NCBI RefSeq assembly: GCF_019977735.1
Contig: NZ_AP025018.1
Coordinates: forward strand, 8,126,580 to 8,190,579
Origin: Calothrix sp. PCC 7716
Lineage (GTDB): Bacteria; Cyanobacteriota; Cyanobacteriia; Cyanobacteriales; Nostocaceae
Direction of reading: 5' to 3'
Length of the DNA stretch: 64,000 nucleotides
This document shows, piece by piece, positions 1-64,000 of the stretch. The notes below the pieces were generated by a model, which had not been told where the DNA came from, did not search any database, and worked only from the letters and a program-made list of their open reading frames with translations. The position numbers and the translations under genes are program-made. The stretch's first letter is position 1; each line of letters starts with the position of its first letter.

Positions 1-1
1 T

Positions 2-160
2 ATATCTTTACTGTTTTGGGATGATACTGGACGCTCATTGAGTGCATCATTAAGCAAGCTAAATGCGTCTACTTTACGTGTAGAGTTGCGACCTAATTGG
101 CGCCAACCAGGCGACCGTTCGGTTTATGTCCGTGATGATGGTATGATTAATATTTTGTAA
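2..160 (+). CDS. C-terminal end of an unknown protein (5' truncated by window edge)
   Basis: The frame starting at base 2 runs 52 codons without a stop and ends in TAA at 158-160. The tail ends VRDDGMINIL and is mixed polar and basic (for example LRPNWRQPGDRSV). No domain can be named from so short a piece. An inverted repeat follows 21 bases after the stop, which fits a real gene end. The rest of the gene lies upstream of the window. Confidence 0.55.
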   Translation: MSLLFWDDTGRSLSASLSKLNASTLRVELRPNWRQPGDRSVYVRDDGMINIL

Positions 161-181
161 AAATAAATACTTCTATTATTT

Positions 182-252
182 CTTGTGGAACAGCATCCTT
201 GCCTGTTTATGCAATGAAATGTAAGGGCGGGCAAGGATGCCCGCTCCACAAG
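182..252. repeat. Inverted repeat between genes
   Basis: Left arm 182-204 (CTTGTGGAACAGCATCCTTG...) is nearly the reverse complement of right arm 228-252 (...GGATGCCCGCTCCACAAG), with a loop of about 23 bases. This resembles the dispersed palindromes common in filamentous cyanobacteria. In RNA it would form a long hairpin and could end transcription of the upstream gene. There is no T-run directly after it, so it is not a classic terminator. The remaining intergenic bases before recJ show nothing else. Confidence 0.6.
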
Positions 253-362
253 ACTAATGTAAATATTCATGTATATTTATGCTTTTAGTAAGTCTGACCT
301 AATTTAATTATTGTTGAATTATTAATTGCAAACAGAAAATCTTAATTGTATTTTTAATTTTA

Positions 363-2525
363 ATGCTCAACACATCTTTTTCCACGTCAATTGTAAATAC
401 TCGGCGTTTGCCTAACCAAAGATGGCAAATTCAAGCAGAAAAACCGGAATTAACGCAAATGCTCGCGGATAGGTTTAATATATCGCCGATTATAAGTCAG
501 CTTTTGATAAATCGTGGAATTGATACGCTTTATGATGCCGAAATATTTTTAGAACCCGAATTATTGAATTTACCTTCACCGCTAGAAGATTTTGTTGACT
601 TAGCTGTGAGTTTGGAGTTGTTGGAAAATGCCATCGCATCGCAAGCTAAAATTGCCATTTGCGGTGACTATGATGCCGATGGAATGACTAGTACTGCGTT
701 GTTGTTACGTAGTTTACGACATTTAGGCGCCCAAGTTGATTATGCAATTCCAAGTCGAATGCATGAGGGGTACGGTGTAAATAAACGGATTATTGAAGAA
801 TTCCATAGTGAGGGAGTAGAGTTAATTCTTACTGTTGATAATGGTATTTCTGCTTTTGAACCAATTGCCAGAGCGAGAGAACTTGGTTTAAAGGTGATTA
901 TTACTGACCACCATGATATTCCTCAAAAGTTACCACCAGCAAATGCAATATTAAATCCTAAACTTATTCGCGAAGATTCTCCTTACCGTGGTGTTGCAGG
1001 TGTTGGTGTCGCTTATATCTTAGCTGTATCGCTTGCCGAACAACTAGGACAGGCAAATTCTGACATTACTACCCAGATGTTAGAACTTTTTACTTTAGGT
1101 ACTATTGCTGATTTGGCGCCGCTAACAGGTGTTAATCGTCGCTGGGTACAAAGCGGGTTAAAGGTATTACCCAAATCAAACTTAGCAGGAATTCAAGCGC
1201 TAATTCAAATGTCAGGAGTTCAACTAATAGGAGTAAAACAACACCAAAAAGACAACATAACTCCTAACTCCAGTACAGACGCGATTAATCGCGTCTCTAC
1301 AACTCCTAACTTTTCAAATCCCAAATCGTTAAAACCTGAAGATATTGGTTTTCGCCTTGGTCCTCGCATTAATGCTATCGGTAGAATTGCCGACCCCCAA
1401 ATTGTGATCGAATTGCTCACAACTGATGATATGGGGATGGCACTAGAACGCGCGATGCAGTGCGAAAGTATAAATCGTCAGCGTCAGGACATGTGTAAAC
1501 AAATTGAAGAAGAAGCAATTGAATATGTAGAGACGAGACATGTCGCGTCTCTCCACGATGACCGAGTATTATTAGTAGTCTGTCCTGGTTGGCACCACGG
1601 TGTAATTGGTATTGTTGCTTCACGTTTAGTTGAACGCTATGGAGTCCCAGTATTTATAGGCACATATGAGGATGAAGGGCATATTCGCGGTTCAGCGCGT
1701 GGTATTCCCGAATTTAATATATTTGAAGCGTTGGAATATTGTCATGACTTGCTCGGTAAATACGGCGGACATAAAGCTGCTGGTGGTTTTTCGATACCTG
1801 CGGAAAATTTAGAGTTAGTACATTCACGTTTAAGTGAGTTTGCAAACAAGTGTTTAGAAATACAGCATTTAAAACCTTTACTCAAAATTGATACACTCGC
1901 TAATCTTAATCAACTCAATCAAAAACTTTATCGACAGCTTAATGTATTAGAACCTTGTGGTATCGAAAATCCTGAGCCAGTTTTTTGGACACCAAATGTC
2001 CGAATTATCGAGCAAGGAACCGTAGGTAAAGCTCATATAAAAATGACCATAGAGCAAATGGTAGACAATCGGCGCCATACAATAAAAGCGATAGCATGGC
2101 GATGGCGTGAGTATTGTCCTCTACCAGCAAATATAGATATAGCCTACAAACTTCGCGAAAATACCTTCAATGGCGAAACCAACATAGAACTCGAAATTAT
2201 TGGTGCCAGATTGCCGATTCCAACACCGCAATCACAGATAATATTGTTTAATCAGTTTAAGTCCGTTTCAACGAAACCGCGTACCCAGTTTGAACATCTT
2301 GGTCGCAGTTACACTTGCTGTATCTATAATAATGACAAAAATAATGGCGCCTTAGAACTCAGAATTCAAAACCCAGAAGGTAAAATCTTGGCAGTAACAC
2401 CAAACAGTACTACTGGTTTACTCGGAATTTCCCGTCGAGATGCAAAAGAGGTTGATATATCTCAACCTCCTTACGACACCATTATTCGTGCAGCACTTCA
2501 AGCTCTAGACAATGATGACTTTTGA
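363..2525 (+). CDS. recJ: Single-stranded-DNA-specific exonuclease RecJ
   Basis: RecJ degrades single-stranded DNA 5' to 3' in recombination and mismatch repair. The DHH phosphoesterase motifs are visible: GDYDADG at residues 101-107, VDNG at 158-161 and TDHHD at 181-185. The DHHA1 motif GGHKAAGG lies at 468-475, followed by an OB-type region and a cyanobacterial C-terminal extension. The length of 720 aa is long for RecJ. Two short segments that interrupt otherwise conserved blocks are repeat DNA read in frame: residues about 286-322, containing STDAINRVST, and 389-398, VETRHVASLH. The conserved blocks LKPEDIGFRLGPRINAIGRI and VCPGWHHGVIGIVASRL resume directly after them. The ATG start has no clear Shine-Dalgarno sequence. 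It stands alone, facing the minus-strand psb30. Confidence 0.95.
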   Translation: MLNTSFSTSIVNTRRLPNQRWQIQAEKPELTQMLADRFNISPIISQLLINRGIDTLYDAEIFLEPELLNLPSPLEDFVDLAVSLELLENAIASQAKIAICGDYDADGMTSTALLLRSLRHLGAQVDYAIPSRMHEGYGVNKRIIEEFHSEGVELILTVDNGISAFEPIARARELGLKVIITDHHDIPQKLPPANAILNPKLIREDSPYRGVAGVGVAYILAVSLAEQLGQANSDITTQMLELFTLGTIADLAPLTGVNRRWVQSGLKVLPKSNLAGIQALIQMSGVQLIGVKQHQKDNITPNSSTDAINRVSTTPNFSNPKSLKPEDIGFRLGPRINAIGRIADPQIVIELLTTDDMGMALERAMQCESINRQRQDMCKQIEEEAIEYVETRHVASLHDDRVLLVVCPGWHHGVIGIVASRLVERYGVPVFIGTYEDEGHIRGSARGIPEFNIFEALEYCHDLLGKYGGHKAAGGFSIPAENLELVHSRLSEFANKCLEIQHLKPLLKIDTLANLNQLNQKLYRQLNVLEPCGIENPEPVFWTPNVRIIEQGTVGKAHIKMTIEQMVDNRRHTIKAIAWRWREYCPLPANIDIAYKLRENTFNGETNIELEIIGARLPIPTPQSQIILFNQFKSVSTKPRTQFEHLGRSYTCCIYNNDKNNGALELRIQNPEGKILAVTPNSTTGLLGISRRDAKEVDISQPPYDTIIRAALQALDNDDF
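1273..1300. repeat. Palindromic repeat inside recJ, copy 1
   Basis: A near-perfect 28-base palindrome (GTACAGACGCGATT and its complement) of the same GTAGAGACG/CGTCTCTAC type seen at 14922, 62018 and, degenerate, at 6077. It adds about ten in-frame codons to recJ and is flanked on both sides by AACTCCTAAC (1259-1268 and 1301-1310). Confidence 0.75.
1527..1554. repeat. Palindromic repeat inside recJ, copy 2
   Basis: A 28-base imperfect palindrome beginning GTAGAGACGAGACA, whose second half is its complement with two mismatches. It is read in frame as VETRHVASLH between two conserved RecJ blocks. It belongs to the same family as copy 1. Confidence 0.7.
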
Positions 2526-2535
2526 GAGTATTTAT

Positions 2536-2563
2536 ACTCAGCACTCAGCACTCAGCACTCAAT
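2536..2563. repeat. Heptamer tandem repeat (ACTCAGC)
   Basis: Three full copies of ACTCAGC and a degenerate fourth lie between the recJ and psb30 stop codons. Short tandem heptamers of this sort are common between genes in heterocyst-forming cyanobacteria. A single related piece is seen near 11262. Confidence 0.7.
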
Positions 2564-2568
2564 ACTAT

Positions 2569-2691
2569 TTAGAGATCACCGTTACGGAATGCTAATACAA
2601 AAATTACTATTGGACCAGACAGCATGATTAGGGCTACTGATGTAAGCTGGAAAATAACTTCCCAATTGATGTTTCCCAACGCCTCAAACAT
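2569..2691 (-). CDS. psb30: Photosystem II protein Psb30 (Ycf12)
   Basis: A 40-aa minus-strand reading frame starts [16 protein letters not shown] and ends AFRNGDL. It has one membrane helix (about residues 13-34, [21 protein letters not shown] in two overlapping parts), as expected for Psb30/Ycf12, a peripheral low-mass subunit of photosystem II in the thylakoid membrane. A strong ribosome site (GGAGG) sits six bases before the ATG. The length matches the family, which is normally 33-46 aa. The gene converges on recJ and diverges from the YkgJ-type gene. A TATAAT box lies about 53 bases upstream of the start. Confidence 0.9.
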
Positions 2692-2743
2692 TTTTTCCTC
2701 CGAACTTGTATTAAAAAGTTAAATAGCGCACTTAAGGACTAGG

Positions 2744-2773
2744 ATTATATAATATCTGGCTTCGGTCGGTTAA
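2744..2773 (-). promoter_or_regulatory. Predicted promoter of psb30
   Basis: Read on the minus strand, a perfect TATAAT is formed by 2744-2749. A weak TTAACC about 18 bases upstream (2768-2773) could serve as the -35 box. Transcription would start near 2737 and give a leader of about 45 bases ending in the GGAGG site. Confidence 0.5.
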
Positions 2774-2839
2774 TTTTAATTTTCTTAACAAAACTATAAA
2801 TAAAGATACAAATATCTCCTAACCCTACTTGAACGAACT

Positions 2840-3190
2840 ATGGCTACTTGGCAATGTGTAAAGAATTGTGGCGCCTGTTGTAATCTAGACCCAGCAGACC
2901 GTCCTGATATTCATGAATATTTGACCCCTTCTGAGTTACATGAGTACATGAGTATGGTTGGTGAAGGTGGTTGGTGCATTAACTTAGACCAAGAAACGCG
3001 CGAATGTAAAGTTTATGCCAACCGTCCAAGGTTTTGTCGGGTGCAACCAGATGTATTTGAGGATATGTATGGTATTGAGCAAGAAGATTTAAACGATTTT
3101 GCTATTGACTGTTGTCGTGAACAAATCGAAGGAGTATATGGAGAGCGCAGTTTGGAAATGCTGCGATTTAATAGAGCTGTAGGAATATAG
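2840..3190 (+). CDS. YkgJ-family cysteine-cluster protein
   Basis: 116 aa with a cysteine-rich N-terminus (C6, C10, C13, C14 in CVKNCGACC), then C-to-C spacing through TRECKVY, FCRV and DCCREQ. This is the pattern of the YkgJ/UPF0153 zinc- or iron-binding family found in nearly all cyanobacteria. The role is not established. The protein is soluble, with no signal peptide. It is the only plus-strand gene between psb30 and the glycan locus and is followed by an inverted repeat that may end its transcript. Confidence 0.85.
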   Translation: MATWQCVKNCGACCNLDPADRPDIHEYLTPSELHEYMSMVGEGGWCINLDQETRECKVYANRPRFCRVQPDVFEDMYGIEQEDLNDFAIDCCREQIEGVYGERSLEMLRFNRAVGI

Positions 3191-3255
3191 GCAACGGATT
3201 ATAAACGGATGTAACGGATAGCTGATTTTATAATTCATCTGTTACATCCGTTGCC
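3190..3255. repeat. Inverted repeat with AACGGATGTAACGGAT units
   Basis: The left arm (GGCAACGGATTATAAACGG...) pairs with the right arm (...GTTACATCCGTTGCC). The same unit recurs at 14861-14890. It starts on the stop codon of the YkgJ-type gene and could act as its terminator, although there is no T-run. Confidence 0.6.
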
Positions 3256-3899
3256 AAGATTCTCGCTTTGAAAATGAGTTTTATTATTTTAAATTTATAT
3301 TTCAAATTGAATTTATGTTGAAATCAAGCAATTAAGCGCGTTTACCTAGTAAGTATTTTACATAGTCAATATTCACGCTCACAAGGTAGAAAATAACTAC
3401 GAGTAACATAAGATACAAATAATTTTTTTTTTTTACAAATAAACTTGGTATATAATATTGATGCAATTGCACATATGCTTGAATAGTATGACTTTGGGAA
3501 TACGTTTTTTGTATACAAGCGCAAATACTTATATCAAATATTGCAATGACCTTTTTTTTGATACATAACTTAGAAAGAAATGTTAAAATTCGGTGAAATA
3601 ATAATTAGGTTTATATAAACTTTCTATGAAGACAATTAGAAAATGTTAAACATGGTAATGTAGATAATGATTCTGTGTGGAAAATTTATTAAGAATAACA
3701 AGATTTTAGATACTTTGGTTTACAATAGCTTGTTGATGAGTTAAAAGAAGTTTTAGATGAGCCAATTACTTTATAATTGCTTAGTAATTTGCCTGATTTG
3801 ACTTGTCATGACTCAAAGTTTTGGGCAACTTCCCGGTGTTCACTATTAAGGCTTGATTAATTCAGTAGTATCAGTTAAAGGATATTTAGGATTTAAACG
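3256..3899. other. Long AT-rich intergenic region before the glycan locus
   Basis: 644 bases with no convincing gene. A run of T residues lies near 3422-3436. Between about 3720 and 3856 one plus frame reads like coding sequence interrupted by stops (for example DELKEVLDEPITL, then NLPDLTCHDSKFW), so a decayed gene is possible but unproven. The promoter of the downstream transferase should lie in this stretch; no clear box was found. Confidence 0.4.
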
Positions 3900-5261
3900 A
3901 TGAGATTTAACAAATGGATTAATCTCGAATTATTTCATTCTGTTTTTTCCCAGCAACCAGACTCAAGGCAAGATAATAGACAAAAGTCTATAGAGACTCA
4001 GCAGTCCATAAAGCTGTGTGTAATTACCCAATTTTTTCCTCCAGATTATGCGGCAACGGGTCAGTTGTTGGAAGAACTGGTAATGAATTTGGGCTTACTG
4101 GGAATTGAGATTGATGTTTTTACGAGTCAACCTGGCTATGCATATCAGGTGAAAAATGCTCCACAGGTTGAGTATAGAGGTCGAGTTAGAATTCAGCGTT
4201 CACGCACTGCTCAACTTGCTCCAGGACGAATTCGTGGCAAAGCGATTAATGGTGTTCTGTACACTTTGCGTACTGCGTGGCATCTGTTTCGAGCTAGACA
4301 CTGGAATAATGTGTTGCTGATATCTACTGCACCACCATTTCTGCCACTCTTGGGCTATTTCGCAAATATTTTGTTCAAAACGCCTTATGTTTGCATACTC
4401 TATGATTTGTATCCAGATATTGCCGTAGCACTAGGTGTGGTTTCTAAACGTCATTGGTTGGCAAGATTTTGGGAGTCTGTGAACCAAAAAGTTTGGAAAA
4501 GAGCTATGGGAATAGTCGTTTTGAGTCCAGCGATGAAGCGACAGGTGGTAATAAGCTGTCCTGCTATTGCTGATAAAGTTTCGGTGATTCACAGTTGGGC
4601 AGACCCGAACTGGATATTACCAATTGCCAAGCATGAAAATTGGTTTGCTTGGAAATACAATTTGGTAAAAAAGTTTACGGTGCTTTACTCTGGTAACTTG
4701 GGTCGTTGTCATGATATGAACACGATTCTTGAGACAGCCAAGCAATTACAAAATGACCCAATTCAATTTCTAATTATTGGTGGAGGCGCCAAGCTGACTG
4801 AGTTGGTTACTGAAGTGAATCGTCTTGGTTTAAAGAATTTCTTGTTCTTACCGTATCAAGACAAGAAGGTTTTACCTTACTCGTTAACAGCTTGTGATTT
4901 ATCGTTGGTGAGTGTAGATGAGCGAACAGAGAATTTAGTGACTCCTAGTAAGCTTTATTCGGCTTTAGCTTCTGAAAGACCAATTGCAGCAATTTGTTCG
5001 CAGTTTTGTTATTTGAGGCAAATCATCAGCGAAGCTAACTGTGGTAGTTCGTTTGATAACGGAGATAGTAACGGTTTGACTCAATTTATTCGTTTGCTGA
5101 GTCAAGATAGTTTATTAGCTGAACGTATGGGTAAAGCTGGTCGTCAATATTTGCGCGCGAACTTTACACCCAAAATAATTGCTAAACAATATTTAGATGT
5201 TTTGAAGCAAGCGGTGATTTCTCCTGAAATCGTCAGTATGACTCAAACACAATCTGAGTAG
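3900..5261 (+). CDS. Glycosyltransferase, GT4 family (WcaI-like)
   Basis: 453 aa. The N-terminal domain begins after about 35 residues with LCVITQFFPPDYAATGQ, the glycine-poor start typical of WcaI-like GT4 enzymes of colanic-acid-type clusters. The C-terminal GT-B half contains LYSGNLGRCHDM and TENLVTPSKLYSALASERP, the donor-binding region with the E-x7-E-like segment. It should move a sugar from a nucleotide donor to a lipid-linked acceptor at the inner face of the plasma membrane. A stretch of about 370 bases with a small gene follows, so it may have its own promoter. The donor and acceptor cannot be read from sequence. Confidence 0.85.
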   Translation: MRFNKWINLELFHSVFSQQPDSRQDNRQKSIETQQSIKLCVITQFFPPDYAATGQLLEELVMNLGLLGIEIDVFTSQPGYAYQVKNAPQVEYRGRVRIQRSRTAQLAPGRIRGKAINGVLYTLRTAWHLFRARHWNNVLLISTAPPFLPLLGYFANILFKTPYVCILYDLYPDIAVALGVVSKRHWLARFWESVNQKVWKRAMGIVVLSPAMKRQVVISCPAIADKVSVIHSWADPNWILPIAKHENWFAWKYNLVKKFTVLYSGNLGRCHDMNTILETAKQLQNDPIQFLIIGGGAKLTELVTEVNRLGLKNFLFLPYQDKKVLPYSLTACDLSLVSVDERTENLVTPSKLYSALASERPIAAICSQFCYLRQIISEANCGSSFDNGDSNGLTQFIRLLSQDSLLAERMGKAGRQYLRANFTPKIIAKQYLDVLKQAVISPEIVSMTQTQSE

Positions 5262-5634
5262 GCGCCCACGGGTACCCCAACAATACTGTTTCCTAACTTT
5301 GTGGTGTGGCAAATTTCAGTAACATTTTGTTAATATTAATTTAAAAACTTAAGATAACAAAATGTAATGCAACAATTATGTAAAATTGTTATATACTGAA
5401 AAGTAAGAAGTTTGAGTGTTACCCATAAGATTTATCAGGCTAGTACATTACCCAATATCAAAACCACCTGAATCAATTAAATAAACTGAGCAAACTGAAT
5501 AAATTAGGTACAACTAAATAAATTTAAAGAGTAAGTTATTAATTAGGAGTATGGGCTTCGATGGTCTTATGATCTCAGTCCCTCCAAACGTAACCTTCAT
5601 GCAAGTATTTTGTATTGACATTGGAGGTCGAATT
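5262..5634. other. AT-rich spacer with A/T-rich direct repeats
   Basis: No gene is supported here. Bases 5467-5525 repeat variants of AAATAAACT and AACTGAATAAA. An upstream ATG at 5551 is in frame with the next gene, but AGGAG lies only one base before it, too close to work, whereas a much better start lies at 5635. Confidence 0.4.
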
Positions 5635-6060
5635 ATGCAGAAAAGGTGTGACAAAAATCGGAAACGCTCAAAAAAAAGAGCAATATACTGTCCAATTCAT
5701 GGTTGTTATCTAGAAAGTAGAAGTCCGAAATATTTACTTTTTGCTGATAAAGCAGGTCAATTACAGCAAAGAGGAATGAGTCGGAAAAATGCACTAATAA
5801 TAGTAGCCTCTCAAACCGCTGTTTTGATACCAGGAGAATGGTTAGAAGCTTTTTGGTGTGAGGAGTGCCAAGAAACTAAATGGTATCACGTTCGTAAACA
5901 CGAACATGGATACACAGTTTCTCTGGCGCCAGATGAATTGTGGCAGCAAGTATCAGGAGTAATTGACCCAAATGGCAACCCCAGTGTAGGAGAGTTCACA
6001 CGCAGACAAGCAAGATTAACTGGTAGTCATTGCATAAAAGATTTTAACTGTGTTGGTTAG
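5635..6060 (+). CDS. Small zinc-ribbon-like protein of unknown function
   Basis: I do not recognise a named family. With the start at 5635 the protein has 141 aa. That ATG is preceded at six bases by GGAGGT (5623-5628), far better than the in-frame ATG at 5551. A very basic N-terminus (KRCDKNRKRSKKR) is followed by two cysteine pairs, CPIHGC and CEEC, separated by about 55 residues, suggesting one bound zinc. Nothing hydrophobic is present. It sits between the first glycosyltransferase and the nucleotide-sugar genes, set off by a MITE-like element downstream, so a regulatory role is possible but is only a guess from its basic, zinc-ribbon character. Confidence 0.65.
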   Translation: MQKRCDKNRKRSKKRAIYCPIHGCYLESRSPKYLLFADKAGQLQQRGMSRKNALIIVASQTAVLIPGEWLEAFWCEECQETKWYHVRKHEHGYTVSLAPDELWQQVSGVIDPNGNPSVGEFTRRQARLTGSHCIKDFNCVG

Positions 6061-6076
6061 CTAATACCCCGGATCA

Positions 6077-6267
6077 ATTAGTGTAGAGACGAAATGAAAT
6101 GATTCTGTTGCTCATTCAGGGGTATTACCCCTTATCAAATGATTTTACGTAATCCCAGGCTATGTGGAGACCGAATGAATTCAGTCTTTAGCAACCAATT
6201 TGCGTTAAATAGAGGGTCTCAACCCTTATTTGTTAACAGAATCATTAAATTGCGTCTGTACACTAAT
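6077..6267. mobile_element. MITE-like element with 33-base terminal inverted repeats
   Basis: Bases 6077-6109 (starting ATTAGTGTAGAGACG) match the reverse complement of 6235-6267 (ending CGTCTGTACACTAAT) at 29 of 33 positions. The roughly 125 bases between carry no reading frame and have further short palindromes (GGGGTATTACCCC). This is the structure of a non-autonomous miniature transposable element. No obvious target duplication was found. The outer tip contains the GTAGAGACG word that also makes up the small palindromes elsewhere in the window. Confidence 0.65.
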
Positions 6268-6306
6268 GGAGCAATAAAATTATAAAATCAGGTAAAGTAA
6301 TTAAAT

Positions 6307-7617
6307 ATGCTTCTTAAACAACTTGAAGATAAAATCGACAACAAGCAGGCAAAAATTGGAATTATTGGACTAGGATATGTTGGGCTACCAATTCTTGCCG
6401 CATTTGCGAAAAAAGGTTTTACAGTACTAGGATTTGATATTGACCAGAGCAAAGTAGATAAAATCCTAGCTGGACAGTCTTATATTAAACATATTCCATC
6501 AGAGCATTTATTAAACGAACTGATTGATGCCACAACTGATATAAATCGTTTAGGAGAAGTTGACGCAATAATAATTTGTGTTCCAACTCCTTTGAATGCT
6601 CATCGTGAACCTGACTTGACTTATGTTGTTGATACTTCCTACGCTATCGCACGTAATTTAAAAATAGGTCAGCTCATTATATTGGAAAGCACTACTTACC
6701 CAGGTACCACCAAAGAAGTGATGCTACCAATACTTTCTCGAAGTGGGTTGATAGTAGGAGAAGATTTTGCACTTGCCTACTCTCCAGAACGCGAAGACCC
6801 TGCAAATGAGAATTATTCCTTTGCGAATGTTCCTAAAGTGGTTGGTGGAATAACTCCGCTGTGTCGAAATTTAGCTCAAACTCTTTATAACCATATTGTT
6901 ATTCAAACAGTTCCAGTTTCATCAACTCAAACAGCAGAAGCAACTAAGATTCTCGAAAATATTTATCGTGCGGTAAATATTGCCTTGGTAAATGAGTTAA
7001 AGATTCTATTCCAAAAAATGGATATAGACATTTGGGAGGTCATCGAAGCAGCGAAAACTAAACCTTTTGGGTTTCATGCTTTTTATCCAGGCCCAGGATG
7101 GGGTGGACACTGCATCCCCATAGACCCATTTTATTTAACCTGGAAAGCAAGGGAATATGATGTATCTTTAAAGTTTATTGAGTTGGCAGGTGAAGTTAAT
7201 AGTTTAATGCCTAACTATGTGGTAGATAAGGTAGGAGCGGCACTAAATAATGTTGGTAAACCTTTAAAGAATTCCAAAATCTTAATACTTGGAGTAGCTT
7301 ATAAGAAAAATATAGATGACCAGCGAGAAAGTCCGTCACTTAAAATTATCCAGCTTTTACAGCAGAAAGGGGTGCATATTGAGTATCATGACCCTTATGC
7401 GTTGACCTGTGGTAATCATCGTCATTATCCAGAAATAAATCTAAAATCAATAGCTTTAACAAAACAAAACTTACAGAAATTCGACGCTGTTATTATTGCA
7501 ACTAATCATGACCAGGTAGATTATGACCTTGTTGCCGAACATGCAGCTTTAATTATTGATACTCGCAATGTTTTAGGACCGAAAAACCAAGATATGGAAA
7601 AGATAATAGCAGCGTAA
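6307..7617 (+). CDS. wbpA: Nucleotide-sugar dehydrogenase (UDP-GlcNAc 6-dehydrogenase, WbpA-like)
   Basis: 436 aa. The enzyme oxidises C6 of a UDP-hexose or UDP-HexNAc twice with NAD to give the uronic acid. An N-terminal Rossmann motif IGLGYVGLPILAAF begins at about residue 19. The central segment GWGGHCIPIDPF carries the catalytic cysteine C269, and a C-terminal NAD-like domain starts near KILILGVAYKKN. It is followed directly by oxidoreductase, acetyltransferase and aminotransferase genes, the set that makes UDP-2,3-diacetamido-2,3-dideoxy-glucuronic acid. This context favours UDP-GlcNAc over UDP-glucose as substrate. UDP-ManNAc dehydrogenase is the main alternative. Confidence 0.88.
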   Translation: MLLKQLEDKIDNKQAKIGIIGLGYVGLPILAAFAKKGFTVLGFDIDQSKVDKILAGQSYIKHIPSEHLLNELIDATTDINRLGEVDAIIICVPTPLNAHREPDLTYVVDTSYAIARNLKIGQLIILESTTYPGTTKEVMLPILSRSGLIVGEDFALAYSPEREDPANENYSFANVPKVVGGITPLCRNLAQTLYNHIVIQTVPVSSTQTAEATKILENIYRAVNIALVNELKILFQKMDIDIWEVIEAAKTKPFGFHAFYPGPGWGGHCIPIDPFYLTWKAREYDVSLKFIELAGEVNSLMPNYVVDKVGAALNNVGKPLKNSKILILGVAYKKNIDDQRESPSLKIIQLLQQKGVHIEYHDPYALTCGNHRHYPEINLKSIALTKQNLQKFDAVIIATNHDQVDYDLVAEHAALIIDTRNVLGPKNQDMEKIIAA

Positions 7618-7658
7618 CTTTTAGATAGCATCAATACCCATTCACGTAAAAATCAAGG

Positions 7659-8684
7659 ATGCAAACAAGTATGTCACCACCAATTAATAAATATGTTGCC
7701 GTTATTGGTTGCGGTTACTGGGGCAAAAACTTAGTACGAGATTTTGCTCAATTAGGAGTATTACGGGTTATATGTGATGCCAGTCAACAAATATTAACAG
7801 ATTTAGGCGCCAAATTTGATGTCGAAGGTGTTTCTGATATTGATACTGTTTTGGCAATGTCTGATGTCAAAGCTGTAGTCATTGCAACTCCGGCGCCGAG
7901 TCATGCTAGTTTGGTTATTCAAGCCTTGAATGCAGGTAAAGACGTATTTGTTGAAAAACCTTTAGCTCTAACGTTAGAAGATGCGCTCTTAATTGAAACT
8001 GCCGCACGTAAAAGCAATCAAATTGTGATGGTGGGACATCTACTAGAATATCACCCAGCTTTAATAAAACTGCGTGACTTAGTAGCAGCCGGAAAAATTG
8101 GCAAGCTACGGTATATTTATTCTAATCGGTTGAGTTTTGGTAAGGTTCGCACAGAAGAAAATGTGCTTTTGAGTTTTGCACCTCATGATATTTGCTCGAT
8201 TTTAGGATTTACTGGTAAATTACCTATATCAGTACAAGCTGTTGGTAGCGCTAACATAACCCAAGTTGAAGATTTTTGCTTAATTAATCTAGAATTTGAA
8301 CACAATATCAAAGCGCATATTTTTACAAGTTGGCTACATCCGTTTAAAGAACAGCGACTTGTAGTAGTTGGAGAGTTAGGAACATTAGTCTTTGACGATG
8401 TATCAACTGATGCCAAGCTGACATTTTATGACCAACAAGCTGAGATACAAGATAATGTACCAATTCTCAAACTTCATTCCAAAACAGTTATTCCTATTGA
8501 TACTGCATCACCATTAACCGAGGAATGTAAACATTTTCTAGCTTGTGTAGAAACAAGGCAAACTCCTAAAACTGATATTCAAAATGGTATTAATGTTTGC
8601 TCAGTTTTACAATCGGCGCAATCATCTTTAGAATCTCAAGGTAAAACTATAAGTTTAAAGGAGCTTCAACTTGTCCACTCATAA
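7659..8684 (+). CDS. wlbA: Gfo/Idh/MocA oxidoreductase (WbpB/WlbA-like)
   Basis: 341 aa. The Rossmann nucleotide-binding motif GCGYWG (17-22) and the family motif EKP (99-101) are present, followed by the alpha/beta C-terminal domain. In the WbpB/WlbA role it oxidises C3 of UDP-GlcNAcA to the 3-keto sugar, using NAD. The gene is 41 bases after the dehydrogenase. Its 3' end overlaps the acetyltransferase by 14 bases, so the four genes should be translated as a unit. Either the ATG at 7659 or the in-frame one at 7671 could be the start; the first lies directly against the AAGG motif, which slightly favours the second. Confidence 0.85.
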   Translation: MQTSMSPPINKYVAVIGCGYWGKNLVRDFAQLGVLRVICDASQQILTDLGAKFDVEGVSDIDTVLAMSDVKAVVIATPAPSHASLVIQALNAGKDVFVEKPLALTLEDALLIETAARKSNQIVMVGHLLEYHPALIKLRDLVAAGKIGKLRYIYSNRLSFGKVRTEENVLLSFAPHDICSILGFTGKLPISVQAVGSANITQVEDFCLINLEFEHNIKAHIFTSWLHPFKEQRLVVVGELGTLVFDDVSTDAKLTFYDQQAEIQDNVPILKLHSKTVIPIDTASPLTEECKHFLACVETRQTPKTDIQNGINVCSVLQSAQSSLESQGKTISLKELQLVHS

Positions 8685-9297
8685 TGGAAATACACAAACC
8701 ACACAACAAAGCACCGATTATTTTGTGCATGAGTCAGCATATGTAGATTTACCTTGTAAAATCGGCGCCGGAACTCAAATTTGGCATTTTAGCCATATTA
8801 TGCAAAATGTTGAAATTGGAGAAAAGTGTAAAATTGCCCAGAACGTGTTTGTGGCAGCAGGAGTAAAAATTGGCAGCAACGTCAAAATACAAAACAACGT
8901 CTCGGTATATGCAGGAGTTACTTTAGAAGACGATGTATTTTGCGGTCCTAGTTGTGTTTTTACTAATATCAATACACCACGTTCTGCTTTTCCACGCAAT
9001 ACTATTGACGATTATCTAGTTACCTTAGTTAAACAAGGTGCAACAATTGGCGCCAATGCGACAATCGTTTGCGGTCATACTATTGGACGTTATGCGTTTA
9101 TTGGTGCAGGTTCAACCGTTACTAAAAACGTCAGCGATTACGCACTAGTTTACGGCAACCCAGCCAAACAAGTTGGATGGATGTGCGAGTGTGGCGCCAA
9201 ATTAGATGACTTTGAAGTTGATACTGCGACGAATTGTAAAGCTTGCGGTCGCAAGTACGAATATTGTGCTGAAAACCAAATAAAAAGAAAAGAATAA
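8671..9297 (+). CDS. wlbB: Left-handed beta-helix N-acetyltransferase (WbpD/WlbB-like)
   Basis: 208 aa. Hexapeptide repeats (IGAGTQIWHFSHI, IGEKCKIAQNVFV, IGSNVKIQNNVSV) cover residues 30-155. The end NPAKQVGW is typical of WbpD/WlbB enzymes, which acetylate the 3-amino group of UDP-GlcNAc3NA with acetyl-CoA. A C-terminal zinc-ribbon-like tail follows, with C172, C174, C189, C192 and C199. The start is TTG at 8671. It is supported by AAGGAG at 8658-8663, seven bases upstream, and the gene overlaps the previous one by 14 bases. Confidence 0.88.
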   Translation: MSTHNGNTQTTQQSTDYFVHESAYVDLPCKIGAGTQIWHFSHIMQNVEIGEKCKIAQNVFVAAGVKIGSNVKIQNNVSVYAGVTLEDDVFCGPSCVFTNINTPRSAFPRNTIDDYLVTLVKQGATIGANATIVCGHTIGRYAFIGAGSTVTKNVSDYALVYGNPAKQVGWMCECGAKLDDFEVDTATNCKACGRKYEYCAENQIKRKE

Positions 9298-9315
9298 AGA
9301 AAGGATAATATAACA

Positions 9316-10446
9316 GTGATAAATATTCCTCCATTTGAGGCAACGACTCAATATAAAAGTATTGCTGACGAAATTGAAAAAAATGTTTGTGCGGTTATGG
9401 CAAGTGGACGTTATATTATGGGTCCACAAGTCAAAGAATTTGAAATACAGTTTGCTCAATACCTAAATTGTGAGCAGGTTATTTCTTGCAATTCTGGTAC
9501 TGATGCACTGCATTTAGCATTAAGAGCATTAAAAATTGGTGCAGGGGATGAAGTTATTACAACACCCTTTACATTTATAGCTACAACTGAAGCAATAGGT
9601 ATAGTTGGAGCAACACCTGTTTTTGTAGACGTAGAGTTAGATTCTTATAATATAGACACTCAACTCATCGAGTCAAAAATCACCGAACGTACTAAAGCTA
9701 TTATACCCGTGCATTTATACGGGCGCCCGTGTAACATGACGGCGATAATGAAAATTGCGCGTAAGCATAATCTGAAAGTGATTGAAGATTGCGCTCAAGC
9801 AACAGGCGCCACGTGGGAAGGTAAAAAAGTCGGTACAATTGGTGATGTTGGGTGTTTTAGTTTTTTCCCGACTAAAAACTTAGGTTGCTTTGGCGATGGA
9901 GGAGCAATTGCTACATCTAACCCCGAAATAGCCGAGCGTGCTGAGTATCTTCGCAGACATGGGGGTAAAGTAAAATACCATCATGAAGAACTTGGATTAA
10001 ATAGCCGTCTTGATACATTACAAGCAACTGTATTGCTAGTAAAACTTCCGTATATTGACCAGTGGAATGCTGCTAGAAAGGCAATTACAGACTTTTATGT
10101 TGAAGCACTCTCAACAACCACAGGTATTGTTTTACCGCAAAAATTGCATCAGGGGAATTCGGTATGGAATCAATTCACTGTTAGGGTACTTAGTGGGAAA
10201 CGTGACATTATTCAGAAAAGCTTACAAGCTAAGGGTATTGGCAGTATGGTGTATTACCCAATACCGTTACATCTTCAAGAAGTTCATGCTGATTTAAATT
10301 ATGTTGAAGGTTCACTACCTGTAAGTGAGCAGCTAAGTCATGAGGTTCTTTCTATACCCTTGTTTCCAGAGCTTGAAAGTTCAGCGCAACAAGTTGTTGT
10401 AGAGTCGGTAAAAGAAGTGATGGCTGATATTTATTGTTTGCAGTAA
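9316..10446 (+). CDS. wlbC: DegT/DnrJ/EryC1 aminotransferase (WbpE/WlbC-like)
   Basis: 376 aa PLP-dependent sugar aminotransferase. SCNSGTDALHLAL is the phosphate-binding region, EDCAQATGA holds the aspartate-type ring contact and FFPTKNLGCFGDGGA carries the Schiff-base lysine K187. With its neighbours it would aminate the 3-keto sugar using glutamate, before acetylation by the preceding gene product. The start is GTG at 9316, with AAAGGA about nine bases upstream. It lies 18 bases after the acetyltransferase. Confidence 0.88.
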   Translation: MINIPPFEATTQYKSIADEIEKNVCAVMASGRYIMGPQVKEFEIQFAQYLNCEQVISCNSGTDALHLALRALKIGAGDEVITTPFTFIATTEAIGIVGATPVFVDVELDSYNIDTQLIESKITERTKAIIPVHLYGRPCNMTAIMKIARKHNLKVIEDCAQATGATWEGKKVGTIGDVGCFSFFPTKNLGCFGDGGAIATSNPEIAERAEYLRRHGGKVKYHHEELGLNSRLDTLQATVLLVKLPYIDQWNAARKAITDFYVEALSTTTGIVLPQKLHQGNSVWNQFTVRVLSGKRDIIQKSLQAKGIGSMVYYPIPLHLQEVHADLNYVEGSLPVSEQLSHEVLSIPLFPELESSAQQVVVESVKEVMADIYCLQ

Positions 10447-10493
10447 CTCTTTTTCGTGAACGAGTGCGTTCTTTTTATTAAGGTGATAAAGCC

Positions 10494-10880
10494 ATGACGG
10501 TACAGTCGCTGTCTTCTCGTCAAAAAGCTATTTCTTATACAACTTTGTTTATTAGTATAGGATTTGGGATTATTGGACAATTGCTAATGAAGCACACTAT
10601 GAGCAGTTCTACGCTGGGGTTGAATTGGTCGTTTATTCAGCAATTAGTTCTTGCTTTGACTGTATATAGTTTGGGTATAGTTAATTGGATTTTAGCGTTA
10701 CGTGTTGTTAAGTTAAGTATTGCTTATCCTTTGACTAGCTTGAATTATATAGGAATACTTTTTGGTTCTTATTACTTATTTGGTGAGAAAATTACTTTAA
10801 TTCGCATTTTTGGAGTTATTCTAATTTTCTTAGGAGTACTTTTGGTTGCACTACCAATTCAAAGAGGTGCAAAAACATGA
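10494..10880 (+). CDS. Small EamA/SMR-type membrane protein (ArnE-like)
   Basis: 128 aa with four predicted membrane helices, starting near GFGIIGQLLMKHTM. The pattern is the half-size drug/metabolite-transporter fold. ArnE/ArnF pairs flip undecaprenyl-phosphate amino sugars across the inner membrane. The stop overlaps the start of the next, similar gene by four bases (ATGA), so the two should be made together and could form a heterodimer. The substrate is unknown. A DPM1-like polyprenyl-phosphate transferase and a GT-C-like protein further along the locus support the flippase role. Confidence 0.75.
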   Translation: MTVQSLSSRQKAISYTTLFISIGFGIIGQLLMKHTMSSSTLGLNWSFIQQLVLALTVYSLGIVNWILALRVVKLSIAYPLTSLNYIGILFGSYYLFGEKITLIRIFGVILIFLGVLLVALPIQRGAKT

Positions 10881-11230
10881 ATTTTCTTCCTTGGCTAATT
10901 TTAGCAATGGTTGTGGTGCTTGGTACTGTTGGACAGTTATCATTAAAGTATGCATTTCAGGCGCCTGTAAGTAGTAACAACAATACTATTAAAAGCTTAT
11001 TATTTTCTCCTTTTTTTTGGGTTTGGTTTATTAGCTATGTTGTTGTTACAGTTTTATGGCTAGTAGTATTAAAAAGTGTTCCGCTTAGTCAAGCTTTTCC
11101 AGCTTTGGGAATGACTTTTGCTCTTGTACCTTTGGCATCTAATAGGTTTTTAAAAGAGAAAGTCGTTTTAAGTCAATGGTTTGGTATCGCAGTAATTATT
11201 GTCGGTGTAATACTTGTCGTTCAAACTTAA
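10877..11230 (+). CDS. Small EamA/SMR-type membrane protein (ArnF-like)
   Basis: 117 aa, four predicted helices, with the same start pattern (VVLGTVGQLSLKYAF) as the preceding gene, of which it is a divergent partner. The last helix, GIAVIIVGVILVV, is the one best conserved in SMR-type proteins. The four-base overlap with the ArnE-like gene indicates coupled translation. The transcript may end after it, since a perfect 20-base palindrome follows. Confidence 0.75.
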   Translation: MNFLPWLILAMVVVLGTVGQLSLKYAFQAPVSSNNNTIKSLLFSPFFWVWFISYVVVTVLWLVVLKSVPLSQAFPALGMTFALVPLASNRFLKEKVVLSQWFGIAVIIVGVILVVQT

Positions 11231-11239
11231 ATTTATCAA

Positions 11240-11259
11240 GACACGATATATCGTGTCTC
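11240..11259. repeat. Perfect 20-base palindrome
   Basis: AGACACGATATATCGTGTCT is a perfect inverted repeat ten bases after the ArnF-like stop, followed by CTACACTCAGCACTC, part of the heptamer family. It is related to the GTAGAGACG-type palindromes in its CGTGTCTCTAC flank. Confidence 0.6.
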
Positions 11260-11283
11260 TACACTCAGCACTCATAACTCATT

Positions 11284-12279
11284 ATGACACTACCTAAAAG
11301 AATTCTAGTTACAGGTGTAGCGGGGTTTCTCGGTTCTCACCTACTTGATAAACTCATTACTCGCGGACACGAAGTTATCGGTATTGATAACTTAAGTATG
11401 GGTAAATTGGAAAATATTGAGCATCATCTCACAAATAAACAATTCCAATTTCTTCAGAAGGATATTACCGAAAAAAGTACCTTTGACCAAAATCTTGGTG
11501 CCGATATTGACTGTATAGTTCATTTAGCAGCTTTTAAAATTCCCCGTTACGGTAAAGCTATAGACACGTTAAAAATAAATTACCAAGGTACAGACAATGT
11601 TTTAGAGTTTGCCAGAAAGATAAATTGTAAATGCGTTTTAGCTTCTACTTCTGACGTATATGGACGTAACCCTGAGCTACCTTTTAGCGAAGAAAGTAAT
11701 TCGGTAATTGGTTCATCCAAAGTCGCGCGTTGGAGTTATGCTGTTTCAAAGCTATTTGACGAACATTTAGCGTTTGCATATCAAGAAAGCTATGGTTTTC
11801 CTGTTGTTCTACTACGCTTTTTCGGTTCGTATGGTCCACGTCATCACTTATCTTGGTGGGGTGGCCCGCAGTCAGTATTTATCGAACAAATATTAAACGA
11901 TGGAGAAATCACTATTCATGGTGATGGTATGCAAACCCGTAGCTTTACATTTGTTGATGATACGGTCGCAGGAATTTATGCTGCCATCATTAACAGTAAC
12001 GCGAATGGCGAAATTTTCAATATCGGTAACAATCAAGAAGTTACTATTTTAGATTTAGCCAAAACCATTAAGCGCATCAGTAACACACCAGGCGAACTCA
12101 AGCTCAAGTTTATTCCTTATGAGTCATTCACTGGTAAAAAGTACGAAGATGTAATGCGACGAGTACCTGACAGCAGCAAATGCGAACAAGTTTTGGGTGT
12201 TAAAGCACAAGTGAGTTTAGAGGAAGGACTCTCACATACTATTGAATGGCAACGTAGCTTAGGTCTATACAAATATTAA
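11284..12279 (+). CDS. NAD-dependent epimerase/dehydratase (extended SDR, GalE-like)
   Basis: 331 aa. GVAGFLG at 11-17 binds NAD. Y152 and K156 (SYAVSK) form the catalytic pair, and HLAAFK and the C-terminal substrate domain fit GalE- or Gmd-like nucleotide-sugar enzymes. It acts in the cytosol on a UDP- or GDP-sugar for the glycan. Eighteen bases separate it from the next gene. The exact reaction cannot be fixed from sequence. Confidence 0.82.
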   Translation: MTLPKRILVTGVAGFLGSHLLDKLITRGHEVIGIDNLSMGKLENIEHHLTNKQFQFLQKDITEKSTFDQNLGADIDCIVHLAAFKIPRYGKAIDTLKINYQGTDNVLEFARKINCKCVLASTSDVYGRNPELPFSEESNSVIGSSKVARWSYAVSKLFDEHLAFAYQESYGFPVVLLRFFGSYGPRHHLSWWGGPQSVFIEQILNDGEITIHGDGMQTRSFTFVDDTVAGIYAAIINSNANGEIFNIGNNQEVTILDLAKTIKRISNTPGELKLKFIPYESFTGKKYEDVMRRVPDSSKCEQVLGVKAQVSLEEGLSHTIEWQRSLGLYKY

Positions 12280-12297
12280 GCCTTACCCCTTACCCGT

Positions 12298-13599
12298 ATG
12301 AAAATTGGTATTATCGGCGGTGGGATGATGGGATTATCACTTGCCTATCGTCTATCACAACAAGGTCATCAAGTCACCGTATTAGAAACTAATGAGCAGT
12401 TGGGTGGACTTGCAACCCATTATGATTTCGGCGCCTTTGTGTGGGACAAATTTTATCACGTTATCTTACCGTGTGATACCGATTTGGTTAATCTTATCAA
12501 AGATATTGGTTTAAAAGATAAACTACATTGGCACCCTACACTCACTGGTTGTTATATCGACCAAAAGCTTTACTCGATAAGCAATACTATCGAGTTTTTT
12601 ATGTTTCCCCCTCTGAGTATTATGGGTAAACTGCGGTTAGCTTTTACCATGCTCTACGGTTCACGGGTAAATAACTGGCAAAAGTTAGAAAAAATACCCG
12701 TTGAAAAGTGGTTGTTGAAAATATCTGGTAAAAACGCTTACGAAAAGCTATGGAAACCCTTGTTACTCGCAAAGCTTGGAGAAAACTATCAACGTGTTTC
12801 TGCTGTATTCATTTGGTCATATATCAAACGCTTATTTTCTGCGCGTGATTCTTCATTACATAAAGAACAATTAGGTTATGTAGAAGGTGGTTACAAAACA
12901 GTTTTTGACCGTTTAGCCGAATTAATTTGTGCATCAGGTGGAAATGTTCTTGCCAGTACAAAAGTTCAATATATTGCACCTCACCCTGAGCAGGGAATAT
13001 GGGTGGAGAGTAATAGGGGTAAAGAGCTTTTTGATAAAGTCGTTTTTACGGCGCCTGTAAATGTCCTACAACAAGTAATATCTAATGATTTAGCTCAAGT
13101 ATCAGGAGATGGGAATGTTGAATATTTAGGCGTTATCTGTATGGTTTTGATAACTCGTAAACCATTAGTACCTTTTTATATCGTAAATCTTGCTGACTCT
13201 CGAATACCTTTTACTGGGGTGTTGGGGATGAGTAACTTGGTTTCTCTAAAAGAGACAAATGGGTTACATTTTACTTATTTTCCTAAGTATATACACTCTG
13301 AAGACCCTTTGCTCAAACAACCAGACCAATCACTGCGTGACTTATTTTTCAAAGGGTTACGTTTAATGTTTCCAGATTTAGACGCTGATGACATTGTATC
13401 AGTTCATATTAATCGGGCACAGAAAATGCAGCCATTACAAGTATTAAATTATTCTCGAATGGTGCCCCAAGTATTCACGCAGCACAAAGACTTTTATGTG
13501 TTAAATACATCACAATTTATTAAGGATACTTTGAACAACAATACAGTAGTTCGACATGTCGATAAATTCGTACATGATTGGAAAGAAGCCAATATTTAA
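12298..13599 (+). CDS. FAD-dependent amine-oxidase-like oxidoreductase
   Basis: 433 aa. The N-terminal dinucleotide-binding motif GGGMMGLSLAYRL (residues 7-19) is followed by the LETNEQLGGLA stretch typical of protoporphyrinogen-oxidase, UDP-galactopyranose-mutase and amine-oxidase flavoproteins. The family is common in polysaccharide loci next to SDR epimerases, as here, and is thought to act on a sugar or lipid-linked sugar. It ends the first block of nucleotide-sugar genes. Similarity to UDP-galactopyranose mutase is only general, so no gene symbol is given. Confidence 0.75.
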   Translation: MKIGIIGGGMMGLSLAYRLSQQGHQVTVLETNEQLGGLATHYDFGAFVWDKFYHVILPCDTDLVNLIKDIGLKDKLHWHPTLTGCYIDQKLYSISNTIEFFMFPPLSIMGKLRLAFTMLYGSRVNNWQKLEKIPVEKWLLKISGKNAYEKLWKPLLLAKLGENYQRVSAVFIWSYIKRLFSARDSSLHKEQLGYVEGGYKTVFDRLAELICASGGNVLASTKVQYIAPHPEQGIWVESNRGKELFDKVVFTAPVNVLQQVISNDLAQVSGDGNVEYLGVICMVLITRKPLVPFYIVNLADSRIPFTGVLGMSNLVSLKETNGLHFTYFPKYIHSEDPLLKQPDQSLRDLFFKGLRLMFPDLDADDIVSVHINRAQKMQPLQVLNYSRMVPQVFTQHKDFYVLNTSQFIKDTLNNNTVVRHVDKFVHDWKEANI

Positions 13600-13726
13600 A
13601 GTTCCTTTGCTGTCAAATTTGTAGGTATATATACGATAGTCATTAATTAAATATTTAGTTACCTTAAATAATAATCATACTTATGTAAAGATTATAACAG
13701 CGTTTTAAAAACACCAAAATGTAACT

Positions 13727-14875
13727 ATGATAAAAAAAGGGTTAATAGCACTCTTCTTCAGTATTTCTACGATTGTGACATTAACAAGCGAAGCTTTTGG
13801 TTTCACTTTTACTCGGATTGCCGATAGCAATCAGGGTTATAGTGAGTTCAAGCTGCCTACTATAAATCAAACAGGCAATGTTGCTTTTACAGCTAACGAT
13901 GCAAATGGAAGCAGTGCCATATTTACAGGTAATGGGTTAGGTTTAACAACCGTTGCAGATAATACGGCATTTAACTCGTTTGGACAATTTGTAGGCATTA
14001 ATGATAATGGAGCAGTCGCATTTAAAGCAAATGCGAACACTGGAGGTACCAGTGTTTTTACTGTTGAAAATGGATTAGTAACTTCTGTAGCACAAGGCGC
14101 CAACTACTTTGGTATAGGCGACCCTGTAATCAATAATAGTAATGTTGTAGCCTTTAATGCCAACATCAATGGTGTTTTTGGGATTTTTACAAATCTTAAT
14201 GGCTCGGTAAATTCCATTGCTGATACAAGTGGGATATATAGTAATTTTGAACGTCCAAGTATTAATCAAGAAAGTACTGTAGCATTTTCTGCTAGCTTGA
14301 AGAATGGAGGTGGTAGAGGAATTTATACGGTTGATAGCAACGGCGCCGTTAATACTGTAGTTGATACAACTGGAGATTTCGACTTTTTATTTAGTCCAGC
14401 CATCAATAACACAGGTACGCTTGCCTTTAAGGGAATATTGGACGCTTTAGCAGGTGAAGGAATTTACACAGCCAGTAATGGCGTAGTTAATAAAATTGTC
14501 GATAATACTGACCGTTTTGATTTTTTTGAAAACCCAGCTATTAACGATAAAGGTAATGTTGCATTCAAAGGTGTTCTTAGAGGTGGTGGTTTAGGAATTT
14601 ATAACGGTGCAGACCCCAACAGTAATAAAATCATCGCAGCCGGTGATTCTTTATTCGGCGCCATCGTTACAGACCTTTACATATCTAATCAAAGTTTAAA
14701 TAACAGTAATCAACTTGTGTTTTATGCCAAATTTGATGATGGTTCAAGCGGAATTTTCCGCGCTGACCCAGATATTCAAAGTACTTCTCCTGCCACTTCT
14801 ATACCTGAACCATCATCGGTATTAGGTATATTAGGTGTCGGTGCTTTGCTTATGGGTTGGAGGCAACGGATTTAA
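13727..14875 (+). CDS. PEP-CTERM anchored secreted repeat protein
   Basis: 382 aa. A signal peptide (LIALFFSISTIVTLT) is followed by about seven repeats of 40-45 residues carrying INxxGxVAF-type cores (INQTGNVAFTA, INDNGAVAFKA, INDKGNVAFKG), which suggests a beta-propeller. The C-terminus has SIPEPSSVLG with PEP at 360-362, a short hydrophobic helix and a basic end, the PEP-CTERM signal cut by exosortase. Known PEP-CTERM proteins go to the cell surface or matrix and are often encoded near exopolysaccharide genes. No exosortase was seen in the window. The last codons (WRQRI and stop) lie in the AACGGAT repeat, so the original tail may have been replaced. Confidence 0.8.
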   Translation: MIKKGLIALFFSISTIVTLTSEAFGFTFTRIADSNQGYSEFKLPTINQTGNVAFTANDANGSSAIFTGNGLGLTTVADNTAFNSFGQFVGINDNGAVAFKANANTGGTSVFTVENGLVTSVAQGANYFGIGDPVINNSNVVAFNANINGVFGIFTNLNGSVNSIADTSGIYSNFERPSINQESTVAFSASLKNGGGRGIYTVDSNGAVNTVVDTTGDFDFLFSPAINNTGTLAFKGILDALAGEGIYTASNGVVNKIVDNTDRFDFFENPAINDKGNVAFKGVLRGGGLGIYNGADPNSNKIIAAGDSLFGAIVTDLYISNQSLNNSNQLVFYAKFDDGSSGIFRADPDIQSTSPATSIPEPSSVLGILGVGALLMGWRQRI

Positions 14876-14890
14876 CGGATGTAACGGATG
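14861..14890. repeat. AACGGAT repeat overlapping a gene end
   Basis: AGGCAACGGATTTAACGGATG continues as GTAACGGATGG and is the same unit as at 3190-3224. It supplies the last codons and the stop codon of the PEP-CTERM gene. Confidence 0.65.
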
Positions 14891-14921
14891 GTTTTTTAAT
14901 ACATTTTTTAAATTCAACCGT

Positions 14922-14958
14922 GTAGAGACGCGAGGAACATCGCGTCTCTACATTTTTT
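14922..14958 (+). terminator. Palindrome followed by T-run, probable terminator
   Basis: GTAGAGACGCG at 14922-14932 pairs with CGCGTCTCTAC at 14941-14951 around an eight-base loop. It is followed by ATTTTTT, so this repeat-derived hairpin has the form of a rho-independent terminator for the PEP-CTERM gene. Confidence 0.6.
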
Positions 14959-14979
14959 ATATATTTTTTAATTAAAGCA

Positions 14980-17900
14980 ATGGCTAATCAAACGATTTTT
15001 ACAACACAAACACCAAGCAACCCTGATGCTACCGATGGGATTGCTTATGAGTTAGGAATGAAGTTTCAAAGTTCTGCGGCTGGTCAAATAACGGCTATTC
15101 GTTATTGGAAGTCGCCAAGCGAAACGGGTAGTCATATCGGTAAAGTATGGGCGGGAACTGGTGGGACCAATCCTTTAGTGACGGTAACATTTGCAAACGA
15201 AACCGCTTCGGGATGGCAAGAGCAAGTTTTAACGACACCATTAAATATTCAGGCGAATACAAGCTATGTAGTTAGTGTTAATACTAATAATCATTTCGCG
15301 ATGACAACAGATGCTTTAGCGACTGCGGTTACTAACGGGAATTTGAGTTCAATTGCTGATAATAACAACGGTGTGTTTGGCAATGCTGGTAGTTTTCCGA
15401 ATAATTCTTACCGCAATAGTAATTACTTCCGTGATGTTGGATTTGTTGTTACTACTATTCCTATGATTACCAAAACTGGCGGTGATAATCAAACGGGTAC
15501 AGCAGGCGCCGCGCTAGCAAATCCATTGGTAGTTAAAATCGAAAATGGGGGTAATCCACAAGCTGGTGTAACAGTAAATTTTACTGTGATGGCTGGAGGT
15601 GGTAGTGTATCACCAGCTAGTGCTGTTACTAATGCGATTGGACAAGCTAGCACTGTACTTACTCTCGGCACCGCTCCGGGTGCGATAATTCCTGTTAGTA
15701 ATACTGTGAGTGCTTCAGTACCAAGTATTGGAACTGTGACTTTTAATGCTACAGCTAATCCTGCTGGTGTAACTGTAGTCAGTGTGTTTACTAACCAGAC
15801 GCCCAGTAATGCCAACGCTTCTGATAACGCAACATATGAACTGGGAATGAAATTTACCAGTACCAAGGCAGGCCAAATTACTGGTATTCGTTTTTGGAAG
15901 GCAGCAAGTGAAACAGGTTCACATATTGGTAAAATTTGGTCGTCTAACGGTACTTTGTTGGGTTCTGTAACTTTCGCAAACGAAACAGCTTCGGGATGGC
16001 AGACTCAAGCACTTTCCACACCAGTTAATATTGACCCTAATACAACATACGTTGTCTCTGTTAACGTTAATTCGTTCTTTGCACTTACTTACGATGTTTT
16101 AGCAAGTACTATTACAAACGGCGCCATAAGCTCAGTTGCTGATGGTAATAATGGTGTATACGGTAACATCAATGCGTTCCCAACTAATTCGTTCCGCAAC
16201 ACTAACTATTTCCGTGATGTAATTTTAGTGATTGGCAGCACCATTAATAAAGTAAGTGGTGATAATCAAAGCGGTAAGGTTGGAACTGCGTTGCCAAATC
16301 CCTTGGTAGTTCGCGTCGAAGATGGTAATAATAATCCACAGTCAGGTGTCACTGTTACGTTTACAGTGACTCAAGGTGCTGGTACTGTGTCGAATGCCAG
16401 TGTGGTAACTGGTAGTGATGGTCAAGCAAGTACGACACTGACTTTAGGTAATATACCAAGTGGACCCAATAGCGCAGTTATTGTGACAGCAACAGCAGCG
16501 GGTATTGGTAGTACTACTTTTAGCGCAAAATCGGCGCCTGCAAATGCCAACGCGATATATTTAGAAAATATCAAAACAGGCACAAACAATTGGGTAATCA
16601 CAAATTATGCGTTAGACGAAATTACAGGTTATGCAGCAGCAACCAGTGTAAATAAAGGTGCTTCACTACCAGTTAAAGTATCGCTCAAACAATCTGGAAG
16701 TTTTCAAGTTGAAGTGTACCGTTTAGGTTATTACGGTGGTTTAGGCGGTAGGTTAGTATCGAGCAGTGGTTCACTTACTGGTAATACTCAGCCCGCGTGT
16801 ACAGTAGATGATGATCCTAATAATCCAAATAGAACTAACCTTGTTGAGTGTAACTGGTCAGATTCTTATACAATTGCAGTTGGTTCCGATTGGACAAGTG
16901 GGCTTTATATAGCCAAACTTATCGACCAAGCGAGTGGTAAACAATCTGCTATTTGGTTTGTTGTCCGTGACGATAGCAATAATTCTGATATCGTATTCCA
17001 AAGCAGCTTTACTACTTTCCAAGCTTATAACAGTCTAGGTCAATATAGTTTGTATGCTTGGAATAGTCTTAATGGACAAAAAGCCATTAAAGTTTCTTTC
17101 GACCGTCCGTTCATTCAAACTACTAGTAAAGGCGCCTGGTATTTTGACTCAATGTTACGTTTTGAGCGTCACATGGTGCGCTGGTTAGAGTCACAAAGTT
17201 ATGATGTCAACTATATAACGAACCTGGATGTTCAAGCGAACCCGCAAATAATTCGACAACACAAAGTCTTTATATCAGTAGGACATGATGAATACTGGTC
17301 GATGCAAGAACGCGATGCAGTCGAGCAAGCACGCGATGCGAACCCACCAGTTAACTTAGCCTTTTTCAGTTCAAACACTGCTTACTGGCACATCCGCTTT
17401 GGAAACTCCACTAACGGTGGACAAGCTAACCGCATCATGACGTGTTACAAGAGTAATGCTGACCCAACCTCACCAGCAACGAACAAATTCAGGTTAATTA
17501 ACCGTCCAGAGAATGCGCTGTTAGGTGTTATGTATACAGGTGATAGAAGTGACGGTTTATACGATACAACAACAAATATAAACAGCCCTTCATATTCGGG
17601 TTTTGACCATGTAGTATCAAAGAGTGATGACCTTTATTACGCTAATACCGGACTAACTAACGGCAGTAAATTAACGAGTTTAGTAGGTTTTGAATGGGAT
17701 GCTAATGTAAATAACGGCGCCGCACCTAGCAATTTAGTGATACTATCACAATCTACAGTAGTCCCAAGTAATACTGACCCCGATGTTCCACCGGGGACTA
17801 ATTATAGCGTTTCTAATGCGGTACGTTACACAGCCAACAGTGGGGCAAAAGTCTTTTCTACTGGTTCAAACCAATGGATGTTTGGTTTAGATAACGGTGG

Positions 17901-18018
17901 TAATAGCACAAATTTAACTGACCCACGAGCAAAACAAATAGCTGTTAACGTTTTTGCTGACATGGGCGCTCTCCCTCAAACACCCGATGCGGGAATTATT
18001 GTGCCTACGTCTCCCTAA
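14980..18018 (+). CDS. DUF4082/Ig-like repeat protein with N,N-dimethylformamidase-like domain
   Basis: 1012 aa. The order is DUF4082 (about 5-160), Ig-like BIG-1 type domain (160-262), a second DUF4082 (265-415), a second Ig-like domain (417-520) and a C-terminal N,N-dimethylformamidase large-subunit-like domain (525-1005). The two DUF4082 copies share IFTTQTPSN/VFTNQTPSN starts and FANETASGWQ. The Ig copies share GDNQ-G and GQAS-TLTLG. The C-terminal part carries ISVGHDEYWS and FFSSNTAYW. Such proteins are usually secreted, but the frame has a stop three codons before the ATG and the N-terminus MANQTIFTTQTPSN is no signal peptide. The enzymatic activity is unknown; binding or cutting of the glycan is a guess from location. 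Confidence 0.8.
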   Translation: MANQTIFTTQTPSNPDATDGIAYELGMKFQSSAAGQITAIRYWKSPSETGSHIGKVWAGTGGTNPLVTVTFANETASGWQEQVLTTPLNIQANTSYVVSVNTNNHFAMTTDALATAVTNGNLSSIADNNNGVFGNAGSFPNNSYRNSNYFRDVGFVVTTIPMITKTGGDNQTGTAGAALANPLVVKIENGGNPQAGVTVNFTVMAGGGSVSPASAVTNAIGQASTVLTLGTAPGAIIPVSNTVSASVPSIGTVTFNATANPAGVTVVSVFTNQTPSNANASDNATYELGMKFTSTKAGQITGIRFWKAASETGSHIGKIWSSNGTLLGSVTFANETASGWQTQALSTPVNIDPNTTYVVSVNVNSFFALTYDVLASTITNGAISSVADGNNGVYGNINAFPTNSFRNTNYFRDVILVIGSTINKVSGDNQSGKVGTALPNPLVVRVEDGNNNPQSGVTVTFTVTQGAGTVSNASVVTGSDGQASTTLTLGNIPSGPNSAVIVTATAAGIGSTTFSAKSAPANANAIYLENIKTGTNNWVITNYALDEITGYAAATSVNKGASLPVKVSLKQSGSFQVEVYRLGYYGGLGGRLVSSSGSLTGNTQPACTVDDDPNNPNRTNLVECNWSDSYTIAVGSDWTSGLYIAKLIDQASGKQSAIWFVVRDDSNNSDIVFQSSFTTFQAYNSLGQYSLYAWNSLNGQKAIKVSFDRPFIQTTSKGAWYFDSMLRFERHMVRWLESQSYDVNYITNLDVQANPQIIRQHKVFISVGHDEYWSMQERDAVEQARDANPPVNLAFFSSNTAYWHIRFGNSTNGGQANRIMTCYKSNADPTSPATNKFRLINRPENALLGVMYTGDRSDGLYDTTTNINSPSYSGFDHVVSKSDDLYYANTGLTNGSKLTSLVGFEWDANVNNGAAPSNLVILSQSTVVPSNTDPDVPPGTNYSVSNAVRYTANSGAKVFSTGSNQWMFGLDNGGNSTNLTDPRAKQIAVNVFADMGALPQTPDAGIIVPTSP

Positions 18019-18085
18019 ACCCTCTATACAGGGAAACTTAAAATTTTATTGCCAATAAAATAACCTAAAATAACCGTAAAAGACA

Positions 18086-19087
18086 ATGTACATAAGAATT
18101 AGACGGCGCCGATTTGGGCAGCTTGTTTTATCCGGTGCAGCTACGGCAGTGTTAGCTAACTTACCACGCCGAGCATATGCTCAGTCAGAATCACAACTTT
18201 ATGGAGTGCAAGTTGCCAAACAGGAAGTTGCAACTGATGCACCAAACAAAACTCCAGATACTGTTTTTGTAGTAGCGGATACAGTAACAGGAAAAGAAAC
18301 TTCTCGAATTAATGTTCCTTCCCGGCAAGTTAGTAATTTACAAACAGATACAAAGCTTGATAGTGTACAAATTGACAATACAGATGCAAGTCGAAGAGTA
18401 CCAGGAAAATCAGTATTGACTCGTACAAGAGAACGCATAACAAGTTTAACTCCTCTTACTGACGGAACTTTAGCTGTTGTATCTGTAATCAATACCCCAC
18501 GAGGCAACTTTACACGGGTAGCACAAATTAACCCTAAAACTGGTGAAAATTTAGGAGCAACAAGAATTTCTGGCTTTGAAACAAATAGTTCCACACTTGA
18601 AAGCTTAGTAGCAACAAAAGATAATAATCTAATTGGCATAGCTAGTTTTAGCGATGGGTTACCACCATTTAAATTAATTGGTATTGATTTAAAAGGAGGT
18701 AAAGCAAATAATGCCGAAAGGTTAGCACTACCGACATTATTTCCAAATCGACGATACAGTAACTTAGTACTGGGTCGTGACAACGTAATTTACGGTACAA
18801 GCATAGGTTCTGAGGGTTCAGTTGTACTGATTAAAATCGATTTAAACGATAGAGCTGCAATAACAGGTCGAGCGAAAGTTACCACAGTCGTCGAATTGCA
18901 GTTGGACGGCAAAGACTTAGAAAACGATATATTAGGCCTAGCGATTTCTCCGGGAGGTCAAATATATGCCCTTGCCAACCCGACATCAAAAGGAACTAAT
19001 TCGCTATTTCGAGTTGATGAAAAAAGCGGCGCCATTAGATTTGTGCGAGATTTTCAAGTTGATAAAATAGCATTTGCAATAGCTTAA
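18086..19087 (+). CDS. Tat-exported beta-rich protein of unknown function
   Basis: 333 aa. The N-terminus has a twin-arginine signal (IRRRRFGQLVLSG, then a hydrophobic stretch ending before AYAQSES), so it should be exported folded to the periplasm or surface. The body has propeller-like strands (ITSLTPLTDGTLAVVS, LTLPTLFPNRRYSNLVLG-like blocks) but no family that I can name. It follows the DUF4082 protein by 67 bases and is closed by a strong terminator, so the two may be one transcript. Confidence 0.7.
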   Translation: MYIRIRRRRFGQLVLSGAATAVLANLPRRAYAQSESQLYGVQVAKQEVATDAPNKTPDTVFVVADTVTGKETSRINVPSRQVSNLQTDTKLDSVQIDNTDASRRVPGKSVLTRTRERITSLTPLTDGTLAVVSVINTPRGNFTRVAQINPKTGENLGATRISGFETNSSTLESLVATKDNNLIGIASFSDGLPPFKLIGIDLKGGKANNAERLALPTLFPNRRYSNLVLGRDNVIYGTSIGSEGSVVLIKIDLNDRAAITGRAKVTTVVELQLDGKDLENDILGLAISPGGQIYALANPTSKGTNSLFRVDEKSGAIRFVRDFQVDKIAFAIA

Positions 19088-19112
19088 AAGTTCATCAGAA
19101 ATGAAACATTAG

Positions 19113-19148
19113 AATCTCGACTTCTAACAAAAGTCGAGATTTTTTTTT
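19113..19148 (+). terminator. Rho-independent terminator
   Basis: AATCTCGACTT (19113-19123) pairs perfectly with AAGTCGAGATT (19131-19141) around a short loop and is followed by eight T residues. It ends the transcript of the Tat-exported protein gene and separates the two halves of the glycan locus. Confidence 0.9.
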
Positions 19149-19180
19149 ACGCCACAAGAAATAGTAATAAAGCTAAAATT

Positions 19181-19981
19181 ATGTATTCCAATCACATGAA
19201 TAATAGCGACTACGAACTAGTTAGTATCATTATACCCTGTTATAATGAATCCGAAGGGATACCAGCCCTAAAGCAAGAATTACTACCAATATTATCAAAA
19301 CTGCGAGAGCGAAAAAATGTAGAAGTAATTTGTGTCAACGACGGTAGCACTGATGATACATATTTTCAATTAGAAAAGCATTTAGGAGAACACGTACAAA
19401 TTATTAATCATCTAAAAAACGCAGGACTTTCAGCAGCAATTCAAACAGGGTTAACATCAGCCAAAGGTCAAATTATTTGCACGATTGATAGCGATTGTAC
19501 CTACCATCCGAAATATCTTATAGACCTTCTAGACTTAATGTACCCGGATGTCGATGTCGTCACAGCATCACCCTACCATCCACGCGGAAGAGTCAAAAAC
19601 GTACCAGGTTGGCGCTTATTTTTAAGCAAAGGGCTATCAAACTTATATCGAATCGTACTACCACAAAGACTATATACATATACAAGTATGTTCCGTGCAT
19701 ATCGACGCGAAGTCCTTGAAGAAATCCCTATTACATATCCAGGATTTTTAGGGTTAGTAGAAGTCATTGCAGAAGCAATGCTATGTGGATATAGAGTAGT
19801 CGAACTACCTACAGAATTAAGTAACCGTGTATATGGTCGTTCCAAACTGCGCGTCGTCAAAGTGATCTTAAGTCACCTAAATTACATCAAAAAACTCACA
19901 TTCAGGCGTCTACTCTCAAACAAACCATCCCAAACCATCAAACCCCTTCCCAACTCAGCAAAAAAAGCAATACGCCGATGA
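19181..19981 (+). CDS. Glycosyltransferase GT2 (DPM1-like polyprenyl-phosphate transferase)
   Basis: 266 aa. The GT-A motifs are IIPCYNESEGIP (about 17-28), VNDGSTDDT (52-60) and the metal-binding DSD (103-105). The spacing and FRAYRREV segment resemble dolichol- or polyprenyl-phosphate mannose synthases of the soluble DPM1/GtrB sort. There are no C-terminal membrane helices. It would make a polyprenyl-phosphate sugar at the inner membrane face. It overlaps the epimerase gene by four bases, and a GT-C-like protein is next but one, as in three-part side-sugar systems. Confidence 0.82.
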   Translation: MYSNHMNNSDYELVSIIIPCYNESEGIPALKQELLPILSKLRERKNVEVICVNDGSTDDTYFQLEKHLGEHVQIINHLKNAGLSAAIQTGLTSAKGQIICTIDSDCTYHPKYLIDLLDLMYPDVDVVTASPYHPRGRVKNVPGWRLFLSKGLSNLYRIVLPQRLYTYTSMFRAYRREVLEEIPITYPGFLGLVEVIAEAMLCGYRVVELPTELSNRVYGRSKLRVVKVILSHLNYIKKLTFRRLLSNKPSQTIKPLPNSAKKAIRR

Positions 19982-21048
19982 AAATTACAACAATACTAGG
20001 CGCCAGACCTCAATTCGTCAAAGCATCCGTAGTTAGCAATGCCTTCAAAAATTCCAGCATCGAAGAAACCATTATCCATACAGGTCAACACTTCGACGCT
20101 CAAATGTCAGATGTATTCTTCAAAGACTTAAACCTTCCACAACCCAACCATCATTTAAATATTCATAGCCTCAACCACGGAGCAATGACAGGTAGAATGA
20201 TGGAGCAAATCGAAACATTACTACAACAAAACAAATCAGACTGGGTATGCGTATATGGAGATACTAACTCAACACTAGCAGGCGCCTTAGTAGCATCGAA
20301 GTTAAACATTCCCATAATGCATATCGAAGCTGGTTTGCGTAGTTATAACCGCGAAATGCCAGAAGAAATAAACCGAGTTGTTACAGACCACTTAGCAAAA
20401 TTATTACTGGCGCCAACACAAATAGCAGTAGAATGTCTTAAGAAAGAAGGTATACATCAAGGAGTATACTGTGTAGGTGACGTAATGATGGATGCTGTAT
20501 TAACATTTCATCATCGCGCCAAACAAACTTCCCATATTCTCGATAAATATAATCTAAGCCCTGATAGTTTTTATTTAGCGACCATTCACCGTCCTAGCAA
20601 CACAGACAACAGCGAGCGGTTGAGTGCAATTTTAGAAAACCTAACAAAATTAGACTTTCCTGTAGTATTCCCAGTTCATCCACGCGCGCTTAACCAAATA
20701 AAGCAGCAAGGATTAGATAATTATCTAAACCACAAACAAATTATCACAATTCCTCCAGTCAGTTACTTAGAGATGTTGATGTTAGAAAGTAATTGTAGCG
20801 GAGTTATTACAGACTCAGGGGGAGTGCAAAAAGAAGCTTACATCTTCCAACGTCCTTGTTTTACCTTACGTAACGAAACTGAGTGGAAAGAAACAGTGTA
20901 TGCAGGTTGGAATCATTTAGTACAGCCAGAAAATCTAAGAGACACCATTACTAATTTTACTTACCCATTAGAATCACCTTCATTTTACGGTAACGGAGAC
21001 GCAGCCCAGAAAATTGTTGAGATATTGATAGGGAAAGAAAATGATTAA
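19978..21048 (+). CDS. wecB: UDP-N-acetylglucosamine 2-epimerase (non-hydrolysing; WecB/WbpI-like)
   Basis: 356 aa, the usual length. GARPQFVK (8-15), HTGQHFD, the catalytic EAGLRSYNREMPEEINR region and TDSGGVQKEA are all present. It inverts C2 of UDP-GlcNAc to UDP-ManNAc. In Pseudomonas WbpI the substrate is UDP-GlcNAc3NAcA, which the first block of this locus should make, so UDP-ManNAc3NAcA is a possible product. The gene overlaps its neighbours by four bases upstream and eight downstream, so translation is coupled. Confidence 0.92.
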   Translation: MKITTILGARPQFVKASVVSNAFKNSSIEETIIHTGQHFDAQMSDVFFKDLNLPQPNHHLNIHSLNHGAMTGRMMEQIETLLQQNKSDWVCVYGDTNSTLAGALVASKLNIPIMHIEAGLRSYNREMPEEINRVVTDHLAKLLLAPTQIAVECLKKEGIHQGVYCVGDVMMDAVLTFHHRAKQTSHILDKYNLSPDSFYLATIHRPSNTDNSERLSAILENLTKLDFPVVFPVHPRALNQIKQQGLDNYLNHKQIITIPPVSYLEMLMLESNCSGVITDSGGVQKEAYIFQRPCFTLRNETEWKETVYAGWNHLVQPENLRDTITNFTYPLESPSFYGNGDAAQKIVEILIGKEND

Positions 21049-22558
21049 AAATGTTAAAATTCCAAACAGTATCGTTACTTACGCAGTTCTAAGTATTGCA
21101 GTTCTTGCCGCATGGTTTCCTGCACTAGGTGGTCATCCTTTATTTTCTGAAGAATTCCATTATCGAAATATGTTAAATAATGGGTTCTGGAGTTTTTGCG
21201 TGGAATGGCTAGAATTTCAGGGAATGTGGCGCCTTTTAAGTCAAGCAGTAAATGGTGTAACTACAAATCACCCTGCATTTACTTCTTATTTGGCTGTTTT
21301 TACACATATAATTACAGCATGTTTATTTTTTAGAGTCGCAGAAATTTTATTTAAAAGAAAAGGGTTAGCGCTGGTTCTCGCATTGACTTTTGGTGTGTTC
21401 CCTTGGGGATTTCAAACTATAGTCAATGTAATGGGTTATACACCAATGTTAGCCACAACTATATTTTGGGGAAATTTATTATTACTACTAAAATTTGCAA
21501 ATAACAAGAAACTACAACCTTATATATTTGTTACAAGTTTTATATTGACATTTGTAGCACAGTCATTATATGAAATTTTAGTTTTTGCATTCATGTTTAG
21601 CGGCGCCATTATCTGCTTTGATGAAGGCGATAAAACTTTTAATGTTAGAAAAATAATTAATAATTTACGAATAAGCTATATTGCACTGGCGCCGTTTTTA
21701 AGCGGACTAGCGTTTTTAATTTCATACAAGCTTACATACCCTGAAAGCAACAGAATGTATCCTCCTGGGTTCGCCATTCAGGCAATTTTTTCAATTTACT
21801 TTCGCCAATACACAAATTACTACATTTTTCAACCCTGGTTCAGTCCAGTTACTCGTAATTTAATTTTTCACTCTTGGGGTTTAAGCGACGTATTGCTGTT
21901 TGGTATATTGCTGTTCGCCTTAACTGTGAGTTTATCTATATTATTGAAGCAAAGAGATTTTGTTAAGTCAAAATTATTACCTGTAAGTAAACTTTTACTA
22001 CCTTACATTTTGCTATTGATTTTCGGCGCCTCTTTGCTTTATGTTGTATCAGGAGGATATCAACTAGAAAGTCGTAAAAGATATTCTCTTATTCCACTGC
22101 TATTACTTTTAGTAGGATGGATATGGTGTAAATTCTTTGAAAATCGAGTGAAATTTACTCGAAAAATGCTAGTATTAATCATGACTTGTGGAGTTTTTGG
22201 AATAAGTACAAGTTGGTTAGTAACAGGAGTATATCTTTACGAGATTAACCGTCAAGATGCATTAGCCGAATTTATAGTAAATAATAAGATAAAAGGAGAT
22301 ATTCAGTTAGAATTCAATCCCGATATTAAAGCTGCTTGGCCCACTTTGTACACAACTATTGGTTTTGATATGTATAATAACTGGGTTTTTAACTTTGCTC
22401 CAGAGTCGAAGCTAGGTTTGTGGACTGGTAGACCACTTACCGATAGAGCTTGGTTTCTACACGAAGGTGAGCGTTTAGTCAACATTACTCAAAAACCAGG
22501 CGCCGTCAAATTACGCTTTAACCCTGATAAATTTCGCTGGGAATTTGCAAACACTTAA
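21041..22558 (+). CDS. Multi-spanning membrane protein, GT-C glycosyltransferase-like
   Basis: 505 aa with about 10-11 predicted membrane helices and a C-terminal soluble stretch of about 100 residues. The first outside loop has acidic residues soon after helix 1 (HPLFSEEFHYR), the arrangement seen in GT-C transferases, which take sugar from polyprenyl-phosphate on the outer face. No named family was recognised. It overlaps the epimerase by eight bases. A transporter or polymerase cannot be ruled out. Confidence 0.6.
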   Translation: MIKNVKIPNSIVTYAVLSIAVLAAWFPALGGHPLFSEEFHYRNMLNNGFWSFCVEWLEFQGMWRLLSQAVNGVTTNHPAFTSYLAVFTHIITACLFFRVAEILFKRKGLALVLALTFGVFPWGFQTIVNVMGYTPMLATTIFWGNLLLLLKFANNKKLQPYIFVTSFILTFVAQSLYEILVFAFMFSGAIICFDEGDKTFNVRKIINNLRISYIALAPFLSGLAFLISYKLTYPESNRMYPPGFAIQAIFSIYFRQYTNYYIFQPWFSPVTRNLIFHSWGLSDVLLFGILLFALTVSLSILLKQRDFVKSKLLPVSKLLLPYILLLIFGASLLYVVSGGYQLESRKRYSLIPLLLLLVGWIWCKFFENRVKFTRKMLVLIMTCGVFGISTSWLVTGVYLYEINRQDALAEFIVNNKIKGDIQLEFNPDIKAAWPTLYTTIGFDMYNNWVFNFAPESKLGLWTGRPLTDRAWFLHEGERLVNITQKPGAVKLRFNPDKFRWEFANT

Positions 22559-22574
22559 AATAAATACCGCTGAT

Positions 22575-22601
22575 GTTGGGTTCCACTTTGTTAAACCCAA
22601 C
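22575..22601. repeat. TTGGGTT...AACCCAA inverted repeat
   Basis: TTGGGTT pairs with AACCCAA around a 13-base loop, just before the ABC transporter start at 22611. Upstream in-frame codons (from 22545) are only this repeat read through, so they are not taken as part of the gene. Confidence 0.55.
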
Positions 22602-22610
22602 CTAATAATT

Positions 22611-24407
22611 ATGAAAGAAAAAACTATATTGATCTCACTATATCAATTTGTCAAACCTCATAGATATCTGGCAATAGTATCGTTAATTTTAGCAAGTATT
22701 TTGTCGGTATTAGAGGTTCTTAGCACTGCACTCATATTGCCTCTGACTCAAGCATTAAGTGGAAATCAAGACTACAGCAATATTCAATCTAGTTTTTTAA
22801 AACCATTATTAAGCTTCCACACTTACTTTGCTCCTAAGTGGCAATTGTTGGTAATTATCATAGCTTTATTATGTTTGACGATTATCAAAAATGCCGTTGC
22901 TTACTTATCAAGCATTAGTATATATGATTTTATGCTCCGCAGCGGAACTTTACTCCGTAGAAAGTGCGTTGAGCATATATTAGAGTTAGAAATACCATTT
23001 TATACTAGAAAAAACTTAGGAGAGTTGTTAAGCCATATTAACGAACAGGTACAACGCAGTGAACTATTATTTTCTTTATATTTAGAAGTTATTCGGAATA
23101 TATTAATTATTAGTTTATTGCTATGCTTTTTAATTGTTCTTTATCCACTTTTGACTATTTTTGCTCTGGTTAGTTTATCTATAGTATTTCTGCCACTACA
23201 AACATTAAATCGAAACCTACAAGTTTATAGTCGTAAAGCAGCTGTTGCAATTGAAGCTTTTTCAACACTAGTTACTGAGATAATTACAGGTATTCGGGTC
23301 GTCAAATCATTTCACGCGGAAGCACGGGAGCTAAAGCGCGCGGACGAATCGCTACAAAATCGGTATAATGCTGATTTGACAGGATATAAGTATTATTGTG
23401 CTAGCGCTCCTGTGACGGAGACAATAGGAATATCAGTTCTACTCATAATAATATTAATTGGAGCAAACTTACTTTCAACATCGACTAACTCAACTTTACC
23501 GATTTTATTGACTTTTACAGTCACTTTAATGCGGATTTTACCAAGAGTAACCGTTTTAAATAGTTTTCGCTCACAAATATATTTATTTAGAGGTTACTAT
23601 GAAGCAGTTCAAGGTTTTTTATATAATACCGATTATTTAAAATTACCTAATGGTGAAAAATATTATCCCGGTTTAAATTCCAGCTTAGTCTTCCAAAATG
23701 TAACATTTACTTTTACGCATAATACAGAACCAACTTTACATAACATTAATCTTGAAATAGTAAAAGGTAAAACAACTGCAATTGTCGGTTCATCAGGAAG
23801 TGGGAAATCAACATTAGTTGATTTAATCATGCGATTTTATGACCCTGAAGAGGGTAGTATTGACGTTGATGGAATTGATTTAAGAGATTTGCAAATTGGT
23901 TCTTTTAGAAGCGCAATTGCAATGGTTAGTCAAGACACGTTTTTGTTCGATGTTTCAGTTCGTGATAATATTGGATACGGGTGCCCAAATGCTACAGATT
24001 CAGAAATTATTGCAGCAGCGAAACAAGCATATGCTTACGAATTTATCCAAGATTTACCTCAAGGGTTTGATACGATAGTTGGTAATCGTGGTACAAGACT
24101 TTCAGGTGGTCAACGGCAACGAATAGCAATAGCAAGAGCAATTTTATGTAACCCTGATATTTTAATTCTCGATGAAGCAACAAGTGCGTTAGACTCAAAT
24201 TCTGAAAGAATCGTACAAGAGGCAATCGAAGCAGTAAGTAAAAATCGTACTGTAATTGTGATTGCCCATCGTCTTTCAACTATTGAAAAAGCTGATAAAA
24301 TCGTTGTTATTCAAAATGGACATGTACTTGAGCAGGGGACTCATCAAGAACTATTAAACAATCAACATGTGTACTACTCTTTATATAAATCCCAAGTTCA
24401 TGTATAG
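22611..24407 (+). CDS. ABC transporter, MsbA/PglK-type lipid-linked glycan flippase
   Basis: 598 aa from the ATG at 22611; an earlier in-frame start at 22545 would add only repeat-derived residues. Six membrane helices occupy about 1-310. The ATPase domain has Walker A GSSGSGKST at 393-401, signature LSGGQ at 497-501 and Walker B ILDEATSALD. Such half-transporters act as homodimers and flip lipid A, or like PglK flip lipid-linked oligosaccharides. No Wzx-type flippase is seen in the locus, so this protein may fill that role. It stands between the GT-C-like protein and a row of transferases. Confidence 0.85.
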   Translation: MKEKTILISLYQFVKPHRYLAIVSLILASILSVLEVLSTALILPLTQALSGNQDYSNIQSSFLKPLLSFHTYFAPKWQLLVIIIALLCLTIIKNAVAYLSSISIYDFMLRSGTLLRRKCVEHILELEIPFYTRKNLGELLSHINEQVQRSELLFSLYLEVIRNILIISLLLCFLIVLYPLLTIFALVSLSIVFLPLQTLNRNLQVYSRKAAVAIEAFSTLVTEIITGIRVVKSFHAEARELKRADESLQNRYNADLTGYKYYCASAPVTETIGISVLLIIILIGANLLSTSTNSTLPILLTFTVTLMRILPRVTVLNSFRSQIYLFRGYYEAVQGFLYNTDYLKLPNGEKYYPGLNSSLVFQNVTFTFTHNTEPTLHNINLEIVKGKTTAIVGSSGSGKSTLVDLIMRFYDPEEGSIDVDGIDLRDLQIGSFRSAIAMVSQDTFLFDVSVRDNIGYGCPNATDSEIIAAAKQAYAYEFIQDLPQGFDTIVGNRGTRLSGGQRQRIAIARAILCNPDILILDEATSALDSNSERIVQEAIEAVSKNRTVIVIAHRLSTIEKADKIVVIQNGHVLEQGTHQELLNNQHVYYSLYKSQVHV

Positions 24408-24428
24408 AAAACAAAAAAATTTGATAGC

Positions 24429-25355
24429 ATGAATAAAATCATAACTATACTAAAAACACTTAAAACCGGGCAGTTTTGGTATTTGTTTCCACACTACTAT
24501 TATTCCTGGAGACGTTCTATAGATATTGAGCAAACCGCGCCAGTTATTACAGCTACTTATGGTACTCGTGATGCCATCGAAGTTCACATGTTAACGGGAG
24601 CAAAACACTATGTAGACTTATTATATGCAGCTAAATCTTTTATTTATAACTATCAGGCGCCAATTAGTTTAATTATTCACGCCGATACAAGCGTTACAGA
24701 TGATGTAATTAAAAACATTCATAAACACTTACCTAAAGCTAAAATATTTACAAGACAGCAAAGAGATGAAATAGTGGTGCCTAAGTTAGAAGTGCTTGGT
24801 TTGAAATACTGCCAACAATTTAGAGAAATTAACGTATTTGGCGCCAAGCTTATCGATGCTTTCTTGCTTTCGCACTCGCAAAAAGTTATTCTTCTTGATA
24901 CAGATTGCTTGGCTTTTAAACCGCTACATCGGTTACGCAAGTTAGTTGATAATAATGAAGCTGTGAATGTTTATGCTAAAGACCCACAGCCTTATCCTTA
25001 TAGTCTTTCTGAAAAACAAATTCAAGAATACTTTGGCGTTCAAATTATACCATACTTTTGTGCTGGTTTTTGTGTAATTAACCGTCAAACAATCGATTTA
25101 AATATTACAGAAAAATGGCTTTCAACACCAGGTTATCCTAGTTATTCCCATTATGCTGAACAAACTATTACAGCAGCTTTGGTAAGCCAAAGTGCTAGAG
25201 TAATGTTACCAGAAAATGAATATAATACCGGGCGCATTTATGATGAAAGCCAGTGTGATTTTATACATTACTGTGGACATTACTTAAGTGAAACAAGAAT
25301 TGCAATGCGGCATATTGGACAATCAATAGTATTGCAAAAATTAAAAAAATCATGA
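24429..25355 (+). CDS. Putative GT-A-fold glycosyltransferase
   Basis: 308 aa. LLDTDCLAFKPL contains the metal-binding DTD (157-159). The ISLIIHADTSVTDD stretch and the later YAEQTITAALV fit GT8-like or other GT-A enzymes that use nucleotide sugars. There is no membrane segment. It lies 21 bases after the ABC transporter and in the same direction, so is likely co-transcribed. The family assignment is tentative. Confidence 0.65.
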   Translation: MNKIITILKTLKTGQFWYLFPHYYYSWRRSIDIEQTAPVITATYGTRDAIEVHMLTGAKHYVDLLYAAKSFIYNYQAPISLIIHADTSVTDDVIKNIHKHLPKAKIFTRQQRDEIVVPKLEVLGLKYCQQFREINVFGAKLIDAFLLSHSQKVILLDTDCLAFKPLHRLRKLVDNNEAVNVYAKDPQPYPYSLSEKQIQEYFGVQIIPYFCAGFCVINRQTIDLNITEKWLSTPGYPSYSHYAEQTITAALVSQSARVMLPENEYNTGRIYDESQCDFIHYCGHYLSETRIAMRHIGQSIVLQKLKKS

Positions 25356-25421
25356 GATGTTGATATTAAATAGTTATATTGATTATGACTGTAGATTATA
25401 GTGTTAGTAGGTTTAAATAGC

Positions 25422-26099
25422 ATGGATAGATATCATGTAATAAGTAAGTTTTATTACTATTTGAATAAGTATGGCTTATTTCATACTTTTTTTAGTTTTA
25501 TAGGGCGTTATAACCAACAGTTTTGGAATTTAATTGGTTTCTCAGTAACGTCGCCTTATATTAATAAATGGAAGACTCAAATATCAGTAGATAAACGTAT
25601 CCTCAATTTAGGAGGTGGAAGTAACTGCTTATCAGGGTGTCTAACAGTAGATATAGACCCTAGGGCAGATGCTTATGTAGATATAACAGAAAAACTACCT
25701 TTTGATGATTGCTCAATCAATGCAATTTTTTGCGAAGAAGCGATTGAACATGTTGATCTAAAATGCGGTTTACAATTGTTAAGAGAATGTTATAGAATTC
25801 TCAAGCCAGGTGGAGTCATTCGTTTAACAACACCTGACTTAAACTATTTTGCTAGTAAAATTTCTGAATCTGTTGCAGCCTGTAGTGAAATAAATGAAGT
25901 TTTTTATAGTCATGGGCATCGTTACTTATATACACGAGAAGCACTTCGATTTTATTGCCAAGAAGTAGGATTTACAAATTTGAAAATATCATTTTATCAA
26001 GATTCTGAATCGAAACTTGGCTACTTGGATTCTCATGCGAATAGGTTTAATCATATACCTGAAATTACTCAATATCTGGAAGCTCAAAAACCTAATTAA
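25422..26099 (+). CDS. SAM-dependent methyltransferase
   Basis: 225 aa from the ATG at 25422; a GTG at 25401 would add seven residues. ILNLGGGSN (glycines 64-66) is the SAM-binding loop, LTVDIDPRADAYVDI binds the ribose, and CYRILKPGGVIRLTTPDL is typical of class I enzymes related to UbiE. In glycan loci these enzymes often methylate sugars or chain ends. The acceptor is not known. Confidence 0.8.
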   Translation: MDRYHVISKFYYYLNKYGLFHTFFSFIGRYNQQFWNLIGFSVTSPYINKWKTQISVDKRILNLGGGSNCLSGCLTVDIDPRADAYVDITEKLPFDDCSINAIFCEEAIEHVDLKCGLQLLRECYRILKPGGVIRLTTPDLNYFASKISESVAACSEINEVFYSHGHRYLYTREALRFYCQEVGFTNLKISFYQDSESKLGYLDSHANRFNHIPEITQYLEAQKPN

Positions 26100-26135
26100 A
26101 ACCCAAAAATAAATATTTAATTTTAAATTAAAATA

Positions 26136-27326
26136 ATGAAACTTTGTTGGCTAATTGCTAGTGACTCCAGTGGCGGAATAACTCCTGTAGCTATATCTTG
26201 CTGTCGTCAAGCTACTCAAGCAGGGTATGAGACAACAATGCTTATGCTCCTTAAACCAACTAGGATAACTAATAACTATAATTTCAAAATATCGTCTTTA
26301 GAGCTAACAGGATGGGCAGCAGAAACACCAGTAAAGTTACTGAAATGGTTAAATGAAAATCCCCAAGATATACTGTTTTTTAATGCCTGTGGAGAATTGG
26401 AAGCTATTATTCCTTACTTGCCTCCAAATATAAAATGTGTTTTTGTTGCCCACGATACTGCTCCTCCCTACTGGGGTAAAGCTTTGGAAGAAGAAGATAA
26501 TTTAGAGGCGATTGTTGCAGTATCAGAAACTGTGGCAAGTAAATTTCGTCACCGTCTAAAAAATCCTCAAAAACTATCTGTTATTTACAACGGCTGTCTT
26601 TTTGCAGAATTATTGGATATAAATATTACACGGCAAGATGATTTAATATTTCTTGGTGGTGATAATCCGACAAAAGGAGCTTTTGATGTCCTGAAATTAT
26701 GGAAAAAACTTATTAAATTAGGGTTTAGAGGTAAGCTACACTGGTTTGGTAATATAACACCGGAATTTCTGACTCAGATTAAACAATTACCTAATTCTGA
26801 GGCTATTCATATTTATGGTTATGTTGTACGTGATGTTATTTTCTCTAGCGCAGCATCTGCAAAAGTATTGCTGATGCTGAGTCGCGTTGAACCGTTCGGT
26901 ATGGCTACTATTGAGGCGATGAGTATGGGGTGCGTGCCAGTTGCTTGGGATGTTGAGACTGGTACAAAAGAAATTACTACGGCAAACAAAACAGCGCTTT
27001 TTGCACCTTTAGGCAATACTCAAGCTTTAGCCAACCAAGTTCTGTACGCTTGCAGAAACTATGAAGCTTTTGGTGCAAATGTAATTGAACGTGCGCGTTC
27101 CAACTTTAACGAAGCACTAATGTGGCAAGGTTACGAAGCTCTCATCGATTATATTTCTACCCTCCAACCGATTGAAAGGAGTAAGCAGGGTCAACAACCA
27201 ACACTTTATCAAGTTCCTGTACAACGCTTTCAGCTTTTACCTCCTCGCCTACGTTCTGTAATTAGAGAATTCATCGGGCGATCTCCTTTTCTTGGCTACT
27301 GGTTGCGGGATCTACGCGGTTGGTAG
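26136..27326 (+). CDS. Glycosyltransferase, GT4-like
   Basis: 396 aa GT-B protein. The C-terminal half holds FLGGDNPTKGAFDVLKLW and SRVEPFGMATIEAMSMG, the E-x7-E donor-binding segment of GT4 enzymes. The N-terminus (KLCWLIASDSSGGITPVA) is the acceptor domain. It begins the series of consecutive transferases that runs to 36499 and starts 36 bases after the methyltransferase. Confidence 0.82.
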   Translation: MKLCWLIASDSSGGITPVAISCCRQATQAGYETTMLMLLKPTRITNNYNFKISSLELTGWAAETPVKLLKWLNENPQDILFFNACGELEAIIPYLPPNIKCVFVAHDTAPPYWGKALEEEDNLEAIVAVSETVASKFRHRLKNPQKLSVIYNGCLFAELLDINITRQDDLIFLGGDNPTKGAFDVLKLWKKLIKLGFRGKLHWFGNITPEFLTQIKQLPNSEAIHIYGYVVRDVIFSSAASAKVLLMLSRVEPFGMATIEAMSMGCVPVAWDVETGTKEITTANKTALFAPLGNTQALANQVLYACRNYEAFGANVIERARSNFNEALMWQGYEALIDYISTLQPIERSKQGQQPTLYQVPVQRFQLLPPRLRSVIREFIGRSPFLGYWLRDLRGW

Positions 27327-27355
27327 ATAGTTGGTAGATATAACATGGTGTACAT

Positions 27356-28483
27356 ATGGGAAAACTAAGTTTTCTATTTTTAGGTGCTAATAGTCCTTGG
27401 ACTTACGGTATGGCAGAAGCTCTAGCTCAACGCCACCCAACTCATGCAATTGAATTTTATGATTGGCGAACCTATTATACTATCCGTCCAACTTGGTCAA
27501 GCCGTACTCCGCCATCCTTATTACAACGTTCGATGCAAGTAATGCCTACTGGCTATGCAGGACGACTAGAAATATTATTCCGATTTTACTTGCAACAGTT
27601 AATAAAGCAATGGTGTCAGCAACTGAAAAAAGTTTCTGGTGAATACCCTTGGGTTATAGCTTGCCATCCGAATCTTACATACTGGGTTCGTAAAGTTCCA
27701 AGAGAGCGTTTAATATACTATAACTTTGATGACTATACTCTTTATCGACAGTCGCGCAAAAGCCAAATTTTAGAGAAGGAAAAGGAGTTAGTAAACGGCG
27801 CCAATATAACTCTTTGCGCTTCTCACTCGCAATTAATAGCTTTTCAGAAGCTTTACCCTTATAGGTCATCGCAAATTTACCATTTTCCACATGGGTTTGT
27901 AGATACCTACTTTAATTCCCAACCAGAAAATCCTCCGGAACCAATGAGCGTAGGTTACGTTGGTAATTTAGGTGACCGTTTGGATTGGCAATTAATTTAT
28001 CAAGTTATTAAAGCTTGTCCAAAAATAACTTTTGTATTTGTCGGTGGTCGAGATGATCAAGGAATTTTAAAACTGCAAGATTGGCAGTCAACCCGTGAAG
28101 CAGTGCTAGCGTTGCCTAACGTCCGGCATATTGGTAGAGTACCATCAGACCAAGTAGTAAAATATTACTGGTCTTTTGCAGTAAATTGGATTCCCTATGT
28201 AGTAAATCACAAATTTAATCAAGCTGCTTGTCCCACCAAAATTATGGATGGCATCGCTAGCGGGCGCCCAGTTCTTAGTACTAATATTCCAGAGTGCCGT
28301 TTATATCCTGACTGGATTAGTATTTTCCGAACTGTACAAGAGGCATTAATGTACATAGACACCAAGCTTGGTACTTATGAAAGTGATTTAGCTTATAAGC
28401 ATAGCTTGAGACAACTAGAATTTGCACAGCAAAATACTTGGTCAACTCGTGTTCAAAAATTAGAGAATATACTTAAATTATGA
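27356..28483 (+). CDS. Glycosyltransferase, GT1/GT4-like
   Basis: 375 aa. SVGYVGNLGDRLDWQLIYQV opens the second GT-B domain. CPTKIMDGIASGRPVLSTN is the donor-binding loop, in which the usual first glutamate is not obvious. The last four bases overlap the next gene (ATGA), so the two are translated together. It resembles proteins often annotated as glycosyltransferase family 1 in surface-glycan loci. Confidence 0.72.
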   Translation: MGKLSFLFLGANSPWTYGMAEALAQRHPTHAIEFYDWRTYYTIRPTWSSRTPPSLLQRSMQVMPTGYAGRLEILFRFYLQQLIKQWCQQLKKVSGEYPWVIACHPNLTYWVRKVPRERLIYYNFDDYTLYRQSRKSQILEKEKELVNGANITLCASHSQLIAFQKLYPYRSSQIYHFPHGFVDTYFNSQPENPPEPMSVGYVGNLGDRLDWQLIYQVIKACPKITFVFVGGRDDQGILKLQDWQSTREAVLALPNVRHIGRVPSDQVVKYYWSFAVNWIPYVVNHKFNQAACPTKIMDGIASGRPVLSTNIPECRLYPDWISIFRTVQEALMYIDTKLGTYESDLAYKHSLRQLEFAQQNTWSTRVQKLENILKL

Positions 28484-29535
28484 ATATTTGTTTATACTCC
28501 AGTGCATTTTTTCCCAATATTGGTGGTCTAGAGCAAGTAAGTTATACTTTAGCTAACTACTGGGCAAAACAAGAACATAAAGTAAATATCGTCACAGATA
28601 CTCCGGCAACTGACGACCAGGATACAAGTTATATTTTCCCCGTTACTCGTTGTCCAAATTTTGAATCTTGGAAGACACTACTAAATAAAAGCGACTGTAT
28701 TATTTCTAATGGTTATAGCTTGAAACACCTAGCTGTTTGGCTATTATCTCGCAAACCTATAATTTGGATACATCCAATTTATATTCCAAAACTGTTTCAA
28801 GATGGTCAAAACAGTTTGACAAGTCTTATTAAACCTTTACTAAGACGAATGTTTCTGCCTCTAGGGGCTGGGCATATTTATATAAGTCATGCTATTAAGC
28901 AACAAGTTGGCGCCCGTAAAGGTGTTGTAATTTATAATCCAATAGAAAATCAGTTTCGACCTTTAGCTAACATAAAAATAGACAATGATTTTGCCTTTTT
29001 TGGTAGAATGATTCCAGATAAGGGAGTTGATACATTACTGGAAGCTTTAGCAATTTGTAAAAGGAAAAATAAAATATATAAGCTTGATTTATATGGTGAA
29101 GGTTCTTACGTTGAAGAACTACGGCAGCTAGCCTTTACTCTGGGTATAGAATCACAACTACGCTGGTATCCTTTCTTACGTGGTGAAAAATTAGTGCAGG
29201 CTATGAATGCTGCTGGTGTTGTGGTAGTACCTTCTCGATGGGCAGAGCCTATGGGTATAGTAGCAGTGGAAGCAATGGCTTGTGGAAAAGCAGTGATTGG
29301 TTCACGTTGGGGTGGTTTAGGAGAAGTTTTAGAAGGTTACGGTATGACCTTTGAAAATGGTAATGCTGAACAACTAGCAGAATGTATGATTCAGCTTAAA
29401 GAGCATCCTGATTTACAAATAAATCTAGAAAAGAAAGCATATGAGAGGTCGCATGATTTTTTAATAGACACAATTGGCACTAAATATCTAAAAATTATTG
29501 AAAGTATTTTGAATAATAGATTGAAAAATAGATAA
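28480..29535 (+). CDS. Glycosyltransferase, GT4 family
   Basis: 351 aa. The start is typical: ICLYSSAFFPNIGGLEQVS, with the glycine-rich acceptor loop. FFGRMIPDKGVDTLLEA and SRWAEPMGIVAVEAMACGKAV contain the GT4 donor site with the E-x7-E pattern. It overlaps both neighbours (four bases upstream, one base downstream), showing a tightly packed operon. Confidence 0.88.
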   Translation: MNICLYSSAFFPNIGGLEQVSYTLANYWAKQEHKVNIVTDTPATDDQDTSYIFPVTRCPNFESWKTLLNKSDCIISNGYSLKHLAVWLLSRKPIIWIHPIYIPKLFQDGQNSLTSLIKPLLRRMFLPLGAGHIYISHAIKQQVGARKGVVIYNPIENQFRPLANIKIDNDFAFFGRMIPDKGVDTLLEALAICKRKNKIYKLDLYGEGSYVEELRQLAFTLGIESQLRWYPFLRGEKLVQAMNAAGVVVVPSRWAEPMGIVAVEAMACGKAVIGSRWGGLGEVLEGYGMTFENGNAEQLAECMIQLKEHPDLQINLEKKAYERSHDFLIDTIGTKYLKIIESILNNRLKNR

Positions 29536-30749
29536 TGAGTCAGTACGTTTGTGCATTTCGAGGGCGTAGGGATAATTATCAGATTCCCTTGGCTTTGGCG
29601 GAAAAAGGTTTACTAAATCAACTTATCACTGATTTTTATGCAGTAGACTTTATTCAGCAAGTTTCTCCTCTGTTACCTAAAAAGTGGCAAAATAAAATCT
29701 CCTTTAGATTAGAATCTAACATTCCCATAGAGCAAGTAAGATGTCTATGGGGTTCTGGTGTACTTGAACAAACTCGCCATTATCTAGGCTTTTCTCCTGC
29801 TACTACTTTTGCTTGGTTAGATAAAAATTTTGCCGAAGCAGCTGCGTTACAGGCACGTAAAACCAAAAGTAATTTACTGCTCTACACGCCATATGCTTGG
29901 GAAGCTTTTATTGCGTCTTATCAACATAATCCTCGGAAAATTTTGTTTGAATTTCACCCCCACCCTGAAGTTGAAATCCCTTTGTTAGCACAAGACTTAA
30001 AACGCTTTCCCTTTGTGCAAGAATCTTATTCAGAACAAACTGGCGCCCACTTACCAGAAGAATTGCAAGTCAGAGTTAAAGACTGTTGGCGCCATGCTGA
30101 TATTATTTTGTGTGCAAGTAGCTTTACTAAGCAAACTTTAATAGCAGCTGGAGCAGAACCTAATTCCTGTAAGGTAATTCCCTATGGTATTGACTTGCCT
30201 TTACTACCATTGCACTCATTTAAATTAGATAGTTTGGATAGTTTCCAGGCGCTTTTTGTAGGTTCTGGATGCCAACGCAAAGGCTTGCATCATTTACTCT
30301 ATGCATGGCAAAAAGCTCATTTGCCAAAGGAAAGTTTGCTGACATTAGTTTGTAGGTACTTAGACCCAGGTATGGAATCTCTTGTGTCTCAAACTCCACG
30401 AGTACGTCTAATTCGAGGCATAGATGCAGCTTCTTTGCGCCATCTTTATCACAATAGTTCTCTTTTTGTCATGCCCTCTCTAACTGAAGGGTTTGGGCAA
30501 GTATTTCTAGAAGCACTCAGTTATGGTTGCCCTGTACTTGGAACGGCTAATACTTGCCTACCTGATTTAGGTAGAGAGGAAGATGGCATTTTTTTGGCAG
30601 AAGTGGGAAATTTAGACCACCTAATCTCTCAACTTGAATACTTGTCAAGCTTTATACCAGTTAACCCTCAAGTACGTGAAAAGGCGCGTTCTTGTGCAGA
30701 GCATTTTCCTTGGAAGAGTTTTCGTGATGCAATTTGTAGTTTTCTGTAA
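29535..30749 (+). CDS. Glycosyltransferase, GT4 family
   Basis: 404 aa. The GT-B C-terminal domain has LFVGSGCQRKGLHHLLYAW and SLTEGFGQVFLEALSYGCPV with the E-x7-E donor-binding pair. The N-terminal part (FRGRRDNYQIPLALAE) resembles transferases in which the acceptor loop is YQ-rich. Its start codon shares one base with the previous stop. Confidence 0.86.
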   Translation: MSQYVCAFRGRRDNYQIPLALAEKGLLNQLITDFYAVDFIQQVSPLLPKKWQNKISFRLESNIPIEQVRCLWGSGVLEQTRHYLGFSPATTFAWLDKNFAEAAALQARKTKSNLLLYTPYAWEAFIASYQHNPRKILFEFHPHPEVEIPLLAQDLKRFPFVQESYSEQTGAHLPEELQVRVKDCWRHADIILCASSFTKQTLIAAGAEPNSCKVIPYGIDLPLLPLHSFKLDSLDSFQALFVGSGCQRKGLHHLLYAWQKAHLPKESLLTLVCRYLDPGMESLVSQTPRVRLIRGIDAASLRHLYHNSSLFVMPSLTEGFGQVFLEALSYGCPVLGTANTCLPDLGREEDGIFLAEVGNLDHLISQLEYLSSFIPVNPQVREKARSCAEHFPWKSFRDAICSFL

Positions 30750-30755
30750 TTACAC

Positions 30756-30780
30756 GTAGGGTGGGCAGTGCCCAGCTTAC
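30756..30780. repeat. GGTGGGCAGTGCCC palindrome
   Basis: GTAGGGTGGGCAGTGCCCAGC, an interspersed palindrome also present as GGTGGGCAGTGCCCACC at 55754-55770. A GTG inside it (30768) is in frame with the next gene but is not likely to be the start. Confidence 0.55.
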
Positions 30781-30803
30781 ATTCGCAAGTCAATAAATTG
30801 GAA

Positions 30804-32078
30804 ATGGTTGGAATATATAAAGATTTATTTATTGTTATTTGCCTGGGTTTGTTAGGTTGGGGAGTGATACGTATAGAGCGAATTTATCAATATCCATTTT
30901 TTATGGGTAGTATGTTTACATCATTTATACTACCTCAAGCTTTTGCTTTAATTAGTAAACCTGAACAAGTCACCTTAGAGGCTCTCCAAAGAGTATTATT
31001 AGTCTCATGTCTTTGCGCTACCGCCTGTTGGATAGGCTATCAAATAAGACCAGACCCAAAATGGTTGACTAAACTAAATACTGCTATCGATGAGCGTAAA
31101 TTATTTAGAGCAGGAATTGTCCTAATGACTAGTGGCTTGTTCTTTACTTTATTACTTTCTCGCACAACTGCCGCTACTGGAGAAAATGGTAATTGGTCAG
31201 GTTTAGCCACAATATATCTTAATTTTTCTCAAACTACTCAAATTGCTTTGGGAATTTTTATTTTAAAATTCATACAGCGTCCTAATATTATTAATTTTAT
31301 TTGTACAGTGTTCTCCGCTTGGCCCCTACTGGGTGCAGTTATTATCGGACGTCGGCAACCTACTATGACACTTCTCGTTACCATAGGACTTTCATTATTC
31401 TGGGTTCGTCGCTTAGTACCACCTCGAATATTAGTTGTTATAGGTATGCTTTCAATAGCTGTTCTCATTCCAGTTTTAGGTACGTTACGTGGCGATTTCT
31501 GGAATTTGGTTTTTAGTGGTAAATGGCAGGATGTCTTAGCTGTATCTCAACACGCTTTTGGTAATCAACAAAAGGGAGATTTATTAGAACTAAGAAATGC
31601 AGCATTAGTAATGGATGCAGTAGAGCGGACGGGTTTATTTGGATATGGCACTGGATGGTGGGATAGTATTGTACTTCAATGGGTACCTGGACAAATTGTA
31701 GGTTTTGACTTTAAGAAGTCTCTACAATTTAACTTGTGGGATAAATACTTAAATTTATTAAAAGATTTTTATGGCTATAAAAACCCTGCTGGTGCAACAT
31801 TTACTGGTATTGGAGATTCTTTTGTAGAATTGAGCTACTTTGGCTTTCTTAGTTTTGCGCTGATAGCCTATATTTTTAAACATATATGGATATCAGCTAC
31901 CTATTATAAAAGTACTTGTAGTCGAATATTATATCTCGGGCTAGTTAGTCCAGCAATGATAGCTCTAACGCATTCTGTTGGATTTGCAATACAACAATCA
32001 AGCTTTCAATTAATTTTTATAGGTTTAGCTTTATATTATTCTAGGGTTAAACATAAATATTCAACCGAATGGGTATAA
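30804..32078 (+). CDS. Wzy/O-antigen-polymerase-like membrane protein
   Basis: 424 aa from the ATG at 30804. An earlier GTG at 30768 lies in a dispersed palindrome. About ten membrane helices are predicted, with a large outside loop of about 100 residues between FGNQQKGDLLELRN and GATFTGIGDSFVEL, the layout of polysaccharide polymerases of the Wzy/EpsG kind. Wzy proteins are poorly conserved, so the call rests on topology and position among glycosyltransferases. It should join repeat units on the outer face of the membrane. Confidence 0.68.
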   Translation: MVGIYKDLFIVICLGLLGWGVIRIERIYQYPFFMGSMFTSFILPQAFALISKPEQVTLEALQRVLLVSCLCATACWIGYQIRPDPKWLTKLNTAIDERKLFRAGIVLMTSGLFFTLLLSRTTAATGENGNWSGLATIYLNFSQTTQIALGIFILKFIQRPNIINFICTVFSAWPLLGAVIIGRRQPTMTLLVTIGLSLFWVRRLVPPRILVVIGMLSIAVLIPVLGTLRGDFWNLVFSGKWQDVLAVSQHAFGNQQKGDLLELRNAALVMDAVERTGLFGYGTGWWDSIVLQWVPGQIVGFDFKKSLQFNLWDKYLNLLKDFYGYKNPAGATFTGIGDSFVELSYFGFLSFALIAYIFKHIWISATYYKSTCSRILYLGLVSPAMIALTHSVGFAIQQSSFQLIFIGLALYYSRVKHKYSTEWV

Positions 32079-32080
32079 AT

Positions 32081-33190
32081 ATGAAAATATTAAATTTAAT
32101 GCAGTGCTTAAATCTTGGAGGGATGGAACAATCGGCATACATTTTAATGAGAGAAACGCATGAAAAAATGATAACGTGGCAAGTACAAAGTATTACTCCT
32201 GGTGGTGTAGGTAAAAAAATTGCTGCTAACTTAAATATTCCAGCAAAAGATAACTTATATATAGGAAAGTTTGGCTGGCGCTCCTACTTTGAACTCAAGA
32301 GAAAAATTTTAGAGTTCATCGGTGATATTATTTTAGTGACTGGTCCTAGCTTGACATCTTGTTTAGCGATTAAGGGAAGTTCTTATAAGAAAGTGCTTGG
32401 AATACATTTTTGTCATGGTAGTTCTATTAAAGAAAGATTCAAGTGGAAATTGTTTTATCATTTTTTTGGTAAAGATTATGATGCAATTATATGTCATTCT
32501 CAATACATTCTAGAAGAGGCTAAACAGATAGCGCCTTATCTTGAAGATAAACTTCATTTAATTGAATATTCAACTCAACACTGTTCAATAACAAGTGAAA
32601 AGGATAAGTTTACTGCCCGTCAGCACTTAAATATTCCTACTGATAAGTTGATTATAGGTAATGCTGGATGGTTAATCGAAAGAAAGCGTTTTGATATTTT
32701 TATACAGGTATGTGCAAAAATATGCAAATCGTATCCAAATGTTTTTTGCCTTATTGCTGGTGATGGTCCTATGCGTCAAGACTTAAAGATACAAGCTCGT
32801 GATTTAGGCATTATCGATAAGGTGAAGTTTCTAGGTTGGCAGGAAGATTTACATACTTTCTATCAAGCTTTAGATTTAGTACTATTTAACTCTAATTCTG
32901 ATGCATTTGGTCGCACAGTTATGGAGGCAATGGGATATGGAGTTCCAGTTGTTGCATCTGTTTTAGAAGGTGGTACAGATTCTGTTATAATTCATAAAGA
33001 AAATGGATATTTAATACCAGAACACGACATTGAACAGCTTGCTGAATATTGTTTGAAGCTCATAAATGAACAAGACTTGTATCAAAAATTTCAGTTAGCT
33101 TCAATAGAAACTATTCGCAAGCGCTTTAGTAATGACTTATATGTTCAGAAGTACTTAGAAGTGTTTAATGATGTTTTAAAAGCATCTTAA
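32081..33190 (+). CDS. Glycosyltransferase, GT4 family
   Basis: 369 aa from the ATG at 32081; the in-frame ATG at 32069 overlaps the previous stop codon and adds four residues. KILNLMQCLNLGGMEQSAY is the classic GT4 N-terminal loop. GNAGWLIERKRFDIFIQV and SNSDAFGRTVMEAMGYGVPVV hold the donor site with the glutamate pattern. It transfers a hexose-type sugar inside the cell. Confidence 0.88.
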   Translation: MKILNLMQCLNLGGMEQSAYILMRETHEKMITWQVQSITPGGVGKKIAANLNIPAKDNLYIGKFGWRSYFELKRKILEFIGDIILVTGPSLTSCLAIKGSSYKKVLGIHFCHGSSIKERFKWKLFYHFFGKDYDAIICHSQYILEEAKQIAPYLEDKLHLIEYSTQHCSITSEKDKFTARQHLNIPTDKLIIGNAGWLIERKRFDIFIQVCAKICKSYPNVFCLIAGDGPMRQDLKIQARDLGIIDKVKFLGWQEDLHTFYQALDLVLFNSNSDAFGRTVMEAMGYGVPVVASVLEGGTDSVIIHKENGYLIPEHDIEQLAEYCLKLINEQDLYQKFQLASIETIRKRFSNDLYVQKYLEVFNDVLKAS

Positions 33191-33201
33191 AAGGTATAAA
33201 A

Positions 33202-34341
33202 ATGCATATCGTTATAATATTTATCAATATTGGTAGCTACCACGCTGCTCGACTTCGTGCTGTTTATTCTGCTTGTCAGGAAAAAGGCTGGAATTTTACG
33301 GCAGTCCAAGTTACAGATAATACCCTAGAGCATCCTTGGGGTGATTTAGAGCAGGAAATAACATTTCCTTTGAAAACCCTTTTGCCTAAAGACTGCACAT
33401 CTAACAAACCAGAAGCTGTACTACCTGGTTTTTTAGATAATTTACTACCTGATGCGGTTGCTATCCCTGGTTGGGGATTCCCTGTATCCCGTGCAGCACT
33501 CTCTTGGTGTAGGCGCCACCATATTCCAACTATAGTAATGAGTGAAACAAAGTGGGATGATGAACCACGACAATGGTGGAAGGAGAAACTCAAATTTTGG
33601 TTATGTATTAACAAGTTTGATGCAGCATTGGTGGGAGGGAAACTACACCGCGACTACCTTATCAAGTTAGGCTTTCCTAGGGATCGCATTTTTTATGGGT
33701 ACGATACTGTTGATAACGATCACTTTAGCCAAACAGCATACAGAGCTAGGCAAAACCCAGAAAAAGCAAGGCAAAGACAACCACAAATTCCCACAAAACT
33801 GTATTTTATAGTTTTGACACGCCTGTTAAAACGGAAAAATGTAGATCGCTTAGTTAAAGCTTATGCTAATTATCGCCAACAAATAGGGATCGAAAAAGCT
33901 TGGGATTTAATCATATGTGGTAGCGGTGAAGAAGAAAGTAACATTCGTCAATTAATCGATAAACTGGGCGCCACAGACTGTGTGCATTTACCTGGCTTTA
34001 TCCCGTATCAAGCTTTAGGAGATTGGTATGGGTTAGCTGGTGCTTTTATCCATCCTGCACTCTTAGAACCTTGGGGTTTGGTAGTGAATGAAGCTTGTGC
34101 AGCAGGATTACCAATTATTTGCAGCCATACAGTCGGGTCTGCTAGCGAACTTGTCCAAGATGGGAAAAATGGTCTGCTGTTTGACCCAGAAAACATTTCA
34201 GACATTACTCGTACTTTAATAAGTATTTCTCAAATGGATGCCGAAATGCGGATAAAAATGGGAGATTTGAGTCAGGAAATTATTGCTAACTACAGTACTG
34301 AAAATTTTGCTGAGGGTATTCGTAAAGCAATTAATGTATAG
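33202..34341 (+). CDS. Glycosyltransferase, GT4-like
   Basis: 379 aa. The C-terminal domain shows LTRLLKRKNVDRLVKAY and ALLEPWGLVVNEACAAGLPII with the E-x7-E donor motif. The N-terminus (IVIIFINIGSYHAARLRAV) fits acceptor domains of GT4 proteins. It starts 11 bases after its neighbour. A gap of about 200 bases follows, in which no gene was recognised. Confidence 0.85.
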   Translation: MHIVIIFINIGSYHAARLRAVYSACQEKGWNFTAVQVTDNTLEHPWGDLEQEITFPLKTLLPKDCTSNKPEAVLPGFLDNLLPDAVAIPGWGFPVSRAALSWCRRHHIPTIVMSETKWDDEPRQWWKEKLKFWLCINKFDAALVGGKLHRDYLIKLGFPRDRIFYGYDTVDNDHFSQTAYRARQNPEKARQRQPQIPTKLYFIVLTRLLKRKNVDRLVKAYANYRQQIGIEKAWDLIICGSGEEESNIRQLIDKLGATDCVHLPGFIPYQALGDWYGLAGAFIHPALLEPWGLVVNEACAAGLPIICSHTVGSASELVQDGKNGLLFDPENISDITRTLISISQMDAEMRIKMGDLSQEIIANYSTENFAEGIRKAINV

Positions 34342-34543
34342 CAGTTCGCGCATTATGTGTCAAAAAATATACTTCAACCCTTTAAGAAATCGTGAAATTT
34401 ATTTTAAATTTTGCCAAATATTACTAGGTAATTTTAACGTAAATTTGAATTTTTACCCTTTAATTATTGCAAAAGTATTTTGCTTAATATCTAATTTGAT
34501 CTACCAAGTGTTCTTGAAATCATAATAAATGAAATGAATAGGT

Positions 34544-35728
34544 ATGAAAATTTTACTTGTTATTCCTGGTATTGGTAATGTTTATGGTGGTACTTCTAAG
34601 GTAGCAATTGAATTTGCCCAAGCTTTGGGTAAACTAGGTATTGACATTGATATTGTAACTACTAATGCCAATGGCTTAGAAGATTTAGACGTACCATTAA
34701 GAACTTGGCTTAATCAGGGAGTTTACCGTCTTCAGTACTTTCCACGCTGGCATATTGGAGATTATAAATTAAGTACTTCATTGACAAAATGGCTTTTTAA
34801 TAATGTGACTAACTACGACTTAGTACACACAATTGCTGTTTTTTCCTATCCAGTTTCCATTACTCACCTAGCATGTAAAACCCATAACGTTCCTTATATC
34901 AACAGCCCTCACGGAATGTTAGAGCCTTGGGCACTTAGTTATAAATCTTGGAAGAAAAAACTTTACTACAACGTAGTAGAAAGAACTGCTCTCGATAATG
35001 CTAGTGCTATTCACATGTTAAATCAGGCAGAATCACAAAACGCTAAACCTTTAAATATCAAAGCACCTTTATTTGTAGTACCCAACGGTATCAATTACCA
35101 AGAGTTTGAACTACAACATAACCCCGAAGCTTTTTACGAACAATTTCCCCATACGCACGACAAAACCTTAGTTCTCTTTTTAGGTCGTATAGACCCGAAA
35201 AAGGGACTTGACTTGTTGGCGCCTGCGTTTGCCAAAGCATTAGCTAAATTCAATAACGCTCATCTAATTGTTGCAGGTTCCGATAGTATTGGATTTTTAC
35301 CAACAGCTAAAAATTACTTTGCTGAAGAAGGTTGCCTTAATGCTGTCACGTTTACAGGCATGTTGACTGGCGCCATGAAATATGCTGCACTTGCTGCCGC
35401 TAATATTTATGTTGCACCTTCCTATTCAGAAGGGTTTAGTATGTCTGTTTTAGAAGGGATGGCTTCAGGTTTACCTTGCATAATCACTAAAGGTTGTAAT
35501 TTTCCTGAAGCTGCAAACAATCAAGCTGCTAAAGTTGTTGACATTGAAAGCAATGCTATTGCCAACGCTTTAATTGATTGTCTAAGCAATCCAGAACAAG
35601 CGAAAATAATGGGTGAGCGTGCGCGTCAATTGGTCTTTGAGAAATATACCTGGGACAAAGTAGCTTGCCAAATGCAAGAAGTTTACTCTTGTTTACTCCA
35701 GCACCAGCCAGTTATGGCTGTAAGTTAA
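34544..35728 (+). CDS. Glycosyltransferase, GT4 family
   Basis: 394 aa. KILLVIPGIGNVYGGTSKVA starts the acceptor domain. NSPHGMLEPWALSYKSWKK is the segment shared with WcaI/PelF-type GT4 proteins. FLGRIDPKKGLDLL and SYSEGFSMSVLEGMASGLPC carry the donor-binding glutamates. Three bases separate it from the GT2 gene downstream. Confidence 0.88.
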   Translation: MKILLVIPGIGNVYGGTSKVAIEFAQALGKLGIDIDIVTTNANGLEDLDVPLRTWLNQGVYRLQYFPRWHIGDYKLSTSLTKWLFNNVTNYDLVHTIAVFSYPVSITHLACKTHNVPYINSPHGMLEPWALSYKSWKKKLYYNVVERTALDNASAIHMLNQAESQNAKPLNIKAPLFVVPNGINYQEFELQHNPEAFYEQFPHTHDKTLVLFLGRIDPKKGLDLLAPAFAKALAKFNNAHLIVAGSDSIGFLPTAKNYFAEEGCLNAVTFTGMLTGAMKYAALAAANIYVAPSYSEGFSMSVLEGMASGLPCIITKGCNFPEAANNQAAKVVDIESNAIANALIDCLSNPEQAKIMGERARQLVFEKYTWDKVACQMQEVYSCLLQHQPVMAVS

Positions 35729-35731
35729 TAT

Positions 35732-36499
35732 ATGTTAGAAAAAATAACTCCTGTTATTCTCACCTATAATGAGGCGCCCAACATTAACCGGACTCTTGAA
35801 AAGTTGTGTTGGGCAACGCAAATTATTGTAATTGACAGTTATAGCACTGATGAAACTCTAGATATTCTCAAATCATATCCACAAGTTCAAATATTTCAAC
35901 GTGTATTTGATACTCATGCAATACAGTGGAATTACGGCTTACAACAAGTAACTTCTGACTGGGTACTTTCTTTAGATGCCGATTACACGCTTTCTTCGGA
36001 GCTAATTGCTGAAATCAAAGCATTACCTGAAAAGACATCAGTAGATGGGTATTATTGTAAATTTAAATACTGTGTATTTGGTAAACCCTTGCGCGGTACA
36101 ATACTTCCTCCCCGACAAGTGCTGTTCCGTAAAGACAAATCTATTTATATAGATGATGGACATACACAGCTTTTAGAAGTCAAAGGTCAGTCGGGGATGC
36201 TTTCAAGTTATATCTACCACGATGACCGTAAACCTTTAAGTCGTTGGTTATGGGCACAAGACCGTTACTTGGTAATTGAAGCTAAAAAATTACAACAAAC
36301 TCCAGTTAATAAGCTGAGTTTGAGCGATACTATCCGCAAACAAAAAATAGTGGCGCCGTTTGTTGTCTTAGTTTACTGCTTAATTCTCAAAGGTGGTATT
36401 TTGGATGGATGGCGAGGCTGGTATTATGCATTTCAACGTGTTTTGGCTGAAATTATTCTGGCAATTCGTTTAATTGAAATGGAGAGACGTTACATGTAA
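35732..36499 (+). CDS. Glycosyltransferase, GT2 family (WaaE-like)
   Basis: 255 aa. ITPVILTYNEAPNINRTLEK and VIDSYSTDETLDI begin the GT-A fold, and SLDADYTLS provides the metal-binding DAD. The C-terminal hydrophobic helix (VAPFVVLVYCLILKGG) and basic linker suggest attachment to the membrane. The pattern resembles the KdtX/WaaE beta-glycosyltransferases. It ends the run of transferases begun at 26136. Confidence 0.86.
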   Translation: MLEKITPVILTYNEAPNINRTLEKLCWATQIIVIDSYSTDETLDILKSYPQVQIFQRVFDTHAIQWNYGLQQVTSDWVLSLDADYTLSSELIAEIKALPEKTSVDGYYCKFKYCVFGKPLRGTILPPRQVLFRKDKSIYIDDGHTQLLEVKGQSGMLSSYIYHDDRKPLSRWLWAQDRYLVIEAKKLQQTPVNKLSLSDTIRKQKIVAPFVVLVYCLILKGGILDGWRGWYYAFQRVLAEIILAIRLIEMERRYM

Positions 36500-36501
36500 C
36501 T

Positions 36502-36567
36502 AGAAACCGGGTTTCTTTATTGAAATCTTGTAATAAAATAATGATTGTACGTAGAAACCCGGTTTCT
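36502..36567. repeat. Two AGAAACCCGGTTTCT palindromes
   Basis: AGAAACCGGGTTTCT at 36502-36516 and AGAAACCCGGTTTCT at 36553-36567 are themselves palindromes and pair with each other. They lie between convergent genes and could stop transcription from both sides. Confidence 0.65.
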
Positions 36568-36577
36568 TTGCGTATGA

Positions 36578-37492
36578 TTATGAATGGCGCCTAGCAACAC
36601 ACATCAACGACAGTGCTGCTTCTGTTTTATCTGGGTCTATACTGGATAACCGTTGAGCAAAACGACATTTGTCGAAAGATTTACCATAATCTCCTTGTAA
36701 AGCTTTTTCACCCACCATATGACTATGGGGATATATTTGAACTGTAAATCCAAGCGGTTCGAGTATATGACGGTAAAACTCAGGTGTTGTACCATCACCT
36801 GGTTTGTGATGTACTTCTGTTGCTATACTCCAAAATTGCTCTTTCCGTGTAGAGTGTCCACCTCGTTTTATTAACCGATAAAACGGTAAGCGCATTTGCC
36901 AGAGCAGTAAACCTAAACCCCGAAACTGATAAGCACTTAGTTGCGGGTCGTGGTCGGTTATTAATAGTCCACCAGGACGTACTAAACGCGCAGCTTCTGC
37001 CAAAACTTTCCCCATATCATCACAATGGTGTAGGCAAGCGTTGAGCATTACAATATCGGCAAACCCAGAGATAAATGGTAACTGATGTGCATCGGCTAAT
37101 ACAGGAGTATAACCAATTTTTTGAGCCATCTTTAAGGCGCCGAGTGAAACATCTACACCAATTAATAAACTTGGTTCTCCACACTGGTCTTTTAAAGATG
37201 CATACACATTACCTGGGCCGCAACCAATATCAACTACTATAGCCGCATCCCAACAATTTATAACTGCCTGCCAAAGTTCTACAAATTTCTCATCTCGATG
37301 ACAAGCTTCAAAATAATTTTTTCCCCATTCTGGATGCCCAAAGTAATAACTATTTGCTTCAATCGCTGGTGTTATATGAGCAATTTTGCATTTTAAAATC
37401 CCATCTTCCCATGCTTCTACATTATTTTCTACTGATAAATTTTTTTTAAAATCAAGCAATTGATTTAACATAAATTGTCGTTGTCTAAACAA
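36578..37492 (-). CDS. SAM-dependent methyltransferase
   Basis: 304 aa. VVDIGCGPGN (DIGCGPG 88-94) binds SAM. DAHQLPF and the NACLHHCDDMGKVLAEAARLVRPGG block are those of class I UbiE-like enzymes. It is the only minus-strand gene in the glycan locus and starts two bases from the divergent oxygenase gene. An in-frame ATG at codon 8 would widen this to 23 bases. The acceptor may be a sugar or a lipid; nothing in the sequence decides. Confidence 0.82.
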   Translation of the reverse strand: MFRQRQFMLNQLLDFKKNLSVENNVEAWEDGILKCKIAHITPAIEANSYYFGHPEWGKNYFEACHRDEKFVELWQAVINCWDAAIVVDIGCGPGNVYASLKDQCGEPSLLIGVDVSLGALKMAQKIGYTPVLADAHQLPFISGFADIVMLNACLHHCDDMGKVLAEAARLVRPGGLLITDHDPQLSAYQFRGLGLLLWQMRLPFYRLIKRGGHSTRKEQFWSIATEVHHKPGDGTTPEFYRHILEPLGFTVQIYPHSHMVGEKALQGDYGKSFDKCRFAQRLSSIDPDKTEAALSLMCVARRHS

Positions 37493-37494
37493 AC

Positions 37495-38328
37495 ATGAAC
37501 TATTTTATTTCTGATGATTTGCTAAATCGAAATACATGTGCAAAAACTATTGCTTATAAATTGGAAGCAGCTAAAGAAAACCTCAAAAAACAGTTTCATA
37601 TTCCTAACCAAATAGCTAGCTGTTATCTTGATGATTTGTTGGATGAAGCTGATGTTAAAAGTATATACACAGCTTTTCCAAAAAAGCAACATATGCTACA
37701 ACTAAATGATTGGCGGGAATATAAATATGTTGGAATTCAAATAGATAAATACAACCCGATAATATCCGAGATAATTTATGCCTTTCAACATCCGAAAGTA
37801 GTAAACGTTATTTCTGAAATTACCGGAATTAAGCAACTATTTCCCGATGAATACCTGTATGCAGGTGGAATTAGCTTAATGGATAAGGGTTGTTTTCTCA
37901 ATCCACACCTTGATAATTCTCATGATAAAGACCGAGACAAGTATCGTGTATTAAACTTATTATATTATGTCACTCCTCATTGGCGCCCTGAATATGGAGG
38001 AAATTTAGAACTGTGGGACTCCGGTTTAAAACATCAGTGTCGAACTATTGACTATAAGTTCAACCGATTAGTAATTATGACGACTAATAAAAAATCTTTA
38101 CATTCTGTTAACAAAGTTAACTATCAAGGTCAGCGTTGTTGTGTATCAAATTATTATTTCTCTGACCAACCTGTAGAAACTGAACCATATTTTCACGTCA
38201 CTTCTTTTCGCGGGCGCCCAGAAGAAAAGCTTAGAGATATTATATTACAAGGAGATGCCATGCTGCGGAATGGTATTCGTAAAGTGTTTAAATATGGAAT
38301 TAAAAAGTCTCATTATTATCGCAAATGA
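37495..38328 (+). CDS. 2-oxoglutarate/Fe(II)-dependent oxygenase
   Basis: 277 aa. The jelly-roll iron ligands appear as HLD (H138, D140) and H203 in SLHSV, with R214 placed to bind 2-oxoglutarate. NLLYYVTPHW and YGGNLELWD are the segments typical of prolyl-4-hydroxylase-like proteins of the 2OG-Fe(II) superfamily. It could hydroxylate a glycan, lipid or protein side chain; the family alone does not say which. The last four bases overlap the DUF218 gene. It is divergent from the methyltransferase with almost no room between starts. Confidence 0.82.
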   Translation: MNYFISDDLLNRNTCAKTIAYKLEAAKENLKKQFHIPNQIASCYLDDLLDEADVKSIYTAFPKKQHMLQLNDWREYKYVGIQIDKYNPIISEIIYAFQHPKVVNVISEITGIKQLFPDEYLYAGGISLMDKGCFLNPHLDNSHDKDRDKYRVLNLLYYVTPHWRPEYGGNLELWDSGLKHQCRTIDYKFNRLVIMTTNKKSLHSVNKVNYQGQRCCVSNYYFSDQPVETEPYFHVTSFRGRPEEKLRDIILQGDAMLRNGIRKVFKYGIKKSHYYRK

Positions 38329-38882
38329 AACTTTTGTATTATTTTTTAACAAAATACTGGCGCCTCTTTATAATTGCCCTTATTCTAACCCTGATTCTAA
38401 TCATTCCCATCAAAATTAAAATAGCGTTACATCAAGCACCGCAACCTCAAGCTTTTTTTGTTTTAGGAGGTGACCCAAAACGCGAAGAGGTAACTGCTGA
38501 AATTGCGCGTTGGTTCCCAAATCTAAATATATGGCTATCTTCGGTTCCCAATGTTGTAGAAACTAAAAAAATCTTTAAAACTGCTGACATTAATTCTACT
38601 CGCTTACATATTAACCAAAGCGCGGTTGATACTGTGACTAACTTTACTACTTTGGTAAATGATTTCCAACAATCTAAAATTCAACATTTATATTTGATTA
38701 CCAACGATTATCATATGCCTAGAGCTAAAGCTATTGGTACTTTAGTCCTAGGTAGTCGCGGTATTGTTTTTACTTCTGTTTCTGTTCCTTCGACTCAACC
38801 TCAAGAGTCAAATTTTCGTATTGTTCGAGATATTCTTCGGTCGATACTGTGGATTTTTACAGCACAAACGCTTAGTAAATAA
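38325..38882 (+). CDS. YdcF/DUF218-family membrane-anchored protein
   Basis: 185 aa. One N-terminal helix (LFIIALILTLILIIPI) anchors a DUF218 domain. Motifs AFFVLGGDPKREEVTAEIA and ITNDYHMPRAKAIGTLVL match this family, which includes SanA and YdcF and acts at the cell envelope; some bind SAM or precursors. It overlaps the oxygenase gene by four bases and is followed closely by the acetyltransferase gene. Confidence 0.8.
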   Translation: MKLLYYFLTKYWRLFIIALILTLILIIPIKIKIALHQAPQPQAFFVLGGDPKREEVTAEIARWFPNLNIWLSSVPNVVETKKIFKTADINSTRLHINQSAVDTVTNFTTLVNDFQQSKIQHLYLITNDYHMPRAKAIGTLVLGSRGIVFTSVSVPSTQPQESNFRIVRDILRSILWIFTAQTLSK

Positions 38883-38886
38883 TGTT

Positions 38887-39426
38887 ATGCGCTTAGACCA
38901 ATATACTATCGGTACCTATACACCAGGGGCGCCTTTATGGAAGCAAGTTTTATGGTACTTCGTCGGTTCTCCTTTGGTTGAATGCCACTGGTTGCCCATG
39001 TCTAATATTAAAGTCGCGATACTTCGGCTGTTCGGAGCGCAAATTGGTCAACTAGTTCGGATTAAACCAGGAGTTAGGGTAAAATTTCCTTGGCGCCTAA
39101 CTGTTGGCAATTGTGTTTGGATTGGTGAAGATTGCTGGATTGATAATCTTGCTCATGTAAAGATCGAAAATCATGTATGTTTGTCTCAATGTGTGTACTT
39201 ATGTACTGGTAATCATGATTGGAGCGACACTAGTTTTAAATTATCTATAGCTCCTATCTATATTCAGGAAAGTAGTTGGATTGCCGCTAAGTCGATGATT
39301 GGACCAGGTGTGACTATCGGTAAAGGCGCCGTGTTAACTTTGGGTAGTGTCACCACTCATTCGCTAGAATCAATGACTATATATTCTGGAAATCCCGCGC
39401 AACCCGTTAAACGACGAAAATTATAA
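38887..39426 (+). CDS. WcaF-like sugar O-acetyltransferase
   Basis: 179 aa from the ATG at 38887. An open frame reaches back to 38764 but lies inside the previous gene. The left-handed beta-helix has hexapeptide repeats (IGEDCWIDNLAHVKIENHV, IGPGVTIGKGAVLTLGSV). The CTGNHDWSD and the start LDQYTIGTYTPGAPLWKQVLW are typical of colanic acid acetyltransferases such as WcaF, including the acid-and-histidine active site. It uses acetyl-CoA and ends the glycan locus before a long repeat-bearing gap. Confidence 0.87.
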   Translation: MRLDQYTIGTYTPGAPLWKQVLWYFVGSPLVECHWLPMSNIKVAILRLFGAQIGQLVRIKPGVRVKFPWRLTVGNCVWIGEDCWIDNLAHVKIENHVCLSQCVYLCTGNHDWSDTSFKLSIAPIYIQESSWIAAKSMIGPGVTIGKGAVLTLGSVTTHSLESMTIYSGNPAQPVKRRKL

Positions 39427-39873
39427 ACTGCAGGTATAAATAATATCAAAGTAAATTGAATTTTGATCCCCCCAACCCCCCGGAATTCGGGGGGCTTTGA
39501 AGCACTCTTATTCCCTTTATTAAAGGGGTTTTAAGCACTCTTATTCCCCCCTTATTAAGGGGGGCTAGGGGGGATTTTAATCTTATAGTTTAATTTGATA
39601 CTTATTTGAACTAAACATATGCGTATTTAAAAATATGATTAAATTTTTATAGTATCTTCACGAACCAAATTAATGTATCATTATATGATCATTAACATAA
39701 CTATCAGAAAAACATAATTATACGTAAGTTTTTGTTCATGTCAATGTTTAAACAAGGTGTTAATAGTATGTTTTTTTCACAAGCATCGCTTTTTACAAGC
39801 TTATTATACAGTTCATGGGTAAAACCTAGATTTTTGTCAGTTTTAAAGTGTTTCTAGTATAACTTGGTATTTA
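39427..39873. other. Repeat-bearing intergenic region before the VirB-like operon
   Basis: 447 bases with no gene supported. The first part holds a G/C-run repeat (39465-39575). The second is AT-rich and must carry the promoter of the VirB-like operon, although no clear box was identified. Confidence 0.5.
39465..39575. repeat. C-run/G-run inverted repeat
   Basis: Begins GATCCCCCCAACCCCCC and ends GGGGGGCTAGGGGGGAT. The inside has two copies of AAGCACTCTTATTCCC with small hairpins (CCCCTTATTAAGGGG). It is related to the element at 49907-50063, so the VirB-like operon and toxin-antitoxin genes are bracketed by this repeat family. Confidence 0.7.
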
Positions 39874-40386
39874 ATGATGCTTGAATCTATCCCTTTTTTT
39901 ATTGCCTGTATTGTGCTTTTGAGTGTAATTAGCTTAAAAAGCCCTATACTACTTTTTTGCTTACTCGCAGGCAGTTTAATTTCAATAGTTTTACATCAAA
40001 TCGGGCGCCAAGTCAATTTACCCAGGCGCCAAGTTATATTTTTACAGGTTGTTGCAGTAAGTGTAATTTTAGCTTGTTTTTGGTTAGACTATTTCGCAGA
40101 CCCGGCTCAAGCTCAGTTTTTTAAACGTGCGGAGGATTTTTTCAGAAATAACTTAACACAAAGTAACACAAACACTACTAATACAACTGGTACGCAAGCG
40201 GCTATTAGTTTGATTTTTAACGTTCTACGTGCGTTATATTTACTGTATATAGCAGTAGCTCTAATTGGCGTAATTAACGCAGTTCGTAGGGATGATGACT
40301 GGCAAAATATAGCTAGAACCCCTTTACTAGTTGTGATTGCTGTAACAATTGCGGATGTACTTACAGGTTTTGTAATTGGTAATTAA
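39874..40386 (+). CDS. Small membrane protein, pilin/VirB2-like by position
   Basis: 170 aa. Two or three helices lie in the first 75 residues, followed by a polar loop rich in N and T (LTQSNTNTTNTTG). Two helices near the end (ALYLLYIAVALIGVI and LLVVIAVTIADVLTGFVIG) are separated by a short basic loop, the two-helix pattern of VirB2/TrbC pilins. No sequence family was recognised. It is the first gene of the operon and its stop shares one base with the next start. The pilin role is inferred only from topology and order. Confidence 0.6.
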   Translation: MMLESIPFFIACIVLLSVISLKSPILLFCLLAGSLISIVLHQIGRQVNLPRRQVIFLQVVAVSVILACFWLDYFADPAQAQFFKRAEDFFRNNLTQSNTNTTNTTGTQAAISLIFNVLRALYLLYIAVALIGVINAVRRDDDWQNIARTPLLVVIAVTIADVLTGFVIGN

Positions 40387-40754
40387 TGAGTCAAGATAAA
40401 GATAAGGATTTTCGTCCAGTTAATAGGATACTCGGTAGTCAACCTTCATTAGGTCCCATACCTGCCGACCAGGTGCTTCCTTGGACGATTATTGCTTTAG
40501 CTTCTTATTTTATTGTCAACGGCATTTTTGGAGGTATATTCCAAGATGAGTTTCAAAAATGGTTGTGGACTGCGTTATTAGCTACATGGGGAATTGCCAC
40601 TTGGTGGATACTTACAGGGGGTAAAAGTTGGCGCTTTTTAAGTAAGTTTATCGGTGTTCCGACTTGGACTAGAGGATTTGCCCGTTATCACAGCATCCTG
40701 AGAAATCATGAAGGAAAAAATCGGAAAGCAAAGCGTCGAAGGAACAGGAAGTGA
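40386..40754 (+). CDS. Small membrane protein, VirB3/TraL-like by position
   Basis: 122 aa with two close helices (LPWTIIALASYFIVNGIFGG and WLWTALLATWGIATWWIL) and a basic C-terminus. It lies directly before a VirB4-like ATPase and overlaps it by 47 bases. VirB3 has this size and topology and is always beside, or fused to, VirB4. The sequence itself is not diagnostic. Confidence 0.6.
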   Translation: MSQDKDKDFRPVNRILGSQPSLGPIPADQVLPWTIIALASYFIVNGIFGGIFQDEFQKWLWTALLATWGIATWWILTGGKSWRFLSKFIGVPTWTRGFARYHSILRNHEGKNRKAKRRRNRK

Positions 40755-43446
40755 AAGATTAACTCCGTTTGAGGATGCGCTCAATTTAGCTACAATGTTG
40801 CGTATTTCACTAGGTGGACGCGATATTGGCGCCTATATTTTGACACAAGGAACTCAAAAGGATAGATTATGCTTTGTTTTTGGTTTTGAGTGTCGGGGTG
40901 TTCACACAACTTTAAGAACAGAACAAATCGACCAAATCATCGGTAATATCGAAGCTGGTTTAAAGGATATCCCCGTCAGCGAGCAAATTACTTTTCACCT
41001 TGGTTCGTTTAGTTCAGATGCTCAACGACAAGAAGAACTTGCGTCTCTAATTAAAAATGTCTCTTCTAAAGATATAAAATATTTACTGCTCGCAGAACGC
41101 GCGCGTATTCAAGAACTTACGAATAATGGTGTTCGCAAGCCAAAATTTCTACGCATTTACGTCACTTATACAGTTGAAAGTAACTCGACTAATACAAGTG
41201 ATTGGATAGAACGGATTTTAGCCAAAGCTGAATTATTCTGGCTCAAATTCAAGGGAGAAGTCGCAGAAGTCGAAAATCAACGACTCGAAGCTATTATTGC
41301 CGATGCTTTTCAAGGATTTTGTCGTTGGGAGCAAGTATTAGCCAATAAAATGGCACTCGATATTCAACCTTTAACTACAGAACAACTTTGGAGCGAAATT
41401 TGGCGCCGTTTTAATAATAGTCCACCTATTCCTATTCCGCAGTTGCTTACATTCGATGAAAATGGACTCCACGAAGAAGTTTATTCGGACTTAGCAAGTA
41501 CTAAACTACTATTAGACAATATTCATAGTACAACACTATTAATAAAGTCAAGTATACCCTGTGCAGACCGTCGCTGGATTCATGTTAAAGATAATTATAT
41601 AGGCGCCTTAACATTTCTAGAAAAACCGGGTAGTTGGCAAAGTAAAACAGCGCAGTTACGATATTTATGGGAATTATTAGCACGTGAAACGGTTGTAGAC
41701 ACAGAAGTATTTTGTCAGCTAACTGCAGCAAACCCAGCTTTGGTCAAAACAACGCTACAGCGAGTCTTAAAGCAGTCGAATATGACCGCATTAATGGCTC
41801 AAGAAAAAAGTAAAACGATTGACGTTAATGCTCAATTGAAGTTAAGAAAATCAGTAGCAGCACAAGAACAATTATACGAAGGCGCCGTACCAATTTACGC
41901 AGGAGTCGTTATTTTCGTCCATCGTCCCACCGTAGAACAACTAGATGAAGCGACGAGATATATAGAAAATTGCTTTCAACGTCCAGCAGAAGTAGTAAGA
42001 GAAACTCAGTACACTTGGAAAATATGGCTACAAACTTTACCAATTGTATGGGAAAAACTATTAGCAAAACCATTTAATCGGCGCCAATTATATTTAACCA
42101 GTGAAGTTCCCGGTTTAATGCCCCTAGTACTAACCAAACCCAGTGATAACTACGGGTTTGAGTTGATAGCAGAAGAAGGTGGGACACCGATACATTTAGA
42201 TTTATTTAACGAACATAAGAATTTAGCTTTATTTGCGACAACACGCGCAGGTAAATCAGTATTAGTATCAGGGATATTAACGCAAGCCTTAGCACATAAC
42301 ATACCAGTAGTTGCATTAGATTTTCCTAAACCCGATGGAACATCAACGTTTACCGACTACACACAGTTTATAGAAGGAGGCGCCTATTTTGACATATCCA
42401 AGCAATCGAATAACTTATTTGAACAGCCAGACCTGCGCTTATTATCACCAGAAGAACAACGCGACCGTCAGCTAGATTATACAGCTTTCCTCGAATCGGC
42501 ACTGATGACAATGGTATTAGGCGCCGAAACTGACAACCCATTGTTATCACAAACAGTGCGTTCACTATTAAATATTGCATTAACAGCATTCTTTGCCGAC
42601 GAGGGAATAAAACAAAGATACAGAACAGCAATGGAAGGAGGGTTTGGAACTATAGCGTGGCAAAAAACCCCAACCTTACAAGATTTTTTATATTTTTGTT
42701 CCCCCGAACATTTACAACTAGACGCAATGAGTCAGCGAGTAGAAGACGCACTCAGTCAAATTCGTTTGCGGTTGCGGTTTTGGTTATCGAGTCGAGTCGG
42801 ACAAGCAATATCAGCACCATCTAGCTTTCCCACCGATGCTCAACTCTTAGTATTTGCTCTACGAAATTTATCAGATAGTGAAGACGCAGCAATATTATCA
42901 TTGAGCGCATACTCAGCAGCATTACGTCGCGCACTTAGCTATCCAGCATCAATATTCTTCATCGACGAGGCACCAATTTTGTTTGAATTCGAGCAAATCG
43001 CCAATCTTGTTGGTAGAATATGTGCCAACGGCGCCAAAGCAGGAATAAGAGTTATTTTATCAGCCCAAGACCCCGACACCATCGCCAAATCAAAGGCTGC
43101 ATCCAAGATATTACAAAACTTAACAACGCGACTTGTGGGACGTATTCAACCTGTTGCCATAGATAGCTTTGTAGACATATTAAAATACCCGCGCGAAATA
43201 ATCTCACGCAACGCATCAGAAAGCTTTTTTCCTAGAAAAGAAGGAGTATACAGCCAATGGTTACTAGATAATAATGGTATTTATACCTTTTGCCGTTACT
43301 ACCCAGGATACGAACAACTAGCAGTAGTAGCCAATAACCCGAACGAACAAAACGCACGGAACATAATGATGAAAAAATACCCCGATAAATATGAGGCAAT
43401 ATCAAAATTCGCACATCAACTAATCACATCTTTAAAAAAAAGGTAA
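40708..43446 (+). CDS. virB4: VirB4/TraC-like conjugation-type ATPase
   Basis: 912 aa. The N-terminal 480 residues are the VirB4-specific domain. The RecA-like ATPase domain starts near residue 480, with Walker A in ATTRAGKS (510-517) and Walker B in IFFIDEAP (749-756), then the SAQDPDTIAKSKAASKILQN segment typical of TraC/VirB4 hexameric ATPases. The Walker A lacks the usual first glycine. In type IV secretion VirB4 drives pilus assembly or substrate transport at the inner membrane. The gene starts within the previous one. I judge VirB4 likelier than a coupling protein, because it lacks N-terminal membrane helices and has the long N-domain. Confidence 0.82.
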   Translation: MKEKIGKQSVEGTGSERLTPFEDALNLATMLRISLGGRDIGAYILTQGTQKDRLCFVFGFECRGVHTTLRTEQIDQIIGNIEAGLKDIPVSEQITFHLGSFSSDAQRQEELASLIKNVSSKDIKYLLLAERARIQELTNNGVRKPKFLRIYVTYTVESNSTNTSDWIERILAKAELFWLKFKGEVAEVENQRLEAIIADAFQGFCRWEQVLANKMALDIQPLTTEQLWSEIWRRFNNSPPIPIPQLLTFDENGLHEEVYSDLASTKLLLDNIHSTTLLIKSSIPCADRRWIHVKDNYIGALTFLEKPGSWQSKTAQLRYLWELLARETVVDTEVFCQLTAANPALVKTTLQRVLKQSNMTALMAQEKSKTIDVNAQLKLRKSVAAQEQLYEGAVPIYAGVVIFVHRPTVEQLDEATRYIENCFQRPAEVVRETQYTWKIWLQTLPIVWEKLLAKPFNRRQLYLTSEVPGLMPLVLTKPSDNYGFELIAEEGGTPIHLDLFNEHKNLALFATTRAGKSVLVSGILTQALAHNIPVVALDFPKPDGTSTFTDYTQFIEGGAYFDISKQSNNLFEQPDLRLLSPEEQRDRQLDYTAFLESALMTMVLGAETDNPLLSQTVRSLLNIALTAFFADEGIKQRYRTAMEGGFGTIAWQKTPTLQDFLYFCSPEHLQLDAMSQRVEDALSQIRLRLRFWLSSRVGQAISAPSSFPTDAQLLVFALRNLSDSEDAAILSLSAYSAALRRALSYPASIFFIDEAPILFEFEQIANLVGRICANGAKAGIRVILSAQDPDTIAKSKAASKILQNLTTRLVGRIQPVAIDSFVDILKYPREIISRNASESFFPRKEGVYSQWLLDNNGIYTFCRYYPGYEQLAVVANNPNEQNARNIMMKKYPDKYEAISKFAHQLITSLKKR

Positions 43447-43534
43447 TCAGAATATAGAATTCAGGAGTCAGAATAAACTTGTATAAAATGAACAAATCTC
43501 TCTGTGTCCTCTGCGTCTCTGTGGTAAAACTTTT

Positions 43535-44317
43535 ATGAAAAAACTCTTTATACTTATATCCTTCTTCTCCCTCATTATCACCTTACCAGCCACAGCACAA
43601 CTAGGGCAAGTATGGACAGACTTTCAATCCTACTCAGCAGACCTACAAAACCATCTTAGAAACAACCTAAACGAACTAAAACCCTTACAAATTCAAAGCC
43701 AAAGCGCCATCACCAGCAATACAGGAGAACTAAACATTCCTAACCCACTAGGCGCCGGAGAAACCCTCAGTAACGACATTAACGTAAACTTATTATCTAG
43801 TAACTATGAAACAAACCCTTTAATGAACTCAATAATATTTGGCAACGAAATGAAACGTTTAATATTCCGCAGTTCTGCTGCTGGAACATTAGGCAACAAC
43901 GGACAACTGCGGACAAAAATCAAACTTCAAAACATCGAAACACAATTAAAAAGTATTGACGCATTTGCCGACGAAGCAGACAAAATAAACCAAGATTTTG
44001 TCAGCGACATTCAAACCGAAATTAATCGACTTGCCAGTATTAGCCAACCGATTGGAACATTACTAAGTGTCCTCAACCAATCTAACTTACTGACACAGCA
44101 AATCAAAATTCAGCGTGACCAGTCAAAAATCATCGCTGAAACGCTTGCACAAACAATTCACGAAAACCAGCTTTTACAATACTCCAACCTAAACCTAGCC
44201 AATATCGGAGAACAGATAGAAGACACAAACCGCGCGCGTCGGATAGATAACTCAACCGAAGCAGCGCGACTTTTACGTACCACATCTCAAACTGACTTAT
44301 TCGGTCGAAAACCTTAA
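43535..44317 (+). CDS. Secreted helical protein, VirB5-like by position
   Basis: 260 aa with a signal peptide (KLFILISFFSLIITLPATA, cut before Q). The body is rich in Q, N and long helices (IETQLKSIDAFADEADKIN, QTEINRLASISQPIGTLLSVL), as in VirB5 proteins, which sit at the tip of the T-pilus. It lies between VirB4- and VirB6-like genes, the usual VirB5 place. Two bases separate it from the VirB6-like gene. The 88-base gap upstream has a dispersed repeat (TCCTCTGCGTCTCTGTGG). Confidence 0.62.
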   Translation: MKKLFILISFFSLIITLPATAQLGQVWTDFQSYSADLQNHLRNNLNELKPLQIQSQSAITSNTGELNIPNPLGAGETLSNDINVNLLSSNYETNPLMNSIIFGNEMKRLIFRSSAAGTLGNNGQLRTKIKLQNIETQLKSIDAFADEADKINQDFVSDIQTEINRLASISQPIGTLLSVLNQSNLLTQQIKIQRDQSKIIAETLAQTIHENQLLQYSNLNLANIGEQIEDTNRARRIDNSTEAARLLRTTSQTDLFGRKP

Positions 44318-44319
44318 TT

Positions 44320-45348
44320 ATGTTTTATTTAGCCCAAACTGGTATAGATAATGTAATAGGTAGCGGCGCCACTACAGCAAAGAGTATCGCCGAAGCATGG
44401 GACAAACAGTGGTTAGATTTATTACAAAACAATAATAGCTTTTACGGCGCCTTAACAAACCTAGGTATATTTTTTGCAGTTGGTACATTATTATTTTTTA
44501 TGTTCCAATGGCTCAAAGATTTAATATATAGTGACTATTCGCGACCAATATCAGCTTTAATATGGCCCTTTATTATAGTATTACTACTTACAAACACAGG
44601 AACCGGGAGTGCATTATCTAACTTGACACTCGGAGTTAGGAACTTACTTAATACAGTCAACCAGCAAATTATCACAACAGCAGACGCGAATAAAATATAT
44701 CAGCAAGCTTTAAACATGAGTACAGGTGAAGAAATAGCAGGGTCTTTACTGCGTCCATGTGGGTCACTTTTGGGAGAGCAGCAAACTCAATGCTTAGTCA
44801 AAGCAAGTGAGAAAGCTAGCTTACTTTGGCAAGAATATCGGAATTTATACGGAAATCAAATTTGGATAGACCGTTTAGAAACTAAAGTAACTCAAATTGC
44901 TTATAGTCCGGGTGCTGTATCAGAAAGCACCTTTAATGCATTGCTTGGTTCGACAATGCAAACGATTATTAAAAACTTTTTTATTTCATTACAGTATGCA
45001 TTTCAGAACCTAATCGAAGCTACGATGTTGTTAGTAGCTGCATTGGGTCCACTCGCAGTAGGAGGTTCATTACTACCAGTTGCAGGTAAACCAATTTTTG
45101 CATGGTTAACAGGATTTTTGTGTTTAGGAATTTCTAAAATATCTTTTAACATTATCGCCATAATAACAGCCGCAGTCATTGTCAACGGGCCAGGACAAAA
45201 TGCCAATACCGACCCAGACTTAATGTGGTTTATGATTTTTCTTGGTTTATTGGCGCCTATAGTTTCTCTAGTTATAGCAGGTGCAGGAGGGTTTGCGATA
45301 TTTAATGCCATTAGCTATACGGGTGCATTAGTTCGAGATAGAGTTTAG
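44320..45348 (+). CDS. virB6: VirB6/TrbL-like polytopic membrane protein
   Basis: 342 aa with about six helices. A first pair lies at 43-95 (LGIFFAVGTLLFFMFQWL, ALIWPFIIVLLLT), a central polar stretch of about 130 residues follows, and a C-terminal group starts at ATMLLVAALGPLAVGGSLLP and holds the glycine- and alanine-rich VIAGAGGFAIFN. This is the form of VirB6/TrbL, which forms the inner-membrane part of the transport channel. Two cysteines (RPCGSLLGEQQTQC) stand in the central outside part. It has 13 bases to the next gene. Confidence 0.72.
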   Translation: MFYLAQTGIDNVIGSGATTAKSIAEAWDKQWLDLLQNNNSFYGALTNLGIFFAVGTLLFFMFQWLKDLIYSDYSRPISALIWPFIIVLLLTNTGTGSALSNLTLGVRNLLNTVNQQIITTADANKIYQQALNMSTGEEIAGSLLRPCGSLLGEQQTQCLVKASEKASLLWQEYRNLYGNQIWIDRLETKVTQIAYSPGAVSESTFNALLGSTMQTIIKNFFISLQYAFQNLIEATMLLVAALGPLAVGGSLLPVAGKPIFAWLTGFLCLGISKISFNIIAIITAAVIVNGPGQNANTDPDLMWFMIFLGLLAPIVSLVIAGAGGFAIFNAISYTGALVRDRV

Positions 45349-45361
45349 CGAGGTGTAAGAC

Positions 45362-46177
45362 ATGGTTCGTTTACTCGAAAAGAAAAAAGCTAAAACAAGC
45401 GTTCTAACGATTTTTGCGTTTACAACTTTTGGGTTACATCTATTAGCTTTATCGATGCTGGTGTTACAGGGGTTAAACATTCGTTCCTTGAGTTTACAGA
45501 AACCTCCAAATTTCGTGCAGATGATAGATGGTAAAACGGTAGATATAAATAAATCGAATTTAGAACCGGAACCAGAGACAATACGTCAGTTCGTAAATAA
45601 GACCATGACGTTAATGTTTAACTGGTCAGGAAAGTTACCACCGCAGTCTATTGATGAAGCAACACAACCTAAACCAGATGGGGGTGTGTCAGTACCAACA
45701 GGAAAGGGGAATCAAAAAATTAGTACTACTAGTTGGGTTGCTGGGTTTGCGTTATCTGAGGATTTTCGTAAGGGGTTTTTGACGAAAATCGCGGAGATGA
45801 CACCACCAGAGGTTTTTTTGAATAATCCGAGTCAAGCTATTTCGTTACGGTTAGCAGTTAAAAGGATATATCCACCCAAGAAAATTGCTCCTGGTAAGTG
45901 GCAAGTTGGAATGGTGGCAGATTTAATACAGAAGAAACAATCTGATAACCGCAGTGTGATAATTCCTTTTAATAAGGATTTGCTTGTGCGTTCTGTTGAT
46001 TCTTTTGGGTATCCGCAAAGTATGAAGAGCGATTTACAAAAAGCTATTTATAGTGTTCGTGCTGATAAGTTAGAAATTTATGAGATTAGAAATTTATGTT
46101 TGGTCGATGAGTATAGTGGTTTGAGTCAAGATAAGTCTTGTGGGAATTTGAAGAATGACCAGACTTTTATTAAGTAA
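45362..46177 (+). CDS. VirB8/TraE-like bitopic protein, copy 1
   Basis: 271 aa. A short basic start is followed by one helix (SVLTIFAFTTFGLHLLALSM, about 13-35) and a periplasmic domain. Conserved with the next gene are VQMIDG (52-57), PETIRQFV (71-78), TMTLM-x2-W (81-88), GKW (178-180) and IPFNK (201-205). VirB8/TraE proteins have this arrangement and an NTF2-like periplasmic fold that links the parts of the secretion channel. The assignment is from topology and operon place. It differs from copy 2 by about 55 extra residues in the middle. Confidence 0.65.
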   Translation: MVRLLEKKKAKTSVLTIFAFTTFGLHLLALSMLVLQGLNIRSLSLQKPPNFVQMIDGKTVDINKSNLEPEPETIRQFVNKTMTLMFNWSGKLPPQSIDEATQPKPDGGVSVPTGKGNQKISTTSWVAGFALSEDFRKGFLTKIAEMTPPEVFLNNPSQAISLRLAVKRIYPPKKIAPGKWQVGMVADLIQKKQSDNRSVIIPFNKDLLVRSVDSFGYPQSMKSDLQKAIYSVRADKLEIYEIRNLCLVDEYSGLSQDKSCGNLKNDQTFIK

Positions 46178-46187
46178 AAATCTTAAT

Positions 46188-46361
46188 TGTCATTCCGAGC
46201 GTAGCGAAGAATCTCGAAACTGTCATTCTGAGCGTAGCAAACAATCTCGAAACTGTCATTCTGAGCGTAGCAAACAATCTCGAAACTGTCATTCTGAGCG
46301 TAGCGAAGAATCTATATAACTTGTAGATTATTTAGATGCTTCGTTCCTCAGCATGACAATT
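46188..46361. repeat. 33-base direct repeats with an inverted end copy
   Basis: Four units of about 33 bases starting at 46188, 46221, 46254 and 46287 (TGTCATTCTGAGCGTAGCAA...), followed at 46336-46361 by an inverted piece (GATGCTTCGTTCCTCAGCAT). There are no spacers, so this is not CRISPR. It separates the two VirB8-like genes and may form a large hairpin in the operon mRNA. Confidence 0.8.
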
Positions 46362-46398
46362 CAACCATAGAGACACAGAGTTCACAAAGGAAGGGGTG

Positions 46399-47052
46399 AT
46401 GAAGTCAGAGAGTAAGAGAGCTAGTTTTTTACCGTTGTTTACTGTAGCGACGTTTGGGTTACATTTGTTTACTTTTTTGTTGTTGACGTTTCATTGGTCG
46501 TTGTTACAGCAGTTGCAACAGCGTTTAACTCCTCAAAGTTTGGTGCAGTTAATTGATGGACGTGCGATAAGTGTAGACCCAAAACCTGATATGGAAAGGT
46601 ATCCGGAGACAATAAGACGGTTTGTGGGTGAAACAATGACTTTAATGCTTACTTGGTCACAGCAACAACAACCACGAATGGTATGGGAAACAAGTTCGGT
46701 TTTAGTAAATGATAACTTAAAGCCAAAATTAGAATCAATAATTAGTCCCTCAGAAACATTGAGTCAAGGTACCGAAAACGTTTTAGTCATTCAAACCGTT
46801 GGACAACCAACTAAAATTAGTGAGGGTAGATGGAAAGTTGAAATAATCGCCAATCAAATCATCTTCACCAACTCTGATAAATTAGGAAAAACAATCCCCT
46901 TTAATAAACAAATTTTAGTACAAGCAGTAGAGGCAAACGGCGCCTCACTACCAAATTTACCAGTACCACTAAACATAGCAGTCTCCCGTCTAGGAGAAGC
47001 AAGACTACAAATATATAACGTCTGCGACATCAACGATAAAAACTGCTCTTAA
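46399..47052 (+). CDS. VirB8/TraE-like bitopic protein, copy 2
   Basis: 217 aa, paralogous to the gene at 45362. The membrane helix FTVATFGLHLFTFLLLTFHW is followed by VQLIDG (49-54), PETIRRFV (69-76), TMTLM-x2-W, GRW (143-145) and IPFNK (166-170). A GTG three bases upstream could also start it; AAGGAAGG lies before both. A cysteine pair near the end (CDINDKNC) parallels the C-terminal cysteines of copy 1. The two may form a heteromeric VirB8-like ring. Confidence 0.65.
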   Translation: MKSESKRASFLPLFTVATFGLHLFTFLLLTFHWSLLQQLQQRLTPQSLVQLIDGRAISVDPKPDMERYPETIRRFVGETMTLMLTWSQQQQPRMVWETSSVLVNDNLKPKLESIISPSETLSQGTENVLVIQTVGQPTKISEGRWKVEIIANQIIFTNSDKLGKTIPFNKQILVQAVEANGASLPNLPVPLNIAVSRLGEARLQIYNVCDINDKNCS

Positions 47053-47073
47053 TCCCTAGGGTTGAAACCGAAT

Positions 47074-48600
47074 ATGAATAAACTACCAAACACCCAAGAC
47101 ACATCCGACTGGGAAGCAAGAATGTCAAAGTTAGTAGGACTAGAAACAAAACATCCAACTAACAACCAACCAGAAAACACCGTACAACCAGAACCCCAAG
47201 AACAACAAACCAAACAACCCCTATCCGCAAGTCCCTTCGCAAAACTAGGCTTAGTCGGCGCCGGCACATTCGCTGTAGTATTAGTAGCGGGTTTATTCCT
47301 ATCACAAATAATGAACCCTGGTAATCAAAAACCAAAAGCCAATACCATTACCGCACAACCGCAACCAACACTCCAACCCACCCCACAACTAGAGTCACAA
47401 GTCGAAGATTTAAAAACGAAACTAGCATTAACCGAACAAGCACAAGCAGTCAAAGCAGCACAGCAAAAACTGAGAAACCCACTACCAGTATCTCCCAAAC
47501 CAACACCACAAACACCCATTAGAACTCAACCACAAATTACAAACAGAGTAAGACTAATTCCACCCCCCAGAATAGCAACTAATTATACACCACCGCGCGT
47601 ACAACCACAACCAGAACGTATACGTATAGTCACCATACCCGCACCTCAAACTCCACCCGCGCGACCCCAAGCAACCGCAAAACCTACACCCAAACCAACA
47701 ATTCAAGCAACCCCACAAATTACACCAGACTCACTTCAAGATTTAGTCAAACTAGCAGAATTAAACGACTACTACAAAAAAGACACACTAGCTAGCAACA
47801 CTCCTACACCAACACCCACACCTACAATTACACCATCACCAGTGATACCAGTAACACCAACACCCACACCAGCAGTACTATCAACTCCTGCACCAACTAT
47901 CGCAGCAACACCCATACCAACACCTACACCAACACAGGCGCCTTCTTCGGTAGCAGTAGGTAGTACAGTAAAAGCAGTATTTGCAACTGCCGTATTTGGA
48001 GAAACCACCCGTTCAAGTAATAACAGCACAAACGAAGCAGGAAAACCAGTATTTGTAGTGCGTCTGCGAGAACCCCTAAAATCAACAGATGGAAAAATAG
48101 CTTTACCCGTAAACACAGAACTACTCGCAGAAATTCGTTCAATATCCGAACAAGGTTTAGTTCAACTCAACGTTACCAAACTAGTTACCCGCAACGGTAA
48201 TAGCATATCAGAAAAAACTTTAGCCGAAAATGCAATAATAGTTCGTGCGCGTGAAGGTAGACCCTTAATAGCAAACCAATATCCCAATAAAGGGGGGTCA
48301 ATAGCTTGGATGGACACAGGATTATTCGTATTAGGAGGTATTGGCAAAGCTGCGGAATTAGCTAATCGTACAGAATCTCAAGTTGTCGTCACAAGCGGTG
48401 CAGGAACAACAATTAGTAATACCAACTCTAGACGTAATGTATTAGCGGGTGTTGTCGATGGTGGTATAAGCGCTATAGTCCCTCAAATCGCACAACGCAA
48501 TCAACAAGCTATTTCACAAATGACTCAACGCGGTAATATTTGGTTCTTAGCTGCTGGTAAAGAAGTTGAAGTATATATTAATCAAACTATGCAATTTTAA
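47074..48600 (+). CDS. virB10: VirB10/TrbI-like protein
   Basis: 508 aa from the ATG at 47074; a TTG at 47062 would add four residues. A cytosolic N-terminus (about 60 residues) precedes one helix (LGLVGAGTFAVVLVAGLFL). A coiled piece and a long P/T/Q-rich linker (about 140-300) follow, then the C-terminal TrbI-type beta domain starting VAVGSTVKAVFATAVFGE and ending with WFLAAGKEVEVYINQTMQF. VirB10 spans the periplasm and joins inner and outer membrane complexes of type IV secretion systems. It is the last gene of the operon and converges on the mazF-type gene with 11 bases between. Confidence 0.85.
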   Translation: MNKLPNTQDTSDWEARMSKLVGLETKHPTNNQPENTVQPEPQEQQTKQPLSASPFAKLGLVGAGTFAVVLVAGLFLSQIMNPGNQKPKANTITAQPQPTLQPTPQLESQVEDLKTKLALTEQAQAVKAAQQKLRNPLPVSPKPTPQTPIRTQPQITNRVRLIPPPRIATNYTPPRVQPQPERIRIVTIPAPQTPPARPQATAKPTPKPTIQATPQITPDSLQDLVKLAELNDYYKKDTLASNTPTPTPTPTITPSPVIPVTPTPTPAVLSTPAPTIAATPIPTPTPTQAPSSVAVGSTVKAVFATAVFGETTRSSNNSTNEAGKPVFVVRLREPLKSTDGKIALPVNTELLAEIRSISEQGLVQLNVTKLVTRNGNSISEKTLAENAIIVRAREGRPLIANQYPNKGGSIAWMDTGLFVLGGIGKAAELANRTESQVVVTSGAGTTISNTNSRRNVLAGVVDGGISAIVPQIAQRNQQAISQMTQRGNIWFLAAGKEVEVYINQTMQF

Positions 48601-48611
48601 TATATGTTTTT

Positions 48612-48959
48612 CTACAAACCTAAACAATAGCGAACAGTAACTTCAATTTCTTGCATTTTTTGAGATGAAATTTGACCAGCGGGGTCAGTAGGAAATCGAT
48701 TTTGGTCTAAAGAACGAATTTGAAAGCAGAGAAAAACTGTCTCCATTGGCAATCCACTGTCACTTGGAGGAACTCTTACATTGGTTGGATAATCACGCTT
48801 AAAATTTGTCCCCTTTGTTCCCACAACTACAGTTACAACTAGAGGCTTTTGATTTATAGTATTTGTGGATAATACCAAGACAGGGCGATTTCCTGATTGT
48901 TCTCTACCTTGTACAGGATCAAGATTAACAAAGTAGATTTGTCCTCTTTCAATAGTCAC
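48612..48959 (-). CDS. mazF: MazF/PemK-type toxin (mRNA endoribonuclease)
   Basis: 115 aa. IERGQIYFVNLDPVQGREQ and RPVLVLSTNTINQ are the N-terminal motifs of the PemK/MazF family. The length is typical. Such toxins cut mRNA in cells in which the antitoxin is lost. The start overlaps the stop of the antitoxin gene by four bases, which is the usual toxin-antitoxin arrangement. It is placed between the VirB-like operon and the GNAT gene. Confidence 0.9.
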   Translation of the reverse strand: MTIERGQIYFVNLDPVQGREQSGNRPVLVLSTNTINQKPLVVTVVVGTKGTNFKRDYPTNVRVPPSDSGLPMETVFLCFQIRSLDQNRFPTDPAGQISSQKMQEIEVTVRYCLGL

Positions 48960-49207
48960 AATTTTTCTAAACCATCCATTTCTGTAACAATAAACTCTTG
49001 ATTAATAGCTGCAATTTCTGCTTGTATCTCCGGGTCTTGAGCCATTTGAGCCATTTGTTCAGCCATATATTCAGCATCAGCAAATTTATCTAGTAGCTGT
49101 TTTTTGTATTGTACTTGTTCAGAGATACGTTCTAAGAGCCATTCTTGCTCTTCCAAAGTCAAAGTACCGATAGAACGCTCTATTTCGTGTAAATGCGGTG
49201 ACATCAT
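48956..49207 (-). CDS. Antitoxin of the MazF-type pair
   Basis: 83 aa, acidic and helical, starting MMSPHLHEIERSIGTLTLEEQ and ending EMDGLEKL. I recognise no DNA-binding fold. Its assignment rests on size and on the four-base overlap with the toxin gene. The MTLEEQEWLLERI-like helix is common in small cyanobacterial antitoxins. It would bind and block MazF, and often also represses its own promoter, which should lie in the 139 bases between it and the divergent GNAT gene. Confidence 0.78.
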   Translation of the reverse strand: MMSPHLHEIERSIGTLTLEEQEWLLERISEQVQYKKQLLDKFADAEYMAEQMAQMAQDPEIQAEIAAINQEFIVTEMDGLEKL

Positions 49208-49346
49208 ACTAATTGGCTATTTATCACAACCTACTCAGTAGCTATATTATAATCTACATTGCAAAGAATATGAAAGAAAGTATAATTAATATGGTGCGTG
49301 CGTTGGCTATCCTTTAAATTAGTATCGTCACATAGCAATCTTGCTT

Positions 49347-49904
49347 ATGATAAATTCCACTAATGCAGCTATTTTAAAAATTGGTAATTTCACAATGCGA
49401 CCAATTGAATCTTCTGATTTGGATGCACTTGTATTAATTTGGGCAGACCCAGAAGTAACTCGTTTTCTTCCTAGTCGAGGAGTTGCAATTCCAAGAGAAA
49501 AAGCTGAAAAAGCACTCTTAACTTTCGTTGAACATTGGCAACGAGGTTATGGAATTTGGGCAATTGTGGAAAATGCTTCATCCCAAATGATTGGTTATTG
49601 TGGACTTCGTTATTTAGATGAACTGTCAGAAGTTGAAGTGCTTTATGGGCTTGGTAAAACATATTGGGGAAAAGGAATTGCCACACAAGCAGCATCATCA
49701 GCAGTTTCGTATGGTTTTGATATAGCTAAATTACATAGAATTATTGCAATGGTATTACCTGATAATCTAGCTTCAAAAAGGGTAATCGAAAAAGCTGGTT
49801 TGCAATATGAAAAACAAATTAATATTTTTGATTTGGATGCTCTTTACTACTCTATACAACAAACAAGGCTAAAACAGCTTGCTAGTATAAGGAAGCAAAA
49901 GTAA
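49347..49904 (+). CDS. GNAT-family N-acetyltransferase (RimJ/RimL-like)
   Basis: 185 aa from the ATG at 49347; a TTG two codons earlier is possible. MRPIESSDLDALVLIWADPEV is the typical start of RimJ/RimL-like enzymes, and YGLGKTYWGKGIATQAASSAV holds the acetyl-CoA pyrophosphate loop (Q/R-x2-G-x-G/A type). The substrate may be a ribosomal protein N-terminus or a small amine. It has no clear link with its neighbours. Confidence 0.85.
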   Translation: MINSTNAAILKIGNFTMRPIESSDLDALVLIWADPEVTRFLPSRGVAIPREKAEKALLTFVEHWQRGYGIWAIVENASSQMIGYCGLRYLDELSEVEVLYGLGKTYWGKGIATQAASSAVSYGFDIAKLHRIIAMVLPDNLASKRVIEKAGLQYEKQINIFDLDALYYSIQQTRLKQLASIRKQK

Positions 49905-49906
49905 AA

Positions 49907-50063
49907 ATCCCCCCTGACCCCCCTTAATAAGGGGGGAAAATGAATAAATTTTAAACCCACATTATCAAGAGGGGGAAAATGAATAAATTTTAAACCCACA
50001 TTATCAAGAGGGGGAAAATGAATAAATTTTAAGCCCCCCTTATCAAGGGGGGTTGGGGGGATC
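49907..50063. repeat. 39-base tandem repeats inside a C-run/G-run inverted repeat
   Basis: The element starts with ATCCCCCCTGACCCCCCTTA and ends AAGGGGGGTTGGGGGGAT. Between lie three copies of a 39-base unit (GGGGAAAATGAATAAATTTT...) with AAAA starts at 49937, 49976 and 50015. It is related to the element at 39465-39575. Nothing else is seen up to the start of the Wzc-like gene except AT-rich DNA. Confidence 0.8.
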
Positions 50064-50209
50064 AATTTAGGCTAAGTGATTGCTTTGTTTACTTAGTAAT
50101 GGTTTAATAATATTATCCCTATAACTAAAAATTTAATTTTAAGTAAAATTTGATACTTATAAAAACGTAAAAATAAAGTTTAAATTGTAACTAAGTATTT
50201 ATAAAAAAA

Positions 50210-52351
50210 ATGGGGAATTACTCTAAGTTTTCTTCTTCAGACCGTGACCGCAGTCAGAACTCTGAAAAATACAGTGAACCAGTGGCTTTACCTTGGTCTG
50301 AAGGAACTGGTGATGATTGGAATTTTCGCGACTTTCTGGGTATTATACGGCGCCGAATGTTAGTTGTGGTTGGGGTGGCAACCATTGTGATGGGGATAAA
50401 CGCTAACTCGATAGTAAACCAGAAAAAAGAGTATGAAAGTAGTTTTAGATTATTAGTGGAAGCAGTAAATGATGACAGCAAAGCACTGGATATTACTAAA
50501 GACCCCAGCGCAACGAAAACAAGTTTAGATTACGAAAGCCAAATTCAGGTTCTCAAAAGTCCTGATTTACTAGGTGATGTGGTTAAGACGTTACAAAAAT
50601 CTTATCCCGACATAGATTATATCAAGCTGCTTAACTCATTAACTGTAGTGCGTTTGGGTGAAACTAAGATAATTGAGGTACGGTATCGAGGGGAAAACCC
50701 AGCGCAAGTTCATGATGTTGCCAAAAAAATCTCTGACGATTATTTAAAGTACAGCTTAGAAAAGAAACAAACCAAACTCCGTCAAGGAATTAAGTTTATT
50801 GAGAGAGAACTGCCAGCATCACAACAACGAGTTGACGCAATTCAAAGAGATATACAGTTTTTTAGACAGCAAAACAATTTTGTAGACCCAGATGCTCAAG
50901 CACAGCAAATCGCAAGTCAGCTTAATTTATTATCGCAACAGAGACTCGCAGTTAATCAACAGTTAGCACAAGCGCGCTCGAATTTATCTGAATTGAGTGG
51001 AGAAAATGGTAAACTCGCAGTGTTGAACGATGCGACTGTTTACCAGCAGTTGCTTGTACAAGTACGTCAGTTAGAAGCATTAATCGCTACTGAACTAGCA
51101 CGTTATCAAGAAGAAAGTCCTAGTATTCGCACCCTCAGAGAAAAGAGGGATAATTTATTACCGTTATTGACTCAAGAAGCACAACGGTTCATGGATGTGA
51201 GAACAGCACAAGCAGCTACACAAGTGCAAACGCTGGAAGTGCAAAGTAATGAGCTAGCTTCTTCAGAAAAAAGACTTCAAGAAATGCGTAAACAGTTACC
51301 TGTACAAGCACGTAAATATACTGAGTTACAGCGAAAATTACAGGTTGCAACCGAAAGCTTAAATCGTTTTCTAACAACACGCGAAACTCTACAAATCCAG
51401 ATATCGCAAAATGAATTACCTTGGCAATTGATTCAACCACCTAGTAAACCAGAATCACCTGTAAGTTCAGATACGAAACGTGCCTTAATTATGGGATTAC
51501 TTGGTAGTATGGTAGCAGGAGTAGGCGCCGCAGTTCTACAAGAAAAGTTAGACAATACATATCACACAGTTTCAGCTTTGAAAGAAGGAGTCAATTTACC
51601 ATTAGTAGGTACCATTCCATTTGAAAGACAACTTCAAAGCGGACAAAATCGTTCGAATAAACAAATTTCTACTATAAAAACCATAAGCTCACAGCATCCC
51701 AGTATTCCGGAGCTTTCAATTGCGCGAGTCTCAGATTACGGTCATTACTCAGAGAAATTTTTAGAAGCACTGCGAGTACTATATACCAACATACAGTTTC
51801 TTGGTTCCGACCGTCCAATTCGTTCAATAGTAGTTAGTTCGGCAATAAATTCAGATGGTAAATCTACAATTGCCTTCCATCTTGCTAAAATTGCCGCAGT
51901 AATGGGTCAACGTGTACTGTTAGTGGATGCAAATTTACGTCAACCTGCAATTCACACTCTTGCCAACCTTAATAATTTATGGGGACTAAGTAATTTAATC
52001 TCAACAAACTCTCCTATCGAAGAAGTAATTCGACAATACCCTCAAATTAAAGAATTATCTATTATTACCTCTGGCCCAACACCTCCAGACCCCATCAAAT
52101 TACTTTCATCCGAAAAGATAAAGCGACTAATGGCAGAATTTCAGAACACGTTCGATTTAGTAATATATGATACTCCTCATTTAGATGAATTAGCAGACGC
52201 GAGCTTATTGGCGCCATATACTAACGGTATCTTACTCGCAGTCAGAATGGATAAAACAGATACATCGCTACTGAAGCGCGCGCTAGATAATCTCAAACTA
52301 TCGCGTATAAATATTCTAGGTATTGTTGGCAATGCTCAGAAAAGGAATTAA
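50210..52351 (+). CDS. Polysaccharide co-polymerase with BY-kinase domain (Wzc-like)
   Basis: 713 aa. The Wzz domain lies between a first helix near 45-65 (MLVVVGVATIVMGINANS) and a second near 425-445. The long coiled coil between contains RQLEALIATELARYQEESPSIRTLREKRD. The kinase domain has Walker A SDGKST (548-553), Walker A' VLLVDAN (569-575) and Walker B LVIYDTP (650-656). It controls chain length and export of the polysaccharide. The C-terminus, GIVGNAQKRN, has no tyrosine cluster, and the usual glycine before the Walker A acidic residue is serine. The last 36 bases overlap the convergent oxidase gene. Confidence 0.88.
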   Translation: MGNYSKFSSSDRDRSQNSEKYSEPVALPWSEGTGDDWNFRDFLGIIRRRMLVVVGVATIVMGINANSIVNQKKEYESSFRLLVEAVNDDSKALDITKDPSATKTSLDYESQIQVLKSPDLLGDVVKTLQKSYPDIDYIKLLNSLTVVRLGETKIIEVRYRGENPAQVHDVAKKISDDYLKYSLEKKQTKLRQGIKFIERELPASQQRVDAIQRDIQFFRQQNNFVDPDAQAQQIASQLNLLSQQRLAVNQQLAQARSNLSELSGENGKLAVLNDATVYQQLLVQVRQLEALIATELARYQEESPSIRTLREKRDNLLPLLTQEAQRFMDVRTAQAATQVQTLEVQSNELASSEKRLQEMRKQLPVQARKYTELQRKLQVATESLNRFLTTRETLQIQISQNELPWQLIQPPSKPESPVSSDTKRALIMGLLGSMVAGVGAAVLQEKLDNTYHTVSALKEGVNLPLVGTIPFERQLQSGQNRSNKQISTIKTISSQHPSIPELSIARVSDYGHYSEKFLEALRVLYTNIQFLGSDRPIRSIVVSSAINSDGKSTIAFHLAKIAAVMGQRVLLVDANLRQPAIHTLANLNNLWGLSNLISTNSPIEEVIRQYPQIKELSIITSGPTPPDPIKLLSSEKIKRLMAEFQNTFDLVIYDTPHLDELADASLLAPYTNGILLAVRMDKTDTSLLKRALDNLKLSRINILGIVGNAQKRN

Positions 52352-53689
52352 CTTGTAGGGGTCGTATTTGTTTTTGAGTTCATTAAGTTTAGTCCAGTAA
52401 TCACCAAACTGTGTTTGCCACTGTTGCTCGTTAAAATCTATCCAGCCACTTAAGTATCTTTTGCCACCATGTTTAAAAGCTAAGTCAGTAAGTGATTTAA
52501 GTTCTGTTAAGACAGGTTGTAGTTGAAACTCAGGAATTATTGGATAAATACCAAATCCAATCATAAATTCTTCGTCGGGTGTAGCGAACATAGGTAACTT
52601 TGTAGATTTATTATAAAGACAGAAGGAACCCATGAGAGTATGACTACAATCTAAAACAGAAGGTAAGCGTTCCAAAGTAGTTTCTATGTACGCTTTTGCT
52701 TGAGATGCAGGAAGAATTAAGTCTATCCACGGATGGACTGTATTTACAGGTGGGTTTAATACGAGTGAGGGTATAATAAATTCTTTAAAGCTTTTAGTTT
52801 CGGTACGTACATGACGGTAAAAGTTTAAATTCGAGAGAATGTCATCGGTACTATTTGTGTCATTTATTTCTACTGTGACTTCAAGCAGGTAAAACCATTG
52901 TGTTAATTGTACACCTTTGGCTTTAGATAATAATTCTAATGAAGGACTGGGAACAGATAGAAGATAGTCGATTTTATTTTGTGATGTTAGCGCGCGTTTG
53001 TCTTGTAACAGAGCATCTAAATTATCATATACAAAATAGTAAGTGCGCGTATAATTATGAGAAGTTTTTAAACGATGCCGTACTTGAGTGATGATACCAA
53101 ATTGGCTGTAACCACAAAGGACATGATTAAATAATTCACTATTTTCTTCAGACGAACACCAAAGTATTTCCCCATTACTGGTTACAACCTCTAATGCCAA
53201 ACAATTGTCAGCTTGAGTTCCATAGCGAAATGATGAAGCTCCAATACCACCGACTGCATGAGTACCTCCAACACTAACATCAATATAATTAGTCAGAACG
53301 GGAGGAATTAAGTTTTGCGATAGTGATAATTCTATCACTTGTCTCCAAGAGGCGCCAGCATCAGCTTGAAAATAAAGTTCATCTTGGTTAATTTCATGAA
53401 CTGTATTTAAACCTCTCATATCTAAGATAATTCCATCTTGGTTCAAACACTGACCACCTAAAGAGTTTCCTGTTGCTCTGGGAGTTACAGTTAAACCATA
53501 ATTGCGCGCGTATGTAATAACTTGACTTACATCTTTAGCAGTGTGGGGACGCACAATAACTTGAGGTTGCTTAGTAATAATGCGTCCAAAATCTTGAGAG
53601 AACTCTTTAAGCTTGTCTTGAGTGCATATAACTTCACCGCTTATCAAAGCTTTCAAATCAAAACTAATACTACTTTGTATTGTACTCAT
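52316..53689 (-). CDS. FAD-linked oxidase (VAO family, cytokinin-dehydrogenase-like)
   Basis: 457 aa. The FAD-binding PP-loop is PRATGNSLGGQ (70-80). In VAO enzymes such as cytokinin dehydrogenase this loop has a histidine joined to FAD; here the place is N75, so FAD should be bound without a covalent link. GGTHAVGGIGASSFRYGTQ completes the domain. The C-terminus with YDPYKLIPFLSI is typical of the subfamily. The gene overlaps the P450 gene by 20 bases. It probably oxidises a small metabolite in a pathway with the P450. Its 3' end overlaps the Wzc-like gene on the other strand. Confidence 0.85.
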   Translation of the reverse strand: MSTIQSSISFDLKALISGEVICTQDKLKEFSQDFGRIITKQPQVIVRPHTAKDVSQVITYARNYGLTVTPRATGNSLGGQCLNQDGIILDMRGLNTVHEINQDELYFQADAGASWRQVIELSLSQNLIPPVLTNYIDVSVGGTHAVGGIGASSFRYGTQADNCLALEVVTSNGEILWCSSEENSELFNHVLCGYSQFGIITQVRHRLKTSHNYTRTYYFVYDNLDALLQDKRALTSQNKIDYLLSVPSPSLELLSKAKGVQLTQWFYLLEVTVEINDTNSTDDILSNLNFYRHVRTETKSFKEFIIPSLVLNPPVNTVHPWIDLILPASQAKAYIETTLERLPSVLDCSHTLMGSFCLYNKSTKLPMFATPDEEFMIGFGIYPIIPEFQLQPVLTELKSLTDLAFKHGGKRYLSGWIDFNEQQWQTQFGDYWTKLNELKNKYDPYKLIPFLSIANNT

Positions 53690-55070
53690 AACATTCCCTT
53701 AATGCTTGATTCTTTGCAGTTACAGTCATCAAAATATCTCTAGAAAGACCCAACCCAGGACCACTACGAACAGGATAAATCGGACGATTATCACTAAGCT
53801 GTAACTGATACTTTGATAAAATAGTTACTAGTATCAACTTGATTTGATATTCAGCGAAAGCGTAACCAATACAACGGCGATTACCACCACCAAAAGGTAG
53901 ATATTCGTATGGAGAAAATTGTCTTTCTAAAAAACGCTCAGGTATAAATTTTTCTGGTTCATGGTATACTTCGGCGCGGTGATGAGCAGAATAAATACTA
54001 GGATATAAAAATGTACCAACAGGGAATTCGTAACCCATCATTTTAAATGGAGTTTTAACTATCCTGGCAGCAGCAGTTGTAATTGCAGGGTAAAATCGAA
54101 GCGTTTCTTGATAAGTTGCATTTAAATAGGAAAGCTGAGAAAGTGCATTTGTATCTGTTAAATCATTGACTAAATAATTTGCAGTACTAAGTTCTTTTTG
54201 TAAGCCTTTTAATACTCTTGGTGTTGTGTAAATCCAGTATAAAGCCCAGAGTGCAGCAATTTCTACGGTATGTTGACCTGCCATAAAAATAGTCATCATT
54301 TCATCGCGTAACTCTTGCTGACTCAAAGGCTTACCTTCTTCGTCGCGCGCTGCCATTAATAACGATAGAATATCTGTACGTTCTAATTGTGATTCAGAAA
54401 GGCGCCTGCGGTCAATTTCAGCGTAAAGAATTTGGTCGAGTTCAGAGCGTATACGTAAAAAACGTCCCCAAGTACTCCATGAACCTAAATCTTTTTGTAA
54501 AGAAGGGACTAAAAGATGCAGTACGAAAAATGGTGAAACAATAGTGTCAATTAATGCTTGTATTTTTTGTCGTGCTTGCTCTAAGTTTTCTCCTTCATTC
54601 AAACCAAAAACAGCACGGAGAATAACTTCTAAAGTTATTTTTTTAATACAATGCGTGAGATTAAAAGACTCACCGACTTTAAAATCTTTTGTTACACTTT
54701 CGATTTGCTCGCAAATTAGTTTCCCATAAGCTCTAATTCTGTCTCCATGAAAAGGAGGCATCAATAACTTACGCTGTCGCTGATGAGGTTTTCCATCTAG
54801 TAACATTGAAGATTTTTCTCCCACCATCGGTTTTAAAATCTCATAGTTACCACCAGAATCAAAAGTGCCTGGATTTGCACTGAATACCTTTTCAAGGGCT
54901 TCTGGACAACTAATAAATACGTTGATAATACCAGGAAATCTAGCAGTAAATATATCTCCAAATCGTTTATTCGATTTGAGAAACTCAGCAGGATGAGTAG
55001 ACCATTGATAAATTTGTAAAAAAGCCGGGGTGCGAGAACCATCTGGTAAATTCATGATGCTTCCTGACAA
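53670..55070 (-). CDS. Cytochrome P450
   Basis: 466 aa. The haem loop is FGGGNRRCIG with cysteine C400. ETLR (322-325) is the ExxR motif, and PERF (377-380) completes the meander. In the I-helix, which usually reads AGxET or AGxDT, this protein has AGQHT (264-268), so the acid is replaced by H267, which may alter proton delivery. It is a bacterial class enzyme that needs ferredoxin-type partners. Either of two ATG codons (1 or 6) may start it. It lies 23 bases after the ATC-hydrolase-like gene and overlaps the oxidase gene by 20 bases, showing an operon. Confidence 0.92.
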   Translation of the reverse strand: MSGSIMNLPDGSRTPAFLQIYQWSTHPAEFLKSNKRFGDIFTARFPGIINVFISCPEALEKVFSANPGTFDSGGNYEILKPMVGEKSSMLLDGKPHQRQRKLLMPPFHGDRIRAYGKLICEQIESVTKDFKVGESFNLTHCIKKITLEVILRAVFGLNEGENLEQARQKIQALIDTIVSPFFVLHLLVPSLQKDLGSWSTWGRFLRIRSELDQILYAEIDRRRLSESQLERTDILSLLMAARDEEGKPLSQQELRDEMMTIFMAGQHTVEIAALWALYWIYTTPRVLKGLQKELSTANYLVNDLTDTNALSQLSYLNATYQETLRFYPAITTAAARIVKTPFKMMGYEFPVGTFLYPSIYSAHHRAEVYHEPEKFIPERFLERQFSPYEYLPFGGGNRRCIGYAFAEYQIKLILVTILSKYQLQLSDNRPIYPVRSGPGLGLSRDILMTVTAKNQALRECYEYNTK

Positions 55071-55093
55071 GTAATTGGGTAAGGGATGATTTA

Positions 55094-55723
55094 TTAATTT
55101 GAAAGTTTAGAAAACTGAATTTTTACAATATTAATACCTATCTGTAAGATTTTGGGGGTTAGTTTAACCACATCAAAAATGCGGGCAATAACACTTTGGG
55201 TTTGTTGAGTTTGAAGCGTAGAATATTTTGCTGGTCTTTCATATTGGAAAGTACAAACACAGTCACCACATGCTTGTCGGCTTAAAATTGCAGCTTTCAT
55301 ACCAGGGAATGCTCTTCGAGTTGCTTCCTGTTCCATTTCGCAAATAACTCGACAAGGACTTTCTAAACCGTATTCTTTAGCAAGATGTAGAACAGGACAA
55401 ACTCGTTGAATTTCTAAAACAGCATCTACTCCGTTCTGAGAAATATCTACAACTTCCATCGTAAAACCCATAATTCTAAAAATGGGCTTTGCTTGGGTGA
55501 AACCTTCCGCAAGCGTAGTGTTATCAATAAAAGCTCCCATGAAGGCTTTTTGTTGGTCTGGATAAGCTTGCATCATTTTTTCAAATGCTGCTTCTTCTCC
55601 TATTTCATCTACTATTTTTTTGTAAGCTGCAAAGCGATTTCTAAACATTCCCAAGGCTTTTGACTTATCCATTTTGAATACGTCAGCCATTTGGATGTCA
55701 CCAATACCAATAATATTATCCAT
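55094..55723 (-). CDS. ATC-hydrolase-like protein (L-2-amino-thiazoline-4-carboxylate hydrolase family)
   Basis: 209 aa. The C-terminal half contains CPVLHLAKEYGLESPC, followed by E-rich residues and the pattern GDCVCTFQYER, which match the cysteine spacing and the GDxxCxFxxxR end of this family. Named members open a cyclic thiazoline to S-carbamoyl-cysteine in cysteine metabolism, but cyanobacterial homologues are untested. The frame begins MDNIIGIGDIQMADVFKMDK; internal ATGs at codons 12 and 18 are also possible starts. It opens the three-gene operon with P450 and oxidase. Confidence 0.62.
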   Translation of the reverse strand: MDNIIGIGDIQMADVFKMDKSKALGMFRNRFAAYKKIVDEIGEEAAFEKMMQAYPDQQKAFMGAFIDNTTLAEGFTQAKPIFRIMGFTMEVVDISQNGVDAVLEIQRVCPVLHLAKEYGLESPCRVICEMEQEATRRAFPGMKAAILSRQACGDCVCTFQYERPAKYSTLQTQQTQSVIARIFDVVKLTPKILQIGINIVKIQFSKLSN

Positions 55724-55753
55724 ATTTTTTAGTTGCTTAATTTGATATTGTAT

Positions 55754-55770
55754 GGTGGGCAGTGCCCACC
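55754..55770. repeat. GGTGGGCAGTGCCCACC palindrome
   Basis: A 17-base palindrome 30 bases before the start of the ATC-hydrolase-like gene and shared with 30756-30780. It lies in the upstream region of a minus-strand operon and may be only a dispersed repeat. Confidence 0.6.
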
Positions 55771-55929
55771 CTACTAAATTGAATGAGCAAACATCATCAT
55801 GATTACAAGAAAACTCATATATTTACAACCGAAACAAAATGCTAAAACTATTTCAATTTCGTCTTCTGGACTTATATAGAAATAATTTTGCTGTTTACAT
55901 GAATTATTGAGCATATATAATAGGCGCCT

Positions 55930-56940
55930 TTATAACCATTCACGAGGGTTTTCGAGTATTTCTAAAAGCTTTGCTTCTTCAGTACCTAGAGCAGGTTGGT
56001 CTTCATACATCCAGAATGCTTCAGCAGGTAAACAATTTAATACGCTCTTAGTTTGCACAATACCCGTCTTTAAACCAAAACTTGTTCCTCTGTCGTTTAG
56101 TAAAATAAATTCTGCATAGCGTCCACGTCGCAATTTTTGCCAAAATTTATTTTCTTCCGTATACTCTATATCTTTACGTTTCTCAACAATCGGTAAGTAA
56201 GCTTCTGCAAAAGCTTCGGAACTAGTTTTGATAAAAGAGAATAATTTTTCTTGCGTGCGGTCTTGCAGATGGTCAAAAAAGATTCCTCCGACTCCACGAC
56301 ATTCTCTTCGATGAGGAAGGTAGAAGTATTTATCACACCATTCTTTGAAGCGCGGATAAAAGTTAACGTCGTATTGGTCGCAAGCTTGTTTATGTACTTG
56401 ATGGAAGTGAACTGCGTCTTCCTCAAATAGATATATTGGTGTTAAGTCTCCACCACCACCAAACCACCAAGAACCCGGTTCTGTACCATCACCTAGTTGA
56501 AAGTAGCGATAGTTGACGTGAGCAGTAGGCGCCATTGGGTTACAGGGGTTGATGACAAAGCTGGTACTAGTGGCAAAGTATGGTGTACCTTTCATCTCCA
56601 TTCCGGGTTCTGGTTTTATCATGACTGGCTCAGAACCTTGGAATGTCATTCCAGGAGGTAATTCACCTAGCATTGAGACGTAATTAACTCCGACTTTTTC
56701 AAATACTTTACCGTTGCGTAAGGCTCTATCTATATAAATTGTGCCGTTATCGCTTTCTCCAAGTTCCCAATTACCGTTTTCACCGTGTTTCCAGCTTTTT
56801 TCTTCAAATTTACTACCGTCTATTTCTTCAAGTGCTAGACAAAGACTGTCAAACATATTTCTCAACACTTTGGATATTTTCGCAGGCATTTTGTGCTGAC
56901 TTTTTTGCTGTTTCTTGGGTTTAGCAACTATTGTTTGCAT
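55930..56940 (-). CDS. hemF: Oxygen-dependent coproporphyrinogen III oxidase
   Basis: 336 aa, a normal length. NPCNPMAPTAHVNYRYF (131-147) and SWWFGGGGDLTPIY (157-170) are signature motifs, as are FKEWCDKYF and ECRGVGGIFFDHL. It converts coproporphyrinogen III to protoporphyrinogen IX with oxygen, for both haem and chlorophyll. It follows the ABC transporter by six bases and may be read from the same transcript. The spacing of 206 bases before the P450 operon suggests separate control of that operon. Confidence 0.95.
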   Translation of the reverse strand: MQTIVAKPKKQQKSQHKMPAKISKVLRNMFDSLCLALEEIDGSKFEEKSWKHGENGNWELGESDNGTIYIDRALRNGKVFEKVGVNYVSMLGELPPGMTFQGSEPVMIKPEPGMEMKGTPYFATSTSFVINPCNPMAPTAHVNYRYFQLGDGTEPGSWWFGGGGDLTPIYLFEEDAVHFHQVHKQACDQYDVNFYPRFKEWCDKYFYLPHRRECRGVGGIFFDHLQDRTQEKLFSFIKTSSEAFAEAYLPIVEKRKDIEYTEENKFWQKLRRGRYAEFILLNDRGTSFGLKTGIVQTKSVLNCLPAEAFWMYEDQPALGTEEAKLLEILENPREWL

Positions 56941-56946
56941 ATTTAT

Positions 56947-58899
56947 TTAAGGGATTAAAAAATCTAAGTGTTCGCCAGGTATATTTTTTAGTTCGTCTGG
57001 TGTGCCTTGCATTTTCAATTTACCGTCTTCCAAAAGTACAATCCAATCTGCGCGCTGAATTACTCGTGGACGATGACTAATTAGAATGGTCGTTTTACCT
57101 TTTCTGTAAAATAGTAGCTTGTCTAATACTTCTGCTTCACTTATTGGGTCAAGTCCAGCAGTTGATTCGTCTAATATTAGTACAGGCGGATTATTAACTA
57201 TGCCTCTTGCTATCGCTAATCTTTGTCTTTGCCCACCGGAAAGATTCGAGCCAAATTCTCCTAAAACAGTTTGGTATTTTTCTAGTAGTTTACTGACAAA
57301 TTCATCGGCGCCTGCAATTTGACAAGCCTGCACTATACTTTCAAACTGTAGATGGGGTGAACCTAAACGGAAGTTATCGAGAATCGAACGACTCCAAAAG
57401 TGAGCGTCTTGAGGAATTAGAACTACTTGTTGCCGCAAACAATCAAGCGATAAGTCTTGCAAATTATACATACCAAAACGGATATTGCCTGATTTGGGTG
57501 TATATAATCCAGCAATTACTTTTGATAAAGTACTCTTTCCGCATCCAGATTTACCGATTAAAGCGACAGTTTGACCACCAGGGATAGTAAGCGAAAAATC
57601 TTCGAGCAAGTCAACTCTACCAACATGGTGAAAATTTAATTGAGAACATGTTATGTTAGCATTTTCAGATATTTGAGCGAAAGGTTTTACTGTGTCGTCT
57701 GTATATTCTGGAGTCGAGTCAATAACCTCTGTTAAACGTTGAGTGGCAGTTTTTGTCCTAGTAAATTCATCAATAAACCCAATCACTGTAGCAATGAATC
57801 CAATAAAATTACCATTCATGCTACTAAACGCTAATAATTGACCGATAGTAAGTTCTTTGTCAACTACTAAAAAACTACCTATACCTAATAAAGCAACACC
57901 ACCAATACTAGAAACCAATCCAGAAAAGACATTATTTATAATGCCAATTTGAATTGTACTGAACTTTTGATTTGCTAAACGACCAAATTTACCTTGGAAC
58001 TCTTCCCAAAATTGAGGCGCCGCTGCGGTTGTTTTGAGTGTAAGCGCACCTTTAAAGGTTTCCACTAGTATACCTTGATTTTCTGCATCTAACACTAAAA
58101 CACTTCTAATTTTTTGTTGCAGTGCAGGTAAAAAAATAAAGGTAGAGGCAGACATAATGGCAGCGATAATCACAGCAGCAACTGTTAATCGCGCGCTGTA
58201 AAACAGCATAAAGCCAAAGGAAACCAAGGCAATAAAAAATTGACTAGGTAAACTAACAACGACTTGAGCGATTAGTTGATTAATATCTTGAATATCTTGC
58301 AATCGACTAACTATTTCACCGCTTCGTCGTGATTCGTAATAAGTTAAAGGTAAATTTAAAATTTTACGACAAAACTCTAAAATAAAGCTTAACTCTAAAC
58401 GCTGGGCGAAATGAGCAATCAAATTATACTGAACTAGCCTGAGACCGCTCTGCACTATATTAATTACTGCAACACCAATCATTACAGACATTAGCAGTTT
58501 TGTGTTGCCGCTTCTTAGTACATCATCAGTCAATATTTGAATCAAAAATGGGAACGTCAACGAAAGTAAACCAACTACCAACGCGCAGGCAGAAGCTTCT
58601 AAGAATATATTTTTGTAGGGTAAAACACGACGAAAGAAACGCCCTATACCTTCAATCTTATCATTAGGTTGAGTGAAAAACCGAGCAGTATCTGGCTCTA
58701 GTAACAGCATTACCCAATCAGACCAAGCTTCTCGTAGCTCTCTTCGAGAAACATAACGAATATTTGCAGCGGGGTCTGCAACTATATATTTTTTACCTTT
58801 CTTGCCATATAGAATAACCCAATGCTGACCTTTCCAATGAATAATAGCTGGTAATGGCGCCTCATTAATACGGTCGAGTATCTCGTTAGATGCTCGCAC
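56947..58899 (-). CDS. ABC exporter with incomplete C39 peptidase-like domain
   Basis: 650 aa. The first 75 residues match only the C-terminal half of a C39 bacteriocin-processing peptidase: GQHWVILYG with the catalytic histidine H26, and VADPA with D42. The N-terminal half with the catalytic cysteine is missing. Six membrane helices (about 85-380) and an ATPase with GKSGCGKST, LSGGQRQR and LILDEST follow. The start is GTG at 58899. Upstream the frame stays open for some 25 codons with no ATG and then meets a TAA, and no cysteine motif was found in the bases beyond. So the gene is 5' truncated or its domain is C39-like without protease activity. It is divergent from an HlyD-type adaptor gene. 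Confidence 0.82.
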   Translation of the reverse strand: MRASNEILDRINEAPLPAIIHWKGQHWVILYGKKGKKYIVADPAANIRYVSRRELREAWSDWVMLLLEPDTARFFTQPNDKIEGIGRFFRRVLPYKNIFLEASACALVVGLLSLTFPFLIQILTDDVLRSGNTKLLMSVMIGVAVINIVQSGLRLVQYNLIAHFAQRLELSFILEFCRKILNLPLTYYESRRSGEIVSRLQDIQDINQLIAQVVVSLPSQFFIALVSFGFMLFYSARLTVAAVIIAAIMSASTFIFLPALQQKIRSVLVLDAENQGILVETFKGALTLKTTAAAPQFWEEFQGKFGRLANQKFSTIQIGIINNVFSGLVSSIGGVALLGIGSFLVVDKELTIGQLLAFSSMNGNFIGFIATVIGFIDEFTRTKTATQRLTEVIDSTPEYTDDTVKPFAQISENANITCSQLNFHHVGRVDLLEDFSLTIPGGQTVALIGKSGCGKSTLSKVIAGLYTPKSGNIRFGMYNLQDLSLDCLRQQVVLIPQDAHFWSRSILDNFRLGSPHLQFESIVQACQIAGADEFVSKLLEKYQTVLGEFGSNLSGGQRQRLAIARGIVNNPPVLILDESTAGLDPISEAEVLDKLLFYRKGKTTILISHRPRVIQRADWIVLLEDGKLKMQGTPDELKNIPGEHLDFLIP

Positions 58900-59576
58900 A
58901 GAACGTCGATAAATATTTTTAGACTTATTTACCCAACTGAATTCGCTATAGTTATTTTATACGGAAAAATAAAATCAAAGACAAGTATTTTGCTTTGCAC
59001 TGAATTTACAAAATACATCTCAGTATTAACACGTAGTCATTTTGTTATCACTGTATTAATTGTGATAGCAGTATAAAAATTATATAGCAAATGCAAATAT
59101 ATGAAATGTAATGCTTTACAGGTTGTAAAGCTTCTGGTTGAGTGCATAAGAGTTGAAAATGGTTATCAATGAGTATATTAGATATTTAAATAATATCAGT
59201 ACTTAAGTGTTGATTATTGCTACTCATTCTTTTGGCATATGTCTAAGTACATAGTTGCTTAAGGCTCTCCTATTCCTAAAGTATTACGTGTTATTACGCA
59301 AAAAAAATAGATACTGAGTATTTATTGTTTTCACAAAATACTCAGATAATAAGAAAATATTATAAAATAGATAAGTAATATTTATCAATAAATGCTATTT
59401 TTCAAACTAAGCTTGTGAGTAATGGCAAGATATCGGCATAAATAAAGTTCAGCCACAAGTAAAGTTTATAAAGTGTTAGTAATTTAATGTATTCAGCAGT
59501 TGTAGTGGCAAGGCGCCTCTACTGCTATATCTATTGGTCAAGTTACTGCCACCAGAGTATATATATTTTTAAATAC
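58900..59576. other. Divergent intergenic region between ABC exporter and HlyD genes
   Basis: 677 bases, AT-rich. No gene, no peptide with a double-glycine leader and no missing C39 segment was found in frames that I read by eye. Promoters for both directions must lie here, but none could be named with confidence. Confidence 0.5.
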
Positions 59577-61085
59577 ATGTTAAACAACCCTAATCCGGAT
59601 TTTTTGGCTGTTGTTGAGAGAGGTGATTTTTTACCTCCAATCAGTAATTGGACAACTTTAGGAGGAATATTTTTAATCGGAACTGTCGGTGTTGCTACTG
59701 GTTTAGCATCTGTAGTGAAATATAACGACACTGTAAAGGCGCCTGCTGTTGTTCGTCCTGCTGGAGAAATACGGTTAGTACAGTCACACGCAGAAGGAAC
59801 AGTTAAAAATATTCTGGTAAAAGAAAATCAAGCCGTAAAGCGCGGAGAAGTTATAGCTTATACAGATGGCGCCCAGTTAGAGATTAAAAAAAGCCAAATT
59901 TTAGGAAACATTCAGCTTTACCGACAGCAGTTAGAACAAGTTGACGCACAAATTAGCGCGTTAGACAATCAAACTATTGCGGAAGTAGAACGAAACAAAC
60001 GCTCTGTAGCTTCTGCAACAGCAGAACTAAGTCAACAAGTACGAGACTTACAGCAAAAAGAAGATACTAGTAATGCAGAAGTTGAAGAAGCTGCTGCTTC
60101 AGTAAGGTTAGCTGAAGATGAATTACACAAGGCTCAGACAGAGTTACAATCATCGCAGACAAATTTGAAATCGCTACAAGCTGTCTTACAAGTAGCAACC
60201 AGTAGGTGGAATAGATACCAAGAAAATCCAGAAATTAGAAACGCTTTGTCTCGGAATTTACTCGAAGAAGCGCAACTCGCTGTCGAGCAGCACAAACAAG
60301 CTTTAGAAAAACAATTATCAGATATTGAGGGGCACAAACAAACAATTGAAAGACAGCAGAAAGCAGTTGAAGTAGCAAAAGCTAGATATAAAAGAGCATT
60401 AGCTGCTGTTAATCCTGGTTCAGCAGTGGTTATTATGGCAAAAGAAAAGATTGCTCAAGAACAGGCAAGCAGCAAAGCAAACACGGCAAAATTACTGCAA
60501 GACCGTGAAAACTTGCGTTCTAAGCGAGTAGAAGCCCAAAATCAGTTTAAAAACGCTCAAAAAGAACTAAAACAGCTAGAGAAAGAAATTCAAAAAAATT
60601 TAATCACCAGTCCAGAGGCAGGAACTATTTTAAAATTAGAGTTAAGAAACTCCGGACAGTTTCTACGTCCGGGTGATGTTGTCGCACAAATAGCACCTAA
60701 TAACAATACATCTTTAATAGTTAAGGCGCGCGTTGCAGTTTCAAATCGAAGTAAAATCAAAGTCTGTGAAGCCAAGAACGTTGCAGATTGTAAACAAGGC
60801 AAAGTTCAAATGCAAATTTCCACTTATTCTTACACAGATTACGGCATACTCAACGGCGCCGTTCGCTCGATATCAGCAGATGCCATAAGTCCACAAAATC
60901 AGAGCAACGCATTAGTAACACCATACTACGAAGTTACAATCGAGCCAGAAAAGCTATTTTTAACCAAAGGCAATAAATCATATCCAGTTCAGGCAGGTAT
61001 GGAAGTTGAAGCCGATATTATAGCTACTGAAGAGACCGTTCTAACTTTTATTATGAGAAAGGCTAGGCTACTCGTAAATGTTTAA
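59577..61085 (+). CDS. HlyD-type membrane fusion protein
   Basis: 502 aa from the ATG at 59577; a more upstream in-frame ATG at 59487 would add 30 residues without homology. One helix (LGGIFLIGTVGVATGLASVV) follows a short cytosolic part. The lipoyl halves are at VRPAGEIRLVQSHAEGTVKNI and ITSPEAGTILKLELRNSG, separated by a long coiled coil of about 240 residues rich in Q, E, K and A. The C-terminal beta-barrel ends the protein. Adaptors of this kind join an inner-membrane ABC exporter to an outer-membrane channel. The partner is likely the divergent ABC gene. Confidence 0.87.
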   Translation: MLNNPNPDFLAVVERGDFLPPISNWTTLGGIFLIGTVGVATGLASVVKYNDTVKAPAVVRPAGEIRLVQSHAEGTVKNILVKENQAVKRGEVIAYTDGAQLEIKKSQILGNIQLYRQQLEQVDAQISALDNQTIAEVERNKRSVASATAELSQQVRDLQQKEDTSNAEVEEAAASVRLAEDELHKAQTELQSSQTNLKSLQAVLQVATSRWNRYQENPEIRNALSRNLLEEAQLAVEQHKQALEKQLSDIEGHKQTIERQQKAVEVAKARYKRALAAVNPGSAVVIMAKEKIAQEQASSKANTAKLLQDRENLRSKRVEAQNQFKNAQKELKQLEKEIQKNLITSPEAGTILKLELRNSGQFLRPGDVVAQIAPNNNTSLIVKARVAVSNRSKIKVCEAKNVADCKQGKVQMQISTYSYTDYGILNGAVRSISADAISPQNQSNALVTPYYEVTIEPEKLFLTKGNKSYPVQAGMEVEADIIATEETVLTFIMRKARLLVNV

Positions 61086-61254
61086 AAATATTCTCACACT
61101 ATATATATAGTTAAATATACTCTTGTGTAGAACTATTTTACTACTAGATTTTCTGTGTAATTTTATCTTTTCTCCAAAGGGTTGCATTTTGTCAACACTA
61201 TCTGTAAAAATGAGAAGAATATGAAAAATAGCTAGTAAATTACAGAAGGCGCCC

Positions 61255-61680
61255 GTGAAAGTTGACGATAGACCAAGCAACTACATGACCCAGTTAGAGA
61301 ACGACCTCGATACCTCAGTTGTCACCGACTCAACAATTAATGGTATTGCCACCATTGAAACAATACAGTCGGTTTCAGAAAAGGCGCCTTGTAAGCAAGA
61401 ATCGGTATGGGTAACTTTTACAACAACATTTGTAACAATATTTTTAGCAGAGATAGGCGATAAGACCCAGCTATCAACGTTATTGATGAGCGCCGAGTCT
61501 CACTCACCAACCGTAGTATTTTTAGGTTCAGCAGCAGCATTAATCACTACAAGCTTACTAGGGGTATTGTTAGGTAGTTGGATGGCAAGCAAATTTTCAC
61601 CCAAAACAGTAGAAAAATCAGCAGGAGTAATGTTAATGCTGATTTCGGTCATGTTATTTTGGGATGTTTTCATCGGTTAA
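61255..61680 (+). CDS. TMEM165/GDT1-family cation transporter, half-size protein 1
   Basis: 141 aa. After about 50 soluble residues come three helices with the conserved EIGDKTQ (E66-Q72). The GDT1 family (Mnx in cyanobacteria) carries manganese or calcium out of the cytosol. Full-size members have two such motifs in six helices; here they are split in two genes. The start is GTG at 61255, and an ATG at codon 11 is an alternative. The next gene follows after 22 bases, so the pair should form one transporter in the membrane. Confidence 0.82.
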   Translation: MKVDDRPSNYMTQLENDLDTSVVTDSTINGIATIETIQSVSEKAPCKQESVWVTFTTTFVTIFLAEIGDKTQLSTLLMSAESHSPTVVFLGSAAALITTSLLGVLLGSWMASKFSPKTVEKSAGVMLMLISVMLFWDVFIG

Positions 61681-61702
61681 CCTACCCCCTACTTAATAAA
61701 TT

Positions 61703-62011
61703 ATGAACTGGCATCTTTTAGGAATAAGCTTTATAACAGTATTTTTATCAGAGTTAGGCGACAAAAGTCAGCTAGCTGCAATTGCACTATCAGGACGTTG
61801 CCAATATCCACGTGCCGTATTTTTTGGTAGCGCTGCTGCATTGTTATTAACTAGTTTACTAGGCGCCTTAGCAGGAGGTGCAGTAGCAGAACTTTTACCA
61901 ACAAGATTACTCAAAGGTGTTGCAGCAGTTGGGTTTGCAATTCTCGCAGTACGTCTACTTTTCTTCAATAACGAAGAAGCTGATGATGCAGAAGAAGAAA
62001 CAGCCTCATAA
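61703..62011 (+). CDS. TMEM165/GDT1-family cation transporter, half-size protein 2
   Basis: 102 aa with three helices and the second motif ELGDKSQ (E17-Q23). The acidic end (NNEEADDAEEETAS) is cytosolic. It is the sister of the previous gene and probably pairs with it. Convergent to the next minus-strand gene, with a perfect palindrome between. Confidence 0.84.
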   Translation: MNWHLLGISFITVFLSELGDKSQLAAIALSGRCQYPRAVFFGSAAALLLTSLLGALAGGAVAELLPTRLLKGVAAVGFAILAVRLLFFNNEEADDAEEETAS

Positions 62012-62017
62012 TATGAC

Positions 62018-62047
62018 TGTAGAGACGTTACATGTAACGTCTCTACA
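62018..62047. repeat. Perfect 30-base palindrome between convergent genes
   Basis: TGTAGAGACGTTACA and its exact complement. It is a member of the GTAGAGACG family and, as a strong hairpin seven bases after one stop and 24 bases after the other, could work as a terminator for both genes. Confidence 0.75.
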
Positions 62048-62071
62048 TTAAATATGGTTGTGATTTTGAAT

Positions 62072-62569
62072 TTATACTAAACCTTTCTGGCGCCAGCACC
62101 ACCCAAATATTAAACCAAGTGCTGTCAATTTAAATGCTTCAAAACTCCAGTATAAGCCATGTAGCAAATTCATTGATGCTGGAACTTCAGACGCTGAGTC
62201 AAATAAGTTTAAATCTATCCCTGTGGCGCACATTTGTGGTGTTAAGAAATATGTAAATGCCAAGGATATACTGAAGAGTGTGACAGCTAAAGCAGCTACA
62301 CCACCATGCCAACGTAGTTGAGTTCTTGATAAAGCGAGAACGCTAGTTAGAACTGCACCAGCAGATAATAATTCAATGCGGTTAAAATTCCAAAAAATTG
62401 AATAACCTGCGGAAGCAAAACTATCCAGGTTCATCATCCCGGAAAAATACATGCTAGGCATAATTACCCAGTCGATAAGCAAACTAGCACTTAACCAGAA
62501 ACCTAGAGTTAAAGTCAACATTGTGTGCCAAACCGGGCGTTTTACTTCAACGTTAGAAATAGCATTCAT
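62072..62569 (-). CDS. Four-helix membrane protein of unknown function
   Basis: 165 aa with four predicted helices (TLTLGFWLSASLLIDWVIMP, IELLSAGAVLTSVLALS, GGVAALAVTLFSISLAFTY and FKLTALGLIFGW). It shares a general likeness with DUF4149-type proteins, but I cannot name a family with confidence. No catalytic residues stand out. It is a single gene. Its start lies 295 bases from the BMP gene end, in which no feature was found. Confidence 0.65.
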   Translation of the reverse strand: MNAISNVEVKRPVWHTMLTLTLGFWLSASLLIDWVIMPSMYFSGMMNLDSFASAGYSIFWNFNRIELLSAGAVLTSVLALSRTQLRWHGGVAALAVTLFSISLAFTYFLTPQMCATGIDLNLFDSASEVPASMNLLHGLYWSFEAFKLTALGLIFGWCWRQKGLV

Positions 62570-62864
62570 AGAATAATTGCCTGTATATATAGTTCTAGTT
62601 TGTACCTAACAAAGTAACTTTGACAACAGATGGCAATTAACCTTTACAAAGTAGCTAAATTTTTATAAGTATTTACGCTTATTCGGTGTCTCAAACCCTT
62701 TGTATATCTGAAGTTTTCATTAACTAAGAATTGTTAAGCTTTCTTTGGCTGATTAATGCTAATCTATAGCCTTGCGTGCATGTGTGAGCATAGGTAAGCC
62801 ATTTTGAGGACGGGTGTTAAAATTAAATATTGGATGCAATTGATAATCAGAAAGTGGTGTTAAT

Positions 62865-64000
62865 TTAAAGCGTTTTAGGGATAGTTCCTTCGACACCTTC
62901 AACATACCAGTCCATTGCTAATTGTGCTTTATCATCGAGTATTTTTCCTGTTGGAACTCGCACGACTCCCTTTTGGTCTTTAATGGGTCCCTCGAAAGGA
63001 TGAGCAATTCCTTGAATTATTTCGTTGCGTTTTTGATTAACTAAATTTTGTATATCTGGAGGAATTACTGCGTTCATTGGTGATATATCAACCATTCCTT
63101 GTGCGATTCCATACCAAATATTCTCTGGTTTCCATGTTTTTTCAATTACTGCTATGGCTCTTTCGGTATAAAATTTACCCCATTGATTAATCGCTGATGC
63201 TAAATGTGCTTTTGGTGCGAACTTGCTCATGTCGGTATTGTAGCCAAACGCATAAATTCCTTTTTCTTCAGCAAATTGAAGTATTGCGGCAGAGTCGGTG
63301 TGTTGTGCTAAGATATCGGCGCCAGAGTTTACCAAAGATATAGCAGTTTCGCGTTCTAAAGTTGGGTCGTATAAAGTTTTTACCCATGCTACCCGTACTT
63401 TGGCTTTTGGGTTTGTTAATCTTGCACCTTGGGTAAATGCACCAATTCCCCGAATTACTTCTGGTGTTGACTCGGCGGCAATAAAACCAATAATATTCGA
63501 TTTGGTCATTTTACCAGCAATTATGCCAGTTAAATATCTCGATTCTTCAAAGCGACCGATATAAGTACCAACATTTGCCGCACGTTGAAAACCAGTACAG
63601 TGTTCAAAAGCAACTTGAGGAAAATAAGAAGCAACTTTAATAGTGGGGTTCATATAACCAGACGAAGTTGTAAAAATCAACTCATGACCGTCAAGCGCTA
63701 ATTGTCGAATCACCTTAAGAGCATCTGCACCATCGTTAACGTTTTCAATAAAAGTTGTTTTTACTTTCTCTTTGAGATTTGCCTCCATTTCTCTACGTCC
63801 TAAATCATGTGCGTAAGTCCACCCCATATCCCCTACTGGTTCAGAATAAACAAATCCAACCTTTAAGGGTTGACTAAGAGAAACTGGTGAAGCTTGAACT
63901 GTCGGTTTAATTGTAGGAGTACTTTTTCTACCTCCACAACTAGTTAACGTCATCCCAGCACCTGTTAAAGTTAAATATTGAATAAGCTTTCGACGTTCCA
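62865..64000 (-). CDS. BMP/PnrA-family substrate-binding lipoprotein (5' end beyond window)
   Basis: At least 377 aa. The frame is still open at the window end, so the start is not in view. The visible N-terminus reads ERRKLIQYLTLTGAGMTLTSC, a twin-arginine signal with the lipobox LTSC. The ATG at 63953 inside this signal is not the true start. The domain (LKVGFVYSEPVGDMGWTYAHD, FTTSSGYMN, YIGRFEESRYLTGIIAG) is that of basic membrane protein (BMP) family binding proteins, which take up nucleosides or similar molecules by ABC transport. Transporter partners are not in the window. Confidence 0.88.
   Translation of the reverse strand, partial: ERRKLIQYLTLTGAGMTLTSCGGRKSTPTIKPTVQASPVSLSQPLKVGFVYSEPVGDMGWTYAHDLGRREMEANLKEKVKTTFIENVNDGADALKVIRQLALDGHELIFTTSSGYMNPTIKVASYFPQVAFEHCTGFQRAANVGTYIGRFEESRYLTGIIAGKMTKSNIIGFIAAESTPEVIRGIGAFTQGARLTNPKAKVRVAWVKTLYDPTLERETAISLVNSGADILAQHTDSAAILQFAEEKGIYAFGYNTDMSKFAPKAHLASAINQWGKFYTERAIAVIEKTWKPENIWYGIAQGMVDISPMNAVIPPDIQNLVNQKRNEIIQGIAHPFEGPIKDQKGVVRVPTGKILDDKAQLAMDWYVEGVEGTIPKTL

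Follow-up and report, generated by a model that had tools for sequence, protein, structure and literature searches.

The window analysed here is a stretch of 64,000 nt from Calothrix sp. PCC 7716 and was found to contain an operon of eight ORFs at 39874..48600, all on the plus strand and each at the place where an earlier note had put eight consecutive genes. The gaps between the ORFs were short or the ORFs overlapped, except for 88 nt upstream of gene 4 and 218 nt upstream of gene 7.

Genes 1 and 2, which that note had described as small membrane proteins, can be named more closely. Gene 1 (39874..40386, 170 aa) is a putative VirB2-type prepilin by its anatomy and its place in the gene order. 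It was found to contain a long leader ending in AQA followed by QFF, and the predicted mature pilin comprises residues 81-170 (about 40114-40383), with a charged loop between two hydrophobic helices. The AxAQFF motif was present in 65 of 68 loci, and the mean identity was 57% in the leader and 77% in the mature part. Gene 2 (40386..40754, 122 aa) contained a hydrophobic segment at residues 30-48 and is VirB3-like by homology, with 43% identity to its TCL26-01 homologue, the small gene directly upstream of virB4 on plasmids of the cyanobacterial conjugation class MPF_C.

Gene 3 (40708..43446, 912 aa) encodes a VirB4/TraC-type ATPase, as had been proposed. It matched the profiles TIGR02746 TraC-F (2e-12) and TIGR00929 VirB4_CagE (1e-9), both far below the curated cut-offs, and its Walker motifs lie at residues 510 (A) and 749 (B), the positions given earlier. 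Among the VirB4 relatives, Walker A was conserved in 93/93 and Walker B in 92/93. The profile PF03135 missed every VirB4 gene in the Calothrix sp. PCC 7716 genome and is therefore taken to be blind to the class MPF_C.

Gene 4 (43535..44317, 260 aa) encodes a VirB5-like secreted protein, a putative pilus-tip subunit by position and weak homology; it was found to contain an N-terminal signal-like segment and shared 24% identity with the T. variabilis homologue, which follows virB4 on MPF_C plasmids. The VirB5-like protein and VirB10 were the two most variable proteins of the operon (mean identity 52% and 50%, respectively); such variability is expected of a tip adhesin but is not specific to the tip protein, since VirB10 was equally variable. 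Gene 5 (44320..45348, 342 aa) encodes a VirB6-like polytopic membrane protein, so named by topology and homology, with five hydrophobic segments and 36% identity to TCL26-01 B6. It served as the clade marker for genome surveys, and the VirB6 identities across genomes were bimodal. VirB2, VirB3, VirB5 and VirB6 are thus candidate assignments, which draw on gene order, on topology and on homology with genes of MPF_C plasmids.

Genes 6 and 7 are VirB8 paralogues a (45362..46177, 271 aa) and b (46396..47052, 218 aa). The predicted structure of gene 7, ranked against structures by VIA-align re-ranking as were all models, contained an N-terminal TM helix followed by the NTF2-like periplasmic domain of VirB8 type. 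Gene 6 shared 45% identity with the plasmid B8 and was grouped in the VirB8 alignment (A8), of which the first sequence is gene 7. The VirB8 profile gave no match to an R388-type VirB8 profile, and the VirB8 role named in the earlier note was settled for gene 7 by the predicted fold; for gene 6 it is a putative role, by alignment with gene 7. Gene 8 (47062..48600, 512 aa) matched PF03743 TrbI above the curated cut-off (2.3e-9, profile positions 2-188 of 188), in line with its earlier description as VirB10/TrbI-like; it contained an N-terminal hydrophobic segment (residues 62-80), a proline-rich linker and a C-terminal TrbI domain.

The six proteins other than VirB4 and VirB10 gave no match near the curated cut-offs in Pfam, NCBIfam or PHROGs (best about 0.007). 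When all alignment members were scanned against Pfam, only incidental weak matches (best E 0.005) were obtained for VirB8 (40 members), for VirB2 (26 members, none with a significant family match) and for a ninth gene, x (32 members). Sequence searches of PDB chains gave no hit for VirB4 (E up to 0.001), nor for the profiles of x, VirB8 and VirB2 (E up to 1).

Gene x was absent from the window and present in 70 of the 84 related loci where it could be seen. Its predicted structure contained the VirB9/TraK N-terminal domain fold, the matched domain occupying about residues 41-177 of 192, which leaves no room for a C-terminal outer-membrane domain, and none was found in the model. The length of gene x was 177-234 aa (median 191) in the clade versus 246-279 aa in conjugative copies, which are about 55-90 residues longer. 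The absence of VirB9 stated earlier holds for the window; most of its relatives carry a VirB9-like protein. No VirB7 was found, and this, with VirB9 missing in the lineage of the window, could hinder an outer-membrane channel.

The operon belongs to the class MPF_C, judging from sequence comparison and gene order. Its VirB4 was found to share about 52-61% identity with the nearest conjugation-type VirB4 proteins of plasmids and of its own genome (59% with that of plasmid pTCL26-01_B) and 37% with that of locus F of its own genome. In a VirB4 tree of 85 tips, the 74 tips of the clade were placed together beside the plasmid types (node support 0.58). The MPF_C plasmids, namely pCC7120alpha (with alr7206 as virB4 and alr7213 as virD4), pTCL26-01_B and T. 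variabilis plasmid A, carried homologues of these genes in a matching order, with 1, B3, B4, B5, B6, B8, B10 and then x; this order, 1-3-4-5-6-8-10-x, is common to locus L009 and, from B3 on, also to locus L024. The window operon differs from the plasmids by its second VirB8, by the lack of genes y and z, VirD4 and the relaxase, by a gene x that is shorter in the clade or lost, and by lying in the chromosome, with a signal of vertical descent throughout the family. The earlier view that no cyanobacterial system of this kind had been described is not supported, as MPF_C is known and the passages of Guglielmini et al. 2011 (PMC3158045) on MOBless T4SS, relaxase-less VirB4 clusters, include cyanobacteria. 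In those passages MOBless systems are handled as one class, with protein export as the putative role, and neither a conserved lineage nor a gene set or fold is given. A lineage with the present gene set was not found described in the open-access literature searched; the parent class is known, and it is this branch that is unusual.

All eight genes were found in the same order in 65 of 73 loci, whereas two contained one split gene and six were cut by contig ends. The same eight-gene arrangement was matched by 20/20 further loci, several of them from strains already among the 73, so that the 93 related loci (73 + 20) include some from the same strains. Four members of a second family, f8, contained four different arrangements with the genes still together, one of them with 7/8 genes found in 55 kb. 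The carriers are many filamentous, nitrogen-fixing cyanobacteria, in whose chromosomes the operon has long been passed down. In the phylum survey it was missing from 21 of 43 members of the window's family and is therefore dispensable.

The distances of B6 were found to follow those of RecJ in 28 genomes (Mantel r 0.815, 0/2000 permutations as high) and also in the 25 genomes left after exclusion of the window's genus (Mantel r 0.794). The descent is mainly, not purely, vertical: a second copy of the operon in the Calothrix sp. PCC 7716 genome was grouped with the Scytonema/Brasilonema copies, and the Gloeothece copy was located on a plasmid and joined the clade at a node with a support of 0.58. 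The operon genes are under purifying selection: when the window was compared with four relatives, dN/dS was always 0.01-0.28, VirB4 being compared with one relative. That the operon is what is left of a decaying integrated conjugative element is hardly credible, for its genes are a subset of the conjugative set but the frames were intact nearly everywhere, selection is purifying, descent agrees with RecJ and no PF00589 integrase was found within 450 kb.

None of the genes that mark a conjugative element or ICE (relaxase, VirD4 coupling protein, PF00589 integrase) was found at the operon, as the earlier note had stated for its surroundings. In Calothrix sp. PCC 7716, the distance from the operon was about 1 Mb for the nearest coupling-protein domain, about 490 kb for the nearest MobV relaxase and, on each side, more than 450 kb for the nearest PF00589 integrases. 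An ordinary ICE with relaxase and coupling protein just outside the locus had been named as the finding that would overturn the proposal; neither was found beside any member of the clade, as the fetched stretches of the clade loci contained no coupling protein and nothing homologous to the relaxase genes of T. variabilis. Among 20 near-complete carriers, the coupling-protein domain PF12696 was absent genome-wide in 7, MobV was absent in 11, and MPF_C VirD4 and MobV were both missing in 8, in which the clade VirB4 was the only VirB4 of the genome. The wide conservation, the vertical signal, the purifying selection and the absence of the coupling protein from whole genomes bear out the earlier idea of a chromosomal, domesticated VirB-type machine. 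MPF_C VirD4 did occur elsewhere in Calothrix sp. PCC 7716 and in 11 others of the 20 genomes, which would suit a chromosomal helper lending its channel to mobilisable elements with their own coupling protein and relaxase. Such a role is improbable, given the carriers with no coupling-protein domain at all and the four VirD4 genes of Calothrix sp. PCC 7716, each of which was accompanied by its own transfer genes (one set with a split VirB4).

The reading that we prefer, and hold to be about evenly balanced between right and wrong, is that the operon is a domesticated T4SS lacking a coupling protein that builds a surface pilus, likely for adhesion or cell-cell contact. The computations show the gene set, the VirB8 and VirB9-N folds, the vertical signal, the purifying selection and the missing coupling protein; that a pilus is assembled, that it serves adhesion and in which order the events took place are what we infer. 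The operon would be the pilus-building subset of MPF_C, consisting of the prepilin, a VirB3/VirB4 extraction motor, a putative tip, VirB6, two VirB8 and VirB10 as trans-envelope scaffold. It may have been captured from a conjugative element, either by an ancestor of the family to which the window belongs or before that, with loss of the substrate-recruiting VirD4, the relaxase and the neighbouring plasmid genes y and z, followed by mainly vertical inheritance in chromosomes. VirB4 and VirB3 would pull the mature VirB2 pilin out of the inner membrane, the subunits would polymerise on a VirB6/VirB8 platform below the VirB5 tip, and the filament would leave through VirB10, aided in most members, not in the window, by the VirB9 N-domain protein. 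The machine probably serves a cell-surface job that is yet to be discovered; by analogy with Bartonella Trw, the exported filament would most likely act in adhesion or cell-cell contact.

The Trw system retains VirB9 and VirB11, which fits the R388 gene order. Like the present operon, it is a captured conjugation machine without a coupling protein in which VirB2 and VirB5 were kept, and the pilus is its proposed working part in the passages of PMC2883598 and PMC12857230 that deal with it. Trw belongs to the R388 type (MPF_T) and has VirB2 and VirB5 amplified, as stated in PMC2883598, whereas VirB8 is doubled in the cyanobacterial operon. The retention of VirB2 (by anatomy) and VirB5 (by position and weak homology) without a coupling protein points to a pilus or adhesion gene set of the Trw kind.

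ComB of Helicobacter pylori, a DNA-uptake machine, offers another comparison. It has no VirD4 and a VirB2-4 plus VirB6-10 set like that of the cyanobacterial operon, according to a section of PMC12857230, and the parts lists (VirB2, 3, 4, 6, 8, 10, with VirB9-N in most members, and no VirD4 or VirB11 in the operon) are nearly identical. One carrier, Chlorogloeopsis fritschii PCC 6912 (L062), is naturally competent, as a passage of PMC9429965 reports. A role in DNA uptake is nevertheless improbable: the operon retained VirB5, which ComB lacks; ComB is reported, in the relevant part of a 2026 ComB paper, to require the ATPase VirB11; and cyanobacterial competence is credited to type IV pili and Com proteins in a passage of PMC9429965.

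The operon was flanked on both sides by glycan genes in the window and its kin, and glycan and DUF4082/DMFA2_C-type genes were located near the Gloeothece operon. At least three ORFs resembling the window's glycan proteins, a count that other glycan families would escape, were found in 10 of the 93 loci, 8 of which are the window's close kin, and no flanking gene family recurred in more than 17/93. The glycan neighbourhood is therefore mainly confined to the window's kin; a general link to glycans is not supported, and it is very unlikely that the operon works as a component dedicated to the polysaccharide export locus around it.

Another reading is two-step protein export, in which proteins would reach the periplasm by Sec/Tat and cross the outer membrane by the T4SS, as in Bordetella pertussis Ptl. 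VirD4 is likewise missing there, Ptl and Brucella VirB being exporters without T4CP in a section of PMC12857230, and genes for secreted/surface-type proteins were located about 20 kb from the operon in the window and also beside the Gloeothece operon. This reading is unlikely: no flanking family accompanied the operon across lineages as a linked substrate, and the VirB5-like protein was retained here, whereas Ptl is without VirB5 in the same section. One candidate, the trio shared by Gloeothece and the window (DMFA2_C, PEP-CTERM-type and 317/333 aa), had no homologues in the fetched stretches of other members, a weak negative, as these barely reach the 20 kb spacing (10 kb on each side for 73 loci, up to 40 kb in all for 20 loci).

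Coupling-protein-less T4SS known so far are few and come from pathogens; the part of the 2025 review (PMC12857230) that treats them names Ptl, Brucella VirB, ComB and Trw, and its main text contains no word beginning with "cyanobacteri". A passage of a 2016 survey gives protein-secretion T4SS as known only in the classes MPF_I and MPF_T. If the pilus reading is true, domestication would have a new example in a family of free-living multicellular cyanobacteria that retained the pilus half of a conjugation system, and one would have to ask how, with a reduced VirB9 or none, a T4SS gets through the outer membrane. More tentatively, heterocyst-forming cyanobacteria might make, in addition to type IV pili and conjugative pili, a third kind of filament on their surface. 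This would be a VirB2 pilus that is inherited and is put together by a domesticated MPF_C apparatus in which VirB8 is present twice and the outer-membrane complex is reduced, either to the VirB9 N-domain or, as in the window, to VirB10 alone. It would serve adhesion, contact between filaments or uptake, and not gene transfer.

No conserved promoter motif or neighbour pointing to adhesion was found in the upstream regions and flanks of the related loci, and NtcA, HetR and DIF1 sites upstream of the operon were not above shuffles. The hormogonium J-box consensus GGGAATACT, taken from a passage of PMC6495340, was found within 500 nt upstream in 9/68 loci (shuffled mean 0.3), and every hit lay on the minus strand, at a distance of 376-493 nt in eight cases and of 163 nt in the ninth. 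None of the 68 loci had an exact plus-strand copy, and plus-strand copies with at most one mismatch occurred in 2/68 versus 4.4 expected; the J-box was therefore rejected as a regulatory handle. The commonest upstream 9-mers were mostly from the Nostoc group and were located at -9 to -16 from the start.

The eight plus-strand genes that the earlier note described at 39874-48600 were confirmed and are closely packed; they are assigned, in order, as VirB2-type prepilin, VirB3-like, VirB4, VirB5-like, VirB6-like, VirB8a, VirB8b and VirB10/TrbI (hereafter 1-3-4-5-6-8a-8b-10). The Walker A and Walker B motifs placed at residues 510 and 749 of the ATPase were confirmed by a sequence check. In the family model search, the ATPase was matched weakly yet significantly by the TraC-F and VirB4_CagE models, and the TrbI/VirB10 match of the last gene exceeded the curated cut-off. 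Neither Pfam, NCBIfam nor PHROGs gave a convincing match for the remaining six proteins, whose roles were therefore established by other means. Among the 120 matches listed of 344 for the seventh gene (VirB8b), almost all homologues with a source-given name were called 'hypothetical' or 'uncharacterized'. A PemK/MazF-type toxin gene and, upstream of it, an 83-aa ORF, possibly the antitoxin, were found on the minus strand at 48612-49207, between the operon and the Wzc-like gene.

The ATPase matched 112 plasmid records (tblastn) from ten named genera, all cyanobacterial, and 18 more without a name; 54 records were typed as conjugative, 37 as non-mobilizable and 21 as mobilizable. The gene order of the operon was found to be common to the conjugation-type loci compared, i.e. 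L009 (Nostoc TCL26-01), L024 (Trichormus variabilis) and loci C, D, E and F of the window's genome, which then run on into the VirB9-N-like gene x, the gene y and the coupling protein gene virD4; a relaxase was annotated nearby in both plasmid loci, L009 and L024. In PMC8600333, alr7206 and alr7213 of pCC7120alpha are virB4 and virD4, and the class name MPF_C is given in a figure legend. The parent family of the operon is this cyanobacterial class, and the claim that no cyanobacterial system with such a set had been described was thus wrong at class level. T4SS without a relaxase were recorded in cyanobacteria by Guglielmini et al. 2011, and MPF_I and MPF_T were, according to Abby et al. 2016, the only classes known to include T4SS for protein secretion. 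No description of the lineage was found in the open-licence literature searched.

The VirB6 identities were sharply bimodal among the matches listed from 388 genomes of the order. The upper group contained 49 matches (62-100% identity) in 47 genomes, 42 of the window's family and five of a second family, f8, followed by one match at 49% and others at no more than 43%. In a survey of 386 genomes spread over the phylum, which has many genomes in common with the first, 23 carried the window-type VirB6. Of these, 22 were among the 43 genomes listed for the window's family and a single one belonged to f8; none lay outside these families. Family f8 includes the unicellular Gloeothece verrucosa PCC 7822, with the operon on a plasmid. 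Among named strains, 73 of the best 80 of 81 loci had at least 65% VirB6 identity and the other seven 32-36%; the genera of the 73, where given, belong to the Nostocales.

All eight genes were found in the same order in 65 of the 73 loci; two (L107, L114) contained one gene in two ORFs and six were cut by contig ends. The set and order were also conserved in 20 of 20 further loci, several from the same strains. No homologues of y, z (a further plasmid gene), VirD4 or relaxase were found in the stretches fetched around these 73 and 20 loci; by the same scan, four of the seven distant loci (L125, L126, L129, L130) carried VirD4 and other transfer genes, the other three being short or cut. The set was arranged differently in each of four f8 genomes: 1-3-4 facing 5-6-8a-8b-10 (G155), 1-8b-10-6-8a-3-4-5 (G340), 5-6-8a-8b-10-1-3-4 (Gloeothece) and 8b-10 divergent from 1-3-4-5-6 (G279), with no 8a found within 55 kb in the last. 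That the genes are rearranged yet retained together suggests one functional unit. A fifth f8 contig (G310) was too short to show the arrangement; its locus L212 contained a 314-aa ORF between VirB8b and VirB10. A more distant relative (L215/L217, contig C124 of G165; VirB6 49%, VirB4 67%) was found to contain a doubled VirB8 together with the plasmid-type genes x and y, with no VirD4 found in 38 kb, and may be an intermediate stage.

The MPF_C VirD4 was present in 12 of 20 near-complete carriers and absent from eight, which contained no MobV relaxase and whose sole VirB4 was that of the window-type branch. The broad PF12696 model matched in 13 of the 20, the G279 match being another type of coupling protein, and had no match in the whole genomes of the other seven. 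Coupling proteins, MobV relaxases and PF00589 integrases do occur in the window's genome, but none lies within 450 kb of the window. Six VirB4-type loci were found in this genome on three contigs; four carried VirD4 and resembled conjugation loci, and in one of the four (contig C3) VirB4 was in two pieces. Loci A (the window) and B were found to contain a doubled VirB8, with x, y, z, VirD4 and relaxase absent nearby. Locus B (contig C1, about 975700-984500; L010/L011), a second relaxase-less copy, was 75% identical in VirB4 and was placed among Scytonema/Brasilonema copies in the VirB4 tree.

The pairwise distances of VirB6 and RecJ were correlated in 28 genomes (Mantel r 0.815; 0 of 2000 permutations as high), these being the genomes with the best 30 VirB6 matches less two with fragmentary RecJ, and in 25 genomes without the window's genus (r 0.794). 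All 74 clade tips fell together in the VirB4 tree, but the node taking in Gloeothece had a support of just 0.58; this value and the position of locus B make it likely that some copies were transferred or stem from an old duplication. The dN/dS was 0.01-0.28 in every comparison of the window with four relatives (one relative only for VirB4). The operon is very probably a functional, inherited, non-conjugative derivative of MPF_C.

The genes kept are those needed by a conjugative pilus, and those lost include the ones for DNA recruitment. Among T4SS without a coupling protein, Ptl exports a periplasmic toxin, Brucella VirB secretes effectors and ComB takes up DNA (PMC12857230), and Trw is proposed to make adhesive pili (PMC12857230; PMC2883598). 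There is about an even chance that the machine builds a pilus, a reading favoured because VirB2 and VirB5 are retained and a linked substrate is absent; two-step export by the T4SS ranks next after the pilus.

The glycan neighbourhood remarked on earlier holds for the window, where the operon lies between polysaccharide genes and the Wzc-like gene, but was not general: at least three ORFs resembling the window's glycan proteins were found in 10 of 93 loci, eight of them the window's kin and two strains being counted twice. No flanking gene family was shared by more than 17 of the 93 loci, and the glycan context is local. Three proteins are encoded at 13727-19087, inside the glycan cluster: a PEP-CTERM protein carrying DUF7453, a large protein of 1012 aa (DUF4082/Big_1/DMFA2_C) and one of 333 aa that looks secreted. 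On the Gloeothece plasmid, homologues of all three lie directly upstream of the T4SS genes (58% identity for the large protein, 32% and 29% for the others). Nine loci (L066, L068, L070, L072, L078, L089, L096, L100 and L131) had an exact hormogonium J-box 163-493 nt upstream of the operon, on the strand opposite to it; the motif possibly belongs to a neighbouring gene.
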